Below are positions 1-57,764 of a stretch of DNA of 57,764 nucleotides, piece after piece (position 1 is the stretch's first letter; each line of letters opens with the position of its first letter). Origin of the DNA: Synechococcus sp. UW140. GTDB lineage: Bacteria > Cyanobacteriota > Cyanobacteriia > PCC-6307 > Cyanobiaceae. The notes under the pieces are model-generated. The model saw only the letters and a program-made list of their open reading frames with translations. It made no database searches and was not told the origin of the DNA. The translations under genes were made by a program, and so were the position numbers. The stretch is from the NCBI GenBank assembly GCA_945875915.1, contig CAMCMT010000015.1:1-57764 (forward strand). The letters run 5' to 3'.

Positions 1-962
<962 letters not shown>

Positions 963-1511
963 TTAGGTCACCTTGGCCAGGGCCAATCCGAGGCGGCGCA
1001 CCTGACCGGAGAGGCTGGCGTCGATCACCTGGGAGCCAACGGCAACAATGAAGCCGCCGATTAGGGCCGGATCGACCTGGTGCTGGATCTCCAGCTTGTC
1101 GGTGCCGAGAACATCTTGAATCTTCAGGGCAATCTGGGCCTGTTGCTCCTCGGAGAGGGCCGTGGCTGATGTCACCTTGGCCAAGGAGATCTGGCGCTGC
1201 TCGCGGTAGAGCTCCAGCAGGCGCTCCAGCACCGCATCCAGAAAGCCAATGCGCTGGCGGTCGGCCAGCAACTTGAGCAGGTTGAGAAAGGATGGGGTGA
1301 GCTGGTCGGCGAAGAGGGCCTGCAGGACGGCCTTCTTGGAACCCACCTCCAGCACTGGAGATGCCATGGCCTCCCTCAGCTCAGGGGACTCTTGCCACAG
1401 AGCCAGAATCTGGCGAGCCTGATCAACGATCTCATCTGTTTCGTTGCGGCCATCGGCCACCTGCAAGAACGCCTCGGCGTAGGGGGTGGTGATGGAGTTG
1501 AGGAGTGGCAT
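963..1511 (-). CDS. atpH: ATP synthase F1 delta subunit
   Basis: The 182-residue delta (OSCP-type) subunit sits on top of F1 and ties the alpha3beta3 head to the peripheral stalk b/b'. The N-terminal helical bundle (LLNSITTPYAEAFLQVADG) and the conserved C-terminal end (IDASLSGQVRRLGLALAKV) are both present, and the length is normal for the family. Its start overlaps the stop of atpF by one base (position 1511), which indicates translational coupling. It is the sixth gene of the atp operon. Confidence 0.96.
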   Translation of the reverse strand: MPLLNSITTPYAEAFLQVADGRNETDEIVDQARQILALWQESPELREAMASPVLEVGSKKAVLQALFADQLTPSFLNLLKLLADRQRIGFLDAVLERLLELYREQRQISLAKVTSATALSEEQQAQIALKIQDVLGTDKLEIQHQVDPALIGGFIVAVGSQVIDASLSGQVRRLGLALAKVT

Positions 1512-2035
1512 CAGGCGTTCCCCAGATTCGAAATGGACTGGTCGATCAGGCGGGCCTGGGATTGGGAATCGAGCTTTGTGGTCAAACTGACGAGGGCCTT
1601 CTCGATGGCGAGCCTGGCGGCCTCCCGACGCAATTGATCGCGAACCCGAGAAACCTCTGCGTTGACATCGGAGTCAGCACCCTGCTTAAGCAGGGCCATT
1701 TCCTGGATCGTGCGGTGGTCACCTTCAAGGCGAATCGCTTGGGCCCGGGCTTTGCCATCAATGCGAATTTGGTCGGCTTTCGCCTTGGAACTACTGAGTT
1801 CCTGCTGGGCCAAAGCCAGGGCTGCCGAAGCATGAACCAGGCTTTCTTCAGCGTCCTTAAGCTCGGCGAGAATCACCTCGCGACGACGCTGGAGGATGCC
1901 GCCAAGGAAGCCCGGCAAAAACTTAACCAAAATGGCGATTACAATCGCCAAATTGATGATGTTGGTCTGAAAAGGATCGAGGTTCAGACCAAAACTGCCG
2001 TGCGAGGCAAAAACCAGTGTGTTCAAGGGCGTCAT
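1511..2035 (-). CDS. atpF: ATP synthase F0 subunit b
   Basis: This is the 174-residue b subunit of the peripheral stalk. One membrane segment lies near residues 27-45 ([19 protein letters not shown]), followed by a long charged coiled coil ([19 protein letters not shown] onward) that reaches the delta subunit. Cyanobacteria and chloroplasts use a b/b' heterodimer rather than a b2 homodimer. The paired b' gene lies directly upstream and overlaps this start by 4 nt. Confidence 0.96.
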
Positions 2036-2493
2036 TGGGGAGCCAGCAAACGGTCAACGATCAGGTCGCCGAGCTTGGTGGCATCGGCCTGAATCTGGCC
2101 GAGGGCCCCATCGCGTTGGCTATCCAATTCGCGGCGGGAGGCTTCCCGGGCCGCATTGGCGGAAGCCGTAGCTTCCGCAATGGCATCTCGGTAAAGCTGA
2201 TCCGATTCTTGCTCGGCCTCAACAATCAGGGCCTGGGCCGCCTTGCGGGCGTCCTTGAGCTGTTCCTTGAGGTCGGCCTGGAGCCGTAGGACCTGGGCCA
2301 GCTTCTGCTTAGCGTCGGCACGGCTGGTAGTGATGTAGCCCTCCCGCTCCTCCACGGTCCGACCAACGGGGCGGAAGAACAGAGCATTGAGAATCAAGGT
2401 GAGGAGCACCACCTGTACCGCCATCAGCGGCAGGGTGGCATCGAGGTCAAACAGACCTCCCTCCGTGGCACCTAGCAGAAGCCAGCTGGTCAT
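2032..2493 (-). CDS. atpG: ATP synthase F0 subunit b'
   Basis: The 153-residue b' subunit is the second half of the heterodimeric peripheral stalk. A short N-terminal segment precedes a single membrane helix (residues ~22-42, [18 protein letters not shown]), then the conserved [15 protein letters not shown] motif and a long coiled coil. Its stop overlaps the start of atpF. A 262-nt spacer separates it from atpE upstream, the longest gap in the operon. That gap is GC-rich with pyrimidine-rich runs on the coding strand, and I see no gene in it. Confidence 0.95.
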
Positions 2494-2755
2494 GAGGCGG
2501 GGGTGCGGGCGGATGATCCGACTTGAGGCCGATACTCCAGACAGTCGTCAATGCCGAGGAACCCGGAACATCGGACTTGACATGAAGTGGCTGCGGCGTC
2601 GCCTTGGGGGCGACCGGGCTTGCCTGTCGCCTGGGGGGGCGAGCGGGCCGGGGAGGCTGAGGGCGAGGGAAGGGGAAAATGGGGAGGAAGGCAGGGTCGA
2701 TCAGTGAGTGATCGTCCGCGTCCAGTTCCTGCCCCCAATCACCTCCCGTTCGCGA

Positions 2756-3163
<408 letters not shown>

Positions 3164-3892
3164 TCAGTGGTGGGACTCGTGCACCGCTTCGCCGATGTAG
3201 TAAGCGGCGAGGGTGGCAAAGATCAGGGCCTGGATGGCACTGGTGAACAATCCCAGCAACATGGCCGGCAGGGGCACAACTAATGGCACGAGGAAGGCCA
3301 GCACAGCCACCACCAGTTCGTCGGCAAGGATGTTACCGAACAGACGAAAGGATAGCGACAAGGGCTTGGTGAAGTCCTCAACAATCTTGAAGGGCACCAT
3401 GATTGGGGTGGGTTCCACGTAGTACTCGAAGTACCGGAAACCCTTGCGGCTCAGGCCAGCGTAGAAGTAGGCGAGAGAGACAAGTAGGGCCAGGGCCACC
3501 GTCGTGTTGATGTCAGCGGTCGGGGCTCCCAGTTCGCCGTGGGGAAGCGAAATAAGCTTCCAAGGCAGTAGGGCACCGCCCCAATTGCTAACAAAAATGA
3601 ATAGAAACAGCGTACCGATGAACGGCAACCAGTCTCTATAGGCCTTCTCGCCAATCTGCTCGCGAGCCAAGTCGCGGATGTAGTCCCAAAGGAACTCAAG
3701 GAAGTTTTGCAGGCCGCGGGGATCCCGTTCGAGCTTGCGAGTACCAACAAACACTAGGGCCAGCAGGGCACCGATCACGACCCAGGAGCTCAGGAACACC
3801 TGGCCGTGGATCTTGAGATTCCCAAGGTGCCAGTAGAGGTGTTGGCCCACCTCCAGTTCGGCAAGGGGGAGAGCAAGAGGCAAGGGAAGCAT
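3164..3892 (-). CDS. atpB: ATP synthase F0 subunit a
   Basis: The a subunit forms the proton half-channels next to the c-ring. The essential arginine lies in the [17 protein letters not shown] motif, and the last helix reads [18 protein letters not shown]. The start at 3892 ([21 protein letters not shown]) gives 242 residues, the usual length for cyanobacteria. An upstream start at 3937 in the same frame would add 15 residues ([15 protein letters not shown]) that do not look conserved. It follows atpI in the operon. Confidence 0.95.
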
Positions 3893-3989
3893 CTGGCTGA
3901 GATATGCGGTGTCGCTAAGGCGACGGGGCGGGGACAACCGGCTGAGCCGGGGTTGGGGCCGGCTGAGCCGGTGGTGCTGAGGCGAACGC

Positions 3990-4325
3990 TCAGGAGTCGA
4001 ACAATGCCTGAAGGATCAGGGCAGGCTTGTAGAGCAGGAAGCCAAGGATGGCCGGCAACAGCTCCAACTGGGGGAAGCGGGATCCCGCCAGCACCAGCAC
4101 AGCAGGCACGAGCAATTGGATCTTGCTCACCTTCTTGGAGCCGTTGCCGAGCTTGTTCACACTGCGGGCAAGGAGCCACAGATAGAGCACGCCGGAGAGG
4201 GCTCCCACCAGCACACTGCAGGCGGTAGGTAGATCAAAGACCACAGCCGTGAGGGCCACCGCCGCAGCGGAGACGATCAAGGTGGCCAGGATCAGACGCT
4301 GCTTAAGCCTCGCGTAATCCTCCAT
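3990..4325 (-). CDS. atpI: ATP synthase subunit I (assembly factor)
   Basis: This small four-helix membrane protein opens cyanobacterial atp operons; the family helps c-ring assembly or Mg2+ handling. The ATG at 4325 gives 111 residues ([20 protein letters not shown]). Hydrophobic segments are visible at [36 protein letters not shown] and [12 protein letters not shown]. The frame stays open to an ATG at 4484, which would add 53 residues; that extension is Pro/Ser/Ala-rich and may or may not be translated. First gene of the operon. Confidence 0.88.
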
Positions 4326-4518
4326 CCCGTTGCTGCCGACCACCAAAATGGTCGGAGTGGTTGCCACCAGAGGGGTCGCAGCCGCACGGGAGATGATGCC
4401 AGGAGGCTGATCACGGCTCTCCAGACCGAGCTGGAGACCCTGGGAGGGGGCCTCTTCGGAAGGAGAACCGGAGATTGCCTGCAAGGGCTCAGAGACTCTG
4501 ATAAGCGCGAGGAATCTA

Positions 4519-5742
4519 TCACGCAGCCCCTACCCCAATCCCAGGCCGCAGCAGCAGGACCCTTTGCCCCAGGAGGGTTCTAGCCGTGGCCAGTAGCCGC
4601 AACTCCGACCAGCCCAAGGGGAGCTGGCCGAGGGCCGTGTCCGGTCCAGCCGCCTCGAGGGCCTGGAGCAGGGTGAATCCGTCGGCGCTGAGATCCAGGG
4701 GCGCCATGTCGGAGTCGAGCAACGCCGTGCCCGGCCAACCCCAAAGACAAGGGTTGCGCCGACCTGGGGCCGCCAGCAAGGCGTCGTCGGCCTGCCAGTT
4801 GGTCTGGGCCAGGGGCCCACGGCTCAGGAAGAACTCGAAATGGCTGATGTCGGGATCGAGTTCTTCGACCAGCTGCCACTGCTGGCGTTGGGGCAGGGCC
4901 AGGGCCCGTTCCAGCAGCTCCCCCTGCAGCAGGCGGGCGGGATCCCAAATCTGGGGATTGGAGAAGCCGACAAAGTCAAGATCAACAGACTCAACAAAAG
5001 CGAAGAGACTCGCCAGGTTGTAACTCGTCTCCTGGGGGTGGAGATACATGTCGGCGAAGTTGGCATCCGCCGCCGTATCCAGGGCCCAACGGTCCCGTTG
5101 GTGGCGGGCGAGACGGTTGCTTTCGGGCAACATTTCAAAGAGTTGGCGACCTAGGCGCAGCCCCTCCATCCCCGTGCCCACGGCCAGCAGAGCCAAGGCC
5201 CGCTGGCTTCGATGGATTTCCCAACGGCCGCCTTCGGCATAGAGGAAAAGATGGAGCACCCCCCCTGGCTTGAGCAGGGCCGCCAGGGAGGCCAAACCTG
5301 CCTGGGGTTGGCGCAGGTGGTGCAAGACCCCCACCGAATTGATGTAATCAAAGGGGCCTTCGCCGGCCAGGTCCAGCAGGCTGCGCTGCTCGATCCGCAC
5401 CGCCGAACGCTGGTCGCCGCCGGAGCGTCGCAGCCGCTCCCGGGCCACGGCGAGGGCGCCGGCACTGATATCAACCGCCAGAAGTTCTGATCCGGGGTTG
5501 AGATGGGCCAGATAATCGCTGCTAACCCCCGTGCCGCAGCCAGCATCAAGGATTCTCAGCGACTCAGCAGCGGGGCGCCGGGGCGGCAGCGAGCCCGTGC
5601 AGAAGGCGAGCGCCGCGTCAACACACCATCGCCAGTTGTATCCAGGCGGCGGTCCGTCCTCGAGTGGATCACCGGGATAGGGAAAACGGTCGTAGAAGGC
5701 GCTCACCACGGGGGTGGCGGCATCGGCGGGGGCCTGGGTCAT
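4519..5742 (-). CDS. Class I SAM-dependent methyltransferase, substrate unknown
   Basis: This is a 407-residue protein. An N-terminal FYDRFPYPGDPLEDGPPPGY segment precedes a Rossmann methyltransferase domain (residues ~60-190) with motif I LDAGCGTGVSSDYLA, the acidic residue in LLAVDISAGAL, and motif III-like FDYINSVGVLHHL. The C-terminal half (~210-407) is Leu/Asp/Trp-rich and matches nothing I recognise. The FYDxFPYPGDPL opening occurs in cyanobacterial methyltransferases of unknown substrate. It is transcribed away from apcE, and its stop lies just upstream of atpI. A role in pigment or quinone methylation cannot be argued from the sequence. Confidence 0.85.
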   Translation of the reverse strand: MTQAPADAATPVVSAFYDRFPYPGDPLEDGPPPGYNWRWCVDAALAFCTGSLPPRRPAAESLRILDAGCGTGVSSDYLAHLNPGSELLAVDISAGALAVARERLRRSGGDQRSAVRIEQRSLLDLAGEGPFDYINSVGVLHHLRQPQAGLASLAALLKPGGVLHLFLYAEGGRWEIHRSQRALALLAVGTGMEGLRLGRQLFEMLPESNRLARHQRDRWALDTAADANFADMYLHPQETSYNLASLFAFVESVDLDFVGFSNPQIWDPARLLQGELLERALALPQRQQWQLVEELDPDISHFEFFLSRGPLAQTNWQADDALLAAPGRRNPCLWGWPGTALLDSDMAPLDLSADGFTLLQALEAAGPDTALGQLPLGWSELRLLATARTLLGQRVLLLRPGIGVGAA

Positions 5743-5899
5743 CAGCTTGAGGGGCGCAGGGCGGCCTGACCTGGCGAGCTTTTCATGACCCCACCCAGCT
5801 GACCAGAGTGAGCCCCCCAGGCTGCAAACATTTGTTCATGGGGACCCTTACGCCCCATAGGCGAGCCGTAACGTGCCGAAACCCGGTTCGCTCTCGTTC

Positions 5900-8266
5900 A
5901 TGACCGTGACCGCAAGCAGCGGCAGCAGCAGGGTTGCCCCCCAGCGCTACGACACCCTGCCGCTCTCCAGCGTCCGTCAAGCGGAGCAGCAGGATCGCTT
6001 CCCCGATGGGGGGGAACTCGACACCCTCACCACGTTCTTTCAGAGCGGCCAGATGCGGGTGGCCGCCGCTAGGCGGCTCTCGACCAACGCCGAGGCGATC
6101 GTGGCCCGCGCTGGCAACCGCATCTTTGTAGGGGGCACGCCCCTCTCCTATCTGGATGCGCCCCTCACACCTGCTGCCGCTGAGGCCACTCCCCTGGCCA
6201 CCGACCAGGCCGCCTTCCAACGCTCAGTTCAGACCTTCGCCGGCGGCACACCCAGCCGCGGCAACTTGATCACGCGCCTGCTGGCAGGGGCTGGCGGCGA
6301 TGCCGATGTGCGCGTCGTGCTGCCTACGGGCTTCAATCCCATCAGCGTCGGGATCTACGGGACCGAGCGGATGAAGAAATCGGTCCGCGACCTGGCCTGG
6401 TTCCTGCGCTACGTGGGTTACGCCGTGGTTGCGGGCGATCCCAGCATCCTGGCCGTGAACACCCGCGGCCTGCGGGATGTGCTCGAAAAGGGCTGCTCCC
6501 TGGCCGCCACCAACGTGGCATTACAGGAGATGCGCGCCGCCGCCGCTGGCCTGCTCAAGGATCTGCCGGAAGCGCGCCAGCTGGTGATCGACAGCTTCAA
6601 CGTGCTGATCAAGGAACTGGACGTTCCCACCCCGTCTGCCCGCCAGCGCCTCGGCAGCTCCGAAAACCAGGGCCTGCAGTTGCCGGCGACCTACGCCTTG
6701 GCCGCCGAGGGCGCCCAGCGCTTCATCATGCGCAAGGTGCTCAGCGGCGCCCAGAAGGCCGAGGTGGTCCGCGCCGCCTATCGCCAGGTGTTTGAGCGCG
6801 ATATTGCCAAGGGATACTCCCAGGTGGTCTGTCCGGTGGAAGCCACCCAGCTGCGCCAGGGCCAGCTCTCAATGCGGGAGTTCATCCGCGCCCTCGGCCA
6901 CAGCAAGGAATACCGCCAGCAGTTCTATGGCCGCTTCTCCAACAGCCGGGCGGTGGAGCTGGCCTTCCGCCACTTCCTCGGCCGGGGCATCAGCTCCCGC
7001 GAAGAGTTCACCCGCTACTTCGACATCGTCAGCGCCCAGGGCCTCAAGGGTCTGGTGGATTCGCTGATCAACACGATCGAATACGGCCGGGTGTTTGGCG
7101 AGGAGACCGTTCCCTACCTACGCGACATCGGCGAAGAGGCCCAGGAGAGCGCTGGCTGGGGGTCAAACCGCAAGCTGTTTCGCTTCAGCGCGCCCTTTGA
7201 AGGAGCTCCCCAGTACGTCACCCTCTACGCCAGCTACCGCCACCCCTTCGCCGACCAGCACCCCTACGGCGGCGGTAACGATCCCCTAGCGCTCACCTAC
7301 GGCGCCATCTTCCCCTCCGGCACGGCGTCAGTCGCCACCAGAGCGGCCCCATTTAGCTACGACAGCCGCAGGATTTTGGTGGGCAATGGCATGCGCCAGC
7401 CTGGCCAGATGAACAGCCCCCAATTCCGGGCTTCCAGCCCGCGCAAGGTGGGGCCCAAGGTGGTGCGGCTGCAGCAAATCGCCACCGGCGGCAACTCCTT
7501 ACCCCGCCGCAGCGGCCAGCCGAGCGTGCGCAACACCGAATCCAGTACCCAGGGGGTGATTCGGGCTGTCTATGTGCAGGTGCTGGGCACCGCCGGCTAT
7601 GCCGGCGAACAGAACAAGGTGGAGGAGATCAAACTCGAGAACGGCGACATCAGCCTGCGGGAGTTTGTGCGCCAGGTGGCCCGTTCTAAGGCCTTCCGCC
7701 GCCGCTACTGGAGCGGTCTCTACATCTGTAAAGCTCTGGAGGTGATGCACCGCCGCCTGCTGGGCCGCCCCACCTTTGGTCGCTGGGAAATCGATTCCTA
7801 CTTCGATGTGGCCGCCCGTAAGGGCTTCTATGGCGTCGTCGACGCGATTCTCAACAGCAACGAATACGCCACGGCCTTCGGAGAAGACACCGTCCCCTAC
7901 GAACGCTTCATCACCCCCTCGGACCTCAACATCCGTCGGGTGCCGACCCTGAAGCGGGAGCTCGATACCAGCGCCGTCGCCCTGCTCCCCGGCAGCCGGC
8001 CCGATGTGCCCGTGCCAGCCAACTTCCGCTTCAACGGAGAGCTCATGGCGCGCAATCTGTCCGGCCGCTCGGCTCCGATTCGCGGGGGCTGGAGCCTCCA
8101 AATGGTCGACGACGGCCAGGGGTTCAGCAGCAGCCAGCCGGCGGTGCCCGAGGGGCCCGGCAGCATCAAGGACAACCCAGAACCCAGCCGCCGCTGGAGC
8201 GCCCCCCGTTGGCAACCCGGCGGTGGCGTCACCACGTCCTGGCCACCCAACTCAGCCAAGTCCTAG
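5900..8266 (+). CDS. apcE: Phycobilisome core-membrane linker (LCM)
   Basis: ApcE anchors the phycobilisome core to the thylakoid and is a terminal energy emitter. The start at ATG 5900 (MTVTASSGSS) gives 788 residues. Residues ~1-240 form the phycobiliprotein-like domain. The bilin-binding Cys is ~Cys199 in VLEKGCSLAATNVALQEMR, and the domain carries the usual loop insert (~95-135). Two linker (REP) domains follow, at ~270-405 (SMREFIRALGHSKEYRQQF, NTIEYGRVFGEETVPY) and ~545-675 (SLREFVRQVARSKAFRRRY, NSNEYATAFGEDTVPY). The Pro/Ser/Trp-rich tail has no third repeat. Two repeats mark the ~72-80 kDa class found with bicylindrical cores. An intrinsic terminator follows at 8350. Confidence 0.96.
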   Translation: MTVTASSGSSRVAPQRYDTLPLSSVRQAEQQDRFPDGGELDTLTTFFQSGQMRVAAARRLSTNAEAIVARAGNRIFVGGTPLSYLDAPLTPAAAEATPLATDQAAFQRSVQTFAGGTPSRGNLITRLLAGAGGDADVRVVLPTGFNPISVGIYGTERMKKSVRDLAWFLRYVGYAVVAGDPSILAVNTRGLRDVLEKGCSLAATNVALQEMRAAAAGLLKDLPEARQLVIDSFNVLIKELDVPTPSARQRLGSSENQGLQLPATYALAAEGAQRFIMRKVLSGAQKAEVVRAAYRQVFERDIAKGYSQVVCPVEATQLRQGQLSMREFIRALGHSKEYRQQFYGRFSNSRAVELAFRHFLGRGISSREEFTRYFDIVSAQGLKGLVDSLINTIEYGRVFGEETVPYLRDIGEEAQESAGWGSNRKLFRFSAPFEGAPQYVTLYASYRHPFADQHPYGGGNDPLALTYGAIFPSGTASVATRAAPFSYDSRRILVGNGMRQPGQMNSPQFRASSPRKVGPKVVRLQQIATGGNSLPRRSGQPSVRNTESSTQGVIRAVYVQVLGTAGYAGEQNKVEEIKLENGDISLREFVRQVARSKAFRRRYWSGLYICKALEVMHRRLLGRPTFGRWEIDSYFDVAARKGFYGVVDAILNSNEYATAFGEDTVPYERFITPSDLNIRRVPTLKRELDTSAVALLPGSRPDVPVPANFRFNGELMARNLSGRSAPIRGGWSLQMVDDGQGFSSSQPAVPEGPGSIKDNPEPSRRWSAPRWQPGGGVTTSWPPNSAKS

Positions 8267-8349
8267 CCCAGGCCATCGAGGAACTCCAAAGCAGTGCCGA
8301 CAACGCCAACTGCTTTGGCCGCGATGGCGTCCCCTTGGGAGCGGACCGC

Positions 8350-8382
8350 AAGACCCAGGCCAAAAGCCTGGGTCTTTTGTTA
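8350..8382 (+). terminator. Intrinsic terminator after apcE
   Basis: An 11-bp perfect stem (AAGACCCAGGC at 8350-8360 pairing with GCCTGGGTCTT at 8366-8376) has a 5-nt CAAAA loop and ends in a T-rich stretch (TCTTTTGTT). It lies 84 nt after the apcE stop. It separates apcE from apcABC and implies that apcABC has its own promoter. Confidence 0.85.
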
Positions 8383-8451
8383 TGGAGCCCAACGGGGCAA
8401 AGTTTGCTGAATTGCAAGATGTCTTTACAGGCCAATCAAGCCCAAGAATTG

Positions 8452-8481
8452 TTGACAATCCCTATCCGGCAACCGTATTCA
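8452..8481 (+). promoter_or_regulatory. Candidate promoter of apcABC
   Basis: A perfect -35 hexamer TTGACA (8452-8457) is followed 17-18 nt later by a weak -10 (GTATTC or TATTCA, 8475-8481), inside the 346-nt space between the apcE terminator and apcA. If used, it leaves a ~240-nt leader. That leader contains a small hairpin (GCAAGC-AAA-GCTTGC, 8631-8645) and a GAGG ribosome-binding site (8715-8718) 10 nt before the apcA ATG. The -35 is convincing, the -10 is not. Confidence 0.45.
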
Positions 8482-8728
8482 CAATTTCAGCGAAAAGCAT
8501 TGCGGGCCAAGGACTTTCAGCAATCAGGCAGCCGTGAAGAACTGTTACCAAGGCACCTCCCGCTCCGGCTCCTTAGCGCAGAATGACTCGGCGAACAGCC
8601 CTGCTGACGCCTCCCCCGGACCCAGGTCAAGCAAGCAAAGCTTGCAAGACCAAAGCCGAGGGTGCCACCCTTAACCCACCGGATATCGGTCACCACTCTG
8701 GCGACCGCTTGTTTCGAGGCAGAACTGC

Positions 8729-9214
8729 ATGAGCATCGTCTCCAACTCGATCATCAACGCGGACGCCGAAGCCCGCTACCTCAGCCCTGGCGAACTCGAC
8801 CAGATCAAGTCCTTCGTGAGTGGCGGTCAGCGCCGCTTGCGAATGGCCCAAGTCTTGAGCGAGAGCCGCGAGCGCATCGTCAAGCAGGCCGGCGGTCAGC
8901 TGTTCCAAAAGCGTCCGGATCTGATCTCCCCCGGTGGCAATGCCTACGGTGAGGAGATGACCGCCACCTGTCTGCGGGACATGGACTACTACCTCCGCCT
9001 GGTGACCTACGGGGTCATGGCCGGTGATGTCACCCCGATTGAAGAAATCGGCATCATCGGTGCCCGTGAGATGTACCGCTCCCTCGGCACCCCCCTCGAG
9101 GCCATGGCAGAAGCCGTGCGCGAGATGAAGGCTGCGTCCACGAGCCTGCTCACCGGCGCTGATGCCGAAGAAGCCGGCTTCTACTTCGACTACGTCGTCG
9201 GCGCCCTCTCCTGA
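8729..9214 (+). CDS. apcA: Allophycocyanin alpha subunit
   Basis: This 161-residue subunit is one half of the allophycocyanin monomer that builds the phycobilisome core cylinders. The phycocyanobilin ligand Cys81 is in [15 protein letters not shown], with the globin-like helices typical of phycobiliproteins on either side. Length and sequence are standard. It is the first gene of apcABC; apcB begins 40 nt after its stop. Confidence 0.98.
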
Positions 9215-9254
9215 GGCTGCTTCCCTTCACCCCTCCGCCTCCTTTCAAGGTTCC

Positions 9255-9743
9255 ATGCAAGACGCCATCACCAACGTCATCAACCAGGCAGACGTCCAAG
9301 GCCTGTACCTAGACACCTCCTCCATGGGGCGTCTCGAGCAGTACTTCGCCAGTGGCGAGCTGCGCGTTCGTGCTGCCACCACCATCAGCGCCAACGCCTC
9401 CTCGATCATCAAGGAAGCCGTAGCCAAGGCGCTGCTGTACTCGGACATCACCCGTCCCGGTGGCAACATGTACACCACCCGTCGTTACGCGGCCTGCATC
9501 CGCGACCTCGACTATTACCTGCGCTACGCCACCTACGCCATGCTGGCCGGTGACACCTCCATCCTCGATGAGCGGGTGCTCAATGGCCTCAAGGAGACCT
9601 ACAACTCCCTGGGCGTGCCTATCGGTGCCACCGTGCAATCGATCCAAGCCATGAAGGAAGCCACCGCAGCCCTGGTGGGCCCTGATGCTGGTCGCGAAAT
9701 GGGTGTGTACTTCGACTACATCAGCTCCGGCCTGGGTAACTGA
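9255..9743 (+). CDS. apcB: Allophycocyanin beta subunit
   Basis: The 162-residue allophycocyanin beta subunit starts at the ATG at 9255 ([15 protein letters not shown]). Cys81 ([15 protein letters not shown]) binds the bilin. Asn71 in [11 protein letters not shown] is the residue methylated in the family. The reading frame is open upstream to 9162, overlapping apcA, but that extension is not conserved. It is co-transcribed with apcA and apcC. Confidence 0.98.
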
Positions 9744-9778
9744 TCCCTGTCAACGGCACACCCTGCGGATCCTTACCC

Positions 9779-9979
9779 ATGCGCCTGTTCAAGATCACAG
9801 CCTGCATTCCCTGCCCTGAAAAAACCCGGAGCCAACGGGAGCTTCAGAACACCTTCTTCACCAAGTGGGTGCCTTATGAAAGCTGGTTTGCTGAACAGCA
9901 GCGAATCATGAAGCAGGGTGGCAAGATCCTGAAGGTGGAACTCGTCACCGGTCGCCGCCAGGTCAACGTCGGCAACTAA
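9779..9979 (+). CDS. apcC: Phycobilisome core linker (LC, 7.8 kDa)
   Basis: The 66-residue small core linker caps the allophycocyanin trimers at the cylinder ends. It is a CpcD-like domain: MRLFKITACIPCPEKTR at the start, KWVPYESWFAEQQRI in the middle and KILKVELVTGRR at the end. It is the last gene of apcABC, 35 nt after apcB, and is followed by a strong terminator. Confidence 0.96.
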   Translation: MRLFKITACIPCPEKTRSQRELQNTFFTKWVPYESWFAEQQRIMKQGGKILKVELVTGRRQVNVGN

Positions 9980-10077
9980 CCGATCACCATCTGACAGGTT
10001 TAGCCAAATTAAAGGGTGAGCCAACAGACTGATTTGTCAAACCCTTGATCCCTTTCTCGTTCAAGCTGGTGACAGCT

Positions 10078-10103
10078 GCCCGGCCCCGGCCGGGCTTTTT
10101 TTT
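10078..10103 (+). terminator. Intrinsic terminator of apcABC
   Basis: The perfect GC stem GCCCGGCC (10078-10085) and GGCCGGGC (10088-10095) is followed at once by eight T residues (10096-10103). This is textbook Rho-independent geometry, about 100 nt after the apcC stop. Confidence 0.92.
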
Positions 10104-10143
10104 GTCCCTGGCCCTGTGCCAATGGCCAGGTCCAAGCGTCTGA

Positions 10144-11367
10144 ATGGACTTACCCGTGGATGCAACTGTGGATGCCACCCAGGCCCCAGGGTCCAACCCA
10201 GGCCAACGCCGCAACCTGTTACCCCTACCCTTCGGGCAGTGGCCGGCAGAAGCCCGGCTGCTGCTTGGCATGGTGGCCCTCTGGAGTCTGGTGGGCCTGC
10301 TGGTGCTGGCCTCGGCTAGCTGGTGGGTGGCCTCGCGGGAGATGGGCGATGCGGCCTATTACCTCAAACGCCAGGCGATCTGGATGGTGGCCAGCTGGGG
10401 TCTGCTCTGGCTGGCGATCCGCCTCAACCTGCGGCGTTGGTTGCGACTGGCCGCCCCGGCCCTCCTGATCACGGGTCTGATGGTGGCCGCCACCCTGGTG
10501 GCTGGCAGCACCGTGAATGGGTCGAGCCGCTGGCTAGTGATCGGTCCGATCCAGATCCAGCCCTCGGAGTTGATTAAGCCCTTTGTGGTGTTGCAAGGAG
10601 CCACCCTGTTCTCCCACTGGAACCGGATTTCCGTCGATCAAAAGCTGCTTTGGCTGGGGGTATTCGGCGGCATAATCCTGCTAATCCTCAAACAGCCCAA
10701 CCTCAGCACAGCAGCCCTCACGGGCTTGCTGCTCTGGCTCATGGCCCTTGCCTCGGGCATCTCCCTGCCGTCGATGCTGGGCACCGCGATCCTGGGCGGC
10801 AGCGTTGGCGTCGGCAGCATCCTGCTCAACACCTACCAGCGCATCCGCGTCACCTCCTTCCTCAACCCCTGGAATGACGCCCAAGGGGATGGCTACCAGC
10901 TGGTGCAAAGCCTGCTGGCGATCGGTTCGGGCGGCCTCTGGGGCTCGGGCTTTGGCCTCTCCACCCAAAAACTGCAATACCTGCCAATCCAATCTACCGA
11001 CTTCATCTATGCGGTATTCGCCGAGGAATTCGGCTTTATCGGTTCGATCATGATGCTGTTATTTTTGCTGCTCTTTGGGCTGGTGGGGCTGCGAGTAGCC
11101 CTCTCCTGCCGCAGCAATCAACAACGGCTGGTCGCCATCGGTTGCACCACCTTGCTGTTGGGCCAATCGATTCTCAATATCGCCGTGGCCAGTGGCGCCA
11201 TGCCCACCACGGGCCTGCCGCTGCCGATGGTGAGCTATGGCGGCAATTCCCTGCTGTCGAGCCTGTTAACCGCAGGCCTACTGATCCGCTGCAGCCTGGA
11301 AGGAGCAGGACTGGAGGCCCCGCGGCCCTCCAGTCGGCGCCGCCGCAGGGATGCACCGATAGGCTGA
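10144..11367 (+). CDS. ftsW: FtsW-type septal peptidoglycan glycosyltransferase
   Basis: This is a SEDS-family integral membrane protein of 407 residues with about ten membrane helices, which polymerises lipid II at the division septum together with a class B penicillin-binding protein. Recognisable signatures are VNGSSRWLVIGPIQIQPSE, FLNPWNDAQGDGYQLVQSL and the SEDS signature STQKLQYLPIQSTDFIYAV. The C-terminal segment (GLPLPMVSYGGNSLLSSL) is also typical. The N-terminal ~30 residues are cytoplasmic and variable. RodA is the close alternative; the motif spelling and the stand-alone context favour FtsW. ccdA starts 4 nt after its stop. Confidence 0.9.
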   Translation: MDLPVDATVDATQAPGSNPGQRRNLLPLPFGQWPAEARLLLGMVALWSLVGLLVLASASWWVASREMGDAAYYLKRQAIWMVASWGLLWLAIRLNLRRWLRLAAPALLITGLMVAATLVAGSTVNGSSRWLVIGPIQIQPSELIKPFVVLQGATLFSHWNRISVDQKLLWLGVFGGIILLILKQPNLSTAALTGLLLWLMALASGISLPSMLGTAILGGSVGVGSILLNTYQRIRVTSFLNPWNDAQGDGYQLVQSLLAIGSGGLWGSGFGLSTQKLQYLPIQSTDFIYAVFAEEFGFIGSIMMLLFLLLFGLVGLRVALSCRSNQQRLVAIGCTTLLLGQSILNIAVASGAMPTTGLPLPMVSYGGNSLLSSLLTAGLLIRCSLEGAGLEAPRPSSRRRRRDAPIG

Positions 11368-11371
11368 TGGC

Positions 11372-12088
11372 ATGAGCCTTTTGCCCGTGGCCGCCTGGGC
11401 CAGAGCCAGTGAGGAGCTGCTGCAGACCTCCCTGGCCGCCCCTGGCCCCCTCACCTTGGGCCTGGTGTTTTGCGGTGGCCTACTCACCAGCCTGGGCCCC
11501 TGCTCCCTCTCCCTGCTGCCCGTGACCCTGGCCTACCTGGCTGGCTTCGGCGACCAGGGCGCCAAGGCCTGGCCCCGCAGTCTCAGTTTCGTGGCCGGCA
11601 TCATTGCGTCGCTCGTGGTGCTTGGCCTGGCCAGCGGTTTACTCGGCCGCCTCTACGGTCAGATTCCCGGCTTCATCCCCAGCCTGGTGGCAGGGCTAGC
11701 CGTGGTCATGGGCCTCAACCTGCTGGGGTTGGTGCGGCTGCCCCTGCCGGCGGGCCCTGATCCGGAGCGCTGGCGCCAATGGGTGCCGCCAGCGCTCGCC
11801 CCCCTGGCCGCTGGTCTGGCCTTTGGCCTGGCGGCCTCCCCCTGCACCACGCCCGTCCTTGCGGTATTGCTGGGCTGGATTGCCCAGAACGGCCGGCCCC
11901 TGGCTGGCGTGGTGCTTCTTATCGCCTTTGCCTGCGGCCAGGTCATGCCCCTGCTCCTGGCGGGTACGGCGGCAGCAAGCTTGCCCCGCCTGCTGGCCCT
12001 CAGGGCGCTGGGGCAATGGGTGCCGCCGATCAGTGGCGTGGTGCTCCTGATTACGGGCGCCCTCACCCTGCTGGCCAACTGGATCTAA
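11372..12088 (+). CDS. ccdA: Thiol-disulfide transporter CcdA (cytochrome c biogenesis)
   Basis: This is a 238-residue, six-helix membrane protein of the DsbD/CcdA family, which passes reducing equivalents across the thylakoid membrane to keep apocytochrome c haem-site thiols reduced. The paired redox cysteines are visible in the first helix ([12 protein letters not shown]) and the fourth ([14 protein letters not shown]). It is followed 16 nt later by ccs1, its functional partner in System II. Confidence 0.93.
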
Positions 12089-12104
12089 CGCGCAAGCCAC
12101 CCTG

Positions 12105-13436
12105 ATGTTTGACCTGAAGTCCCTGGACATCGCCAAGCGCAAATTGGGCCGCCTGCTCGGCGTGATCTCCGACTTGCGGGTGGCCATCGGCCTGCTGCTG
12201 GTCATCGCGATCAGCAGTGGTCTCGGCACTCTGGTGCCCCAGAAGGAGCCCAGCGCCCTTTATCACAAGCTCTATGACAACCAGCCCTGGCTGGGCCTGT
12301 TCAAGGGCGATGCGGTGCTGGGCCTGCAGCTGGATCATGTCTATTCGAGCGGCTGGTTTCTGGCCCTGCTGGCCTGGCTAGGCCTGGCATTGATCCTGTG
12401 CAGCTGGCGGCGCCAGTGGCCCGCCCTGCAGGCCTCCCTGCGCTGGATCGACTACCAATCGCCGCGCCAACTGGGCAAGCTCACCCTGGCCGAAACCATT
12501 GCCAGCCCCAATCCGGCCGCCACGTTGGGCGAACTCGAACAGCTCCTCAAACGCCAGGGTTGGACTCTCCAGGTCCAGGCCGATCGCCTAGCGGCCCGGC
12601 GCGGGGTGGCGGGCCGGGTGGGCCCCCTACTGGTGCATGCGGGCCTGGTGGTGTTGATGGTGGGAGCCGCCTGGGGCTCGCTGGCCGGCCACCGCCAGGA
12701 ACAATTCCTGGCCCCAGGCCGGCAATTAGACCTGCTTAATAGCCGCGGCGACAACCAGATCACGGTGGCCGTTGACCAATTCGAGATCGAACGGGATCCG
12801 GCCGGCCGGCCGGAACAATTCCGGTCTGCTCTCACCCTCAAGGGGCCCGATGGAGCCACCCTCAAACAGACCGAAATCAGCGTCAACCATCCCCTGCGCT
12901 TTCGAGGGATCACGTTGTATCAGGCCGACTGGACCCTGGCGGCGATCGGCGTGCAACTGGGTCGCAGCCCGGTGCTGGAATTGCCGTTGCAGACCTTCCC
13001 CCAACTAGGCGATCAGATCTGGGGCATCGTGCTGCCGACTCGCCCCGATGGCAGCCAGCCCGTATTGCTCTCCCTCAGCAGTGAACAGGGCCCGGTCACG
13101 GTTTTTTCGGCCGAGGCCAAACCGATCGCTAGCCTGGTGCCCGGGGGCGAAGCGGTGGACATCGAAGGCCTGCCCATGCGGATTGACAACGTGCTCACCG
13201 CCAGCGGCATTTTGCTCAAGCGCGATCCGGGCGTACCCCTGGTCTATGGGGGCTTTGGCATCGCCCTAGTGGGAGGGGTGCTGAGCCTGGTGGCGACGCG
13301 CCAGCTCTGGGCGATCAGCGACCCGGCCAACGGTAGGCTGCACCTGGGCGGGCTCTGCAACCGCAACCTCACCGCCTTTGCCCGGGAACTGCCCGTCCTG
13401 ATCAGCACTCTGCAACAGGCCGACCAGACGATCTGA
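12105..13436 (+). CDS. ccs1: Cytochrome c biogenesis protein Ccs1 (ResB)
   Basis: This 443-residue ResB/Ccs1 protein works with CcsA to deliver and ligate haem to c-type cytochromes on the lumenal side. The N-terminal membrane helix reads [19 protein letters not shown] and precedes [13 protein letters not shown], a typical Ccs1 opening. Further helices lie near residues 85-100 and 172-190 ([20 protein letters not shown]). A large soluble lumenal domain (~190-380) and a final helix ([17 protein letters not shown]) complete it. ccsA is not in this window. Length is normal. Confidence 0.93.
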
Positions 13437-13547
13437 TACCAAGGCGAGCCAGGGTCGGCCTCAATCAGGGACGCGTCAACGGCTCGACCCGCTAGCCAAA
13501 TAGGGGGTCAAATATTCTTGGTAAACAGCGTGATCCCACCCCAAAAA

Positions 13548-13570
13548 TTAGGCCAACTCAATAAGCCTAA
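13548..13570. terminator. Possible weak hairpin between convergent ccs1 and queF
   Basis: A 6-bp inverted repeat (TTAGGC at 13548-13553, GCCTAA at 13565-13570) with an 11-nt loop lies in an A/T-richer 180-nt gap between two genes that converge. No clear T tract follows on either strand, so a terminator role is only a guess. Nothing else is seen in the gap. Confidence 0.25.
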
Positions 13571-13616
13571 GTAAGTAATCCTTTCTGCCTAGAGGTGGGG
13601 GCGCGAGCTCCAATCC

Positions 13617-14024
13617 TCAACAGGGATGTCGCTTGCCTTGACTCACCTTGATCACCGTATGCACATTGCCACGGGGATTGAAATCGGCCTCCAGCTGCAG
13701 CCAAGTGGGCGCGCAGGCGGCCACCCAGTCATCAACGATGCGATTGGTCACCTCCTCATGGGAGATGCTGCGATCACGCCAGCTATTGACATAGAGCTTG
13801 AGGGCCTTGAGCTCCATCACCCGGGGGCCGGGCTGATAAATCAGGCGCAGGGTGGCAAAATCCGGATAGCCCGAAAAAGGGCACAAGCAGGTGAATTCAG
13901 GGAAGGTGATTGCGATCTCATAGGGCCGCCCTGGCCGGGGATTGTCAAAGCAGATCAGCTGGGCCCCAGCGATGGCCCGTTGGCCGTAGGCGGGGGTCTG
14001 GGTGAGGGGCTCGGACGGGTTCAA
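13617..14024 (-). CDS. queF: NADPH-dependent 7-cyano-7-deazaguanine reductase
   Basis: QueF reduces preQ0 to preQ1 in queuosine synthesis. The conserved core is complete: AIAGAQLICFDNPRPGRPYE, then ITFPEFTCLCPFSGYPDFAT with the catalytic Cys of the FxCxCPxSGxPD signature. The NADPH-binding ELKALKLYVNSWRDRSISHE and LEADFNPRGNVHTVI at the end follow. The start is uncertain. A TTG at 14024 gives 135 residues, close to the unimodular family length. The frame is open to 14201, adding 59 residues with no family character and possibly overlapping the glnB control region. Function is sure, start is not. Confidence 0.9.
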   Translation of the reverse strand: MNPSEPLTQTPAYGQRAIAGAQLICFDNPRPGRPYEIAITFPEFTCLCPFSGYPDFATLRLIYQPGPRVMELKALKLYVNSWRDRSISHEEVTNRIVDDWVAACAPTWLQLEADFNPRGNVHTVIKVSQGKRHPC

Positions 14025-14227
14025 GACGGCAGGGCAAGGGGGCCAGGGGCCAGGGGCAAGCGACGATTTCAACCGCTCCAACACCCACGATAGGGACTGG
14101 GCCACCTCAGCCCGGTCCTGCCAGCCAGCAGATGCCGTAGCCAAGGGACCGGGAAGGCGAATGCTCTGACAAGGTCGGGGCCCCAAGTGTGGCTCCTTCA
14201 ACAGTTCACCAGCATCGGCGGCTCCCC

Positions 14228-14241
14228 GTAGCTATAGCTAC
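14228..14241 (+). promoter_or_regulatory. Perfect NtcA-type operator upstream of glnB
   Basis: GTAGCTATAGCTAC fits the NtcA consensus GTA-N8-TAC exactly and is a complete palindrome. It lies 120 nt before the glnB start. NtcA is the 2-oxoglutarate-responsive global nitrogen regulator of cyanobacteria, and glnB is one of its classic targets. No convincing TAN3T -10 box is seen at the expected ~22 nt downstream; TAATGG (14266-14271) is the nearest candidate. The site is also positioned to act on the divergent queF gene. Confidence 0.75.
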
Positions 14242-14268
14242 ATCAGGTGTCGGGCGACTAGCACCTAA

Positions 14269-14729
<461 letters not shown>

Positions 14730-14730
14730 A

Positions 14731-15555
14731 TCAGGGGCTGGCAAGGGTCTGGGCCACGAGGGCGCGAATTAGGGCCCCGTTAAGGGCCCCAGCCCCATCG
14801 GTCCCCAAGCCACTGCCGAGCCAGAGCAGGTACTCGTGGTTGCCCGCCGGGCCGGTGATCGGCGAGGCCACCAGGCCAAGGCCCTGCCAGCCCAAGGCTG
14901 CGCCTGCGCGGATCACCCCCTCGATCGCATCCACATGGGCGACGGGATCGCGCACAACGCCGCCCTTACCCACCCGGGAGCGGCCCACTTCGAACTGGGG
15001 CTTAACCAGCAGCAGGGCCTCGCGGCGGCCCGGGGTCAGCAGGGCCCCCAGGGCCGGCAACACCAGTCCCAGGGAAATAAACGACAGATCGGCCACGGCC
15101 AGGTCGGGCCAGGGGTCGTCCGGGCCGTATAGGTCGTCTGGTCTGAGGTGGCGCAGGTTGGTGCGCTCGCGCAGCACAAGGCGCGCATCGGTGCGCAGGC
15201 TCCAGGCGGTCTGGCCGTAGCCCACATCAATGCCATAGATGCGGCTAGCGCCGTGCTGAAGCAGGCAATCGCTAAAGCCGCCAGTGGAGATGCCGCCATC
15301 AAGGCAAACGCGCCCTGCAACCCGGATCGGCAGGGCCTCAAGGGCGGCCACCAACTTCTCACCACCGCGGGAGACAAAGCGGGGCGGTTGCTCCACATCT
15401 AGGGGCAGATCAGGTGCGATGTCGTGACCAGGCTTATCCAGCACCTGGTCCGAACTGCGCACCCGGCCAGCACGAATCAACTGCTGGGCCTGCTGGCGGC
15501 TGGCGGCCAGGCCCCGCTCCACCAGCACCAGATCCAAGCGCTGTTTGCGAGCCAT
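14731..15555 (-). CDS. tlyA: TlyA-family rRNA 2'-O-methyltransferase
   Basis: This 274-residue protein has an N-terminal S4 RNA-binding domain (QRLDLVLVERGLAASRQQAQ, residues ~3-65). An FtsJ-like SAM domain follows, with SRGGEKLVAALE, CLDGGISTGGFSDCLL (motif I), IYGIDVGYGQ and VADLSFISLG, then LVKPQFEVGRSRVGKGGVV. TlyA enzymes methylate cytidine 2'-OH in 16S and 23S rRNA; older annotations call them haemolysins. Length and motifs are complete. Confidence 0.92.
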   Translation of the reverse strand: MARKQRLDLVLVERGLAASRQQAQQLIRAGRVRSSDQVLDKPGHDIAPDLPLDVEQPPRFVSRGGEKLVAALEALPIRVAGRVCLDGGISTGGFSDCLLQHGASRIYGIDVGYGQTAWSLRTDARLVLRERTNLRHLRPDDLYGPDDPWPDLAVADLSFISLGLVLPALGALLTPGRREALLLVKPQFEVGRSRVGKGGVVRDPVAHVDAIEGVIRAGAALGWQGLGLVASPITGPAGNHEYLLWLGSGLGTDGAGALNGALIRALVAQTLASP

Positions 15556-15874
15556 GGGCCTGTCAGCCAGCTGGCGTCATAAAACCACAAACGAAACCGA
15601 ACAAAATCCTTTCAGCCACCAGCTGGTCAAACAATCGACTGGGCAATGGCCTCCCACCTCGGGCGGGCCAGGATGGCGCAAGCAGGTCACCGCACCCCAG
15701 AACGGGCCCCCTGCGGCCCGGGGAAGTCGCCCATCGCCGCCTGAGCCGGGATCGCCTGAAAACCCCGGGCCCAATGGCGCCAGGAGCGCAGCAAGGGCCC
15801 TTGGCGACTGCTGAACAAGCCTGCGCTGCAGCCTGAGCCATACATTGGACGGGCCGTTGCCAGGCTCTGGCCCC
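15556..15874. other. Intergenic region between divergent tlyA and purB
   Basis: This 319-nt space separates divergent genes and must carry both promoters. A short GC hairpin (CGGGCC and GGCCCG around 15704-15721) is visible. Open frames here are short and proline/arginine-rich, and they look non-coding. No regulator site is recognised. Confidence 0.6.
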
Positions 15875-17170
15875 TTGATTGAGCGTTACACCCTGCCCGA
15901 GATGGGCAGCATCTGGAGCGAGCAGGCCAAGTTTCAGAGCTGGCTTGATGTGGAGATCGCCGCCACCGCGGCCCAGTGCCAGCTGGGCCGCGTCCCTGCT
16001 GAGGCGTTGGCGGAAATCCGCGCCAAGGCCAGCTTCCAGGTGGAGCGCATCCTCGAGATCGAAGCCGAGGTGCGCCACGACGTGATCGCCTTTCTCACCA
16101 ACGTCAACGAAGTCGTGGGCGATGCGGGCCGTTACATCCACGTGGGCATGACCAGCTCGGATGTCCTCGACACCGGCCTGGCCCTGCAGCTGAAGGCCTC
16201 GGTGGCCTTGCTGCGGCTCGAATTGGACCAGCTCGCCGCGGCCCTGCGCCTCCTGGCCCGCGAGCACAAGGGCACGGTGATGATTGGCCGCTCCCACGCC
16301 ATCCATGGCGAGCCGATCACCTTTGGCTTCAAGGTGGCCGGCTGGCTGGCCGAGGTGCTGCGCAACCAGGAACGGCTCGAACGCCTGGAGACGGTGGTGA
16401 GCGTCGGTCAGATCAGCGGCGCCATGGGCACCTACGCCAACACCGATCCCCAGGTGGAGGCGATCACCTGCCAGATCCTGGGCCTGGAGCCAGACACGGC
16501 CAGCACCCAGGTGATCGGCCGCGATCGCCACGCCGAATACGTCCAGACCCTGGCCCTGGTGGGGGTTGCCCTAGAGCGCATCTCCACCGAAATTCGCAAC
16601 CTGCAGCGCACCGATGTGCTGGAGGTGGAGGAAAACTTCGCCAAGGGCCAAAAGGGCAGCTCCGCCATGCCCCACAAGCGCAATCCGATCCGCAGCGAAC
16701 GGATTAGTGGCCTGGCCCGGGTGCTGCGCAGCTACACGATTGCCGCCCTGGAGAACTGCGCCCTCTGGCACGAGCGCGACATCAGCCACAGCTCGGTGGA
16801 GCGGATGATGCTGCCCGATTGCTCGGTGACCCTGCACTTCATGCTGCGGGAAACCACCGCCGTGGTGGCTGGCCTGGGGGTCTACCCCGAGAACATGGCC
16901 CGCAACATGAACGTCTACGGCGGCGTGGTGTTCAGCCAGCGGGTGCTGCTGGCCCTGGTGGACACCGGCCTGGCCCGGGAAGAGGCCTACCGGATCGTGC
17001 AGCGCCATGCCCACAGCGCCTGGAACCAGACCGGCGGCGATTTCCGCGCCAACCTGGAGGCCGATGCCGATGTCACCAGCCGCCTCAGCCCGGCAGAGCT
17101 CGCCGAATGCTTCTCCACCGCCCTGCACCAGCAGAACCTCGAGGTGATCTGGCAACGGCTGGGGATCTAA
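15875..17170 (+). CDS. purB: Adenylosuccinate lyase
   Basis: PurB catalyses two fumarate-releasing steps in purine synthesis (SAICAR to AICAR, adenylosuccinate to AMP). The family signature SSAMPHKRNPIRSE is present, along with IERYTLPEMGSIWSEQAKFQ at the start, the TSSDVLDTG active-site segment and the GRSHAIHGEP histidine motif. The start chosen is TTG at 15875 (IERYTLPEMG follows), giving 431 residues as in relatives. Another TTG at 15845 would add ten residues. No ATG is available near the conserved start. Confidence 0.95.
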   Translation: MIERYTLPEMGSIWSEQAKFQSWLDVEIAATAAQCQLGRVPAEALAEIRAKASFQVERILEIEAEVRHDVIAFLTNVNEVVGDAGRYIHVGMTSSDVLDTGLALQLKASVALLRLELDQLAAALRLLAREHKGTVMIGRSHAIHGEPITFGFKVAGWLAEVLRNQERLERLETVVSVGQISGAMGTYANTDPQVEAITCQILGLEPDTASTQVIGRDRHAEYVQTLALVGVALERISTEIRNLQRTDVLEVEENFAKGQKGSSAMPHKRNPIRSERISGLARVLRSYTIAALENCALWHERDISHSSVERMMLPDCSVTLHFMLRETTAVVAGLGVYPENMARNMNVYGGVVFSQRVLLALVDTGLAREEAYRIVQRHAHSAWNQTGGDFRANLEADADVTSRLSPAELAECFSTALHQQNLEVIWQRLGI

Positions 17171-17207
17171 CCGTGACGGTGAAAAGGGAGTTCCAAAACG
17201 GCTGCTG

Positions 17208-17372
17208 ATGGCCATGCCCCCCTCTGATGGCATGGCCCCTCAGCCGTTCGGCTTGGTCTTGGGGCTCTTTTGGACCCCCTATGCGGACTGGATCTACACC
17301 GTTGTCAGCATCAGCGGCCTGCTGCTGATGGTTTGGCTGGTGCTGGGGCCCCCTAGGCCGCCCGCACCGTAG
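17208..17372 (+). CDS. Probable 54-residue single-pass membrane protein
   Basis: This short open frame starts at ATG 17208 (MAMPPSDGMAPQPFGLVLGL) and continues FWTPYADWIYTVVSISGLLL to a Pro-rich end. One or two hydrophobic stretches (FGLVLGLFW and YTVVSISGLLLMVWLVLG) suggest a membrane peptide. It lies 37 nt after purB and overlaps the 3' end of the convergent helicase gene by 20 nt. A purine-rich AAAAGGGAG lies ~20 nt upstream, rather far for a ribosome-binding site. The amino-acid make-up looks like a real protein rather than antisense noise, but no family is recognised. Confidence 0.5.
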   Translation: MAMPPSDGMAPQPFGLVLGLFWTPYADWIYTVVSISGLLLMVWLVLGPPRPPAP

Positions 17373-20115
17373 CCAGGTTGGGGCTAGCCCCCCCGGGGGC
17401 CAGGTCGATCGGCTCACAGACCGGGAAGCGGTTGATCGCCTTGAGGGCCTGGCGGGCATTGGTGCGCAGCTGCTCGCTCACCGCTTCGCAATAGGGAATC
17501 TGGGCTAGCAGGTCGACGGTGCGGCGCATGATCCGCACCACATCGCCCTCATCGAGGGAGCTGTTGGCGATCAGGTCGTTCCAACTCACCCCCTTGGCCC
17601 AGGCCTGCACCAGGCCCATCAATTCGGCCTCGTACCAAACCGGCACCACCACCTCGGCCTGCTCCTGCTGGCGCAGCAACTCCCGCCGGATACCGCGCAG
17701 ATCATGCAGGGCCTCATCGGCGGCCGGCGGCGGCGGATAGCCACTCCAGAGGTCGGGCCGATTGACCTCGGTAGAAATCGCCTCGAGCACGGCGGCTAGG
17801 TCGGCGGGCTCCAGTTCATCCAGGTGGCCGCTCATCAGGGCCAGGCCAATCCAGAGCTCATTATCGCCGCGGATCGCCGCCACGGTGCGGCCGATTTCGG
17901 TGGGTTCGAGCCCCTCACTTCCGGCCAAACAGCCAAAAAAGCGCAGGATGTCGATCAGGGAGAGGAACGTCTCCCAGTGGCGATTGGCCCGGTGATGGAG
18001 GATCCGCTGGCGCTCCTCGATCTCGATCTCCAGCTCCTCCATGCGCTGGCGTTGCTTGGTGATCTTTTTGCGGTCGCCGCGCAGGTGGGCCGGGTGCAGT
18101 TCCAGTGCTAATTCCAGGTCCCGCACCAAAAGGGCCTGGGCCTGCACCTCACCGGCCAGGTCGTATTGGGGCGTGGCCATGTCATGGCGCCGGGCCATGT
18201 GGGCCACGGCCAGGGCTAGGCCGCCACTGGCCTGGTCCCCATGGCGAATTTCACCGATGTGGTGCAGCACCGGAGCCTGGACCCCCTGGACCTGCAGGCA
18301 GCTCAACTCGGCATGGAGGCTCACCACCGCGTGGCAGGGCACCAGGATCCAAACGTTCTCATCACTAAGGCAGAGCAGCTGGGGAAACTGGCCCGGCCCC
18401 TCGATCTTTTCAACGATCACGGCAGGCGTGACCCGCCCCTTGAGCTGGGGGGATTTAAGGCTGAGCAAGGTTCCTTCGCTGGAAAAACGCAGGGCCAGCG
18501 TGAGCTCATGGGCCAGGGTTTCCTCGGCCTGTTGCTGCAGGATGCGCTGAATGCGGCGTTCTTCACGCAGGCGACCCCGCTGTTTTTCGTAGTCCTCGAA
18601 GTCGTCCCAGGCCACCTCCTCGCCAGAGCCCGTGAGCGCCTCCAATTGCTGGAGCAGGTCGGCGATGCGGGCCTCATCTTCCACCAGATCAAGGGTGGCC
18701 AGATAGCGACCAAAACTGCGCTCGACCAGTTCCTTCGCCTTGGGCAACTCATTGCGCTGGAGCAGGTTGAGCACCATGCCGTAGCTGGGGGTGAACTGGC
18801 TCACCAGGGGATCGGCGGGGCTAGTGGCCAGCTGGCCCGCCTCGCGGACCCCCTCAAAACGGCTCTGCACCGTGACCACATAGCCCTGGGTATCGAGGCC
18901 ACGGCGGCCCGCCCGGCCAGCCATCTGCAGGAATTCACTGCCCATCAAGGGACGATGGCCCCGCTCGGTGCGCTTGCTCAAGGCCGAGATCACGGTGCTG
19001 CGGGCGGGCATGTTGATCCCGGCCGCCAGGGTTTCGGTGGCGAACACCACCTTCACCAACCCCTGCTGGAACAGCTCCTCAATCAGTTCTTTCCAGGCGG
19101 GCAGCACGCCAGCATGGTGGGCGGCAATGCCACGCAACAGCGCCTCGTCGTGGCCACCCTCACGCACGGCCTCCGGGGTCGCCCGCACGAAGGCCTCGAG
19201 GCGGGCGCGGATGCGGGCCTGCTCGGCTTGGTTCACCAGACAAATTTTGCCCAGATCTCGCATGGCCTTATCGCAGCCGCGGCGGCTGAAGATGAAATAG
19301 ATGGCGGGGAGCATGTCCCGTTCAGCCATCTGGGCCACCACAAAAGCCAGGGGCGGCGCCTCTGGCTGGGGCGGCCGCGGCGACTTGCCCTTGCGGTTAG
19401 AGCCCTTCGGCGCCCGCCAGACCTTGCAGTTGGGGTGCAGGCCGGTGCGTTCGTCGTTAAGCAGGGGATGGAGCCCCTTGGCGCTGCAAAAACTGAAATC
19501 CAGGGGCACGGGCCGGAAATCACTGAGCACCAATCGAGTCGGGCCGTGTACCCGGTCGATCCAGTCGGTGAGTTGGCCGGCATTGGCCACGGTGGCCGAG
19601 AGGGCCACCAGCTGCACCGAGGACGGGCAATGGATGATCGATTCTTCCCAGACGGTGCCCCGCTGGGAATCGTTCATGTAGTGGCACTCATCCAGCACCA
19701 CCGCCTCCACGTCGGCGAGGGGGTCATCGCCCCGCTCGACCTCGGCGTAGAGCATGTTGCGGAAGATTTCCGTCGTCATCACCACGACGCTGGCCTCGCG
19801 GTTGACGCTGAAATCGCCGGTCATTAAACCGACATTCTCAACGCCAAATTGCTCGCGGAAATCGCGCAGCTTCTGATTGGAAAGAGCCTTGAGCGGTGTC
19901 GTATAAAACACCTTCTGGCCATGGGCCAGGGCCCGATGGATGGCGTATTCGCCCACGAGGGTCTTACCCGAACCGGTGGGGGCACTGACCACCACCGATT
20001 GGCCCTGGTTGAGGGCATCGATCGCCTCCAGCTGGAAATCATCCAGGGGGAATGGAAAAAGCTCACCGAGGGGGGGGACGTCCCTGGTGGGAACCTCGCT
20101 GGTGGCGCTACGCAT
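17353..20115 (-). CDS. Ski2/Mtr4-like DEAD/DEAH-box RNA helicase
   Basis: This is a 920-residue superfamily 2 helicase. The Q-motif region FPFPLDDFQLEAIDALNQG precedes Walker A APTGSGKTLVGEYA, then motif Ia TTPLKALSNQK, motif II VVLDECHYMND, motif III LVALSATVAN and motif VI MAGRAGRRGLDTQGYVV. A ~200-residue middle region resembles the Mtr4-type arch, and the C-terminal ~170 residues resemble a DSHCT domain. Cyanobacterial and plastid (ISE2-type) relatives act in RNA processing and decay. An Arg/Pro-rich insert lies near residues 245-258. The substrate here is not known. Confidence 0.9.
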   Translation of the reverse strand: MRSATSEVPTRDVPPLGELFPFPLDDFQLEAIDALNQGQSVVVSAPTGSGKTLVGEYAIHRALAHGQKVFYTTPLKALSNQKLRDFREQFGVENVGLMTGDFSVNREASVVVMTTEIFRNMLYAEVERGDDPLADVEAVVLDECHYMNDSQRGTVWEESIIHCPSSVQLVALSATVANAGQLTDWIDRVHGPTRLVLSDFRPVPLDFSFCSAKGLHPLLNDERTGLHPNCKVWRAPKGSNRKGKSPRPPQPEAPPLAFVVAQMAERDMLPAIYFIFSRRGCDKAMRDLGKICLVNQAEQARIRARLEAFVRATPEAVREGGHDEALLRGIAAHHAGVLPAWKELIEELFQQGLVKVVFATETLAAGINMPARSTVISALSKRTERGHRPLMGSEFLQMAGRAGRRGLDTQGYVVTVQSRFEGVREAGQLATSPADPLVSQFTPSYGMVLNLLQRNELPKAKELVERSFGRYLATLDLVEDEARIADLLQQLEALTGSGEEVAWDDFEDYEKQRGRLREERRIQRILQQQAEETLAHELTLALRFSSEGTLLSLKSPQLKGRVTPAVIVEKIEGPGQFPQLLCLSDENVWILVPCHAVVSLHAELSCLQVQGVQAPVLHHIGEIRHGDQASGGLALAVAHMARRHDMATPQYDLAGEVQAQALLVRDLELALELHPAHLRGDRKKITKQRQRMEELEIEIEERQRILHHRANRHWETFLSLIDILRFFGCLAGSEGLEPTEIGRTVAAIRGDNELWIGLALMSGHLDELEPADLAAVLEAISTEVNRPDLWSGYPPPPAADEALHDLRGIRRELLRQQEQAEVVVPVWYEAELMGLVQAWAKGVSWNDLIANSSLDEGDVVRIMRRTVDLLAQIPYCEAVSEQLRTNARQALKAINRFPVCEPIDLAPGGASPNLATVRAA

Positions 20116-20196
20116 AAACCAATTCTATGGGCTGGTTGCCAGGGGCGCCTGCGTAGGGGGTGCCGCAGCCCAGGATGGTCCAGCCCCTTGCCTGCC

Positions 20197-20662
20197 ATGG
20201 AGTACCACCAGGACCAACACGCCAGCTTGATCGCCCCGCACCGCTGGCCGCTGGCCGAATGCGCCCAGGGGCTGCTGGCCCTGGAGCACTGGTCCCTGGA
20301 GGCGCCCATACTGTTGATCGAGGAGGGTCTAACAGCACCTCGGCGCGGCCGGGGACCGTTGGCCAACTCTCCAGCTGGCTCGGGAACCTGGACCCGGAGC
20401 TCGAGGCCTTCGTGCACCTGCGCCAAGCGGGCGTTGACTTCGATCAAGCGCGCGCCCAATGCCTCCAGGACCAGGGCGAGGCCTTCGAAATGGCCTGGGC
20501 CAAGGCCCTGGCCGGCAACCCCCTGGTGACCCACGACAACCTGGCCGGGTTTGCGGCCCTCTCCCAAAAGGGCTTTGGCCGCAACCCGCGCGAACTGCGG
20601 TGGTGGTGCGCTGGCGCGACCGGGTGACCGCCTGCCTGGTGGCCTGTGAGCCCATGGGCTGA
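20197..20662 (+). pseudogene. Hypothetical gene broken by two frameshifts
   Basis: Three consecutive segments in three frames read like one protein of about 150 residues. From ATG 20197, MEYHQDQHASLIAPHRWPLA leads to LEAPILLIEEG (to ~20325). After a shift, QLSSWLGNLDPELEAF and GVDFDQARAQCLQDQGEAFE lead to GFAALSQKGFGRNPREL (to ~20600). After a second shift comes VVVRWRDRVTACLVACEPMG, ending at 20662. Each break is explained by loss of one base. It is divergent from the helicase. I do not recognise the family. It is either a decaying gene or two sequencing errors in GC-rich DNA. Confidence 0.6.
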
Positions 20663-20701
20663 AGAGCGGACCGCCCGGGCTACGGCTTTTGATCCTTGGG
20701 C

Positions 20702-21427
20702 TCAGCCCCGTCGGTGATGAAAGCGCCCCAGCATCAAGCCAATCATGATGGCGATGTAAAGCTGTCCCACGATGGTGATCAAGGTGCAGATCACCTGGGC
20801 CTCCAGACTCACGGGCACTAGCGAGGCGCTGCCTACGGACGTGAGATAGCCAAATGATCCCAAAATCATCTGGGGCAACCTCAAGATGACCCCATCGGAA
20901 CTGTTGTAAACATCCTTGAGCGGCGCAAAGCTATCGGATTTCAAATACATCAGGGCATCGAGCACGATACCGCCACTGAAACCAATCAACAGGTAACCAG
21001 AGGTCGCCCCCATCACCACCGAGGTGGTGACATAGGGCTCCCGCACCAAGGCCCTCACCATGCGAAACAAATAGAGTCCAAAGAAGGCGATCCAGGCGAG
21101 AACATGGGCAAACGTGAACGCAAAGCTGGGGCTTATGTTCTGCTTGATCATCAGTGCGTAGGGGATCTCCAAGGCAATTGCCAGGCATCCCAAGCAATAG
21201 GCGGGGATCCGGGAGTTCAGTAGCGGCGATACCCGGGTCAGGCCCACCATCAGGAAGGTCGCTAGCAGAATGACCAGGCCGCAATTGAGCAGGGGCAAGG
21301 CATGGGCCAGGGGCTGGGCCAGTAGGAGCAGCACCAGCAGCCCCAAGGCGTAGCGATAGCCAAGATGGCGCTGGCGAATCCGCTCGATATTCCAGCGGCG
21401 GTGATTCATCGAACCCGGGTCCCCCAT
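20702..21427 (-). CDS. Ion-channel-like membrane protein with degenerate filter
   Basis: This 241-residue protein (ATG at 21427; a second ATG at 21409 begins MNHRRWNIERIRQ) has about six hydrophobic segments: YALGLLVLLLLAQPLAHALP, CGLVILLATFLMVGL, CLGCLAIALEIPYAL, FTFAHVLAWIAFFGLYLF, TSGYLLIGFSGGIVLDALMY and the C-terminal helix. The end has the pore-helix/filter/inner-helix layout of two-helix K+ channel domains: ILGSFGYLTSVGSASLVPVS, then a helix ending in MIGLMLGRF. The K+ filter TVGYGD would align with TSVGSA, so the signature is lost. It may be a non-selective channel or a channel-derived membrane protein. Confidence 0.7.
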   Translation of the reverse strand: MGDPGSMNHRRWNIERIRQRHLGYRYALGLLVLLLLAQPLAHALPLLNCGLVILLATFLMVGLTRVSPLLNSRIPAYCLGCLAIALEIPYALMIKQNISPSFAFTFAHVLAWIAFFGLYLFRMVRALVREPYVTTSVVMGATSGYLLIGFSGGIVLDALMYLKSDSFAPLKDVYNSSDGVILRLPQMILGSFGYLTSVGSASLVPVSLEAQVICTLITIVGQLYIAIMIGLMLGRFHHRRG

Positions 21428-21671
21428 TGAGCGATCAAGTCTCCCAGGGGGCCTCTTCGGTCTGATCGGTTGAAGACATTGGCCCTTGGGACCAAGTCCT
21501 GGCCTTTAGGGGACTTGCGATTGAAGCGCTGGCCCGACGGTTCGCGGCCTGGGCCTCGGCGAACTTGCCTGCGGGCACTGGCCTGAAAGGCTCGAACCCA
21601 GGGAGCCAGGTCATGAAAGCCCCGGACCCTGCGGTTGCTTGAGCGGGCTGGCTTTGGGAGGCCTAGCGTGA

Positions 21672-22898
21672 ATGGTTGCTTGTTCTGGCCAGCAAGGCCA
21701 AAGCGGGGCTGATCCAGCCGTGACCCTCCCCCCCGATCCCCTCGCACCCCTGGCAGCGGCCCTGGCCGCCCTGCCGGCGGCCCGGCGGCGCCAACTGCGG
21801 GACTTCGAACCGGGGGGCACCGCCGAACTGCGGCCCCAAGCGGACCCGGCGATGGGGGCCCTGCTGGATCTGGCCAGCAACGATTACCTGGGCCTGGGTC
21901 GCCACCCCCAGCTACTGGCCGCCGCCCGCCAGGCCCTAGAGCGCGATGGGGTGGGCTCCGGCGGCTCGCGGCTGGTGAGCGGCAGCCGGCCGGTACACAG
22001 CGCCCTGGAGCGGCGGCTGGCGGACTGGCTGGGCCGGGAGCGGGTGCTGCTCTTTCCCAGTGGCTTCCAGGCCAACCTGGCCGCAGTCGGCGCCCTGGCC
22101 GATCGCCACAGCCTGGTGATCGCCGATCGCCTCTGCCACCACTCCCTACTGGTGGGGGTCCAGGCCAGCGGCGCCCGCCTACAGCGCTTTGGCCACAACG
22201 ACCTGGCCGACTTGGAGCGGCGCCTGGGGCAGGCCCGGGCCCAGGCTCCCAACCAACGGCTGCTGGTGATCAGCGAAAGCCTGTTCAGCATGGAAGGCAG
22301 CCAGCCGGATGCAGGCGCCCTAGCCCGCCTCTGCGCCGAGCACGGCGCGGCCCTGCTGCTCGATGAGGCCCATGCCCTGGGGGTGCTGGGCCCCGGCGGC
22401 CGCGGCCTGGCCTGGGGCCAAGCGGCCGTGACCCTGGTGAGCGGCACCTTCGGCAAGGCCTTCGGCGGCGGCGGCGCTTTCCTGGCCACCGGGGCGATCG
22501 CCGGCGAATGGCTGCTGCAGCAGGCCGGCGCCTTCCGCTACACCACCGCCCTGGCGCCGGCCCTGGCCGCCGCAGCCCTGGCCGCCCTGGACCTGATCGA
22601 GGCCAACCCCGGCTGGGGTGCGGCCCTGATGGAGCGGGCCGAACGCTGGCGGACGGCCCTAGCCGCGGCCGGCTGGCCGCGGCCGCCCGGCCAGGGGCCG
22701 ATTTTGTCGTTGCTTGTGGGCGAGGAGCAGGCGGCCCTGGCCCTGCAACAGCGCCTCGAAGGTCACGGTCTGCTGGCGGTGGCGATCCGGCCGCCGACGG
22801 TGCCCCCTGGCACCTCGCGCCTAAGGCTGGTGCTGCGCCAAGACCTGCCAGCGGGCAGCCTGAAGCGGCTGCTGGAGGCCCTGGGGGAGGCGCCATGA
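21672..22898 (+). CDS. bioF: 8-amino-7-oxononanoate synthase
   Basis: BioF is the PLP enzyme that joins pimeloyl-ACP and alanine, the first ring-forming step of biotin synthesis. The 408-residue protein shows DLASNDYLGLGRHPQLL, GSGGSRLVSGSRPVHSALE, LLLDEAHALGVLGPGGRG and the PLP-lysine region LVSGTFGKAFGGGGAFL. It begins with ATG at 21672; a GTG at 21719 is possible. It is the first gene of the biotin operon, and its stop overlaps the bioK start (ATGA). The 244-nt upstream region holds no recognised operator. Confidence 0.95.
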   Translation: MVACSGQQGQSGADPAVTLPPDPLAPLAAALAALPAARRRQLRDFEPGGTAELRPQADPAMGALLDLASNDYLGLGRHPQLLAAARQALERDGVGSGGSRLVSGSRPVHSALERRLADWLGRERVLLFPSGFQANLAAVGALADRHSLVIADRLCHHSLLVGVQASGARLQRFGHNDLADLERRLGQARAQAPNQRLLVISESLFSMEGSQPDAGALARLCAEHGAALLLDEAHALGVLGPGGRGLAWGQAAVTLVSGTFGKAFGGGGAFLATGAIAGEWLLQQAGAFRYTTALAPALAAAALAALDLIEANPGWGAALMERAERWRTALAAAGWPRPPGQGPILSLLVGEEQAALALQQRLEGHGLLAVAIRPPTVPPGTSRLRLVLRQDLPAGSLKRLLEALGEAP

Positions 22899-23641
22899 CC
22901 TTAAACCTGATCGCCATGCACGGCTGGGCCGGGGACCAGCGGGCCTGGGAGCCCTGGCGCATCGCCGCCGCCGGCCGCGGCTGGAGCCTGGAGACCGGCG
23001 AACGGGGCTACGGCCAGCAAACGCCCCACGCCCCCCGCTGGCCTGGCGCAGGCGGGGCCGTGCTGGTCCATTCCCTGGGCCTGCACCTGCTGCCGGCCGA
23101 GCTCTGGAGCCAGGCCAGGGCCGTGGTGCTGCTGGCCAGCTTTGGCACCTTTGTGCCCCCCGGCCCCGGCGGCCGGCGCACCCGGGCGGCCCTCGAGGCG
23201 ATGGCGGGGCGGATCCGCCAGGGCGAGCTCGCCCCTCTGCTGGACGAGTTCTTAGCCAAGGCCGCCGCCCCGGCCCGTCTGGACCAGCTGCCCTTGGGGG
23301 TCGCCCAGGAGGGCAGCGACGCGGCAGGGGTTGCCAGGCTGCTGGAGGATCTGGCCCTACTGGGCCGCTGCGACGGCCTGCCCGAGGCCTTCCCCCGCTC
23401 GGTGCCGGTGCTGGTCGTGGAAGCCGGCGCCGATCAAATCGTGCCCGCCGCCAGCCGGGCCCTGCTGCGCCAGGCCCTACCCCAGGCCGAAAGCTGGACC
23501 CTGGAGGCCATCGGCCACAGCCTGCTGGGAACGCCCCTGGTGGGCCCTGTCCTTGACTGGCTTGATCAATGGCTGGTTGGGCCTGGGCCCGGCGCCGAGC
23601 TCCAACAGAACGCAAGACCAGCCTTACCTGCCCATGGTTGA
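22895..23641 (+). CDS. bioK: Pimeloyl-ACP methyl ester esterase, BioK type
   Basis: This 248-residue alpha/beta hydrolase lies between bioF and bioC, the place of the esterase that releases pimeloyl-ACP methyl ester from the disguised fatty-acid route. The nucleophile Ser is in AVLVHSLGLHLLP. The Asp is in VVEAGADQIVPAASRAL and the His in EAIGHSLLGTPL. Picocyanobacteria are known to use BioK here instead of BioH. The start ATG overlaps the bioF stop by 4 nt. Assignment as BioK rather than BioG or BioH rests on lineage and context. The last ~20 residues overlap the bioC start. Confidence 0.88.
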   Translation: MTLNLIAMHGWAGDQRAWEPWRIAAAGRGWSLETGERGYGQQTPHAPRWPGAGGAVLVHSLGLHLLPAELWSQARAVVLLASFGTFVPPGPGGRRTRAALEAMAGRIRQGELAPLLDEFLAKAAAPARLDQLPLGVAQEGSDAAGVARLLEDLALLGRCDGLPEAFPRSVPVLVVEAGADQIVPAASRALLRQALPQAESWTLEAIGHSLLGTPLVGPVLDWLDQWLVGPGPGAELQQNARPALPAHG

Positions 23642-24446
23642 AACCCCCAGGGTCAGAACCAGAACCGCCGATCCACCGCCGCTGACGCCCGCCTTTAGCG
23701 AGCGGGTGCGGGACTGCTTCAGTGGCGCCGCCAACCAGTACGAGGGCGGCGCCCGGATCCAGCGGGCGATCGCCTGGCGCCTGGGCCATCTCTGCCGGCC
23801 CCTGGCGATCGGACCCGGCCCCAAGGGCGACCTGGGCGCCGGCACTGGCCTGCTAGCCCGCTCGATCGCCCTGCAGCGCCCGGACCTGAACCTGCTGCGC
23901 CTGGACAACTGCCAGGCCCTCCTGGAGACGGAACCCGCCGCTGCCGGGGCCAATGCCCGCCTGCTCTGGGACCTCAACGGGGGCCTGCCCGCCCAACTGG
24001 CCGGCGCCAGCCTGCTGGCCTCGAGCTTTGCCCTGCAATGGCTGGAGCAGCCCCAACTCCAGCTGGACCAGTGGGCGAGCCAATTGGCCCGGGGGGGCTG
24101 GCTGGTCCTGGCCGTGCCCTGCTCGGCCAGCTTCCAGCAATGGCGCCAGGCGGCGGAGCGGGCCCGGGTGCCGTTCACGGGCCTGGCCCTGCCCGCCGCC
24201 AGCGGGCTGGTCCAGGCGGCGGAGCGCCAGCTCCAGCTGCTGCGTTGCCAACGGCTGCGCTTCAGCCGCCGCCAGCCCCAGGCCCTGGCCTTCCTGCGGG
24301 AGTTCAAGGCGATCGGCGCCCAGGCCAGCCCCAAGGGCCAGCTCAGCCCCGCCGAGCTGCGCCGCCTGCAGACCCATTGGGCTCCCAGAGCGGGTGAATG
24401 CCCGCTGGAATGGGAGGTGCTGCTCCTACTGGCACGTAAACCCTGA
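23634..24446 (+). CDS. bioC: Malonyl-ACP O-methyltransferase
   Basis: BioC methylates malonyl-ACP so that fatty-acid enzymes can build the pimeloyl chain. The protein has 270 residues. PAFSERVRDCFSGAANQYE at the N-terminus is the BioC-type entry. SAM motif I is GDLGAGTGLLARSIA, then ASSFALQWLEQPQLQL and LARGGWLVLAVP. The C-terminal REFKAIGAQASPKGQLSPAE is also typical. ATG at 23634 lies 8 nt inside the end of bioK, so translation is coupled. Confidence 0.92.
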   Translation: MVETPRVRTRTADPPPLTPAFSERVRDCFSGAANQYEGGARIQRAIAWRLGHLCRPLAIGPGPKGDLGAGTGLLARSIALQRPDLNLLRLDNCQALLETEPAAAGANARLLWDLNGGLPAQLAGASLLASSFALQWLEQPQLQLDQWASQLARGGWLVLAVPCSASFQQWRQAAERARVPFTGLALPAASGLVQAAERQLQLLRCQRLRFSRRQPQALAFLREFKAIGAQASPKGQLSPAELRRLQTHWAPRAGECPLEWEVLLLLARKP

Positions 24447-24466
24447 GCCAGCCGCCAACCATCTCC

Positions 24467-25195
24467 TTGAGCCCCCCCCTGAGCCCCCAAGAGAACCAAC
24501 CCCTACGCCTGGTGGTCTGCGGCACGGACACCGACGTGGGCAAGACCGTGGTCAGCGCCCTGCTCGTGCAGGGCCTCTCGGCCAGTTATTGGAAACCGGT
24601 GCAATGCGGCCTTGATGGCGGCGGTGACCGCGATCGGCTCCGCGAGTGGCTGCAACTGCCCGAGCCCCGGCTGTTGCCGGAGGCCTACCGCCTGGCCGCT
24701 CCGGTGTCCCCCCACTGGGCCGCCGAACTGGAGGGAGCCAGCCCTGGTTCCAACGGTGCGCCGATCGAGTCCAGCCGTCTGGCCCTGCCGGCGGTGTACG
24801 GGGCGTTGGTGGTGGAATGCGCCGGCGGCTTACTGGTGCCCCTACGCCGGGACCGGCTCCAGATCGAGCAGATCCAGGCCTGGGGCCTGCCGGTGCTGCT
24901 GGTAGCGCGCAGTGGCCTGGGAACCTTGAACCACTGCCTGCTCTCCTTGGAGGCCTTAGCCCAGCGGCGCATTCCCGTGCTGGGGCTGGTGCTCAATGGC
25001 CCCCCCCACGCCGACAACCCCAGGACGCTGGCAGCCCTGGGTGGCGTACCCCTCCTGGCCTGCCTGCCGCCCCTGGCGGCTATCAACCGCGAGAGCCTGG
25101 CTGCCCTTTGGCAAACAAGCGGCCTGGGCGCTGCCCTGGCCACAGCCGCAGCGGAGCTGCAACCCCAACCAGACCCCGACACCATGCACCGATGA
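24467..25195 (+). CDS. bioD: Dethiobiotin synthetase
   Basis: BioD closes the ureido ring of dethiobiotin using CO2 and ATP. The P-loop is visible as VVCGTDTDVGKTVVSALL. SYWKPVQCGL follows, then ALVVECAGGLLVPL and VLLVARSGLGTLNHCLLSLE, all family hallmarks. The TTG at 24467 gives 242 residues; no ATG exists between it and the P-loop, and a GTG just before the P-loop would be too short. It ends in an ATGA overlap with bioA. Confidence 0.92.
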   Translation: MSPPLSPQENQPLRLVVCGTDTDVGKTVVSALLVQGLSASYWKPVQCGLDGGGDRDRLREWLQLPEPRLLPEAYRLAAPVSPHWAAELEGASPGSNGAPIESSRLALPAVYGALVVECAGGLLVPLRRDRLQIEQIQAWGLPVLLVARSGLGTLNHCLLSLEALAQRRIPVLGLVLNGPPHADNPRTLAALGGVPLLACLPPLAAINRESLAALWQTSGLGAALATAAAELQPQPDPDTMHR

Positions 25196-26478
25196 GCTGG
25201 CATCCCAACCTCTGGCATCCCTTCACCCAGGTGGCCAGCGCCGATCCGCCCCTGCGGGCCGTGGGCGGCCAAGGCGCCCTGCTGGAGCTTGACGACGGCC
25301 GCCTGCTGATCGATGCGATCAGCAGCTGGTGGGTGACCCTGCACGGCCACGGCGAACCGACGATTGCCGCCGCGATTGCGTCCCAGGCCCACCAACTGGA
25401 GCAGGTAATCTTCGCCAATTTCAGCCATCCGGCCGCCGAAACCCTGGCCAGCCAGCTGGCGGCCCTCAGCGGCCTGGAGCGCCTGTTCTTCTCCGACAAC
25501 GGCTCCACCGCGGTGGAGGTGGCCCTCAAAATCGCCTGGCAGTGGTGGCACAACCGCTCGGAGGGAGGGGAGGGGCCGGCCCGCCAGCAGCTGATCGCCT
25601 TTGAGGGCGCTTATCACGGCGACACGGTGGGGGCGATGAGCGTGGGGGAGCGATCGCTGTTTTCCGCCCCGTTTGAGCCCCTGCTGTTCGGGGTGGCCCG
25701 CTGCCCCTGGCCAGCCACCTGGTGGGGCGATGACACGGTGGAGGAGCGGGAACGGCAGGCCCTCAGCCACCTGGACCAGCTGCTGGAAGTGCCCACCGCA
25801 GCCGTGATCCTGGAGCCCCTGGTGCAGGGGGCCGGCGGCATGGCCATGGTGCGGCCCGAGTTCCTGCAGGCGGTGCAGGCCCGGGTGCGGGCGGCGGGGG
25901 CCCTGCTGATTGCCGATGAAGTGATGGTGGGCTTCGGCCGCAGCGGTTCCCTATTCGCCAGCACCAGGGCTGGCCTGCAACCCGACCTGATGGCCCTCTC
26001 CAAGGGCCTCACCGGTGGCTTCCTGCCGATGGGGGTGACCCTGGCCAGCGAACGGCTGTTTCAGGGCTTCATCGACAGCGATCCCGGCTACGCCCGCACC
26101 TTCTTCCACGGCCACAGCTTCACGGCCAACCCCCTCGGCTGCGCCGCCGCCAATGCCAGCCTGGCCCTGCTCCAGGCCGCACCGGAGCGCTACCAGGGCT
26201 TCGCCGCCAGGCATCAGCTCCACCTGGAGCGGCTGGCGGCCCACCCCCGCGTCCATCGGCCCCGGCTCTGCGGCAGCATCGCCGCCTTCGACCTGGCGGT
26301 TGAAAAACCGGGCTATCTCCACCCGGCCGGGCGGGAGCTGCAACGGCGGGTGCTGGCCGAGGGAGTGTTCCTGCGGCCCTTGGGCCCGGTCGTCTACCTG
26401 CTGCCGCCCCTGTGTCTCAGCGATGACCAGCTGGAGCGCTGTTACTCAGCCATCCGCCGCGCCCTGGACGACCTCTGA
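25192..26478 (+). CDS. bioA: Adenosylmethionine-8-amino-7-oxononanoate aminotransferase
   Basis: BioA uses SAM as amino donor to convert KAPA to DAPA. The protein has 428 residues and is a class III PLP aminotransferase. WHPNLWHPFTQVASADPP is the typical BioA opening. AISSWWVTLHGHGEPTI, FEGAYHGDTVGAMSVG, LIADEVMVGFGRSG and the PLP-lysine region LMALSKGLTGGFLPMGVTL follow. ATG 25192 overlaps the bioD stop. It is the last gene of the operon; bioB is not in the window. Confidence 0.95.
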   Translation: MSWHPNLWHPFTQVASADPPLRAVGGQGALLELDDGRLLIDAISSWWVTLHGHGEPTIAAAIASQAHQLEQVIFANFSHPAAETLASQLAALSGLERLFFSDNGSTAVEVALKIAWQWWHNRSEGGEGPARQQLIAFEGAYHGDTVGAMSVGERSLFSAPFEPLLFGVARCPWPATWWGDDTVEERERQALSHLDQLLEVPTAAVILEPLVQGAGGMAMVRPEFLQAVQARVRAAGALLIADEVMVGFGRSGSLFASTRAGLQPDLMALSKGLTGGFLPMGVTLASERLFQGFIDSDPGYARTFFHGHSFTANPLGCAAANASLALLQAAPERYQGFAARHQLHLERLAAHPRVHRPRLCGSIAAFDLAVEKPGYLHPAGRELQRRVLAEGVFLRPLGPVVYLLPPLCLSDDQLERCYSAIRRALDDL

Positions 26479-26520
26479 TGGAGGGCCCGCCAGGCCCGGG
26501 CCACAGCCCAGGGTTCCCGT

Positions 26521-26820
26521 TCAGGGACCCGCCAGGATCGCCGCCTCCACATCGGCCCGGGACAGGCCGTAGGGAAACTGGCGCCGGGCGGAGGCCGTCG
26601 CCGAGCCATCGCTAGCCCTACCCGGCTGCCAGACCACCGTGACCTCCTCCACTCCCAGCTCCAGGTCGGCGCTCCAGCCGCCATGGCGCAGGCGCCACAA
26701 GCATGGACGCCCCGGCTGCTGAACGGCTCCGAGCACGGCCAACCAGGCCTCAATCGCCGGGAGCGGATGGTTGTAAAGGGGCGTCTGGGCCGGCGGCAAG
26801 GAGGGCATGGGCATGGGCAA
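26521..26820 (-). CDS. DUF3143 family protein
   Basis: This is a 99-residue cyanobacterial protein of unknown function. The core TPLYNHPLPAIEAWLAVLGA, WSADLELGVEEVTVVW and YGLSRADVEAAILAGP fit the DUF3143 family as I remember it. The repeated MPMPMP N-terminus leaves the exact start among ATGs at 26820, 26814 and 26808. It lies downstream of a J-domain gene on the same strand, with a 150-nt gap. The two are often neighbours in cyanobacteria, suggesting a linked but undefined job. Confidence 0.8.
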   Translation of the reverse strand: MPMPMPSLPPAQTPLYNHPLPAIEAWLAVLGAVQQPGRPCLWRLRHGGWSADLELGVEEVTVVWQPGRASDGSATASARRQFPYGLSRADVEAAILAGP

Positions 26821-26970
26821 CTCCTAAGCAGCGACCAGTCTGGGGTGCTGCCGGGGGCGCCAGGGGATCCGGGCGGACCAACCCAGGCCAGACCGAATCG
26901 CACGGGAAGAGCTCGGGGCTGGGACCAGGCCTCAAGGGCAGCGCGCAAGCCCCTAGGCCTGAAACCCCAT

Positions 26971-27774
26971 CTACGGAAGCGAACGCGCCTGCAGTGATGA
27001 CCTCGGCAGGGAAAGGGAAGGGGAGAAGGGAGCCTGCAGCAAGGGCTCCAGTGACTCCTGGGCAGGCCACCAACTGGGTTCGCGTACCAGTTCAGTTCCG
27101 CGCAGCCAGGCCAGGCCCACCCCCAGCACTAGGCAGAACACCAGGGCCAGGCCCAGCAGCAACAGGGCAAACCACTCGCCCCCGGACAGGGTGCGCCGCA
27201 CCGAATCTGGCTTGGGCAGGCCGTCGCCACCGCCCAGGCCGCTGACTTCGAAGTCCGGAGCGCCCTGAAAGCCGGTGCCCTGGCGCCTGGCAGGGCTTGG
27301 GCTGTTGCCGAGGGAAGGGTCCGGGCCAGCGGGGGTGGCCCGGCTGCCGTTCTGGAACGGGCTAATTCCCGGCCCACCAGCCCCCGCCGGCGCCGCACCA
27401 GCCGCGGCCGTACTTGGGGCCCCTGGCGACGAACTCAGGCCCTGGCCGGCTCGGGTTCGGGCCGCCGCCAGACTGGCGTCATAAGCGCGGCGTCGCTCGG
27501 GATCGAGCAGGATGACATAGGCCTGGCGAAGCTGGCGGAAGGACTCCTCGGCAACAGCAGCCGGCAGGCTTGTGGTGTCGGGATGGAGCCGTTTGCTCTG
27601 GCGCCGAAACGCCTGACGTAGTTCCTCGAGGGAGGCGTCCTCGGCCAGCTGCAACATGGCATAAAAACTTTGCGGGACGAGGGCCTGCGCAGACCACTGG
27701 GAGCCGGTCTGGGGCCCAGGGCTACCGTCCCTGGCCTGGCTGCTGAAATTGCCGGCAGCCACAGTGGTCGCCAC
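26971..27774 (-). CDS. J-domain protein with C-terminal membrane anchor
   Basis: This is a 267-residue protein. The J domain lies at residues ~37-100: SFYAMLQLAEDASLEELRQA, the HPD motif in SKRLHPDTTSL, and SFRQLRQAYVILLDPERRRA. A low-complexity Gly/Ala/Pro/Ser linker (~105-190) precedes one membrane helix near 203-224 (WFALLLLGLALVFCLVLGVGL). It probably recruits an Hsp70 (DnaK) to a membrane. The start is GTG at 27774. It is divergent from rsmG by 55 nt. Confidence 0.85.
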   Translation of the reverse strand: MATTVAAGNFSSQARDGSPGPQTGSQWSAQALVPQSFYAMLQLAEDASLEELRQAFRRQSKRLHPDTTSLPAAVAEESFRQLRQAYVILLDPERRRAYDASLAAARTRAGQGLSSSPGAPSTAAAGAAPAGAGGPGISPFQNGSRATPAGPDPSLGNSPSPARRQGTGFQGAPDFEVSGLGGGDGLPKPDSVRRTLSGGEWFALLLLGLALVFCLVLGVGLAWLRGTELVREPSWWPAQESLEPLLQAPFSPSLSLPRSSLQARSLP

Positions 27775-27829
27775 TTTTCAGGAAGATCTTAGGCACCAGA
27801 ACCGAGTCCCCCGCTGATACCCCGCCAGG

Positions 27830-28603
27830 ATGCCCCCGAACCAAGACACCGCCCCATCCCCCATCGACTCCCCGTTCGCATCCCCCTCGGAGCTCCTGTG
27901 GCAGGAGCTGGGCTGGACCCCGTCAGCCGGGCAGCTGGCCCAATTCCTGACCCTGCAGGAGCAACTGCGCCTCTGGAACGGCCGGCTCAACCTCACGCGG
28001 CTGGTGGAGGACGAAGACTTCTGGATCTCCCAGCTTTATGACAGCCTCTGGCCCCTGGTGGCGCGCCTCAACGGTCCGCCCGGCCCCCTGCGCTGCGTCG
28101 ATGTAGGCACCGGCGGCGGCTTCCCGGGGCTGGCAGTCGCGATCGCCCTGCCCCAGGCCCGGCTGACGTTGATTGATTCGGTAGGCCGCAAGGTCGAAGC
28201 GGTGCAAGCCATGGCCCAGGCCCTGGGGCTGGCCGAGCGACTTACCCTGCGCTGCGAGCGGGTGGAGCGGAGCGGCCGCGAGCGCAGCTGCCGCGGCCAG
28301 TTCGACCTGGCCCTGGCCCGGGCCGTGGCCGCGGCCCCCGTGGTGGCCGAATACCTGGTGCCGCTGCTAGCCCAAGGCGGTGAGGCCCTGCTCTATCGGG
28401 GCCACTGGAGCGACCAGGATGGCAAGGATTTGGAGCGGGCCCTGGTGCCCCTGCAGGCAGGCCTGGAGCGCCAAGAACGCCGCAACCTGCCGGCCGAGCG
28501 GGGCGTGCGCCATGCCCTCGTGCTCAAACTGCTTGCCCCCTGCCCGGCCGCCTACCCCCGGGGCGTGGGGGTGCCAGCCAAAACCCCCCTAGGAAGCCCC
28601 TGA
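27830..28603 (+). CDS. rsmG: 16S rRNA (guanine527-N7)-methyltransferase
   Basis: RsmG/GidB methylates G527 of 16S rRNA. The 257-residue protein has QEQLRLWNGRLNLTRLVEDE, SAM motif I CVDVGTGGGFPGLAVAI and LIDSVGRKVEAVQAMAQAL, then FDLALARAVAAAPVVAEYL. The N-terminal ~40 residues are slightly long. Gene order J-protein/rsmG is divergent. Two small stem-loops and a T5 run lie after the stop (28624-28659). Confidence 0.94.
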   Translation: MPPNQDTAPSPIDSPFASPSELLWQELGWTPSAGQLAQFLTLQEQLRLWNGRLNLTRLVEDEDFWISQLYDSLWPLVARLNGPPGPLRCVDVGTGGGFPGLAVAIALPQARLTLIDSVGRKVEAVQAMAQALGLAERLTLRCERVERSGRERSCRGQFDLALARAVAAAPVVAEYLVPLLAQGGEALLYRGHWSDQDGKDLERALVPLQAGLERQERRNLPAERGVRHALVLKLLAPCPAAYPRGVGVPAKTPLGSP

Positions 28604-29486
28604 GCCCAAGGATTGCCTGACAAGGCATCTGAATACCTAGATGCCGTCCAGGCGTTTTTCTACCTTAGTTAGTCAGGCAGGAAGCAACGAATCTATTTGA
28701 CGATCCCCAGGGGCAGTTGCCCGATCCCATCCAGCCTCCACTCTCTGAGAATGGACGAACCCAAAGATGCACGGCGGCTTGGTGCCGGAGGTGGCGGCTG
28801 ATCAGTGCCTCTGACGCTGGCAGGGAGATGTCGCTCTGGATAGGCATACCCACAGGCAAGAAATCCATCCCGTTGGGCCGCAATAGCTGCGTGTTTAGCA
28901 AACATCATCAGGCCCGAATTGGGGACGGGGCAGTGACCCCTAGCCCAGCCTGGGCACGCCTGCGGGTGGACTCGGTCAGCAGTGCCATAGTTCAGCGAGT
29001 TGCCCATGCTGTTGCGGGCCCTACCAAGTCAAAACGGATTCGCAAAGCGCCACCACCGCCGAGTTGGCCTGGTGCGCGCCCGCCAGCTGCTGCATCAGGC
29101 TCCGCGCCCTATCGCTGGGGATAGTCGGCAGGCAGGGCCCAGATCGGCGAATCCCTGGGCGATGGCAGCTTTGCCAGTAGCCGATACCTGGGGTAACTCC
29201 ATAGCCCGTCGATCAACGGCTGCCACGTTGGCCAAACAAGGGTTAGCAGTCTAGCGACAACCTCAACCTTGCCCAGTTGTTTCGCCGCCTCGCGGGCTTT
29301 CCCTTCCTGGCGAACAAAGTGGAGCCGACCAGGGTGATTCCATGGGCCAGTCGGGCCCTCAGGCCCAACAGATTGAAACCATGGCGATGGGCAAGGGCAA
29401 AAGAATCAAGACCAAAGACGTTTCGGACCAAAGGAGAGAAGGACTAAGGGCATTAGCCTTAGAATTCGGAAACTGACGTACTTTCC
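28604..29486. other. 883-nt region with no supported gene, possible gene debris
   Basis: After rsmG there is a stem GGCATCT/AGATGCC (28624-28645) with TTTTT at 28655-28659, a possible terminator. The rest has only short frames. On the minus strand, roughly 29430 to 29060, protein-like pieces occur in different frames: LALAHRHGFNLLGLRARLA, then KQLGKVEVVARLLTLVW and RSLMQQLAGAHQANSAVVAL. This suggests a decayed gene, but I recognise no family and cannot exclude chance. Base composition shifts toward lower GC near the giant gene. Confidence 0.4.
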
Positions 29487-32400
29487 ATGAATATCGGCAC
29501 GAAAAAAGATATGTCAACCCATACAAAAAATATCATGCTCACAGGCGCACCTGAAGGCGCTCCCCATACCATCATTTCCGCTGCCTTGGCGGCAGCAGCG
29601 AACGCACATGATGCCAAAGCAGATCCAAGTTACTTCCGTGAAGAGATCTTAAGCGCTGGATCCTCGACTCAAAGAGAAATTGTAGCTGTTGCCAATAACA
29701 CGCTACTTTCCGCAGGTGAGCCTTCGGCATCGACGCCTGAAAATCCAATCACACTTGACGATGAGATTGCGCCTCCAATAAACTCAAGCGAATACTGCGC
29801 AGATCAAGTCTATTTTTGTTCGGGCAATTCACCAAATCTCCCCGACACAACTATACAGTCAGTAGACAAGCTCGACGCCATAGCCCTGCAGGCCGCCTCC
29901 ACAAAAGGTGTAGTCCTTATTGATTCCACACTCATCGCAACCATTCCCGCGGACGAATTAAAAGGTTCGCTGGTGATTTCAATCGATGGCAACCGCGATG
30001 TAATAAGCCAAATCACCAATGCGCTTGAAGGCCTGTCCAATATTCCCGTACTGAGGATTATCAGCCATGGCGACGATGGCATATTGAGATTTGGCAATCA
30101 GCAATTTGATTCCACGGATTTAATGTCCAACACGACGAAAATAGCAGCATGGAGCAAATCCCTTTCTGATGACGCGGATATCCTTTTATATGGCTGCTCG
30201 ATTGCAAAAACAGATGTTGGCAAGGCCTTTGCCCAGCAGCTGGCAAGCATCACGCAGGCGGATGTCGGGGCTAGCAGCAACTTGACTGGCAAAGGGGGTG
30301 ACGAAGTTCTTGAGTTCCAAGTCGGCAAGGTTTCAAACACCCTTATTGCCATTGCAATTGATTACGAGAGCGCCAATCTTACGCTTGCGCAAATCACTGT
30401 TACCACCACTGCAGATACCGGCGCCGGTTCATTACGCCAGGCGATTATCGATGCCAACTTAAACTCGGCAAATGATGAGATTATTTTCGCTGCTTCGCTG
30501 TTTACAAATGGCGCCAGCTGGATCACGCTTGGATCTAGTGCTCTTCCAACGATTGCCGCAACCGTAAGCGCAGGTTCGCTAACCATTACCGGGCCCGGCG
30601 CTTCTTCGCTGATTATCAGTGGCAACAATGGCAATAACGGCCGCAATTATAGTATTTTTGAAATCGCATCGGGCGGTAATCTTTCGATTTCTGGCACAAC
30701 TATTTCGGGAGCAAAAACCACTGGCAATGGTGGCGGCTTTCGTAATCTTGGCACCCTTTCAATTACCAATTCTTTAATCTCCGGGAATTCAGGAGGAAAC
30801 GCTGGGGGTGGCATTTACTCTCGCGGCACAGTGAATGTTTCTGGCTCCACATTTACGAGTAATTCCGCAAATTACGGCGGCGGTCTTTATAACACCAAAT
30901 GGTCATCATCCGGAACTGTTTCCAATTCCACCTTCTCAGGCAACACCGCATTTAGACACGGTGGTGGGCTTTTTAACAATGGCACTCTTGCCATAACCAA
31001 CAGCACTATCTCGGGCAATACTGCAACCGATAGCCAATTTGGTGCTGGGCTCCACACCAATGGAACCGTTAACATTGCCAATACGATTATCGCCAATAGT
31101 ACTAATGGCTTGGATTACTTTGGCGCTACCACTAACCTGATTTCCCCTGCAACGGCATCAAGCAACCTCATTACCCAATCTAACCTTGCTTGGGCTACTC
31201 CGGTTACCAGTGCCCAACTCAATCTTGGTCCTCTGCAAAACAACGGGGGGCCTACCCCCACCATGGCTTTGGGCGCTGGAAGTGCTGCCAAAGCCACCGG
31301 TAATCCTACCGTGACTAGTGCCTCACCTGTCAACGGCTTGGATCAGGGCGGCTTTACCCGCTCTACTACGGCGCCAAGCGTCGGCGCATCTGAATATGCG
31401 CAAGTGATTACCTTTTCACCGCAAACTACCCATTCCACTTGGAACAAAGGCGGCAAGGTGATCACTGCTGATGTCAATAGCGATGGCAAACAGGATATGG
31501 TTGTTCAAAATATCGGATATGGCGAACCGAATAACGGGACCAGGCACGACTTTATTTCTGTGTTCCTTGGCAAGGGTGATGGCAACTTTGAAACCAGGAT
31601 AGATACCGCCACTGGCTCCTACTCCAATTGGCTGGGTTCAGGTGATTTTAATGGTGATGGAAAAATTGATTTTGTTACCGCTAATTACGTTGGTGAATCC
31701 ATATCAATTCTTCTCGGCAAGGGTGATGGCACTTTTAATCGCCAAGACATGTCCAATGCCGGCGCTACAAAGTCACCTTCTTTTGTGATCGCAGGCGATA
31801 TGAATAGCGATGGCACAATTGATATTCTGACCACCAATCTAAACAGCAGCAATATCAGCACTTTCCTAGGCAATGGTAATGGCACCTTCCAACATCCAAC
31901 TCTATTATCGACCTCCGCTTTTCCCAGAAGCATTGTGCAGGGAGATTTCGACAGCGATGGCAAAAAGGATATCGTTGTTAACACTGATTCAGGAAACACC
32001 CTTTTTCTTGGCACCGGCACCGGCAGCTTTACCTCGAATTCAACCATCGGCATCACGGGGACACTGACTGTTGCAGATTTAAACGGGGATGGTTTTTCGG
32101 ACATCGCTGGCACCGAAACAAATGTTGTCAAGATTCTGTTAGGCAATGGAGACGCTACCTTTAAGGCTGCAAAAACTTTTTCAGTCCCAGGCGTTGGCAC
32201 ATCTGTTATTGCAACCGACATCAATGGCGATAGATTTATCGATTTGCAATTTACCCAGTTTTATACCAACGCAATTGCAGTGCTAAACGGCAATGGGGAT
32301 GGTTCCTTCAAAGCACCAATTACTTTTGCTACTGGCTCTAATCCTTTTAGCGTTGCATCTGCAGATTTTAACAGCGATACCAAACCAGACCTCGCCATTT

Positions 32401-33302
32401 CAAATCTCAACTCTAAAAATGTCAGCGTCCTATTAAACACGAGCAACTTTGCACCAACCCTTTCGCCAAGTCGGATTGTTGTGGCGCCAGGAGGATCCGC
32501 TTCTATAAGTTCTAATTCCGAAGTCAGTTTTTCAGAGACACAAGCTGTTCCCACAAAAAGCACTATTTTGGGGGTTAAAATTACTAGGGATTTTAGCACC
32601 TTCTGGCCAAGCTCGAATCCGGCACTGTCTTATGTTTATTTGAAATTAAATGGAGTGGCCGTAGGGCAGTTGGGATTTTTAGCTACAGGTACCAATGGCG
32701 CCTACACCTCGGTATCAACGGAGTTTTTTGGCTCCCTATCCTCCTATATTCCGGGAGGTATTAACACTTGGACCATTGGTTCACTATATAATTCTGTAAA
32801 CCTGGCAAATATCAAGGTTCAGGTCTTTTATGATGATCACTCTACACCTGCTATTGCTGTAAACGGTATCGAAGGCACCCCACTCAATTTTACTGCCGCA
32901 AATTTCACCAACGCTTATGGTGATACCGAAAATAACTCATTAGCAAGCGTCAACATTGCAACTCTTCCTACAACCGGAACTCTGAAGCTTGCAGGTGCTG
33001 ATGTTTCTGCTGGACAGATTATTGCTGCGGTTGATCTTGGCAATTTGTCGTATGTGCCCGCAGCCAATGAAAATGGAACAAAAACCTTTATGGTAGCTGC
33101 ATTTGATGGCAATCATTTATCTTCGGCTTCCACCGTTAGCATGAATATTGTCGGGACAAACAATGCGCCAGTGCTTGCTGCAATTGCTGTCAGTGGTACT
33201 GAAGACAATACCTTTGTATTTAGCGCGACCAATTTCACCAGTGCAACCGCTTCCCCCGGCATAGCTTATATTGGCCTTCAAGGAGATATGGGAGCGGGTT
33301 AG
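29487..33302 (+). CDS. Giant surface/secreted protein, N-terminal part (ends at in-frame TAG)
   Basis: This part has 1271 residues from ATG 29487. There is no classical signal peptide. Residues ~128-275 look like DUF4347 (IISHGDDGILRF, ILLYGCSIAKTDVGKAFAQQ). Residues ~300-640 form Gly/Asn/Ser-rich parallel beta-helix repeats (SNSTFSGNTAFRHGGGLFNN). Seven Ca-binding FG-GAP/VCBS-type units follow (~650-990: DFNGDGKIDFV, DFDSDGKKDIV, DLNGDGFSDIA), then cadherin-like modules. DUF4347 proteins are usually large, exported and adhesive, often by type I secretion; no exporter lies nearby. Codons are much more A/T-rich than the neighbours, suggesting acquisition. The frame continues past TAG 33300 to 37046. 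Confidence 0.85.
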   Translation: MNIGTKKDMSTHTKNIMLTGAPEGAPHTIISAALAAAANAHDAKADPSYFREEILSAGSSTQREIVAVANNTLLSAGEPSASTPENPITLDDEIAPPINSSEYCADQVYFCSGNSPNLPDTTIQSVDKLDAIALQAASTKGVVLIDSTLIATIPADELKGSLVISIDGNRDVISQITNALEGLSNIPVLRIISHGDDGILRFGNQQFDSTDLMSNTTKIAAWSKSLSDDADILLYGCSIAKTDVGKAFAQQLASITQADVGASSNLTGKGGDEVLEFQVGKVSNTLIAIAIDYESANLTLAQITVTTTADTGAGSLRQAIIDANLNSANDEIIFAASLFTNGASWITLGSSALPTIAATVSAGSLTITGPGASSLIISGNNGNNGRNYSIFEIASGGNLSISGTTISGAKTTGNGGGFRNLGTLSITNSLISGNSGGNAGGGIYSRGTVNVSGSTFTSNSANYGGGLYNTKWSSSGTVSNSTFSGNTAFRHGGGLFNNGTLAITNSTISGNTATDSQFGAGLHTNGTVNIANTIIANSTNGLDYFGATTNLISPATASSNLITQSNLAWATPVTSAQLNLGPLQNNGGPTPTMALGAGSAAKATGNPTVTSASPVNGLDQGGFTRSTTAPSVGASEYAQVITFSPQTTHSTWNKGGKVITADVNSDGKQDMVVQNIGYGEPNNGTRHDFISVFLGKGDGNFETRIDTATGSYSNWLGSGDFNGDGKIDFVTANYVGESISILLGKGDGTFNRQDMSNAGATKSPSFVIAGDMNSDGTIDILTTNLNSSNISTFLGNGNGTFQHPTLLSTSAFPRSIVQGDFDSDGKKDIVVNTDSGNTLFLGTGTGSFTSNSTIGITGTLTVADLNGDGFSDIAGTETNVVKILLGNGDATFKAAKTFSVPGVGTSVIATDINGDRFIDLQFTQFYTNAIAVLNGNGDGSFKAPITFATGSNPFSVASADFNSDTKPDLAISNLNSKNVSVLLNTSNFAPTLSPSRIVVAPGGSASISSNSEVSFSETQAVPTKSTILGVKITRDFSTFWPSSNPALSYVYLKLNGVAVGQLGFLATGTNGAYTSVSTEFFGSLSSYIPGGINTWTIGSLYNSVNLANIKVQVFYDDHSTPAIAVNGIEGTPLNFTAANFTNAYGDTENNSLASVNIATLPTTGTLKLAGADVSAGQIIAAVDLGNLSYVPAANENGTKTFMVAAFDGNHLSSASTVSMNIVGTNNAPVLAAIAVSGTEDNTFVFSATNFTSATASPGIAYIGLQGDMGAG

Positions 33303-33386
33303 AGAACTACATCCACAGCTAAAACTTATGACATTGACGGAAATAATGTTCTTGGCAGTAATGGTTGGTGGCTTCCAAATTATACT

Positions 33387-36300
33387 TTGAATAGTCCTTC
33401 CTATGTAACCAGTTTTACCAATAATAGTTTTTATCCAGGCAACGAGGCTTATGCATTGATTGATAATCCATTAACTACCCCGGGGGCTTCAAAATCGCTT
33501 CTTTATTCTGGTACGACAAATGCCCAATTTCCTGGTTTTGGATCTAAATCCCCTTCTGCTGTCGCCTCCTTTACTCTGACTGGGGCTGTTCCCAGCACGA
33601 TTCGTATTGGAATCATGACTGGGAATACAGCTGAATCTGGGGCTTTTGGGGCCAGCGGTTTTCAGATTGTTTCTGGATCAATTGATAGCGGCATGACCAG
33701 CGAATTACAAACCAACGGTTCGGTATACAACGGAAATCCTGATTGGTCATTCTTTGATATTACGGGTGGCATCGCCGGCCAAACCTATTCCATCTATGCT
33801 AAAGGCGGGCCCCAAGGCAATGCAGGCATAGGCGCAATCTCTTTTGATTCGATAATGCTTACCTCTTCCTATTCAGATGCAAACAACAATCCGTTGTCCA
33901 GCATCACCATAGAAACTCTTCCCATAAGCGGAACACTGAAGCTTGCAGGTGCCGATATCCATGCCGGACAGGTTATTGCTGCTGTTAATCTTGACAATTT
34001 AACCTATTCCCCTGCAGCCAATGAAAATGGAATCAAGACCTTTACTGCAACTGCATCAGATGGCGCCGCGTCATCTGCAGTTACTACCGTAAGCATAAAT
34101 ATTGTCGCCGCAAAAGATGCACCAACCCTTACTACAATGAGTACGCTTGGCGCCGCCACAGAAGATACCGTCAAAGAAATCACCTACGCAGAGCTACTCG
34201 CCGCTGCCAATGCTGCCGATCTTGATGGCGATCCCCTTAGCTTTCGCATCGATGCCATCTCTTCTGGCACCCTCAACAAATGGTCGGCTTCTCTTTGGCA
34301 ACCCGTCATACCTGGAACCACACTCCTTGCCACCGGAGAAAAAATTCAGTGGCATCCGGCTCCTAACGCAAACGGCACCCTAAATGCCTTCTCCATCTCC
34401 GCCTACGACGCTTCCCTCGCTTCTGCTTCTCCTATTCCAGTTCAAGTCGCGCTCACCCCCGTTAATGACCGGCCCACATTGACCACCATCTCCACCATCA
34501 CAGCCGCCACAGAAGATACCGTCAAAGAAATCACCTACGCAGAGCTACTCGCCGCTTCTAATGCTGCCGATCTTGATGGCGATCCCCTTAGTTTTCGCAT
34601 CGATGCCATCTCATCTGGCACCCTTAACAAATGGTCGGCTTCTCTTTGGCAAACCGTCATACCTGGAACCACACTCCTTGCCACCGGAGAGAAAATTCAG
34701 TGGCATCCGGCTCCTAACGCAAACGGCACCCTAAATGCCTTCTCCATCTCCGCCTACGACGCTTCCCTCGCTTCTACTTCTCCTATTCCAGTTCAAGTCG
34801 TTGTTAACAGTCCCAACTCCGCGGTTGACAGGAAACGGCCCACGTTGTCCACTGCCATCACGATCAGCGACACCGCCCTCAAGATCGGTGATACTGCAAC
34901 CGTCACCTTCTCCTTTACCGAAGCAGTAACCGACTTCACAACCGCTAATCTGACGGCCCCGAATGCCTCCCTCTCTAATCTGTCCAGCAGGGACAGCGGC
35001 ATCAACTGGACTGCCACGCTCACTCCCACGGCTACCACTGCTGCCGCCAATAATGTCATCACGCTGGATTACGAAGGCATGACGGATCTTGCCGGTAACT
35101 CAGGAAGTGGATCCACCAAAAGTGGTAACTACAGTATTGATAACGCTGCAGCATCTGTGGTGGCAGTGCGATCAACAACTGCAAACGGAACCTATGGTGT
35201 GGGCGACATCATCACGCTTCAGGTTCAGCTCTCAGAAGGCCTAGTAATTTCCGGCTCGCCAAAACTAAAACTTGAAACCGGTAGGGTTGATCAATTCGCC
35301 ACCTTCACAGGGTTAGGCACAACGGCCACTGCGAACGACACCCTTACCTTCTCCTACACCGTGCAGGTTGGCGACAGTACTGAAGATCTCGACCAAGGCT
35401 CCCTTAATGCCCTTGATTTTGACGGGGGCACCCTCAAAGATGCGGCAGGCAATGATGCCATCCTCACCTTGGCCCCGCCTGGATCCGCCGGATCCTTGGC
35501 TACCAACGCCTCCCTAATAATCAACACCAATCGCGGCGACACCGTTAATGACCCACAATCTGCGGTGACGACATTCGGATTAAGCACAGGGGAAAGCAGT
35601 AGCTTGGTCACCAAGAGTATTGTCTTTAACCAGCAAACGGATCCCGTAACGGGCGAAACAGTCGTTGCCAATACCCTGCTGTTTTTCGACAACGCCACCA
35701 ATGATGCCAAGGCCTCAAGCGGCCTGCAATTCGGCATTAGCACGACCAATCCCGGCACCGCGACCACGGTGACGAGCACCTCAGATCTGATCAGCTTTAC
35801 GGTGAAGCCGACCGTGACCACATCTGGCCAAGTTAGCAGTATTGATCTTACGAAGGCTAGGAACAGTGCAATCGCAGCATTTGAGACGACGATCCATGAA
35901 GTTGATATTCTCTTCCCCCAGGCCCCGGGCGGGAGCTGGAATGCGCTCTTCAAAAAGAACAAAGATGGCGAGTATCATCTCTTTAACTATAATCCGCTCA
36001 CCGGCCTAGGGGGCATTCTGCTCGATCGCGATGGCGATGGCAGCATTGATGGTGCCCGGCTCTATCTCAAAGATGGGGAACTGGGCGATTTTGATGAAGT
36101 CGTGAATGGTCGGATCGAGGATCCCATTGGCTTTACAACCCTTTCCGAAACACCCACCCTGCAGATCAGCGGTGACGGCAAGGGTCTCACCGTGGTTGGG
36201 GTTGAAGGTACCGGACTTTGGATCTCCCTGGCTGTGTCTTCCTTCAGCTCCTCCTCCCAGAGCAATCTGGAAATGTATAACAATGACCAACCGTCAGGGG

Positions 36301-37046
36301 CCATCGGCGCCACCCTCGGCTCAGGCCCCACAGGCAGCCAGACGATTTATCTAGCCGCCGGCAGCACCCTCAGCTTCCGCTCCAACAATGGCGCAGGCCA
36401 AATCAATACCAACCCCGCCCTCAGCACCAACGCCACAGACAACGGATTCACCCTGGGCCTAGATGTGGACCTCAACGGCATCTACACCGACTTGATGTTG
36501 GACATTCACAGCGCCATCGCAGCCTCGTCGCCGGCCAGCCTGGCGATTGCCCGCAAACAGCTGGGCAGCAGCGACACAATCCTCGATCTCACCAGCATCG
36601 CCGCAACCGGGATCACCCTCAGCCTCGATATCTCCACCGATTGCAGCCACCGCAACCAATTTGGCTTTGTCAAATTGGAACTCGATCCCCTCACCGGCAC
36701 CACCTATCAGATGAACGGTGTCTCCCAAAATGATGGCGCCGCCTTCCGCAGCGCCGTGCTCGGCCAGTTCACTAATCCCTATCAAGGCACAGGCGCCAGC
36801 CATCAGTATGGTCGTTCCAGGCAAACGATCACCTGGAACCTAGATAGCAGTGCTGCTGGCTACTACGCCCCCGTCATGATCACCCAGGGAGGCGAAGTGT
36901 TCACCTTTGGCGCCAGCACCGCCAGCGATGGCCGCCAGCATATGAAACTCCTCGGCACCAACATCTTTGGCTTTGAGGACCTGCTCGCCAGCCAGGGATC
37001 GGATTGGGACTTCAATGACACCAAGATCCGGATAAGCGTGAACTGA
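33387..37046 (+). CDS. Giant surface protein, C-terminal part (same frame after TAG)
   Basis: This part has 1219 residues if counted from TTG 33387, but the frame is open from 33303, directly after the TAG of the upstream part. The order is: rest of an inserted sandwich-like domain (to ~33865), a cadherin-like module (TLKLAGADIHAGQVIAAVNL), two nearly identical 117-residue modules, an Ig-like module (DTATVTFSFTEAVTDFTTAN) and a second Ig-like repeat. A ~500-residue C-terminal region ends in a DUF4114-type domain (GTNIFGFEDLLASQGSDWDF followed by NDTKIRISVN). No start with a ribosome-binding site is seen, so independent translation is doubtful. It is best read as the second half of one 2,500-residue protein. 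GC rises toward the 3' end. Confidence 0.75.
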   Translation: MNSPSYVTSFTNNSFYPGNEAYALIDNPLTTPGASKSLLYSGTTNAQFPGFGSKSPSAVASFTLTGAVPSTIRIGIMTGNTAESGAFGASGFQIVSGSIDSGMTSELQTNGSVYNGNPDWSFFDITGGIAGQTYSIYAKGGPQGNAGIGAISFDSIMLTSSYSDANNNPLSSITIETLPISGTLKLAGADIHAGQVIAAVNLDNLTYSPAANENGIKTFTATASDGAASSAVTTVSINIVAAKDAPTLTTMSTLGAATEDTVKEITYAELLAAANAADLDGDPLSFRIDAISSGTLNKWSASLWQPVIPGTTLLATGEKIQWHPAPNANGTLNAFSISAYDASLASASPIPVQVALTPVNDRPTLTTISTITAATEDTVKEITYAELLAASNAADLDGDPLSFRIDAISSGTLNKWSASLWQTVIPGTTLLATGEKIQWHPAPNANGTLNAFSISAYDASLASTSPIPVQVVVNSPNSAVDRKRPTLSTAITISDTALKIGDTATVTFSFTEAVTDFTTANLTAPNASLSNLSSRDSGINWTATLTPTATTAAANNVITLDYEGMTDLAGNSGSGSTKSGNYSIDNAAASVVAVRSTTANGTYGVGDIITLQVQLSEGLVISGSPKLKLETGRVDQFATFTGLGTTATANDTLTFSYTVQVGDSTEDLDQGSLNALDFDGGTLKDAAGNDAILTLAPPGSAGSLATNASLIINTNRGDTVNDPQSAVTTFGLSTGESSSLVTKSIVFNQQTDPVTGETVVANTLLFFDNATNDAKASSGLQFGISTTNPGTATTVTSTSDLISFTVKPTVTTSGQVSSIDLTKARNSAIAAFETTIHEVDILFPQAPGGSWNALFKKNKDGEYHLFNYNPLTGLGGILLDRDGDGSIDGARLYLKDGELGDFDEVVNGRIEDPIGFTTLSETPTLQISGDGKGLTVVGVEGTGLWISLAVSSFSSSSQSNLEMYNNDQPSGAIGATLGSGPTGSQTIYLAAGSTLSFRSNNGAGQINTNPALSTNATDNGFTLGLDVDLNGIYTDLMLDIHSAIAASSPASLAIARKQLGSSDTILDLTSIAATGITLSLDISTDCSHRNQFGFVKLELDPLTGTTYQMNGVSQNDGAAFRSAVLGQFTNPYQGTGASHQYGRSRQTITWNLDSSAAGYYAPVMITQGGEVFTFGASTASDGRQHMKLLGTNIFGFEDLLASQGSDWDFNDTKIRISVN
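34152..34800 (+). repeat. Near-identical 351-bp tandem duplication in giant gene
   Basis: The blocks 34152-34449 and 34503-34800 are 298 bp each, offset by 351 bp (117 codons), and differ at about eight positions by eye. Both encode AATEDTVKEITYAELLAA to SPIPVQV. The in-frame period and high identity indicate a recent duplication of one cadherin-like module. A more diverged repeat pair (32976-33100 and 33930-34055) lies upstream. Confidence 0.95.
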
Positions 37047-37422
37047 GCCTCCCCATGCAAGCGATCTTGAAAAATAACTATTTTAAAGCATGCCAACATC
37101 GCCAGTCGACTGGAAAATCGTTAGCAACCTGAACCCGTGCACTGCTACCAGTTGGTGCAATTCGGCGCCTTGATGCAGATCGGTCTTCCTCCAGCAAGCA
37201 GGCTTCCCCGTTCCATGGCCCGCCAGGCGCTGCTAGTAGCGCCTGGCGGGCCAAGCACCAGCCATCGCCCTTCCCCGTCAAGGGGGGCCTCAAGGTCACA
37301 GGGTGGCACTTGATAGCCCATTCCCCTATGGACAGACCCTCGACCAAATTAATCTTCATGGCTGGAATTTTGCCAAATTTGCAGGGCTTTTGGCGGACTG
37401 GTGTTTAACACTCATTGAGCCC
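37047..37422. other. Intergenic region after giant gene
   Basis: This 376-nt region separates the convergent giant gene and aldo/keto reductase gene. Its only marked feature is the 15-bp hairpin at 37217-37252. A 93-codon minus-strand frame (37078-37359) has no recognisable protein character and spans the hairpin, so I do not call it. Confidence 0.6.
37217..37252. repeat. 15-bp perfect inverted repeat (strong hairpin)
   Basis: GGCCCGCCAGGCGCT (37217-37231) is the exact reverse complement of 37238-37252, with a GCTAGT loop. It is GC-rich and very stable. Neither strand has a T tract after it, so it is not a standard intrinsic terminator. It may stabilise or end both converging transcripts, or be a dispersed intergenic repeat. 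Confidence 0.85.
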
Positions 37423-38658
37423 TCAATCAGCGCTCGAAAGTCGCTGGCCGGGGGCGCCGCCCAGGCGCTGGCGCAGCTCGCGCAGGATCGGCGGAATCGC
37501 CTCGGCCCAGGGGCTCTCCCCCAGCACCGCCAGGAGCTCGGCTTCGCTCACGGTGTCATCGAGGGCATCTGCATTGGCGCCGGGGAACCAGTGGCCGCCG
37601 GAGCCCAGCAGGCCGTAACGGGCCCGGCCGTAGGCCTCCAGGTCCCAGGCCTGGAGCAGGTTGTGGAGCCAGAGCAGGGTCGGCAGGTTGATCCCCCCCG
37701 GCGTGTCCTGCCAGGCGGGTAGGCCCTGGTGCCAGCTGGCGAGCCAGGCTTCCCCCAAGCGCTCAAGGCGGGCCCGCTCCAGGCGCTCCAGCACCGGCGG
37801 CAGGAGCTCAGGGGCCTGGCCCAGCAAGCCCACCGCCTGCAGGTGCAGGTCGAAGTCGCTGGGCCGCGCCGCTCCAACGCTGATCGTGTGCACCCCCGGC
37901 CAGCTCAGACAGAACAGGTCGTTGACGACGATCGGATGCCAGGGGGCGCAGAGCTCGAGCAGGCGCTCGGAGGGGTGGTGCAGGTGGCCGCCCTTGTCGG
38001 TGGGACTGATCAGGAACACGCCCATGTCATGGCGGTTGGCAGCGGCAATCGCGGCGGCGTTGTCCTGGCGGATCAGGTACCAGTGCAGGTTGATGTAATC
38101 GAAGCGGTCGCTTTCAATCGCCTCCAGGATCAGGGGCAGGGGCCCGTGGGTGGAAAAACCCACCGAGCCGATCCGGCCTTCGTCCTGCCAGCGCCGAGCC
38201 ACCTCCAGGCAGCCGCCGGGCCGCAGGGCCTGGTCCAGGTGCTTGGGCTGGTTGATGCCGTGGATTGAGAGCAGGTCGATCCGGCCAAGGGCACCCGGGC
38301 GATTGAGCCCGAGCCGCTCGAAACTGAGGCGGAGTTCGGCTTCAAAGCGAAGCGGATCCGCCTGGGGAGGCAGCTTGGTCTGGAGCAGGCGCTCGGGATC
38401 GGGGCACTCAGGCAGCAACCAGCCCAACTGCCTCTCGGAGGTGCCGTAATGGCGGGCCGTTTCGATGTGGTGTAGGCCGCTAGCCACGGCCCGTTCCAGG
38501 GTGCTCCGCAGGTTGGCCTGGCTCTCCGGGCTGATCTGGTCGGCCGGCAGGTCACTCCAACTCTGCTGAAAGCGCATGCCCCCCAAAGACAGCAGCGGCA
38601 TGGCCAATTCTGTGCGGCCAAAGCGGCGGGTGGGGATCGGCACTGGGGGGGCGGCCAA
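37423..38658 (-). CDS. Aldo/keto reductase
   Basis: This 411-residue protein has an aldo/keto reductase barrel in the first ~280 residues: RRFGRTELAMPLLSLGGMRF, IETARHYGTSERQLGWLL, LLQTKLPPQADPLRF, RIDLLSIHGINQPKHLDQAL and IGSVGFSTHGPLPLILEAIE. The tetrad residues Tyr (HYG), Lys (QTK) and His (SIHG) are present. The Asp position is Glu (ETARHYG for DTAxxYG). The C-terminal ~120 residues are extra. Cys pairs typical of the 4Fe-4S subclass are not obvious. Start TTG 38658, or GTG 38643. It begins only 6 nt after the ferredoxin gene. The substrate is unknown. Confidence 0.85.
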   Translation of the reverse strand: MAAPPVPIPTRRFGRTELAMPLLSLGGMRFQQSWSDLPADQISPESQANLRSTLERAVASGLHHIETARHYGTSERQLGWLLPECPDPERLLQTKLPPQADPLRFEAELRLSFERLGLNRPGALGRIDLLSIHGINQPKHLDQALRPGGCLEVARRWQDEGRIGSVGFSTHGPLPLILEAIESDRFDYINLHWYLIRQDNAAAIAAANRHDMGVFLISPTDKGGHLHHPSERLLELCAPWHPIVVNDLFCLSWPGVHTISVGAARPSDFDLHLQAVGLLGQAPELLPPVLERLERARLERLGEAWLASWHQGLPAWQDTPGGINLPTLLWLHNLLQAWDLEAYGRARYGLLGSGGHWFPGANADALDDTVSEAELLAVLGESPWAEAIPPILRELRQRLGGAPGQRLSSAD

Positions 38659-38664
38659 GGCGGC

Positions 38665-39057
38665 TCAGGGGCGCGGCAGGGTCCGCTTGACGCGGGCGGG
38701 GGAGGGTAAACCGAGGGGCTGGATCTGCTGGCTGGCGAGCTGGGCCTCGAGCCCGGGCAGCTGCTCGTAGGCCACCCAATGGATGCAATCCACCGGACAG
38801 GTGTCGATCGCCTCCTGGATCAACTCGGTGCTGTCCCCGTCCTGGCGCAGGGCCCTAGAGCGACCCCAGAGGGGCTCCACCAGAAAGGTCAAGCTGGCGA
38901 CATGGGTGCAATAGCGGCAGCCAATGCAGACGGCCTCATCGACCCAAACGGCCTTCTGGCGCAACGCACCCCCGAGCAGGGGCTCTGATCCGCTCGGTCC
39001 GCCAGGGGCACGGGCACTGGCCTGGAAGGCGAGGGATGGATCAACCGGGCCTGCCAT
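38665..39057 (-). CDS. Bacterial-type 4Fe-4S ferredoxin
   Basis: This protein has 130 residues from ATG 39057 (MAGPVDPSLAFQASARAPG); the frame is open to a TTG at 39099. One iron-sulfur cluster site is clear: CIGCRYCTHVASLTF supplies three Cys and DTCPVDCIHWV the fourth, with WGRSRALRQDGDSTELIQEA between. The N-terminal 45 residues are variable and Pro/Gly-rich. Similar single-cluster ferredoxins occur in cyanobacteria and plastids beside Ycf35-type genes. It probably carries electrons for a neighbour; the partner is unproven. Confidence 0.88.
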   Translation of the reverse strand: MAGPVDPSLAFQASARAPGGPSGSEPLLGGALRQKAVWVDEAVCIGCRYCTHVASLTFLVEPLWGRSRALRQDGDSTELIQEAIDTCPVDCIHWVAYEQLPGLEAQLASQQIQPLGLPSPARVKRTLPRP

Positions 39058-39127
39058 GGGCTGCTGCGGGATGGGCTGGGGCGCGATGGACTGCTGCAAG
39101 TGCTCTTGCCTTGGGATGGATCGGGCC

Positions 39128-39520
39128 CTAGCCGTCCCAGCGGGTCACCACCAGTTCGATGCTGCCATCGGCGGCCTCCTGTTGCTCGCTCACTTGGAAG
39201 CCCTCGTGGGCCGTGGCCGCCAGGATCGTGCGCAGGGCGTAGCGCTGGGACAGGCGGGCCAGGAAGCGCTCCACCGGGGCGGGCTGCTTCCAGAGCTCCA
39301 GATCGGCCACCAGTTCGTAGCTGCCGATGGTGCCATTCCAGCGGAAGCCAATGTCCGTGCCTTCGGGCTGGGCGATGGCCAGATCGGCGATCACGGTCTG
39401 ACCGCGGTAACCGCGCACCGGCCGCTCGCCCTCGCTGGGCTCATGGCCCAGGTCGCGCAGGGCTTCGATCAGGGCGCCACGGTCGCGCAGTTCGGTCTTG
39501 ATGGTGCTGAAGTGGGACAT
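39128..39520 (-). CDS. ycf35: Ycf35 / DUF1257 family protein
   Basis: This 130-residue protein begins MSHFSTIKTELRDRGALIEA, the hallmark of DUF1257/Ycf35, which is encoded in many algal plastid genomes and all cyanobacteria. It continues VRGYRGQTVIADLAIAQ and WNGTIGSYELVADLELW. It is soluble and without membrane segments. The function is not established. It sits between DUF2997 and ferredoxin genes on the same strand, an arrangement repeated in cyanobacteria. Confidence 0.9.
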   Translation of the reverse strand: MSHFSTIKTELRDRGALIEALRDLGHEPSEGERPVRGYRGQTVIADLAIAQPEGTDIGFRWNGTIGSYELVADLELWKQPAPVERFLARLSQRYALRTILAATAHEGFQVSEQQEAADGSIELVVTRWDG

Positions 39521-39621
39521 CGGGGGACCCTCAGGTGAACGGCTTGGGAGGAAAGGCGATCTGGACCATTTGGAGGGTTCCAGATCGGGTAGTGGAACGA
39601 ACGGTAATCTGGTTGCTGGCC

Positions 39622-39837
39622 CTAGGTGGATTGCTGCTGAACCGAAGCCTGTTGATCAAGGCTGGTCACAGTATCCAGTCCGTAGGCCTCGGCGGTGGCG
39701 CGAGAGGAGAGCACGGTGCCCAGGCTGGACTCAATCGCACCGGTGAGGGCCTGGCAGGCAGCTCCCTGTAATCCAATCACCTCCTCCTCGACCCTGCCAT
39801 TGGCCAAGATGCGGTAACGAATCGATTGCTGGCCCAT
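39622..39837 (-). CDS. DUF2997 family protein
   Basis: This is a 71-residue small protein, MGQQSIRYRILANGRVEEEV, then IGLQGAACQALTGAIESSLG. The pattern (beta-strand pair YRILANGRVEEEV, then a helix with Cys) fits DUF2997, which usually travels with DUF1257. It lies 101 nt upstream of ycf35 on the same strand. The function is unknown; the single conserved Cys28 could bind metal or form a thioester. Confidence 0.8.
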   Translation of the reverse strand: MGQQSIRYRILANGRVEEEVIGLQGAACQALTGAIESSLGTVLSSRATAEAYGLDTVTSLDQQASVQQQST

Positions 39838-39933
39838 GCCAGGGGTGCCCTCGGTGGATTAAATGCTAGCCGGGGTAGCTAATGGATGAGGTTCCAAACC
39901 CAACGGGCTCACCACCGACCCTGCCAAACCGAA

Positions 39934-40731
39934 CTAGCTGAGCAACCCCTCATCAACCAGGGTGTGGAGCCTTTCGAGCACTTCGGGATCTTCGAGCTGT
40001 TCAAGCGCCAGGCGGGCCTCGTCGCGCACGGTGGGATCGGTGTCCTGGAGGAGGGCCTGCACCAGGGCCTCCTCCACCTCCCGCTGCCGCGGCTCCACCA
40101 GGTCGCCATAGAGCCGGCCCAGGGACCAGGCGCTGTTGCTGCGAACCACCGGCTCGCTGTCGATGCGCAGGCTCACCAGCAACTGACCGGCGGCCTGGTC
40201 AGCCTTGGCCAGGCCCGTGGAGCCGGCATCGGCCAGGGTGCTAGATGCCCAGAGGCGCACGGCGGCAATGTCGTTCTGCAGGGCCCGGATCAAGGGGGTC
40301 ATCACCGGCGCATCCGGATAGCTGCTCAGGCTCCATGCCACGGCCTTGCGCACATACCCATTGCTGTCGTTTTGGAGGAGGGCCAGCAGGGGCGCCACGG
40401 CCTGCGGGGCAGGGTTGCGGCCCAGGGCATAGACGGCGCTCATGCGCTGAATCGGGCAACTGGCACCCAGCAAGGGCAGCAACTTGTCTGGGGCCCGGGG
40501 GTCCCGGTAGGTACAAAAGATCCGTAAGCCCTGCATCCGTTCATCGGAACTGCCCTGCAGGAGCACCAGACCAAGGTCACATTCGGCCGCCAGATCAGGC
40601 TGGGCGGCATCCATATCCAGGTCGTCGAGGGGATCGCCAAGCAGCTCCTCAGCCAGCTCGGAAGCCAGGACCTCCGGGTCCAGGGCCAGCTCGGCCGGGC
40701 TATGGGAGAACGGGTGCAGGGAATCCGCCAT
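39934..40731 (-). CDS. HEAT-repeat protein
   Basis: This protein has 265 residues from ATG 40731 (MADSLHPFSHSPAELALDP); a TTG at 40779 would add 16. The acidic N-terminus (~1-75) is followed by about five HEAT/PBS-lyase-like helical repeats: PIQRMSAVYALGRNPAPQAV, GYVRKAVAWSLSSYPDAPVM, AAVRLWASSTLADAGSTGL, PVVRSNSAWSLGRLYGDLV and PTVRDEARLALEQLEDPEV. Such proteins are scaffolds or, in the CpcE/F family, bilin lyases. The spelling is not CpcE/F. It is the likely scaffold of the ferredoxin/Ycf35 array. Confidence 0.85.
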   Translation of the reverse strand: MADSLHPFSHSPAELALDPEVLASELAEELLGDPLDDLDMDAAQPDLAAECDLGLVLLQGSSDERMQGLRIFCTYRDPRAPDKLLPLLGASCPIQRMSAVYALGRNPAPQAVAPLLALLQNDSNGYVRKAVAWSLSSYPDAPVMTPLIRALQNDIAAVRLWASSTLADAGSTGLAKADQAAGQLLVSLRIDSEPVVRSNSAWSLGRLYGDLVEPRQREVEEALVQALLQDTDPTVRDEARLALEQLEDPEVLERLHTLVDEGLLS

Positions 40732-40796
40732 TTCCAGATCGTAAAAGCCAGACGGGCCCTGGACCCGCGCCCAGGCCAATTGTTCAGGTCGGTGGG

Positions 40797-40946
40797 TCAG
40801 CCCAGGGGAGCGGGAGCGGCCATGTCCCCCGGCAGCCAGATGCGGGCACTAACCGCAAACAGGGCCAGGCCAAACAGCACCACGATCGCAGCCGGCAACA
40901 GGGTTGAACGGAAAAATTGCACGGGCTGGCGGCTCAGGGACCCCAT
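40797..40946 (-). CDS. Small single-pass membrane protein
   Basis: This protein has 49 residues from ATG 40946 (MGSLSRQPVQFFRSTLLPA), or 66 from an upstream start at 40997. One clear membrane helix (LLPAAIVVLFGLALFAVSA) is preceded by basic residues and ends RIWLPGDMAAPAP. It is 65 nt upstream of the HEAT gene on the same strand and probably co-transcribed. No family is named, but the sequence looks like the short conserved membrane proteins of cyanobacteria. Confidence 0.6.
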   Translation of the reverse strand: MGSLSRQPVQFFRSTLLPAAIVVLFGLALFAVSARIWLPGDMAAPAPLG

Positions 40947-41147
40947 TCTGGCGGGATCGCGCTGGGCTAGGGGGGGACCAGCCCATAGGCGGCTCAAGGG
41001 TTGACGCTCCTAACGCGTTGGCAGGGCCCCGGGGTGATCGCCTAAAAGGTCCGGAGCCGTGGCAGCGTCCTCGCCCCCAGGGGCTGGGAAGCGAGCAGTG
41101 ATCACCGATAAAGCAAGCCTAGGGTTGGCCCATCTGAGCCGCCTGCG

Positions 41148-42428
41148 ATGCCCGCCCAGCCCGTCCCCCCGGCCGGCACCTGGCGGCGCCTCACCGCCGT
41201 GGCTGCCGAGGGGGTGGCGAGCGGCACTCCCTACATGGTGGGCACCAAGCTGCTGCAGGGCTGGCTCGCCGCCAGCGGGGTACCCCTGGGCCTGATCGGG
41301 TTATTGGCCTACGCCGAGTTGCCATACACCCTGAAGATGGCCTGGGCGCCACTGCTGGATCGCTGGCCGATCCCCTGGCCCGACCGGCGACGGGGCTGGC
41401 TACTGCTGGTGCAGCTGCTGCTCGTGGCTCTCATCGCAGCCATGGCGGGGCTGCAGCCCGGCCAAGATCCCGCCAGCCTCACGGTCATCGGCGCCTTGGC
41501 GGTTGCCCTAGCCGTGGTGAGTGCCACCCAGGACATCCTGGTCGATGCCTACCGCACCGATCTGCTGCCGCAGCCGGAACGGGGAGCTGGTGCCGCCGCC
41601 ACCAACCTGGGGTACCGAGGCGCCATGCTCGCCATCGGGGCGGGAGGCTTCATCCTGGCTAGCCGCTACGGCTGGCCCCTGGCCTTCTGCGGATCGGCGG
41701 TTTTGATGCTGCTGGTGGTGCCCTTCACGCTCACGGCCCCCGCCCTGCCGCCCATCGAGCACCAAGTGCGTAGCCTCCGCCAGGCGGTGGTCGGTCCGGC
41801 GCGGGAGTTCGTGCATCGCACCGGCCGCGGGCGGGCCTTGATGCTGCTGGCGCTGGTGTTGCTCTACCGCTGGCCCGACGGCCTGCTCAATGTCATGGCG
41901 GTGCCGTTTCTAATCCAACAGGGTTTCTCACCTGCCGTGGTCGGTTCCGTGCTGGCGGGCTGGGGCATCGGCGCCACGATTGTTGGCACGATCCTGGGCG
42001 GCCTGCTGTTCAGCAAGTTGGGCATGAACCGCTCCCTCTGGGTGTTTGCCTTGGTGGGGGCGGCTGGAAACCTGGGCTACTGGGCCCTGGCCCAGTTCCA
42101 TGGCGGCAGCACCGGCCTGCTCCTGGCGGTGGGCCTAGAAAACCTCGGCGGCGGCCTAGGGGGGGCCGTGTTCGTGGCCCTACTGATGGGACTGTGCAAT
42201 CCCCGCTTCTCGGCCACCCAATACGCCCTGCTCTCGGGTGTCTACGCCCTGAGTCGCTCGGTGCTCTCTGGCCAGGCGGGCTTCGTGGCGGAGGGGGTCG
42301 GCTGGAGCAATTTTTTTCTGCTCACGGCGGCGGCATCCTTACCAGCCTTCCTTTTGATGATCTGGCTGACGCCATGGCATGGCGATGGCGTCAAGGGTGC
42401 CTTCGACCCCAGCAAAGACTCCACCTGA
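41148..42428 (+). CDS. AmpG-like MFS transporter
   Basis: This is a 426-residue major facilitator with about twelve helices. Its opening GVASGTPYMVGTKLLQGWLA, AYAELPYTLKMAWAPLLDRW and VVSATQDILVDAYRTDLLPQ match the AmpG muropeptide permease type, including the SATQDI/DAYR motif. AmpG brings anhydro-muropeptides into the cytoplasm for cell-wall recycling. In cyanobacteria the substrate is untested. It is divergent from the HEAT array with a 201-nt gap in which no element is recognised. Confidence 0.85.
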   Translation: MPAQPVPPAGTWRRLTAVAAEGVASGTPYMVGTKLLQGWLAASGVPLGLIGLLAYAELPYTLKMAWAPLLDRWPIPWPDRRRGWLLLVQLLLVALIAAMAGLQPGQDPASLTVIGALAVALAVVSATQDILVDAYRTDLLPQPERGAGAAATNLGYRGAMLAIGAGGFILASRYGWPLAFCGSAVLMLLVVPFTLTAPALPPIEHQVRSLRQAVVGPAREFVHRTGRGRALMLLALVLLYRWPDGLLNVMAVPFLIQQGFSPAVVGSVLAGWGIGATIVGTILGGLLFSKLGMNRSLWVFALVGAAGNLGYWALAQFHGGSTGLLLAVGLENLGGGLGGAVFVALLMGLCNPRFSATQYALLSGVYALSRSVLSGQAGFVAEGVGWSNFFLLTAAASLPAFLLMIWLTPWHGDGVKGAFDPSKDST

Positions 42429-42475
42429 ACATCCGACGGAAGTCCAGATCAAAGGGGGTTATGGGCCAAGCCGGA

Positions 42476-43551
42476 CTAAGCCGGTTCGAAGCTACCCCCG
42501 AGGCGTCGCCGCAACTGACCGCAGGCGGCATCGGCATCGAGGCCACGACTTGCCCTCACACTCACGGCAATGTGGCGCTGCTCTAGGCCCCGCCGAAAGG
42601 CCTCTACCGCAGCCGGATTCGGCCGTTGAAACTCCTCCTCCTCAATCGGGTTGTAGGCGATCAAATTGACATGGCTCTGGAAACCTCGCAATAACTTGGC
42701 CAGGGCGGCGGCGTGGCGCGGCTGATCATTAAGGCCCCCCAACAGGATGTATTCAAAACTCACCCTCCGGCCCGTGATTGCCACATAGCGACGGCAATCC
42801 TCAAGCAGGTGCTCGAGCGGATAGGCCCGAGCCGTTGGAATGAGCTCCTCACGCAAACTCTGATCAGGGGCATGCAAACTCACCGCCAAGGTGAACTGGG
42901 CCCGTCCCAAACGCTCTAGGGAACGTTCAGCCAAGGTTGGCAGCGTGTGGGGCACCCCGACGGTGCTGACCGTAATTTGCCGTTGGGCCATACCCAGATC
43001 CCGGCAAAGACAGTCGATAGCCGACAACACGGCATCGATATTGAGAAGCGGCTCCCCCATACCCATGAACACCACATGGCTGGGCCGTTGCGCCATCACC
43101 TCGCGCACACTCAGGACCTGGTCAACGATCTCGTGCACGGCCAACGAACGCTGGAGTCCGCCCTTTCCGGTGGCGCAGAAGCGGCAGGCCATCGGACAGC
43201 CCACCTGGGTGCTGACGCACACGGTCAGGCGATCTAAGGCCGGAATGCCGACGGTTTCGATGCTGAGGCCATCACTGGTGGCTAGCAACAATTTGATCGT
43301 GCCATCCCGGGCCACACTGCGGTGTAATTCCCGCGAACGGCCGCTCCAATCGAAGGCCCCTGGAGGGGGCTCGCTGGTGAGGGCTTCACGCCAAGCCTTG
43401 GGCAGCACGGAGATGGCCTCCAGGGTGCGGACTCCCTTCGTATAGAGCCAATCATGGAGCTGGCGGCCACGAAAGGGGGGCTGTCCCTGGGCCATAGCCC
43501 AGGCCTCCAGTTCTGCCTGACCTAGTCCCAACAGAGGGATTGCCGAACCCA

Positions 43552-43552
<1 letters not shown>
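42476..43552 (-). CDS. rlmN: 23S rRNA A2503 / tRNA A37 C2-methyltransferase (radical SAM)
   Basis: This is a 358-residue radical-SAM enzyme. The [4Fe-4S] motif [14 protein letters not shown] is present, as are [20 protein letters not shown] and [17 protein letters not shown]. The catalytic C-terminal Cys is in [17 protein letters not shown]. The ATG at 43552 overlaps the stop of hli (TGATG), so I choose it over a TTG at 43561. RlmN methylates A2503 of 23S rRNA and A37 of some tRNAs. Confidence 0.95.
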
Positions 43553-43757
<205 letters not shown>

Positions 43758-43788
43758 AAGTGCTGCCTGTTTAGAGCTAGCGGAAAGC

Positions 43789-49864
<6,076 letters not shown>

Positions 49865-49914
49865 GGCCTAGGAGCGCGCGGACGGACGAAGGGGCGAATG
49901 AACGGGGATAGCGA

Positions 49915-52900
49915 TCAGTCGTCGTCGAAATCCGCGACGCCGAGGGATTCGTAGGTGGGCCGGTTGGGGGTGCTGCGGCGGGGATTGACATCCTGCATCA
50001 GATCCACTTCCACGCCCTCTTCTGTGTAGACGGCAATATCCAGACCAAGGGACTGGAGCTCGCGCATCAGCACCTTGAAGGATTCCGGCGTACCGGGACG
50101 GGGAATGGGCTTGCCCTTGACGATGGCGTTGAGGGCCTCGTTGCGACCCTGCATATCGTCAGATTTCACCGTGAGCAGTTCCTGCAGGGTGTAGGCAGCG
50201 CCGTAGGCCTCGAGGGCCCACACTTCCATCTCACCAAGGCGCTGGCCGCCCTGCTGGGCCTTACCGCCGAGGGGCTGCTGGGTCACCAGGGAATAAGGAC
50301 CGGTGGAACGGGCATGGATCTTGTCATCAACTAGGTGAACCAGCTTGAGGATGTGGGCATAGCCCACTGTGACGGGCTGGTCGAAGGGCTCGCCGGTCCG
50401 GCCATCAATCAACTGGATTTTGCCAGGATTGTCGGGGTTATAAACCCAATCCTTGCCAGGTAAGGCCTTGGCAGCTTCTAGGTAGGCCTGAACCGTTTCC
50501 TTCGACTTTTCAGGGCCATGCATCTCATCAAAGGGCACCACCTTGACGCGGCAATCGAGGTGGGAGGCGGCCCAGCCCATCAGGCATTCGAACACCTGGC
50601 CCACGTTCATCCGTGAAGGAACACCCAAGGGGTTGAGCACGATGTCGATCGGGCTGCCATCGGGCAAGTAGGGCATGTCTTCGCGGGGAAGAATGCGGCT
50701 AATAATCCCCTTGTTGCCGTGACGGCCGGCCATCTTGTCGCCCACCTGGATTTTGCGACGCTGGGCCACATAGACCCGCACCACCATGTTGGCTCCAGGC
50801 GGCAATTCATCACCCTGCTCGCGGGTATAGATGCGCACATCCACCACCCGACCCCGTTCGGTGCCTGGCACCCGTAGGGAATTATCACGAACATCGCGGG
50901 CTTTCTCGCCAAAGATGGCGCGCAGCAGCTTCTCTTCCGGCGGTTGATCCGATTCGCCCTTGGGGGTCACCTTCCCCACAAGTATGTCACCAGATTCCAC
51001 ATAGGCACCGATACGGATAATGCCCATTTCATCGAGGCTGCCCAGGCTTTCCTCGGCGACGTTAGGGATTTCCCGGGTAATCTCCTCGGGTCCGAGCTTG
51101 GTCTGGCGGGCCTCAATTTCGTACTTCTCGATGTGCACCGAGGTGTATAGATCGTCTTGAACAAGACGCTCACTAACAAGGATCGCATCCTCGTAGTTAT
51201 AGCCCTCCCAAGGCATATAGGCGATCAACACATTCTGACCCAGGGCGATCTCACCGCCCTCACAGGCCGAGCCATTGGCGAGCACCTGGCCGGCAATAAC
51301 CTGGTCACCCAGGGATACAATCGGGCGATGGTTGAGGCAGGTGTCCTGGTTGGAGCGCTGGTACTTCTGCAGGTAGTGGTTGTGATCCACACCGGCCTCG
51401 TCGCGAATGACGATGGCAGTGGCATCCACATAGGCCACGGTGCCATTGACAGTGGTGATCGGCACCATGCCCGAGTCACGAGCCACTTGGGTTTCTAGGC
51501 CCGTGCCCACCAAGGGCCGCTCAGGCCGCAGCAGGGGCACAGCCTGGCGCTGCATGTTGGACCCCATCAGGGCCCGGTTGGCGTCGTCGTGCTCCAGGAA
51601 AGGAATCAGGGAGGTAGCCACCGAAATCACCTGAACCGGTGAGAGCTGCACATAGTCCACCTGCTCAGGAGGCACCTTCTCAAAATCCTGGCGATAGCGC
51701 ACCGGCACCAGTTCAGCAGTGATGCGGCCGGTAGAATCGGCTGGGATGTCGCCTGGGGCGATGCGGCACTCATCCTCCAGGTCGGCGGAAAGGTAGATCG
51801 GATCTCCTTCTTTGATGACGATGCCATTTTCAACCCGCCAGAAAGGGGTTTCAATGAAACCGTATTCATTGACCCGGGCGTGGGTTGCCAAGGAACCGAT
51901 CAGGCCTGCATTGGGACCTTCTGGCGTTTCAATTGGGCAAATCCGACCGTAATGGGAGGGGTGGATGTCGCGCACGGCGAAACCAGCCCGCTCCCGGGTC
52001 AAACCGCCTGGACCGAGGGCGCTGATACGGCGCTTGTGGGTGAGTTCGGCCAGGGGGTTGGTCTGGTCCATGAACTGACTCAACTGGCTGGAGCCGAAGA
52101 ACTCCTTCACCGCTGCCACCAAGGGCTTGGGGTTCACCAGCTGGGCAGGAGTGAGGGATTCGGTTTCACCGACCGTCATCCGTTCTTTAATGATTCGCTC
52201 GAGCCGATTGAGGCCGACACGGACCTGGTTTTGCAGCAATTCGCCGACTGATCGAACACGGCGGTTACCGAGGTGGTCGATGTCATCGAGGGAGGCGCCG
52301 CCCACATCGAGCTCGAGATTGATTAGGTAATCAATCGTGGAAAGTACATCTTCCGGCGTGAGGGTGCGCACCGCGTCGGGAATAGTGAGCCGCAACTTCT
52401 TATTGATCTTATAGCGACCGACGCGGCCCAAATCGTAACGCTTAGGATCAAAGAAACGGCTATGCAGCAACTGTTGGCCACCGCTCACCGATGGCGGTTC
52501 ACCCGGACGTAGCTTCTTATAAAGCTCCAATAGGGCTTGGTCTTCTGAGCTAATACCTTCGTCGTTGGCGGCCTCTATCGACTTCTGGTAATATTCGGGG
52601 TGCCGCAGCTTGTCGAGCACATCGTTGTCGGATAGACCGATGGCGCGCATCAACACATGGGCGTTGATTTTACGAGTTTTATCGACGCGAACATGCAACA
52701 GATCGTTCTTATCGGTTTCAAACTTCAGCCAGGCACCCCGATTAGGGATCAGACTGGCATTGAATGTTTTACGGCCGTTCTTATCCTGCTCGTCCTTGAA
52801 ATAGACCCCAGGTGAACGCACAATCTGATTAACGATCACACGCTCGGCGCCGTTGATGATGAAGGTGCCCCGTTCGGTCATCAAGGGAAGCTCGCCGATA

Positions 52901-53205
52901 AAGACTTCTTGCTCCTTGATTTCGCCGGTTTCCTTGTTAACCAGGCGACAGGTCACATACATCTGCGAAGCGAAGGTGGCATCGCGCCGCTTCGCTTCTT
53001 CGACGTCATGGCGGGGCCTCTTTAGGCGGTACTCGCTACCGATGAAGTGAAGCTCCAGCTTGCCGGTGTAGTCGGTGATCGGGGAGAAGCTTTCCAGCTC
53101 CTCGATCAGCCCCTTCTCCAGGAACCATTTGAAGCTTGCCCGCTGCACCTCGACCAAATCGGGGAGGTACGTAACGGTCTTGGCGACCTGGATCGCGCTG
53201 CTCAT
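49915..53205 (-). CDS. rpoB: RNA polymerase beta subunit
   Basis: This is a 1096-residue beta subunit. The rifampicin-pocket region [38 protein letters not shown] is intact and looks sensitive-type. [19 protein letters not shown] and [20 protein letters not shown] are also family signatures. ATG 53205 ([20 protein letters not shown]) gives normal cyanobacterial length. First gene of rpoB-rpoC1-rpoC2. It carries a hairpin-containing leader (53239-53261). Confidence 0.98.
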
Positions 53206-53238
53206 GCGTTAACCTGCAGGAACTGTAAGGTGGGGAAA

Positions 53239-53261
53239 CGCTGACCTGGCGGGCGTCAGCG
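53239..53261 (-). promoter_or_regulatory. Hairpin in rpoB leader
   Basis: CGCTGAC (53239-53245) and GTCAGCG (53255-53261) form a 7-bp stem with a 9-nt loop, 34 nt upstream of the rpoB ATG. It has no U tract. It could influence rpoB translation or be the tail of the tatD transcript. No promoter is clearly seen in the 269-nt tatD-rpoB gap. Confidence 0.35.
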
Positions 53262-53474
53262 AAGGAAATAATGAAGTTATCGAAGCTGTTTAGCGCAGTA
53301 ACGGGCGATCCACTGAGGGAACGGCTCGCCTGCGCTTAGACCGGCAGAGCTCTGATCAACCCTGCTGACAACGAAATCCAACGCAAAGACAAAGCACCAG
53401 ATGGGGATCGGGGGTGTGCCAGGCCCAGGCAGCAACACGAAGGAGACCGCACTGGTTAGCAAACCAATAAAACA

Positions 53475-54323
53475 TCATACACTGCCAAAGGCCGGACCAA
53501 AGAGCTTGGTCGCGTTGCGGGTGCTCTGGGCGGCAACCACAGCCAAGCTCTCACCCCGCAGCACAGCCACCCGTTCGGCAACGGCGGCCACGTAGGCGGG
53601 CTCATTGCGCTTGCCCCGCCGGGGAACTGGGGCCAGAAAGGGGGAATCGGTTTCCACCAGGTAGCGGTCTGAAGGCACCTGGCGGGCGCAGGCGTGGGTG
53701 TCTTCGGCCTTGGTAAAGGTGACCGTGCCGCTAAAGCTGATGTAGAGACCCAGGGCCAGGAAAGCCTCCATTTCCGCCGGGGTTCCGCCCCAGCAGTGCA
53801 TCACCCCCCGGGGACATCGGTCCTGGGCCTGGCGGAGGCCCAGTTCCTGGAGCATGGCATCTGCGGCGTCCCGGCAATGGATGATCACTGGCAAGTCCAG
53901 CTCCCAGGCCAGATCTAACTGGGGCCTGAGCACGGCCAGTTGGGACTCCAGGTTCTGCTCGCGAAACAGATCCAGTCCCAATTCCCCGATGGCCACGACC
54001 CGAGGATCGTCCAGGGCTGCCTGGCGCAGCTGCTGGGCGGTCTGGTCATGCCAGTGCTGCGTATCGAGGGGGTGAACCCCTACCGAATAAAGCAGCTCCG
54101 GGAAACGATCAGCTAGGGCCCGGATCGGAGCAATTTCAGACGGCTCGACGCAGGCATGGAGCAAGCGCACCACTCCAGCGTCGCGCCATCGCTGGGCCAC
54201 CGCATCAAGATCCGCCTCAAAATTGCGAAACACGATGTGGCAATGGCTGTCTACCAACTTGAAGCTGGGATCAGCCGCCAGCTGGCGATTGGGATCAGCA
54301 GCCAACTCGGTCGGCTGGGACAT
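53475..54323 (-). CDS. tatD: TatD-family metal-dependent hydrolase/DNase
   Basis: This protein has 282 residues from ATG 54323 (MSQPTELAADPNRQLAADPS). Metal ligands are in LVDSHCHIVFRNFEADLDAV, AIGELGLDLFREQNLESQL, PVIIHCRDAADAML and YLVETDSPFLAPVPRRGKRN. TatD proteins are 3'-5' DNases or deoxyribonucleases in repair. The frame is open a further 52 codons upstream into rpsT, without conservation. The rpsT-tatD-rpoB order is typical for cyanobacteria. Confidence 0.94.
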   Translation of the reverse strand: MSQPTELAADPNRQLAADPSFKLVDSHCHIVFRNFEADLDAVAQRWRDAGVVRLLHACVEPSEIAPIRALADRFPELLYSVGVHPLDTQHWHDQTAQQLRQAALDDPRVVAIGELGLDLFREQNLESQLAVLRPQLDLAWELDLPVIIHCRDAADAMLQELGLRQAQDRCPRGVMHCWGGTPAEMEAFLALGLYISFSGTVTFTKAEDTHACARQVPSDRYLVETDSPFLAPVPRRGKRNEPAYVAAVAERVAVLRGESLAVVAAQSTRNATKLFGPAFGSV

Positions 54324-54381
54324 GGCCTTGGGATGCGCCTGGGTCACGGTCGGGCCCTTGGGGCAGGTGCGGGAAGTCGGA

Positions 54382-54732
<351 letters not shown>

Positions 54733-54768
54733 CTAGCCCGATCCAAGAAGGCTTGGACTTAACTTGAA

Positions 54769-56139
54769 ATGCCGTTCAACCCTTCCAGCGCCGTGGCCGC
54801 CAGCCCCTCCCTGCATCCAAGCGGCAGAACCCCTGGGGCAGCCGCCCTGGAGCTGGAAGTGCTGAGCGATCTGACCGCGGCGGCCAGGCGACTGGACCAG
54901 ATCGCCGATCGCACCAATAGCGGTCAGGCGGAAGCGGCCATCAAGACCGTGGACGCCATCCTCGCCCAGGTGCGCACCGAAGGGGATCGGGCCCTGCTCG
55001 ACCTCAGCGAGCGCTTCGATGGGGTGCGTCCCGATCCCTTGCGCATCCCTCTCCAGCAGCTCCAGGCCGCCTGGAACCAGTGCGACAGCCGCCTCAAAGC
55101 GGCCCTAGAACTCGCCCACGAACGTATCCTGACCTTCCACCAGATCCAACTCCCCAGCGATCTGGATCTGACCGGCCCCCATGGCGAACGGCTAGGTCGG
55201 CGCTGGCGCCCCGTGGAGACCGCTGGGATCTACATCCCGGGCGGCCGGGCCTCCTACCCGAGCACCGTGCTGATGAATGCGTTGCCCGCCCGGGTGGCCG
55301 GCGTTAAGCGGCTGGTGATGGTGACACCCCCAGGACCCGATGGCCAGGTGAACGCCACGGTGCTAGCGGCTGCCCACCTGGCCGGCGTCGACGAGATTTA
55401 CCGCGTTGGCGGCGCCCAGGCGATCGCAGCCCTGGCCTACGGCACCGCCACGATCCCGCGGGTGGATGTGATCACTGGCCCTGGCAACCTCTACGTGACC
55501 CTGGCCAAAAAGGCGGTGTATGGCCGCGTGGCGATCGATTCGCTCGCAGGCCCCAGCGAGGTGCTGGTGATCGCCGACCACAGCGCCCGGGCTGACCAGG
55601 TGGCCGCCGACCTGCTGGCCCAGGCGGAACACGATCCCCTGGCGGCAGCCATCCTGCTCACCACCAGCGAGGCCCTGGCGGCTGCCCTGCCGGCAGCCCT
55701 TGAAGCCCAGCTGGCCCACCATCCCCGGGCCGCCATCACCTTGGCAGCCCTGAATGCCTGGGGTCTGGTGGTGGTCTGCCCGAACCTGGAGGCGGCGGCG
55801 GCCTTGAGCGACCGCTTTGCGCCCGAACACCTGGAACTGCTGGTGGAGCAGCCCGAACCCCTGGCCAAGCGCATCGAGCACGCGGGGGCGATCTTCCTAG
55901 GTGCCTGGAGCCCGGAGGCAGTGGGCGACTATCTGGCCGGCCCCAACCACACCCTGCCCACCTCCGGCACGGCCCGTTTCGCCAGCGCCCTAGGGGTGGA
56001 AACCTTCCTGCGCCACACCAGCCTGATCCACTTCAACCGCCAGGCCCTGGAGGCCACCGGTCCTGCCGTGGTCACCCTGGCGGACAGCGAAGGGCTCCAT
56101 AGCCACGCCCAGTCGGTGCGGCTGCGCTTGGAGGGCTGA
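54769..56139 (+). CDS. hisD: Histidinol dehydrogenase
   Basis: HisD oxidises histidinol to histidine in two NAD-dependent steps with Zn2+. The 456-residue protein has GRRWRPVETAGIYIPGGRAS, IYRVGGAQAIAALAYGTATI, VDVITGPGNLYVTLAKKAVY and SLAGPSEVLVIADHSARADQ. The catalytic pair is in FAPEHLELLVEQPEPLA, and a C-terminal His ligand is in EGLHSHAQSVRLRLEG. The N-terminal ~25 residues are a variable extension; the start is ATG 54769. Confidence 0.96.
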   Translation: MPFNPSSAVAASPSLHPSGRTPGAAALELEVLSDLTAAARRLDQIADRTNSGQAEAAIKTVDAILAQVRTEGDRALLDLSERFDGVRPDPLRIPLQQLQAAWNQCDSRLKAALELAHERILTFHQIQLPSDLDLTGPHGERLGRRWRPVETAGIYIPGGRASYPSTVLMNALPARVAGVKRLVMVTPPGPDGQVNATVLAAAHLAGVDEIYRVGGAQAIAALAYGTATIPRVDVITGPGNLYVTLAKKAVYGRVAIDSLAGPSEVLVIADHSARADQVAADLLAQAEHDPLAAAILLTTSEALAAALPAALEAQLAHHPRAAITLAALNAWGLVVVCPNLEAAAALSDRFAPEHLELLVEQPEPLAKRIEHAGAIFLGAWSPEAVGDYLAGPNHTLPTSGTARFASALGVETFLRHTSLIHFNRQALEATGPAVVTLADSEGLHSHAQSVRLRLEG

Positions 56140-56184
56140 ACCCAGGACCAGGCGCAGCGGTTTGGGGGAGTCTGGGGAGCGCCT

Positions 56185-56898
56185 TCAGCGGCGCACCAGC
56201 TCCCGCACGCCAGGGACACCATCGACCACATCGCCAACCAGCACCTGGTCAGTGATGTTGACGAACAGACCGTTCTCCAGCACGCCGGGGAGGTTGTTAA
56301 TCGTCTGCTCGAGGCTCACCGGATCAGCAATGCCGCCGGCAAAACGCACGTCAAGGACCAGGTTGCCCTGGTCAGTGACGACCGGGCCGGCCTTGCGGAC
56401 GGCCATGCGCAGCTGGGCATCGCCGCCGAGCTCCCCCAACTCAGCTTGCACCTGGCGCCAGGCTCCGGCAAGCACCTCCACGGGCAACAGGAAGCCCAGG
56501 TTGAGGCGCTCCACCAACTTGCTGGCATCCACCACCACGACGAAGCGGTCTGCGCGGCGGGCCACCAGCTTTTCCTGCACATGGCAGGCGCCGCCGCCCT
56601 TGATCAGCTGGAAATCCGGGTCGACCTCATCGGCCCCATCGATGGCCAGATCGATACGGGAGATGGCATTAAGGCTCTTGAGCGGAATACCCAGTTCGGC
56701 CGCCAGCACTTCCCCCTGGAAAGACGTGGTGACGCCGGTGATGTCCTTGAGCTCTCCGCTTTTGAGCTTGGCGCCCAGGCCCTGGATCATCAGGGCCGCC
56801 GTGGAGCCGGAGCCCAGGCCCACCACCATGCCGTCGTGGATCTGCTGCACCGCCGCCTCCGCCACGGCCTGCTTCATGCGGTCCTGCAGATCAGCCAT
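56185..56898 (-). CDS. rpiA: Ribose-5-phosphate isomerase A
   Basis: RpiA interconverts ribose-5-P and ribulose-5-P in the Calvin and pentose-phosphate cycles. The protein has 237 residues from ATG 56898 ([20 protein letters not shown]). The phosphate loop [17 protein letters not shown], the catalytic [15 protein letters not shown] and [14 protein letters not shown] are complete. The open frame reaches back to 57015, but the His-rich extension is not conserved. It is convergent with hisD and follows the protease gene. Confidence 0.96.
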
Positions 56899-57011
56899 CA
56901 CCGAGGTGAGATAAGGGCCGTGACCGTAGCAAGGGCCCGGTTTCGGACCTGCTGGGGCCCGGCTGCTCAAGCGGTGATGGCTCAGGTGGCGATGGCTGAT
57001 GTGGCCAGGGC

Positions 57012-57764
<753 letters not shown>

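Follow-up and report, generated by a model that had tools for sequence, protein, structure and literature searches.

The window, by which we mean the whole stretch of 57,764 nucleotides analysed here, contains on its forward strand a frame of 2,520 codons (29487-37046) whose translation meets a sole internal stop, the TAG at 33300-33302. The 5' half of the gene (29487-33302) yields 1271 residues up to this TAG, and the 3' half (33303-37046) continues in the same frame as 1247 residues open to a TGA. The first start codon past the TAG is a TTG at 33387, 28 codons downstream. These translations bear out two statements of an earlier note on this DNA, i.e. that both halves belong to one frame parted by one TAG and that the 28 codons behind it are open. 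The corresponding contig of genome G000 has identical letters, but as the source of the window it is no independent reading. Because continuous homologues exist on both sides of the TAG, the open, protein-like run of 1,247 codons after it is not a product of chance.

The interrupted gene is located within an insertion of about 8.8 kb (28608-37422), here called the island, that separates gidB from an aldo/keto-reductase gene and was delimited by the gene adjacency in sister genomes and by GC content. In each of the five same-genus genomes compared, gidB has the reductase gene as its neighbour at a distance of 11 to ~130 bp, and the proteins of both genes are 88-97% identical to those encoded here. 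The GC content of the island is 0.47-0.59, with 0.47 in the planctomycete part described below, and that of the flanks is 0.62-0.66. A direct repeat, TGAGCCC, can be read on the forward strand at both ends, its left copy (28601-28607) taking in the gidB stop codon and its right copy occupying 37416-37422. The same heptamer is single-copy at the empty site of genomes G004 and G002, and it represents either a target-site duplication or a microhomology. The upstream part of the insertion (28608-29486; 879 bp, GC 0.59) carries no recognisable gene and gave no Pfam match; a search of the genus revealed no full copy elsewhere, only one weak 46-base match, and a plasmid search returned nothing. An integrase or transposase is a frequent, though not obligatory, companion of an island, and none was detected by Pfam in the non-gene parts of this one. 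The gene nevertheless has the features expected of island genes, namely, an empty site in five of five sisters, best homologues in a distant taxon together with absence from its own clade, and an atypical composition, and the other genes of the window are cyanobacterial (phycobilisome linker) or housekeeping ones (rpoB, rpoC1/C2, gidB and others).

When the block around the TAG was compared with 84,980 species genomes, three loci were retrieved, all of them in metagenome-assembled genomes of Planctomycetota and 80-83% identical to the query; a fourth homologue came from genome G408. The segment 29736-34127 shares 80% nucleotide identity with the planctomycete locus L024, and codons 84-1670 share 75% protein identity with it. 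A sliding comparison along the whole gene revealed that codons ~84-1755 match Planctomycetota and find no match in the own genus, and that codons ~1756-2518 match the own cyanobacterial genus, reaching 98% in a 40-codon stretch, and find no match in the Planctomycetota loci read. The homology switch at about codon 1756 is clean. In agreement with these matches, the GC3 of the foreign part (0.43) is close to that of the donor (0.40) and far from the 0.70-0.85 of native genes, and the C-terminal module (0.65) falls among its genus relatives (0.60-0.69). The donor genomes contain up to 65 related stretches, regarded as paralogues. The empty sites, the composition, the abundance of donor paralogues and the lack of any hit to the nested domain (see below) in the family members and cyanobacteria searched together indicate that the transfer went from Planctomycetota to the cyanobacterium. 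The earlier description of the product as a surface protein is plausible, but the origin of its two ends in different phyla had gone unseen. The L024 record (CAMDHK010000002.1) is named Candidatus Kuenenia stuttgartiensis, a name that looks wrong, and its genome groups in a family with Planctomycetaceae UBA969 and LacPavin.

The layout of the hybrid gene, all on the forward strand, begins with codons 1-83 (29487-29735), a scrap of an internal cadherin-like repeat that matches a repeat located towards the 3' end of a G323 paralogue (L075; tblastn E=8e-13). These codons replace the N-terminus of ~61 residues that the donors share (MNKxKLQQWFKS...LSVELLEIRLTP, including LEIRLTP) and that the gene of this window lacks; no named signal was recognised in this donor N-terminus by Pfam and NCBIfam scans. 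The Planctomycetota-derived segment follows (29736-34750), with 75% protein identity overall to L024, a DNA identity of ~80% up to 34127, and an identity of ~50-58% in the repeats from there to ~34750. It comprises a DUF4347 domain (29913-30347; Pfam PF14252, E=3.6e-35), a choice-of-anchor Q domain that marks the end of the beta-helix region (31221-31397; NCBIfam NF041518, E=2e-10), FG-GAP repeats in six stretches that include the repeat families D3 and D4 (31450-32440, outer limits approximate; Pfam PF13517, E=1.4e-46), the nested domain, and two cadherin-like repeats (34152-34800; repeat D1, 298 bp, 97% identical) that adjoin the planctomycete/cyanobacterial junction. The two tandem copies, at 34152-34449 and 34503-34800, are 97% identical in DNA right at the phylum junction; they stem from a recent duplication that could be connected with the fusion.

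The remainder of the gene (34752-37046) is a cyanobacterial C-terminal module, 66-79% identical to same-genus proteins and composed of Big_12 (Pfam, E=2e-31) followed by a DUF4114-like end whose Pfam match is weak and below the cut-off (E=2e-4). This module is placed 1-14 residues from the stop codon in each of the 14 proteins checked, which differ in length, and its putative role in export is deduced only from this position and from its recurrence. We infer that the export or anchor signals of the donor may have been lost and replaced by a C-terminal sorting module of the host type.

The TAG maps within a domain of ~209 residues (33249-33875, forward strand) that is nested in the second cadherin-like unit, as delimited by repeat D2, found at 32922 and 33876, and by homologue comparisons. 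Since the stop falls ~20 residues into this block, the short product would end in the middle of a domain. In distant Planctomycetota the nested domain constitutes a stand-alone protein of 246-306 residues, and the C-termini of three such proteins (L114-L116), when read by eye, resemble PEP-CTERM tails; two of the stand-alone copies (L114 and L116) reside in one genome, G615. Close members of the domain gave no Pfam match, no solved relative was found, and no relative appeared in the viral contigs searched, in 385 other cyanobacterial genomes or in 299 other members of the family. AlphaFold2 models of the region around the TAG, made from five sequences, had a mean pLDDT of 44.6, too poor for use. 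At the position of the TAG, all four close Planctomycetota homologues (69-77% identical around the site) carry a Trp, as do three of four distant stand-alone relatives, L114, L115 and L116, the last read by eye at this point, where the automatic alignment cut it; L117 differs. No stop occupies this position in any donor-group homologue read. Because homologues and distant relatives alike carry Trp there, the simplest reading of the TAG is a nonsense mutation of a Trp codon that is deeply conserved, which supports the suggestion of the earlier note that a single such change would explain the split.

Taken together, these results make it probable that a giant hybrid gene of recent acquisition has been cut in two by one nonsense mutation and is now either a young pseudogene or a null allele at strain level. 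Some 8.8 kb of DNA would have entered the gidB/aldo-keto-reductase junction of this cyanobacterial lineage. It contains the passenger portion of a Planctomycetota DUF4347/beta-helix/FG-GAP/cadherin protein, joined in frame to the C-terminal module that the host genus also attaches to several other large proteins. Both this joining in frame and the host-type tail suggest that the gene was once translated and probably exported by its host. Later, the conserved Trp codon in the nested domain would have become TAG, and translation should now end after 1271 residues, in mid-domain. A short product that has neither the donor-type N-terminus nor the host-type C-terminal module should stay inside the cell or be degraded; it is probably not exported, because the C-terminal module, possibly the part needed for export, lies past the TAG. 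The frame contains one stop alone and no second lesion, so that decay itself is not evident.

The age of the stop was approached through the single-base changes possible after the TAG. When all of them are counted, 2.4% create a stop, so that one stop is expected per ~1.1% of neutral divergence, and the absence of a second stop limits the age of an untranslated 3' half to roughly 3% neutral divergence, translation not being required. It had been argued before that the open downstream frame speaks against old decay; this is right, but the argument is weaker than it was put, since a recent inter-phylum acquisition that is missing from all five sister genomes has had little time to decay. For the same reason, the gene being a recent arrival, the open frame says little about function. 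The dN/dS values against L024 within the donor part are 0.19 before the TAG and 0.25 after it, and those of the C-terminal module against its genus relatives are 0.23-0.28; they are for the most part a record of the long evolution that preceded the transfer and are of no use in dating the stop. Neither a clear ribosome-binding site nor a clear promoter could be recognised in front of the gene, which may never have been expressed in this host.

Among the alternatives, the one that survives best, although we regard it as unlikely, is that the TAG is an artefact of base calling, of the consensus or of a strain mixture and that the true gene is one intact frame of ~2,519 codons. In favor of this, the draft assembly comprises 92 contigs, and a lone substitution affects a conserved codon of a frame that shows no further lesion along its 2,520 codons. 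Nevertheless, there is no sign of poor quality nearby, frame and homology are undisturbed on both sides, and a single-base substitution error in a contig of 57.8 kb is rare in modern consensus sequence. Unless it is such a sequencing artefact, the interruption is an ordinary nonsense change. It resembles the bacterial nonsense pseudogenes of recently acquired genes in that one stop interrupts a recently transferred frame which is intact in all other respects, and it does not differ from them in principle.

The stop could also be used. With readthrough, whether programmed or regulated, the gene would give two products, a short one (beta-helix/FG-GAP) and, less often, a long one that has the C-terminal module. 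The earlier note had raised this idea, and the open downstream frame of 1,247 codons with its similar dN/dS is the only observation in its favor. A young stop would, however, be followed by such a frame in any case, given the low proportion of stop-making changes. Where readthrough is programmed, the stop should recur in homologues ahead of a coding frame; here the TAG is private to this gene copy, and the homologues have Trp instead. The short form would break off just inside the ~210-residue nested domain and would lack the C-terminal module. The 120 bases after the stop form no stem-loop and fold worse than the mean of shuffled sequences (z +0.97). No tRNA with a CTA anticodon is present among the 36 tRNAs found, a set that is incomplete, w/o His and Ile; this was the outcome of the search for an amber suppressor that had been recommended, and a suppressor tRNA was rejected within that set. 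A reassigned or recoded TAG was likewise rejected, because within the window TAG terminates genes in the usual way, closing 6 of 30 long native-looking frames, including a phycobilisome linker-domain gene (5873-8266) and a DEAD-box helicase gene (17353-20115). In E. coli reporters, mean background readthrough of TAG amounts to 0.01-0.8%, varying with temperature and medium (PMC11126739), and the literature offered no direct precedent on DUF4114, DUF4347 or bacterial readthrough of surface proteins. These data leave the proposal of readthrough unsupported, and we judge it very unlikely. Very unlikely, too, is the related idea that the TAG is a leaky, selected valve, through which low readthrough would let a small amount of the long form of this borrowed planctomycete surface protein be exported, most of the product staying short.

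Two further explanations are hardly credible. If the downstream half were a separate gene translated from its own start, the TTG 28 codons past the TAG would offer one, and C-terminal modules of this kind do occur on proteins of many lengths, but a start at this TTG, which is within the conserved nested domain, would remove about the first 46 residues of that domain, all homologues read straight through, and the count of promoter-like sites is close to that in shuffled sequences. A hybrid created by faulty assembly or binning, for which one may invoke that the donors are metagenome assemblies and the host a draft, presupposes no fewer than two false joins, of which one would have had to preserve the frame, and is contradicted by host genes on both flanks (proteins 88-97% identical in five sisters), by the 7-bp direct repeat at the exact joints and by the downstream part of the gene being sequence known from the same genus.

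The interrupted hybrid gene may be compared with several known systems. Picocyanobacterial genomes harbor giant open reading frames of deviant composition that are unevenly spread among strains (Dufresne et al. 2008, PMC2441476), and the gene described here, of 7.56 kb where more than 5 kb is required, shares with them its great length, deviant composition, patchy distribution among relatives and probable surface location. It departs from them in having an identified donor phylum and an unusual in-frame hybrid structure drawn from two phyla, in an empty site that can be seen exactly, and in the interruption of its frame. Among the giants of Planctomycetota, L024 agrees with it domain by domain and in unchanged order over codons 84 to ~1550, the nested domain included, and L025, L026 and L092 share most of these domains. 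In contrast to the window gene, these donors keep their own N-terminus and run on into further repeats, and the loci read have neither the cyanobacterial C-terminal module nor the TAG. SwmB, a giant surface protein that Synechococcus WH8102 requires in order to swim (PMC2441476), is likewise a giant protein of a related cyanobacterium, a likeness of size and host that does not imply motility.

The locus provides a clear worked example of how picocyanobacteria may gain giant surface proteins, by joining passenger domains of a foreign phylum in frame to a C-terminal module of the host genus at a junction that is empty in all sisters. We propose that the C-terminal module could allow foreign passengers to be displayed, and that such acquisitions can be lost soon after arrival.

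Some related sequences were observed elsewhere in the same genome. A second beta-helix fragment at a contig end (L087; G000:C48:15796-16635) is 57-60% identical to codons 303-549 and may stem from a further acquisition of similar origin. G000:C4 and G000:C9 (part in L088) contain open frames of 10,023 and 8,311 residues, respectively, the former with a DUF4347-like match and the latter with a match to the C-terminal module, and they represent further giant proteins.
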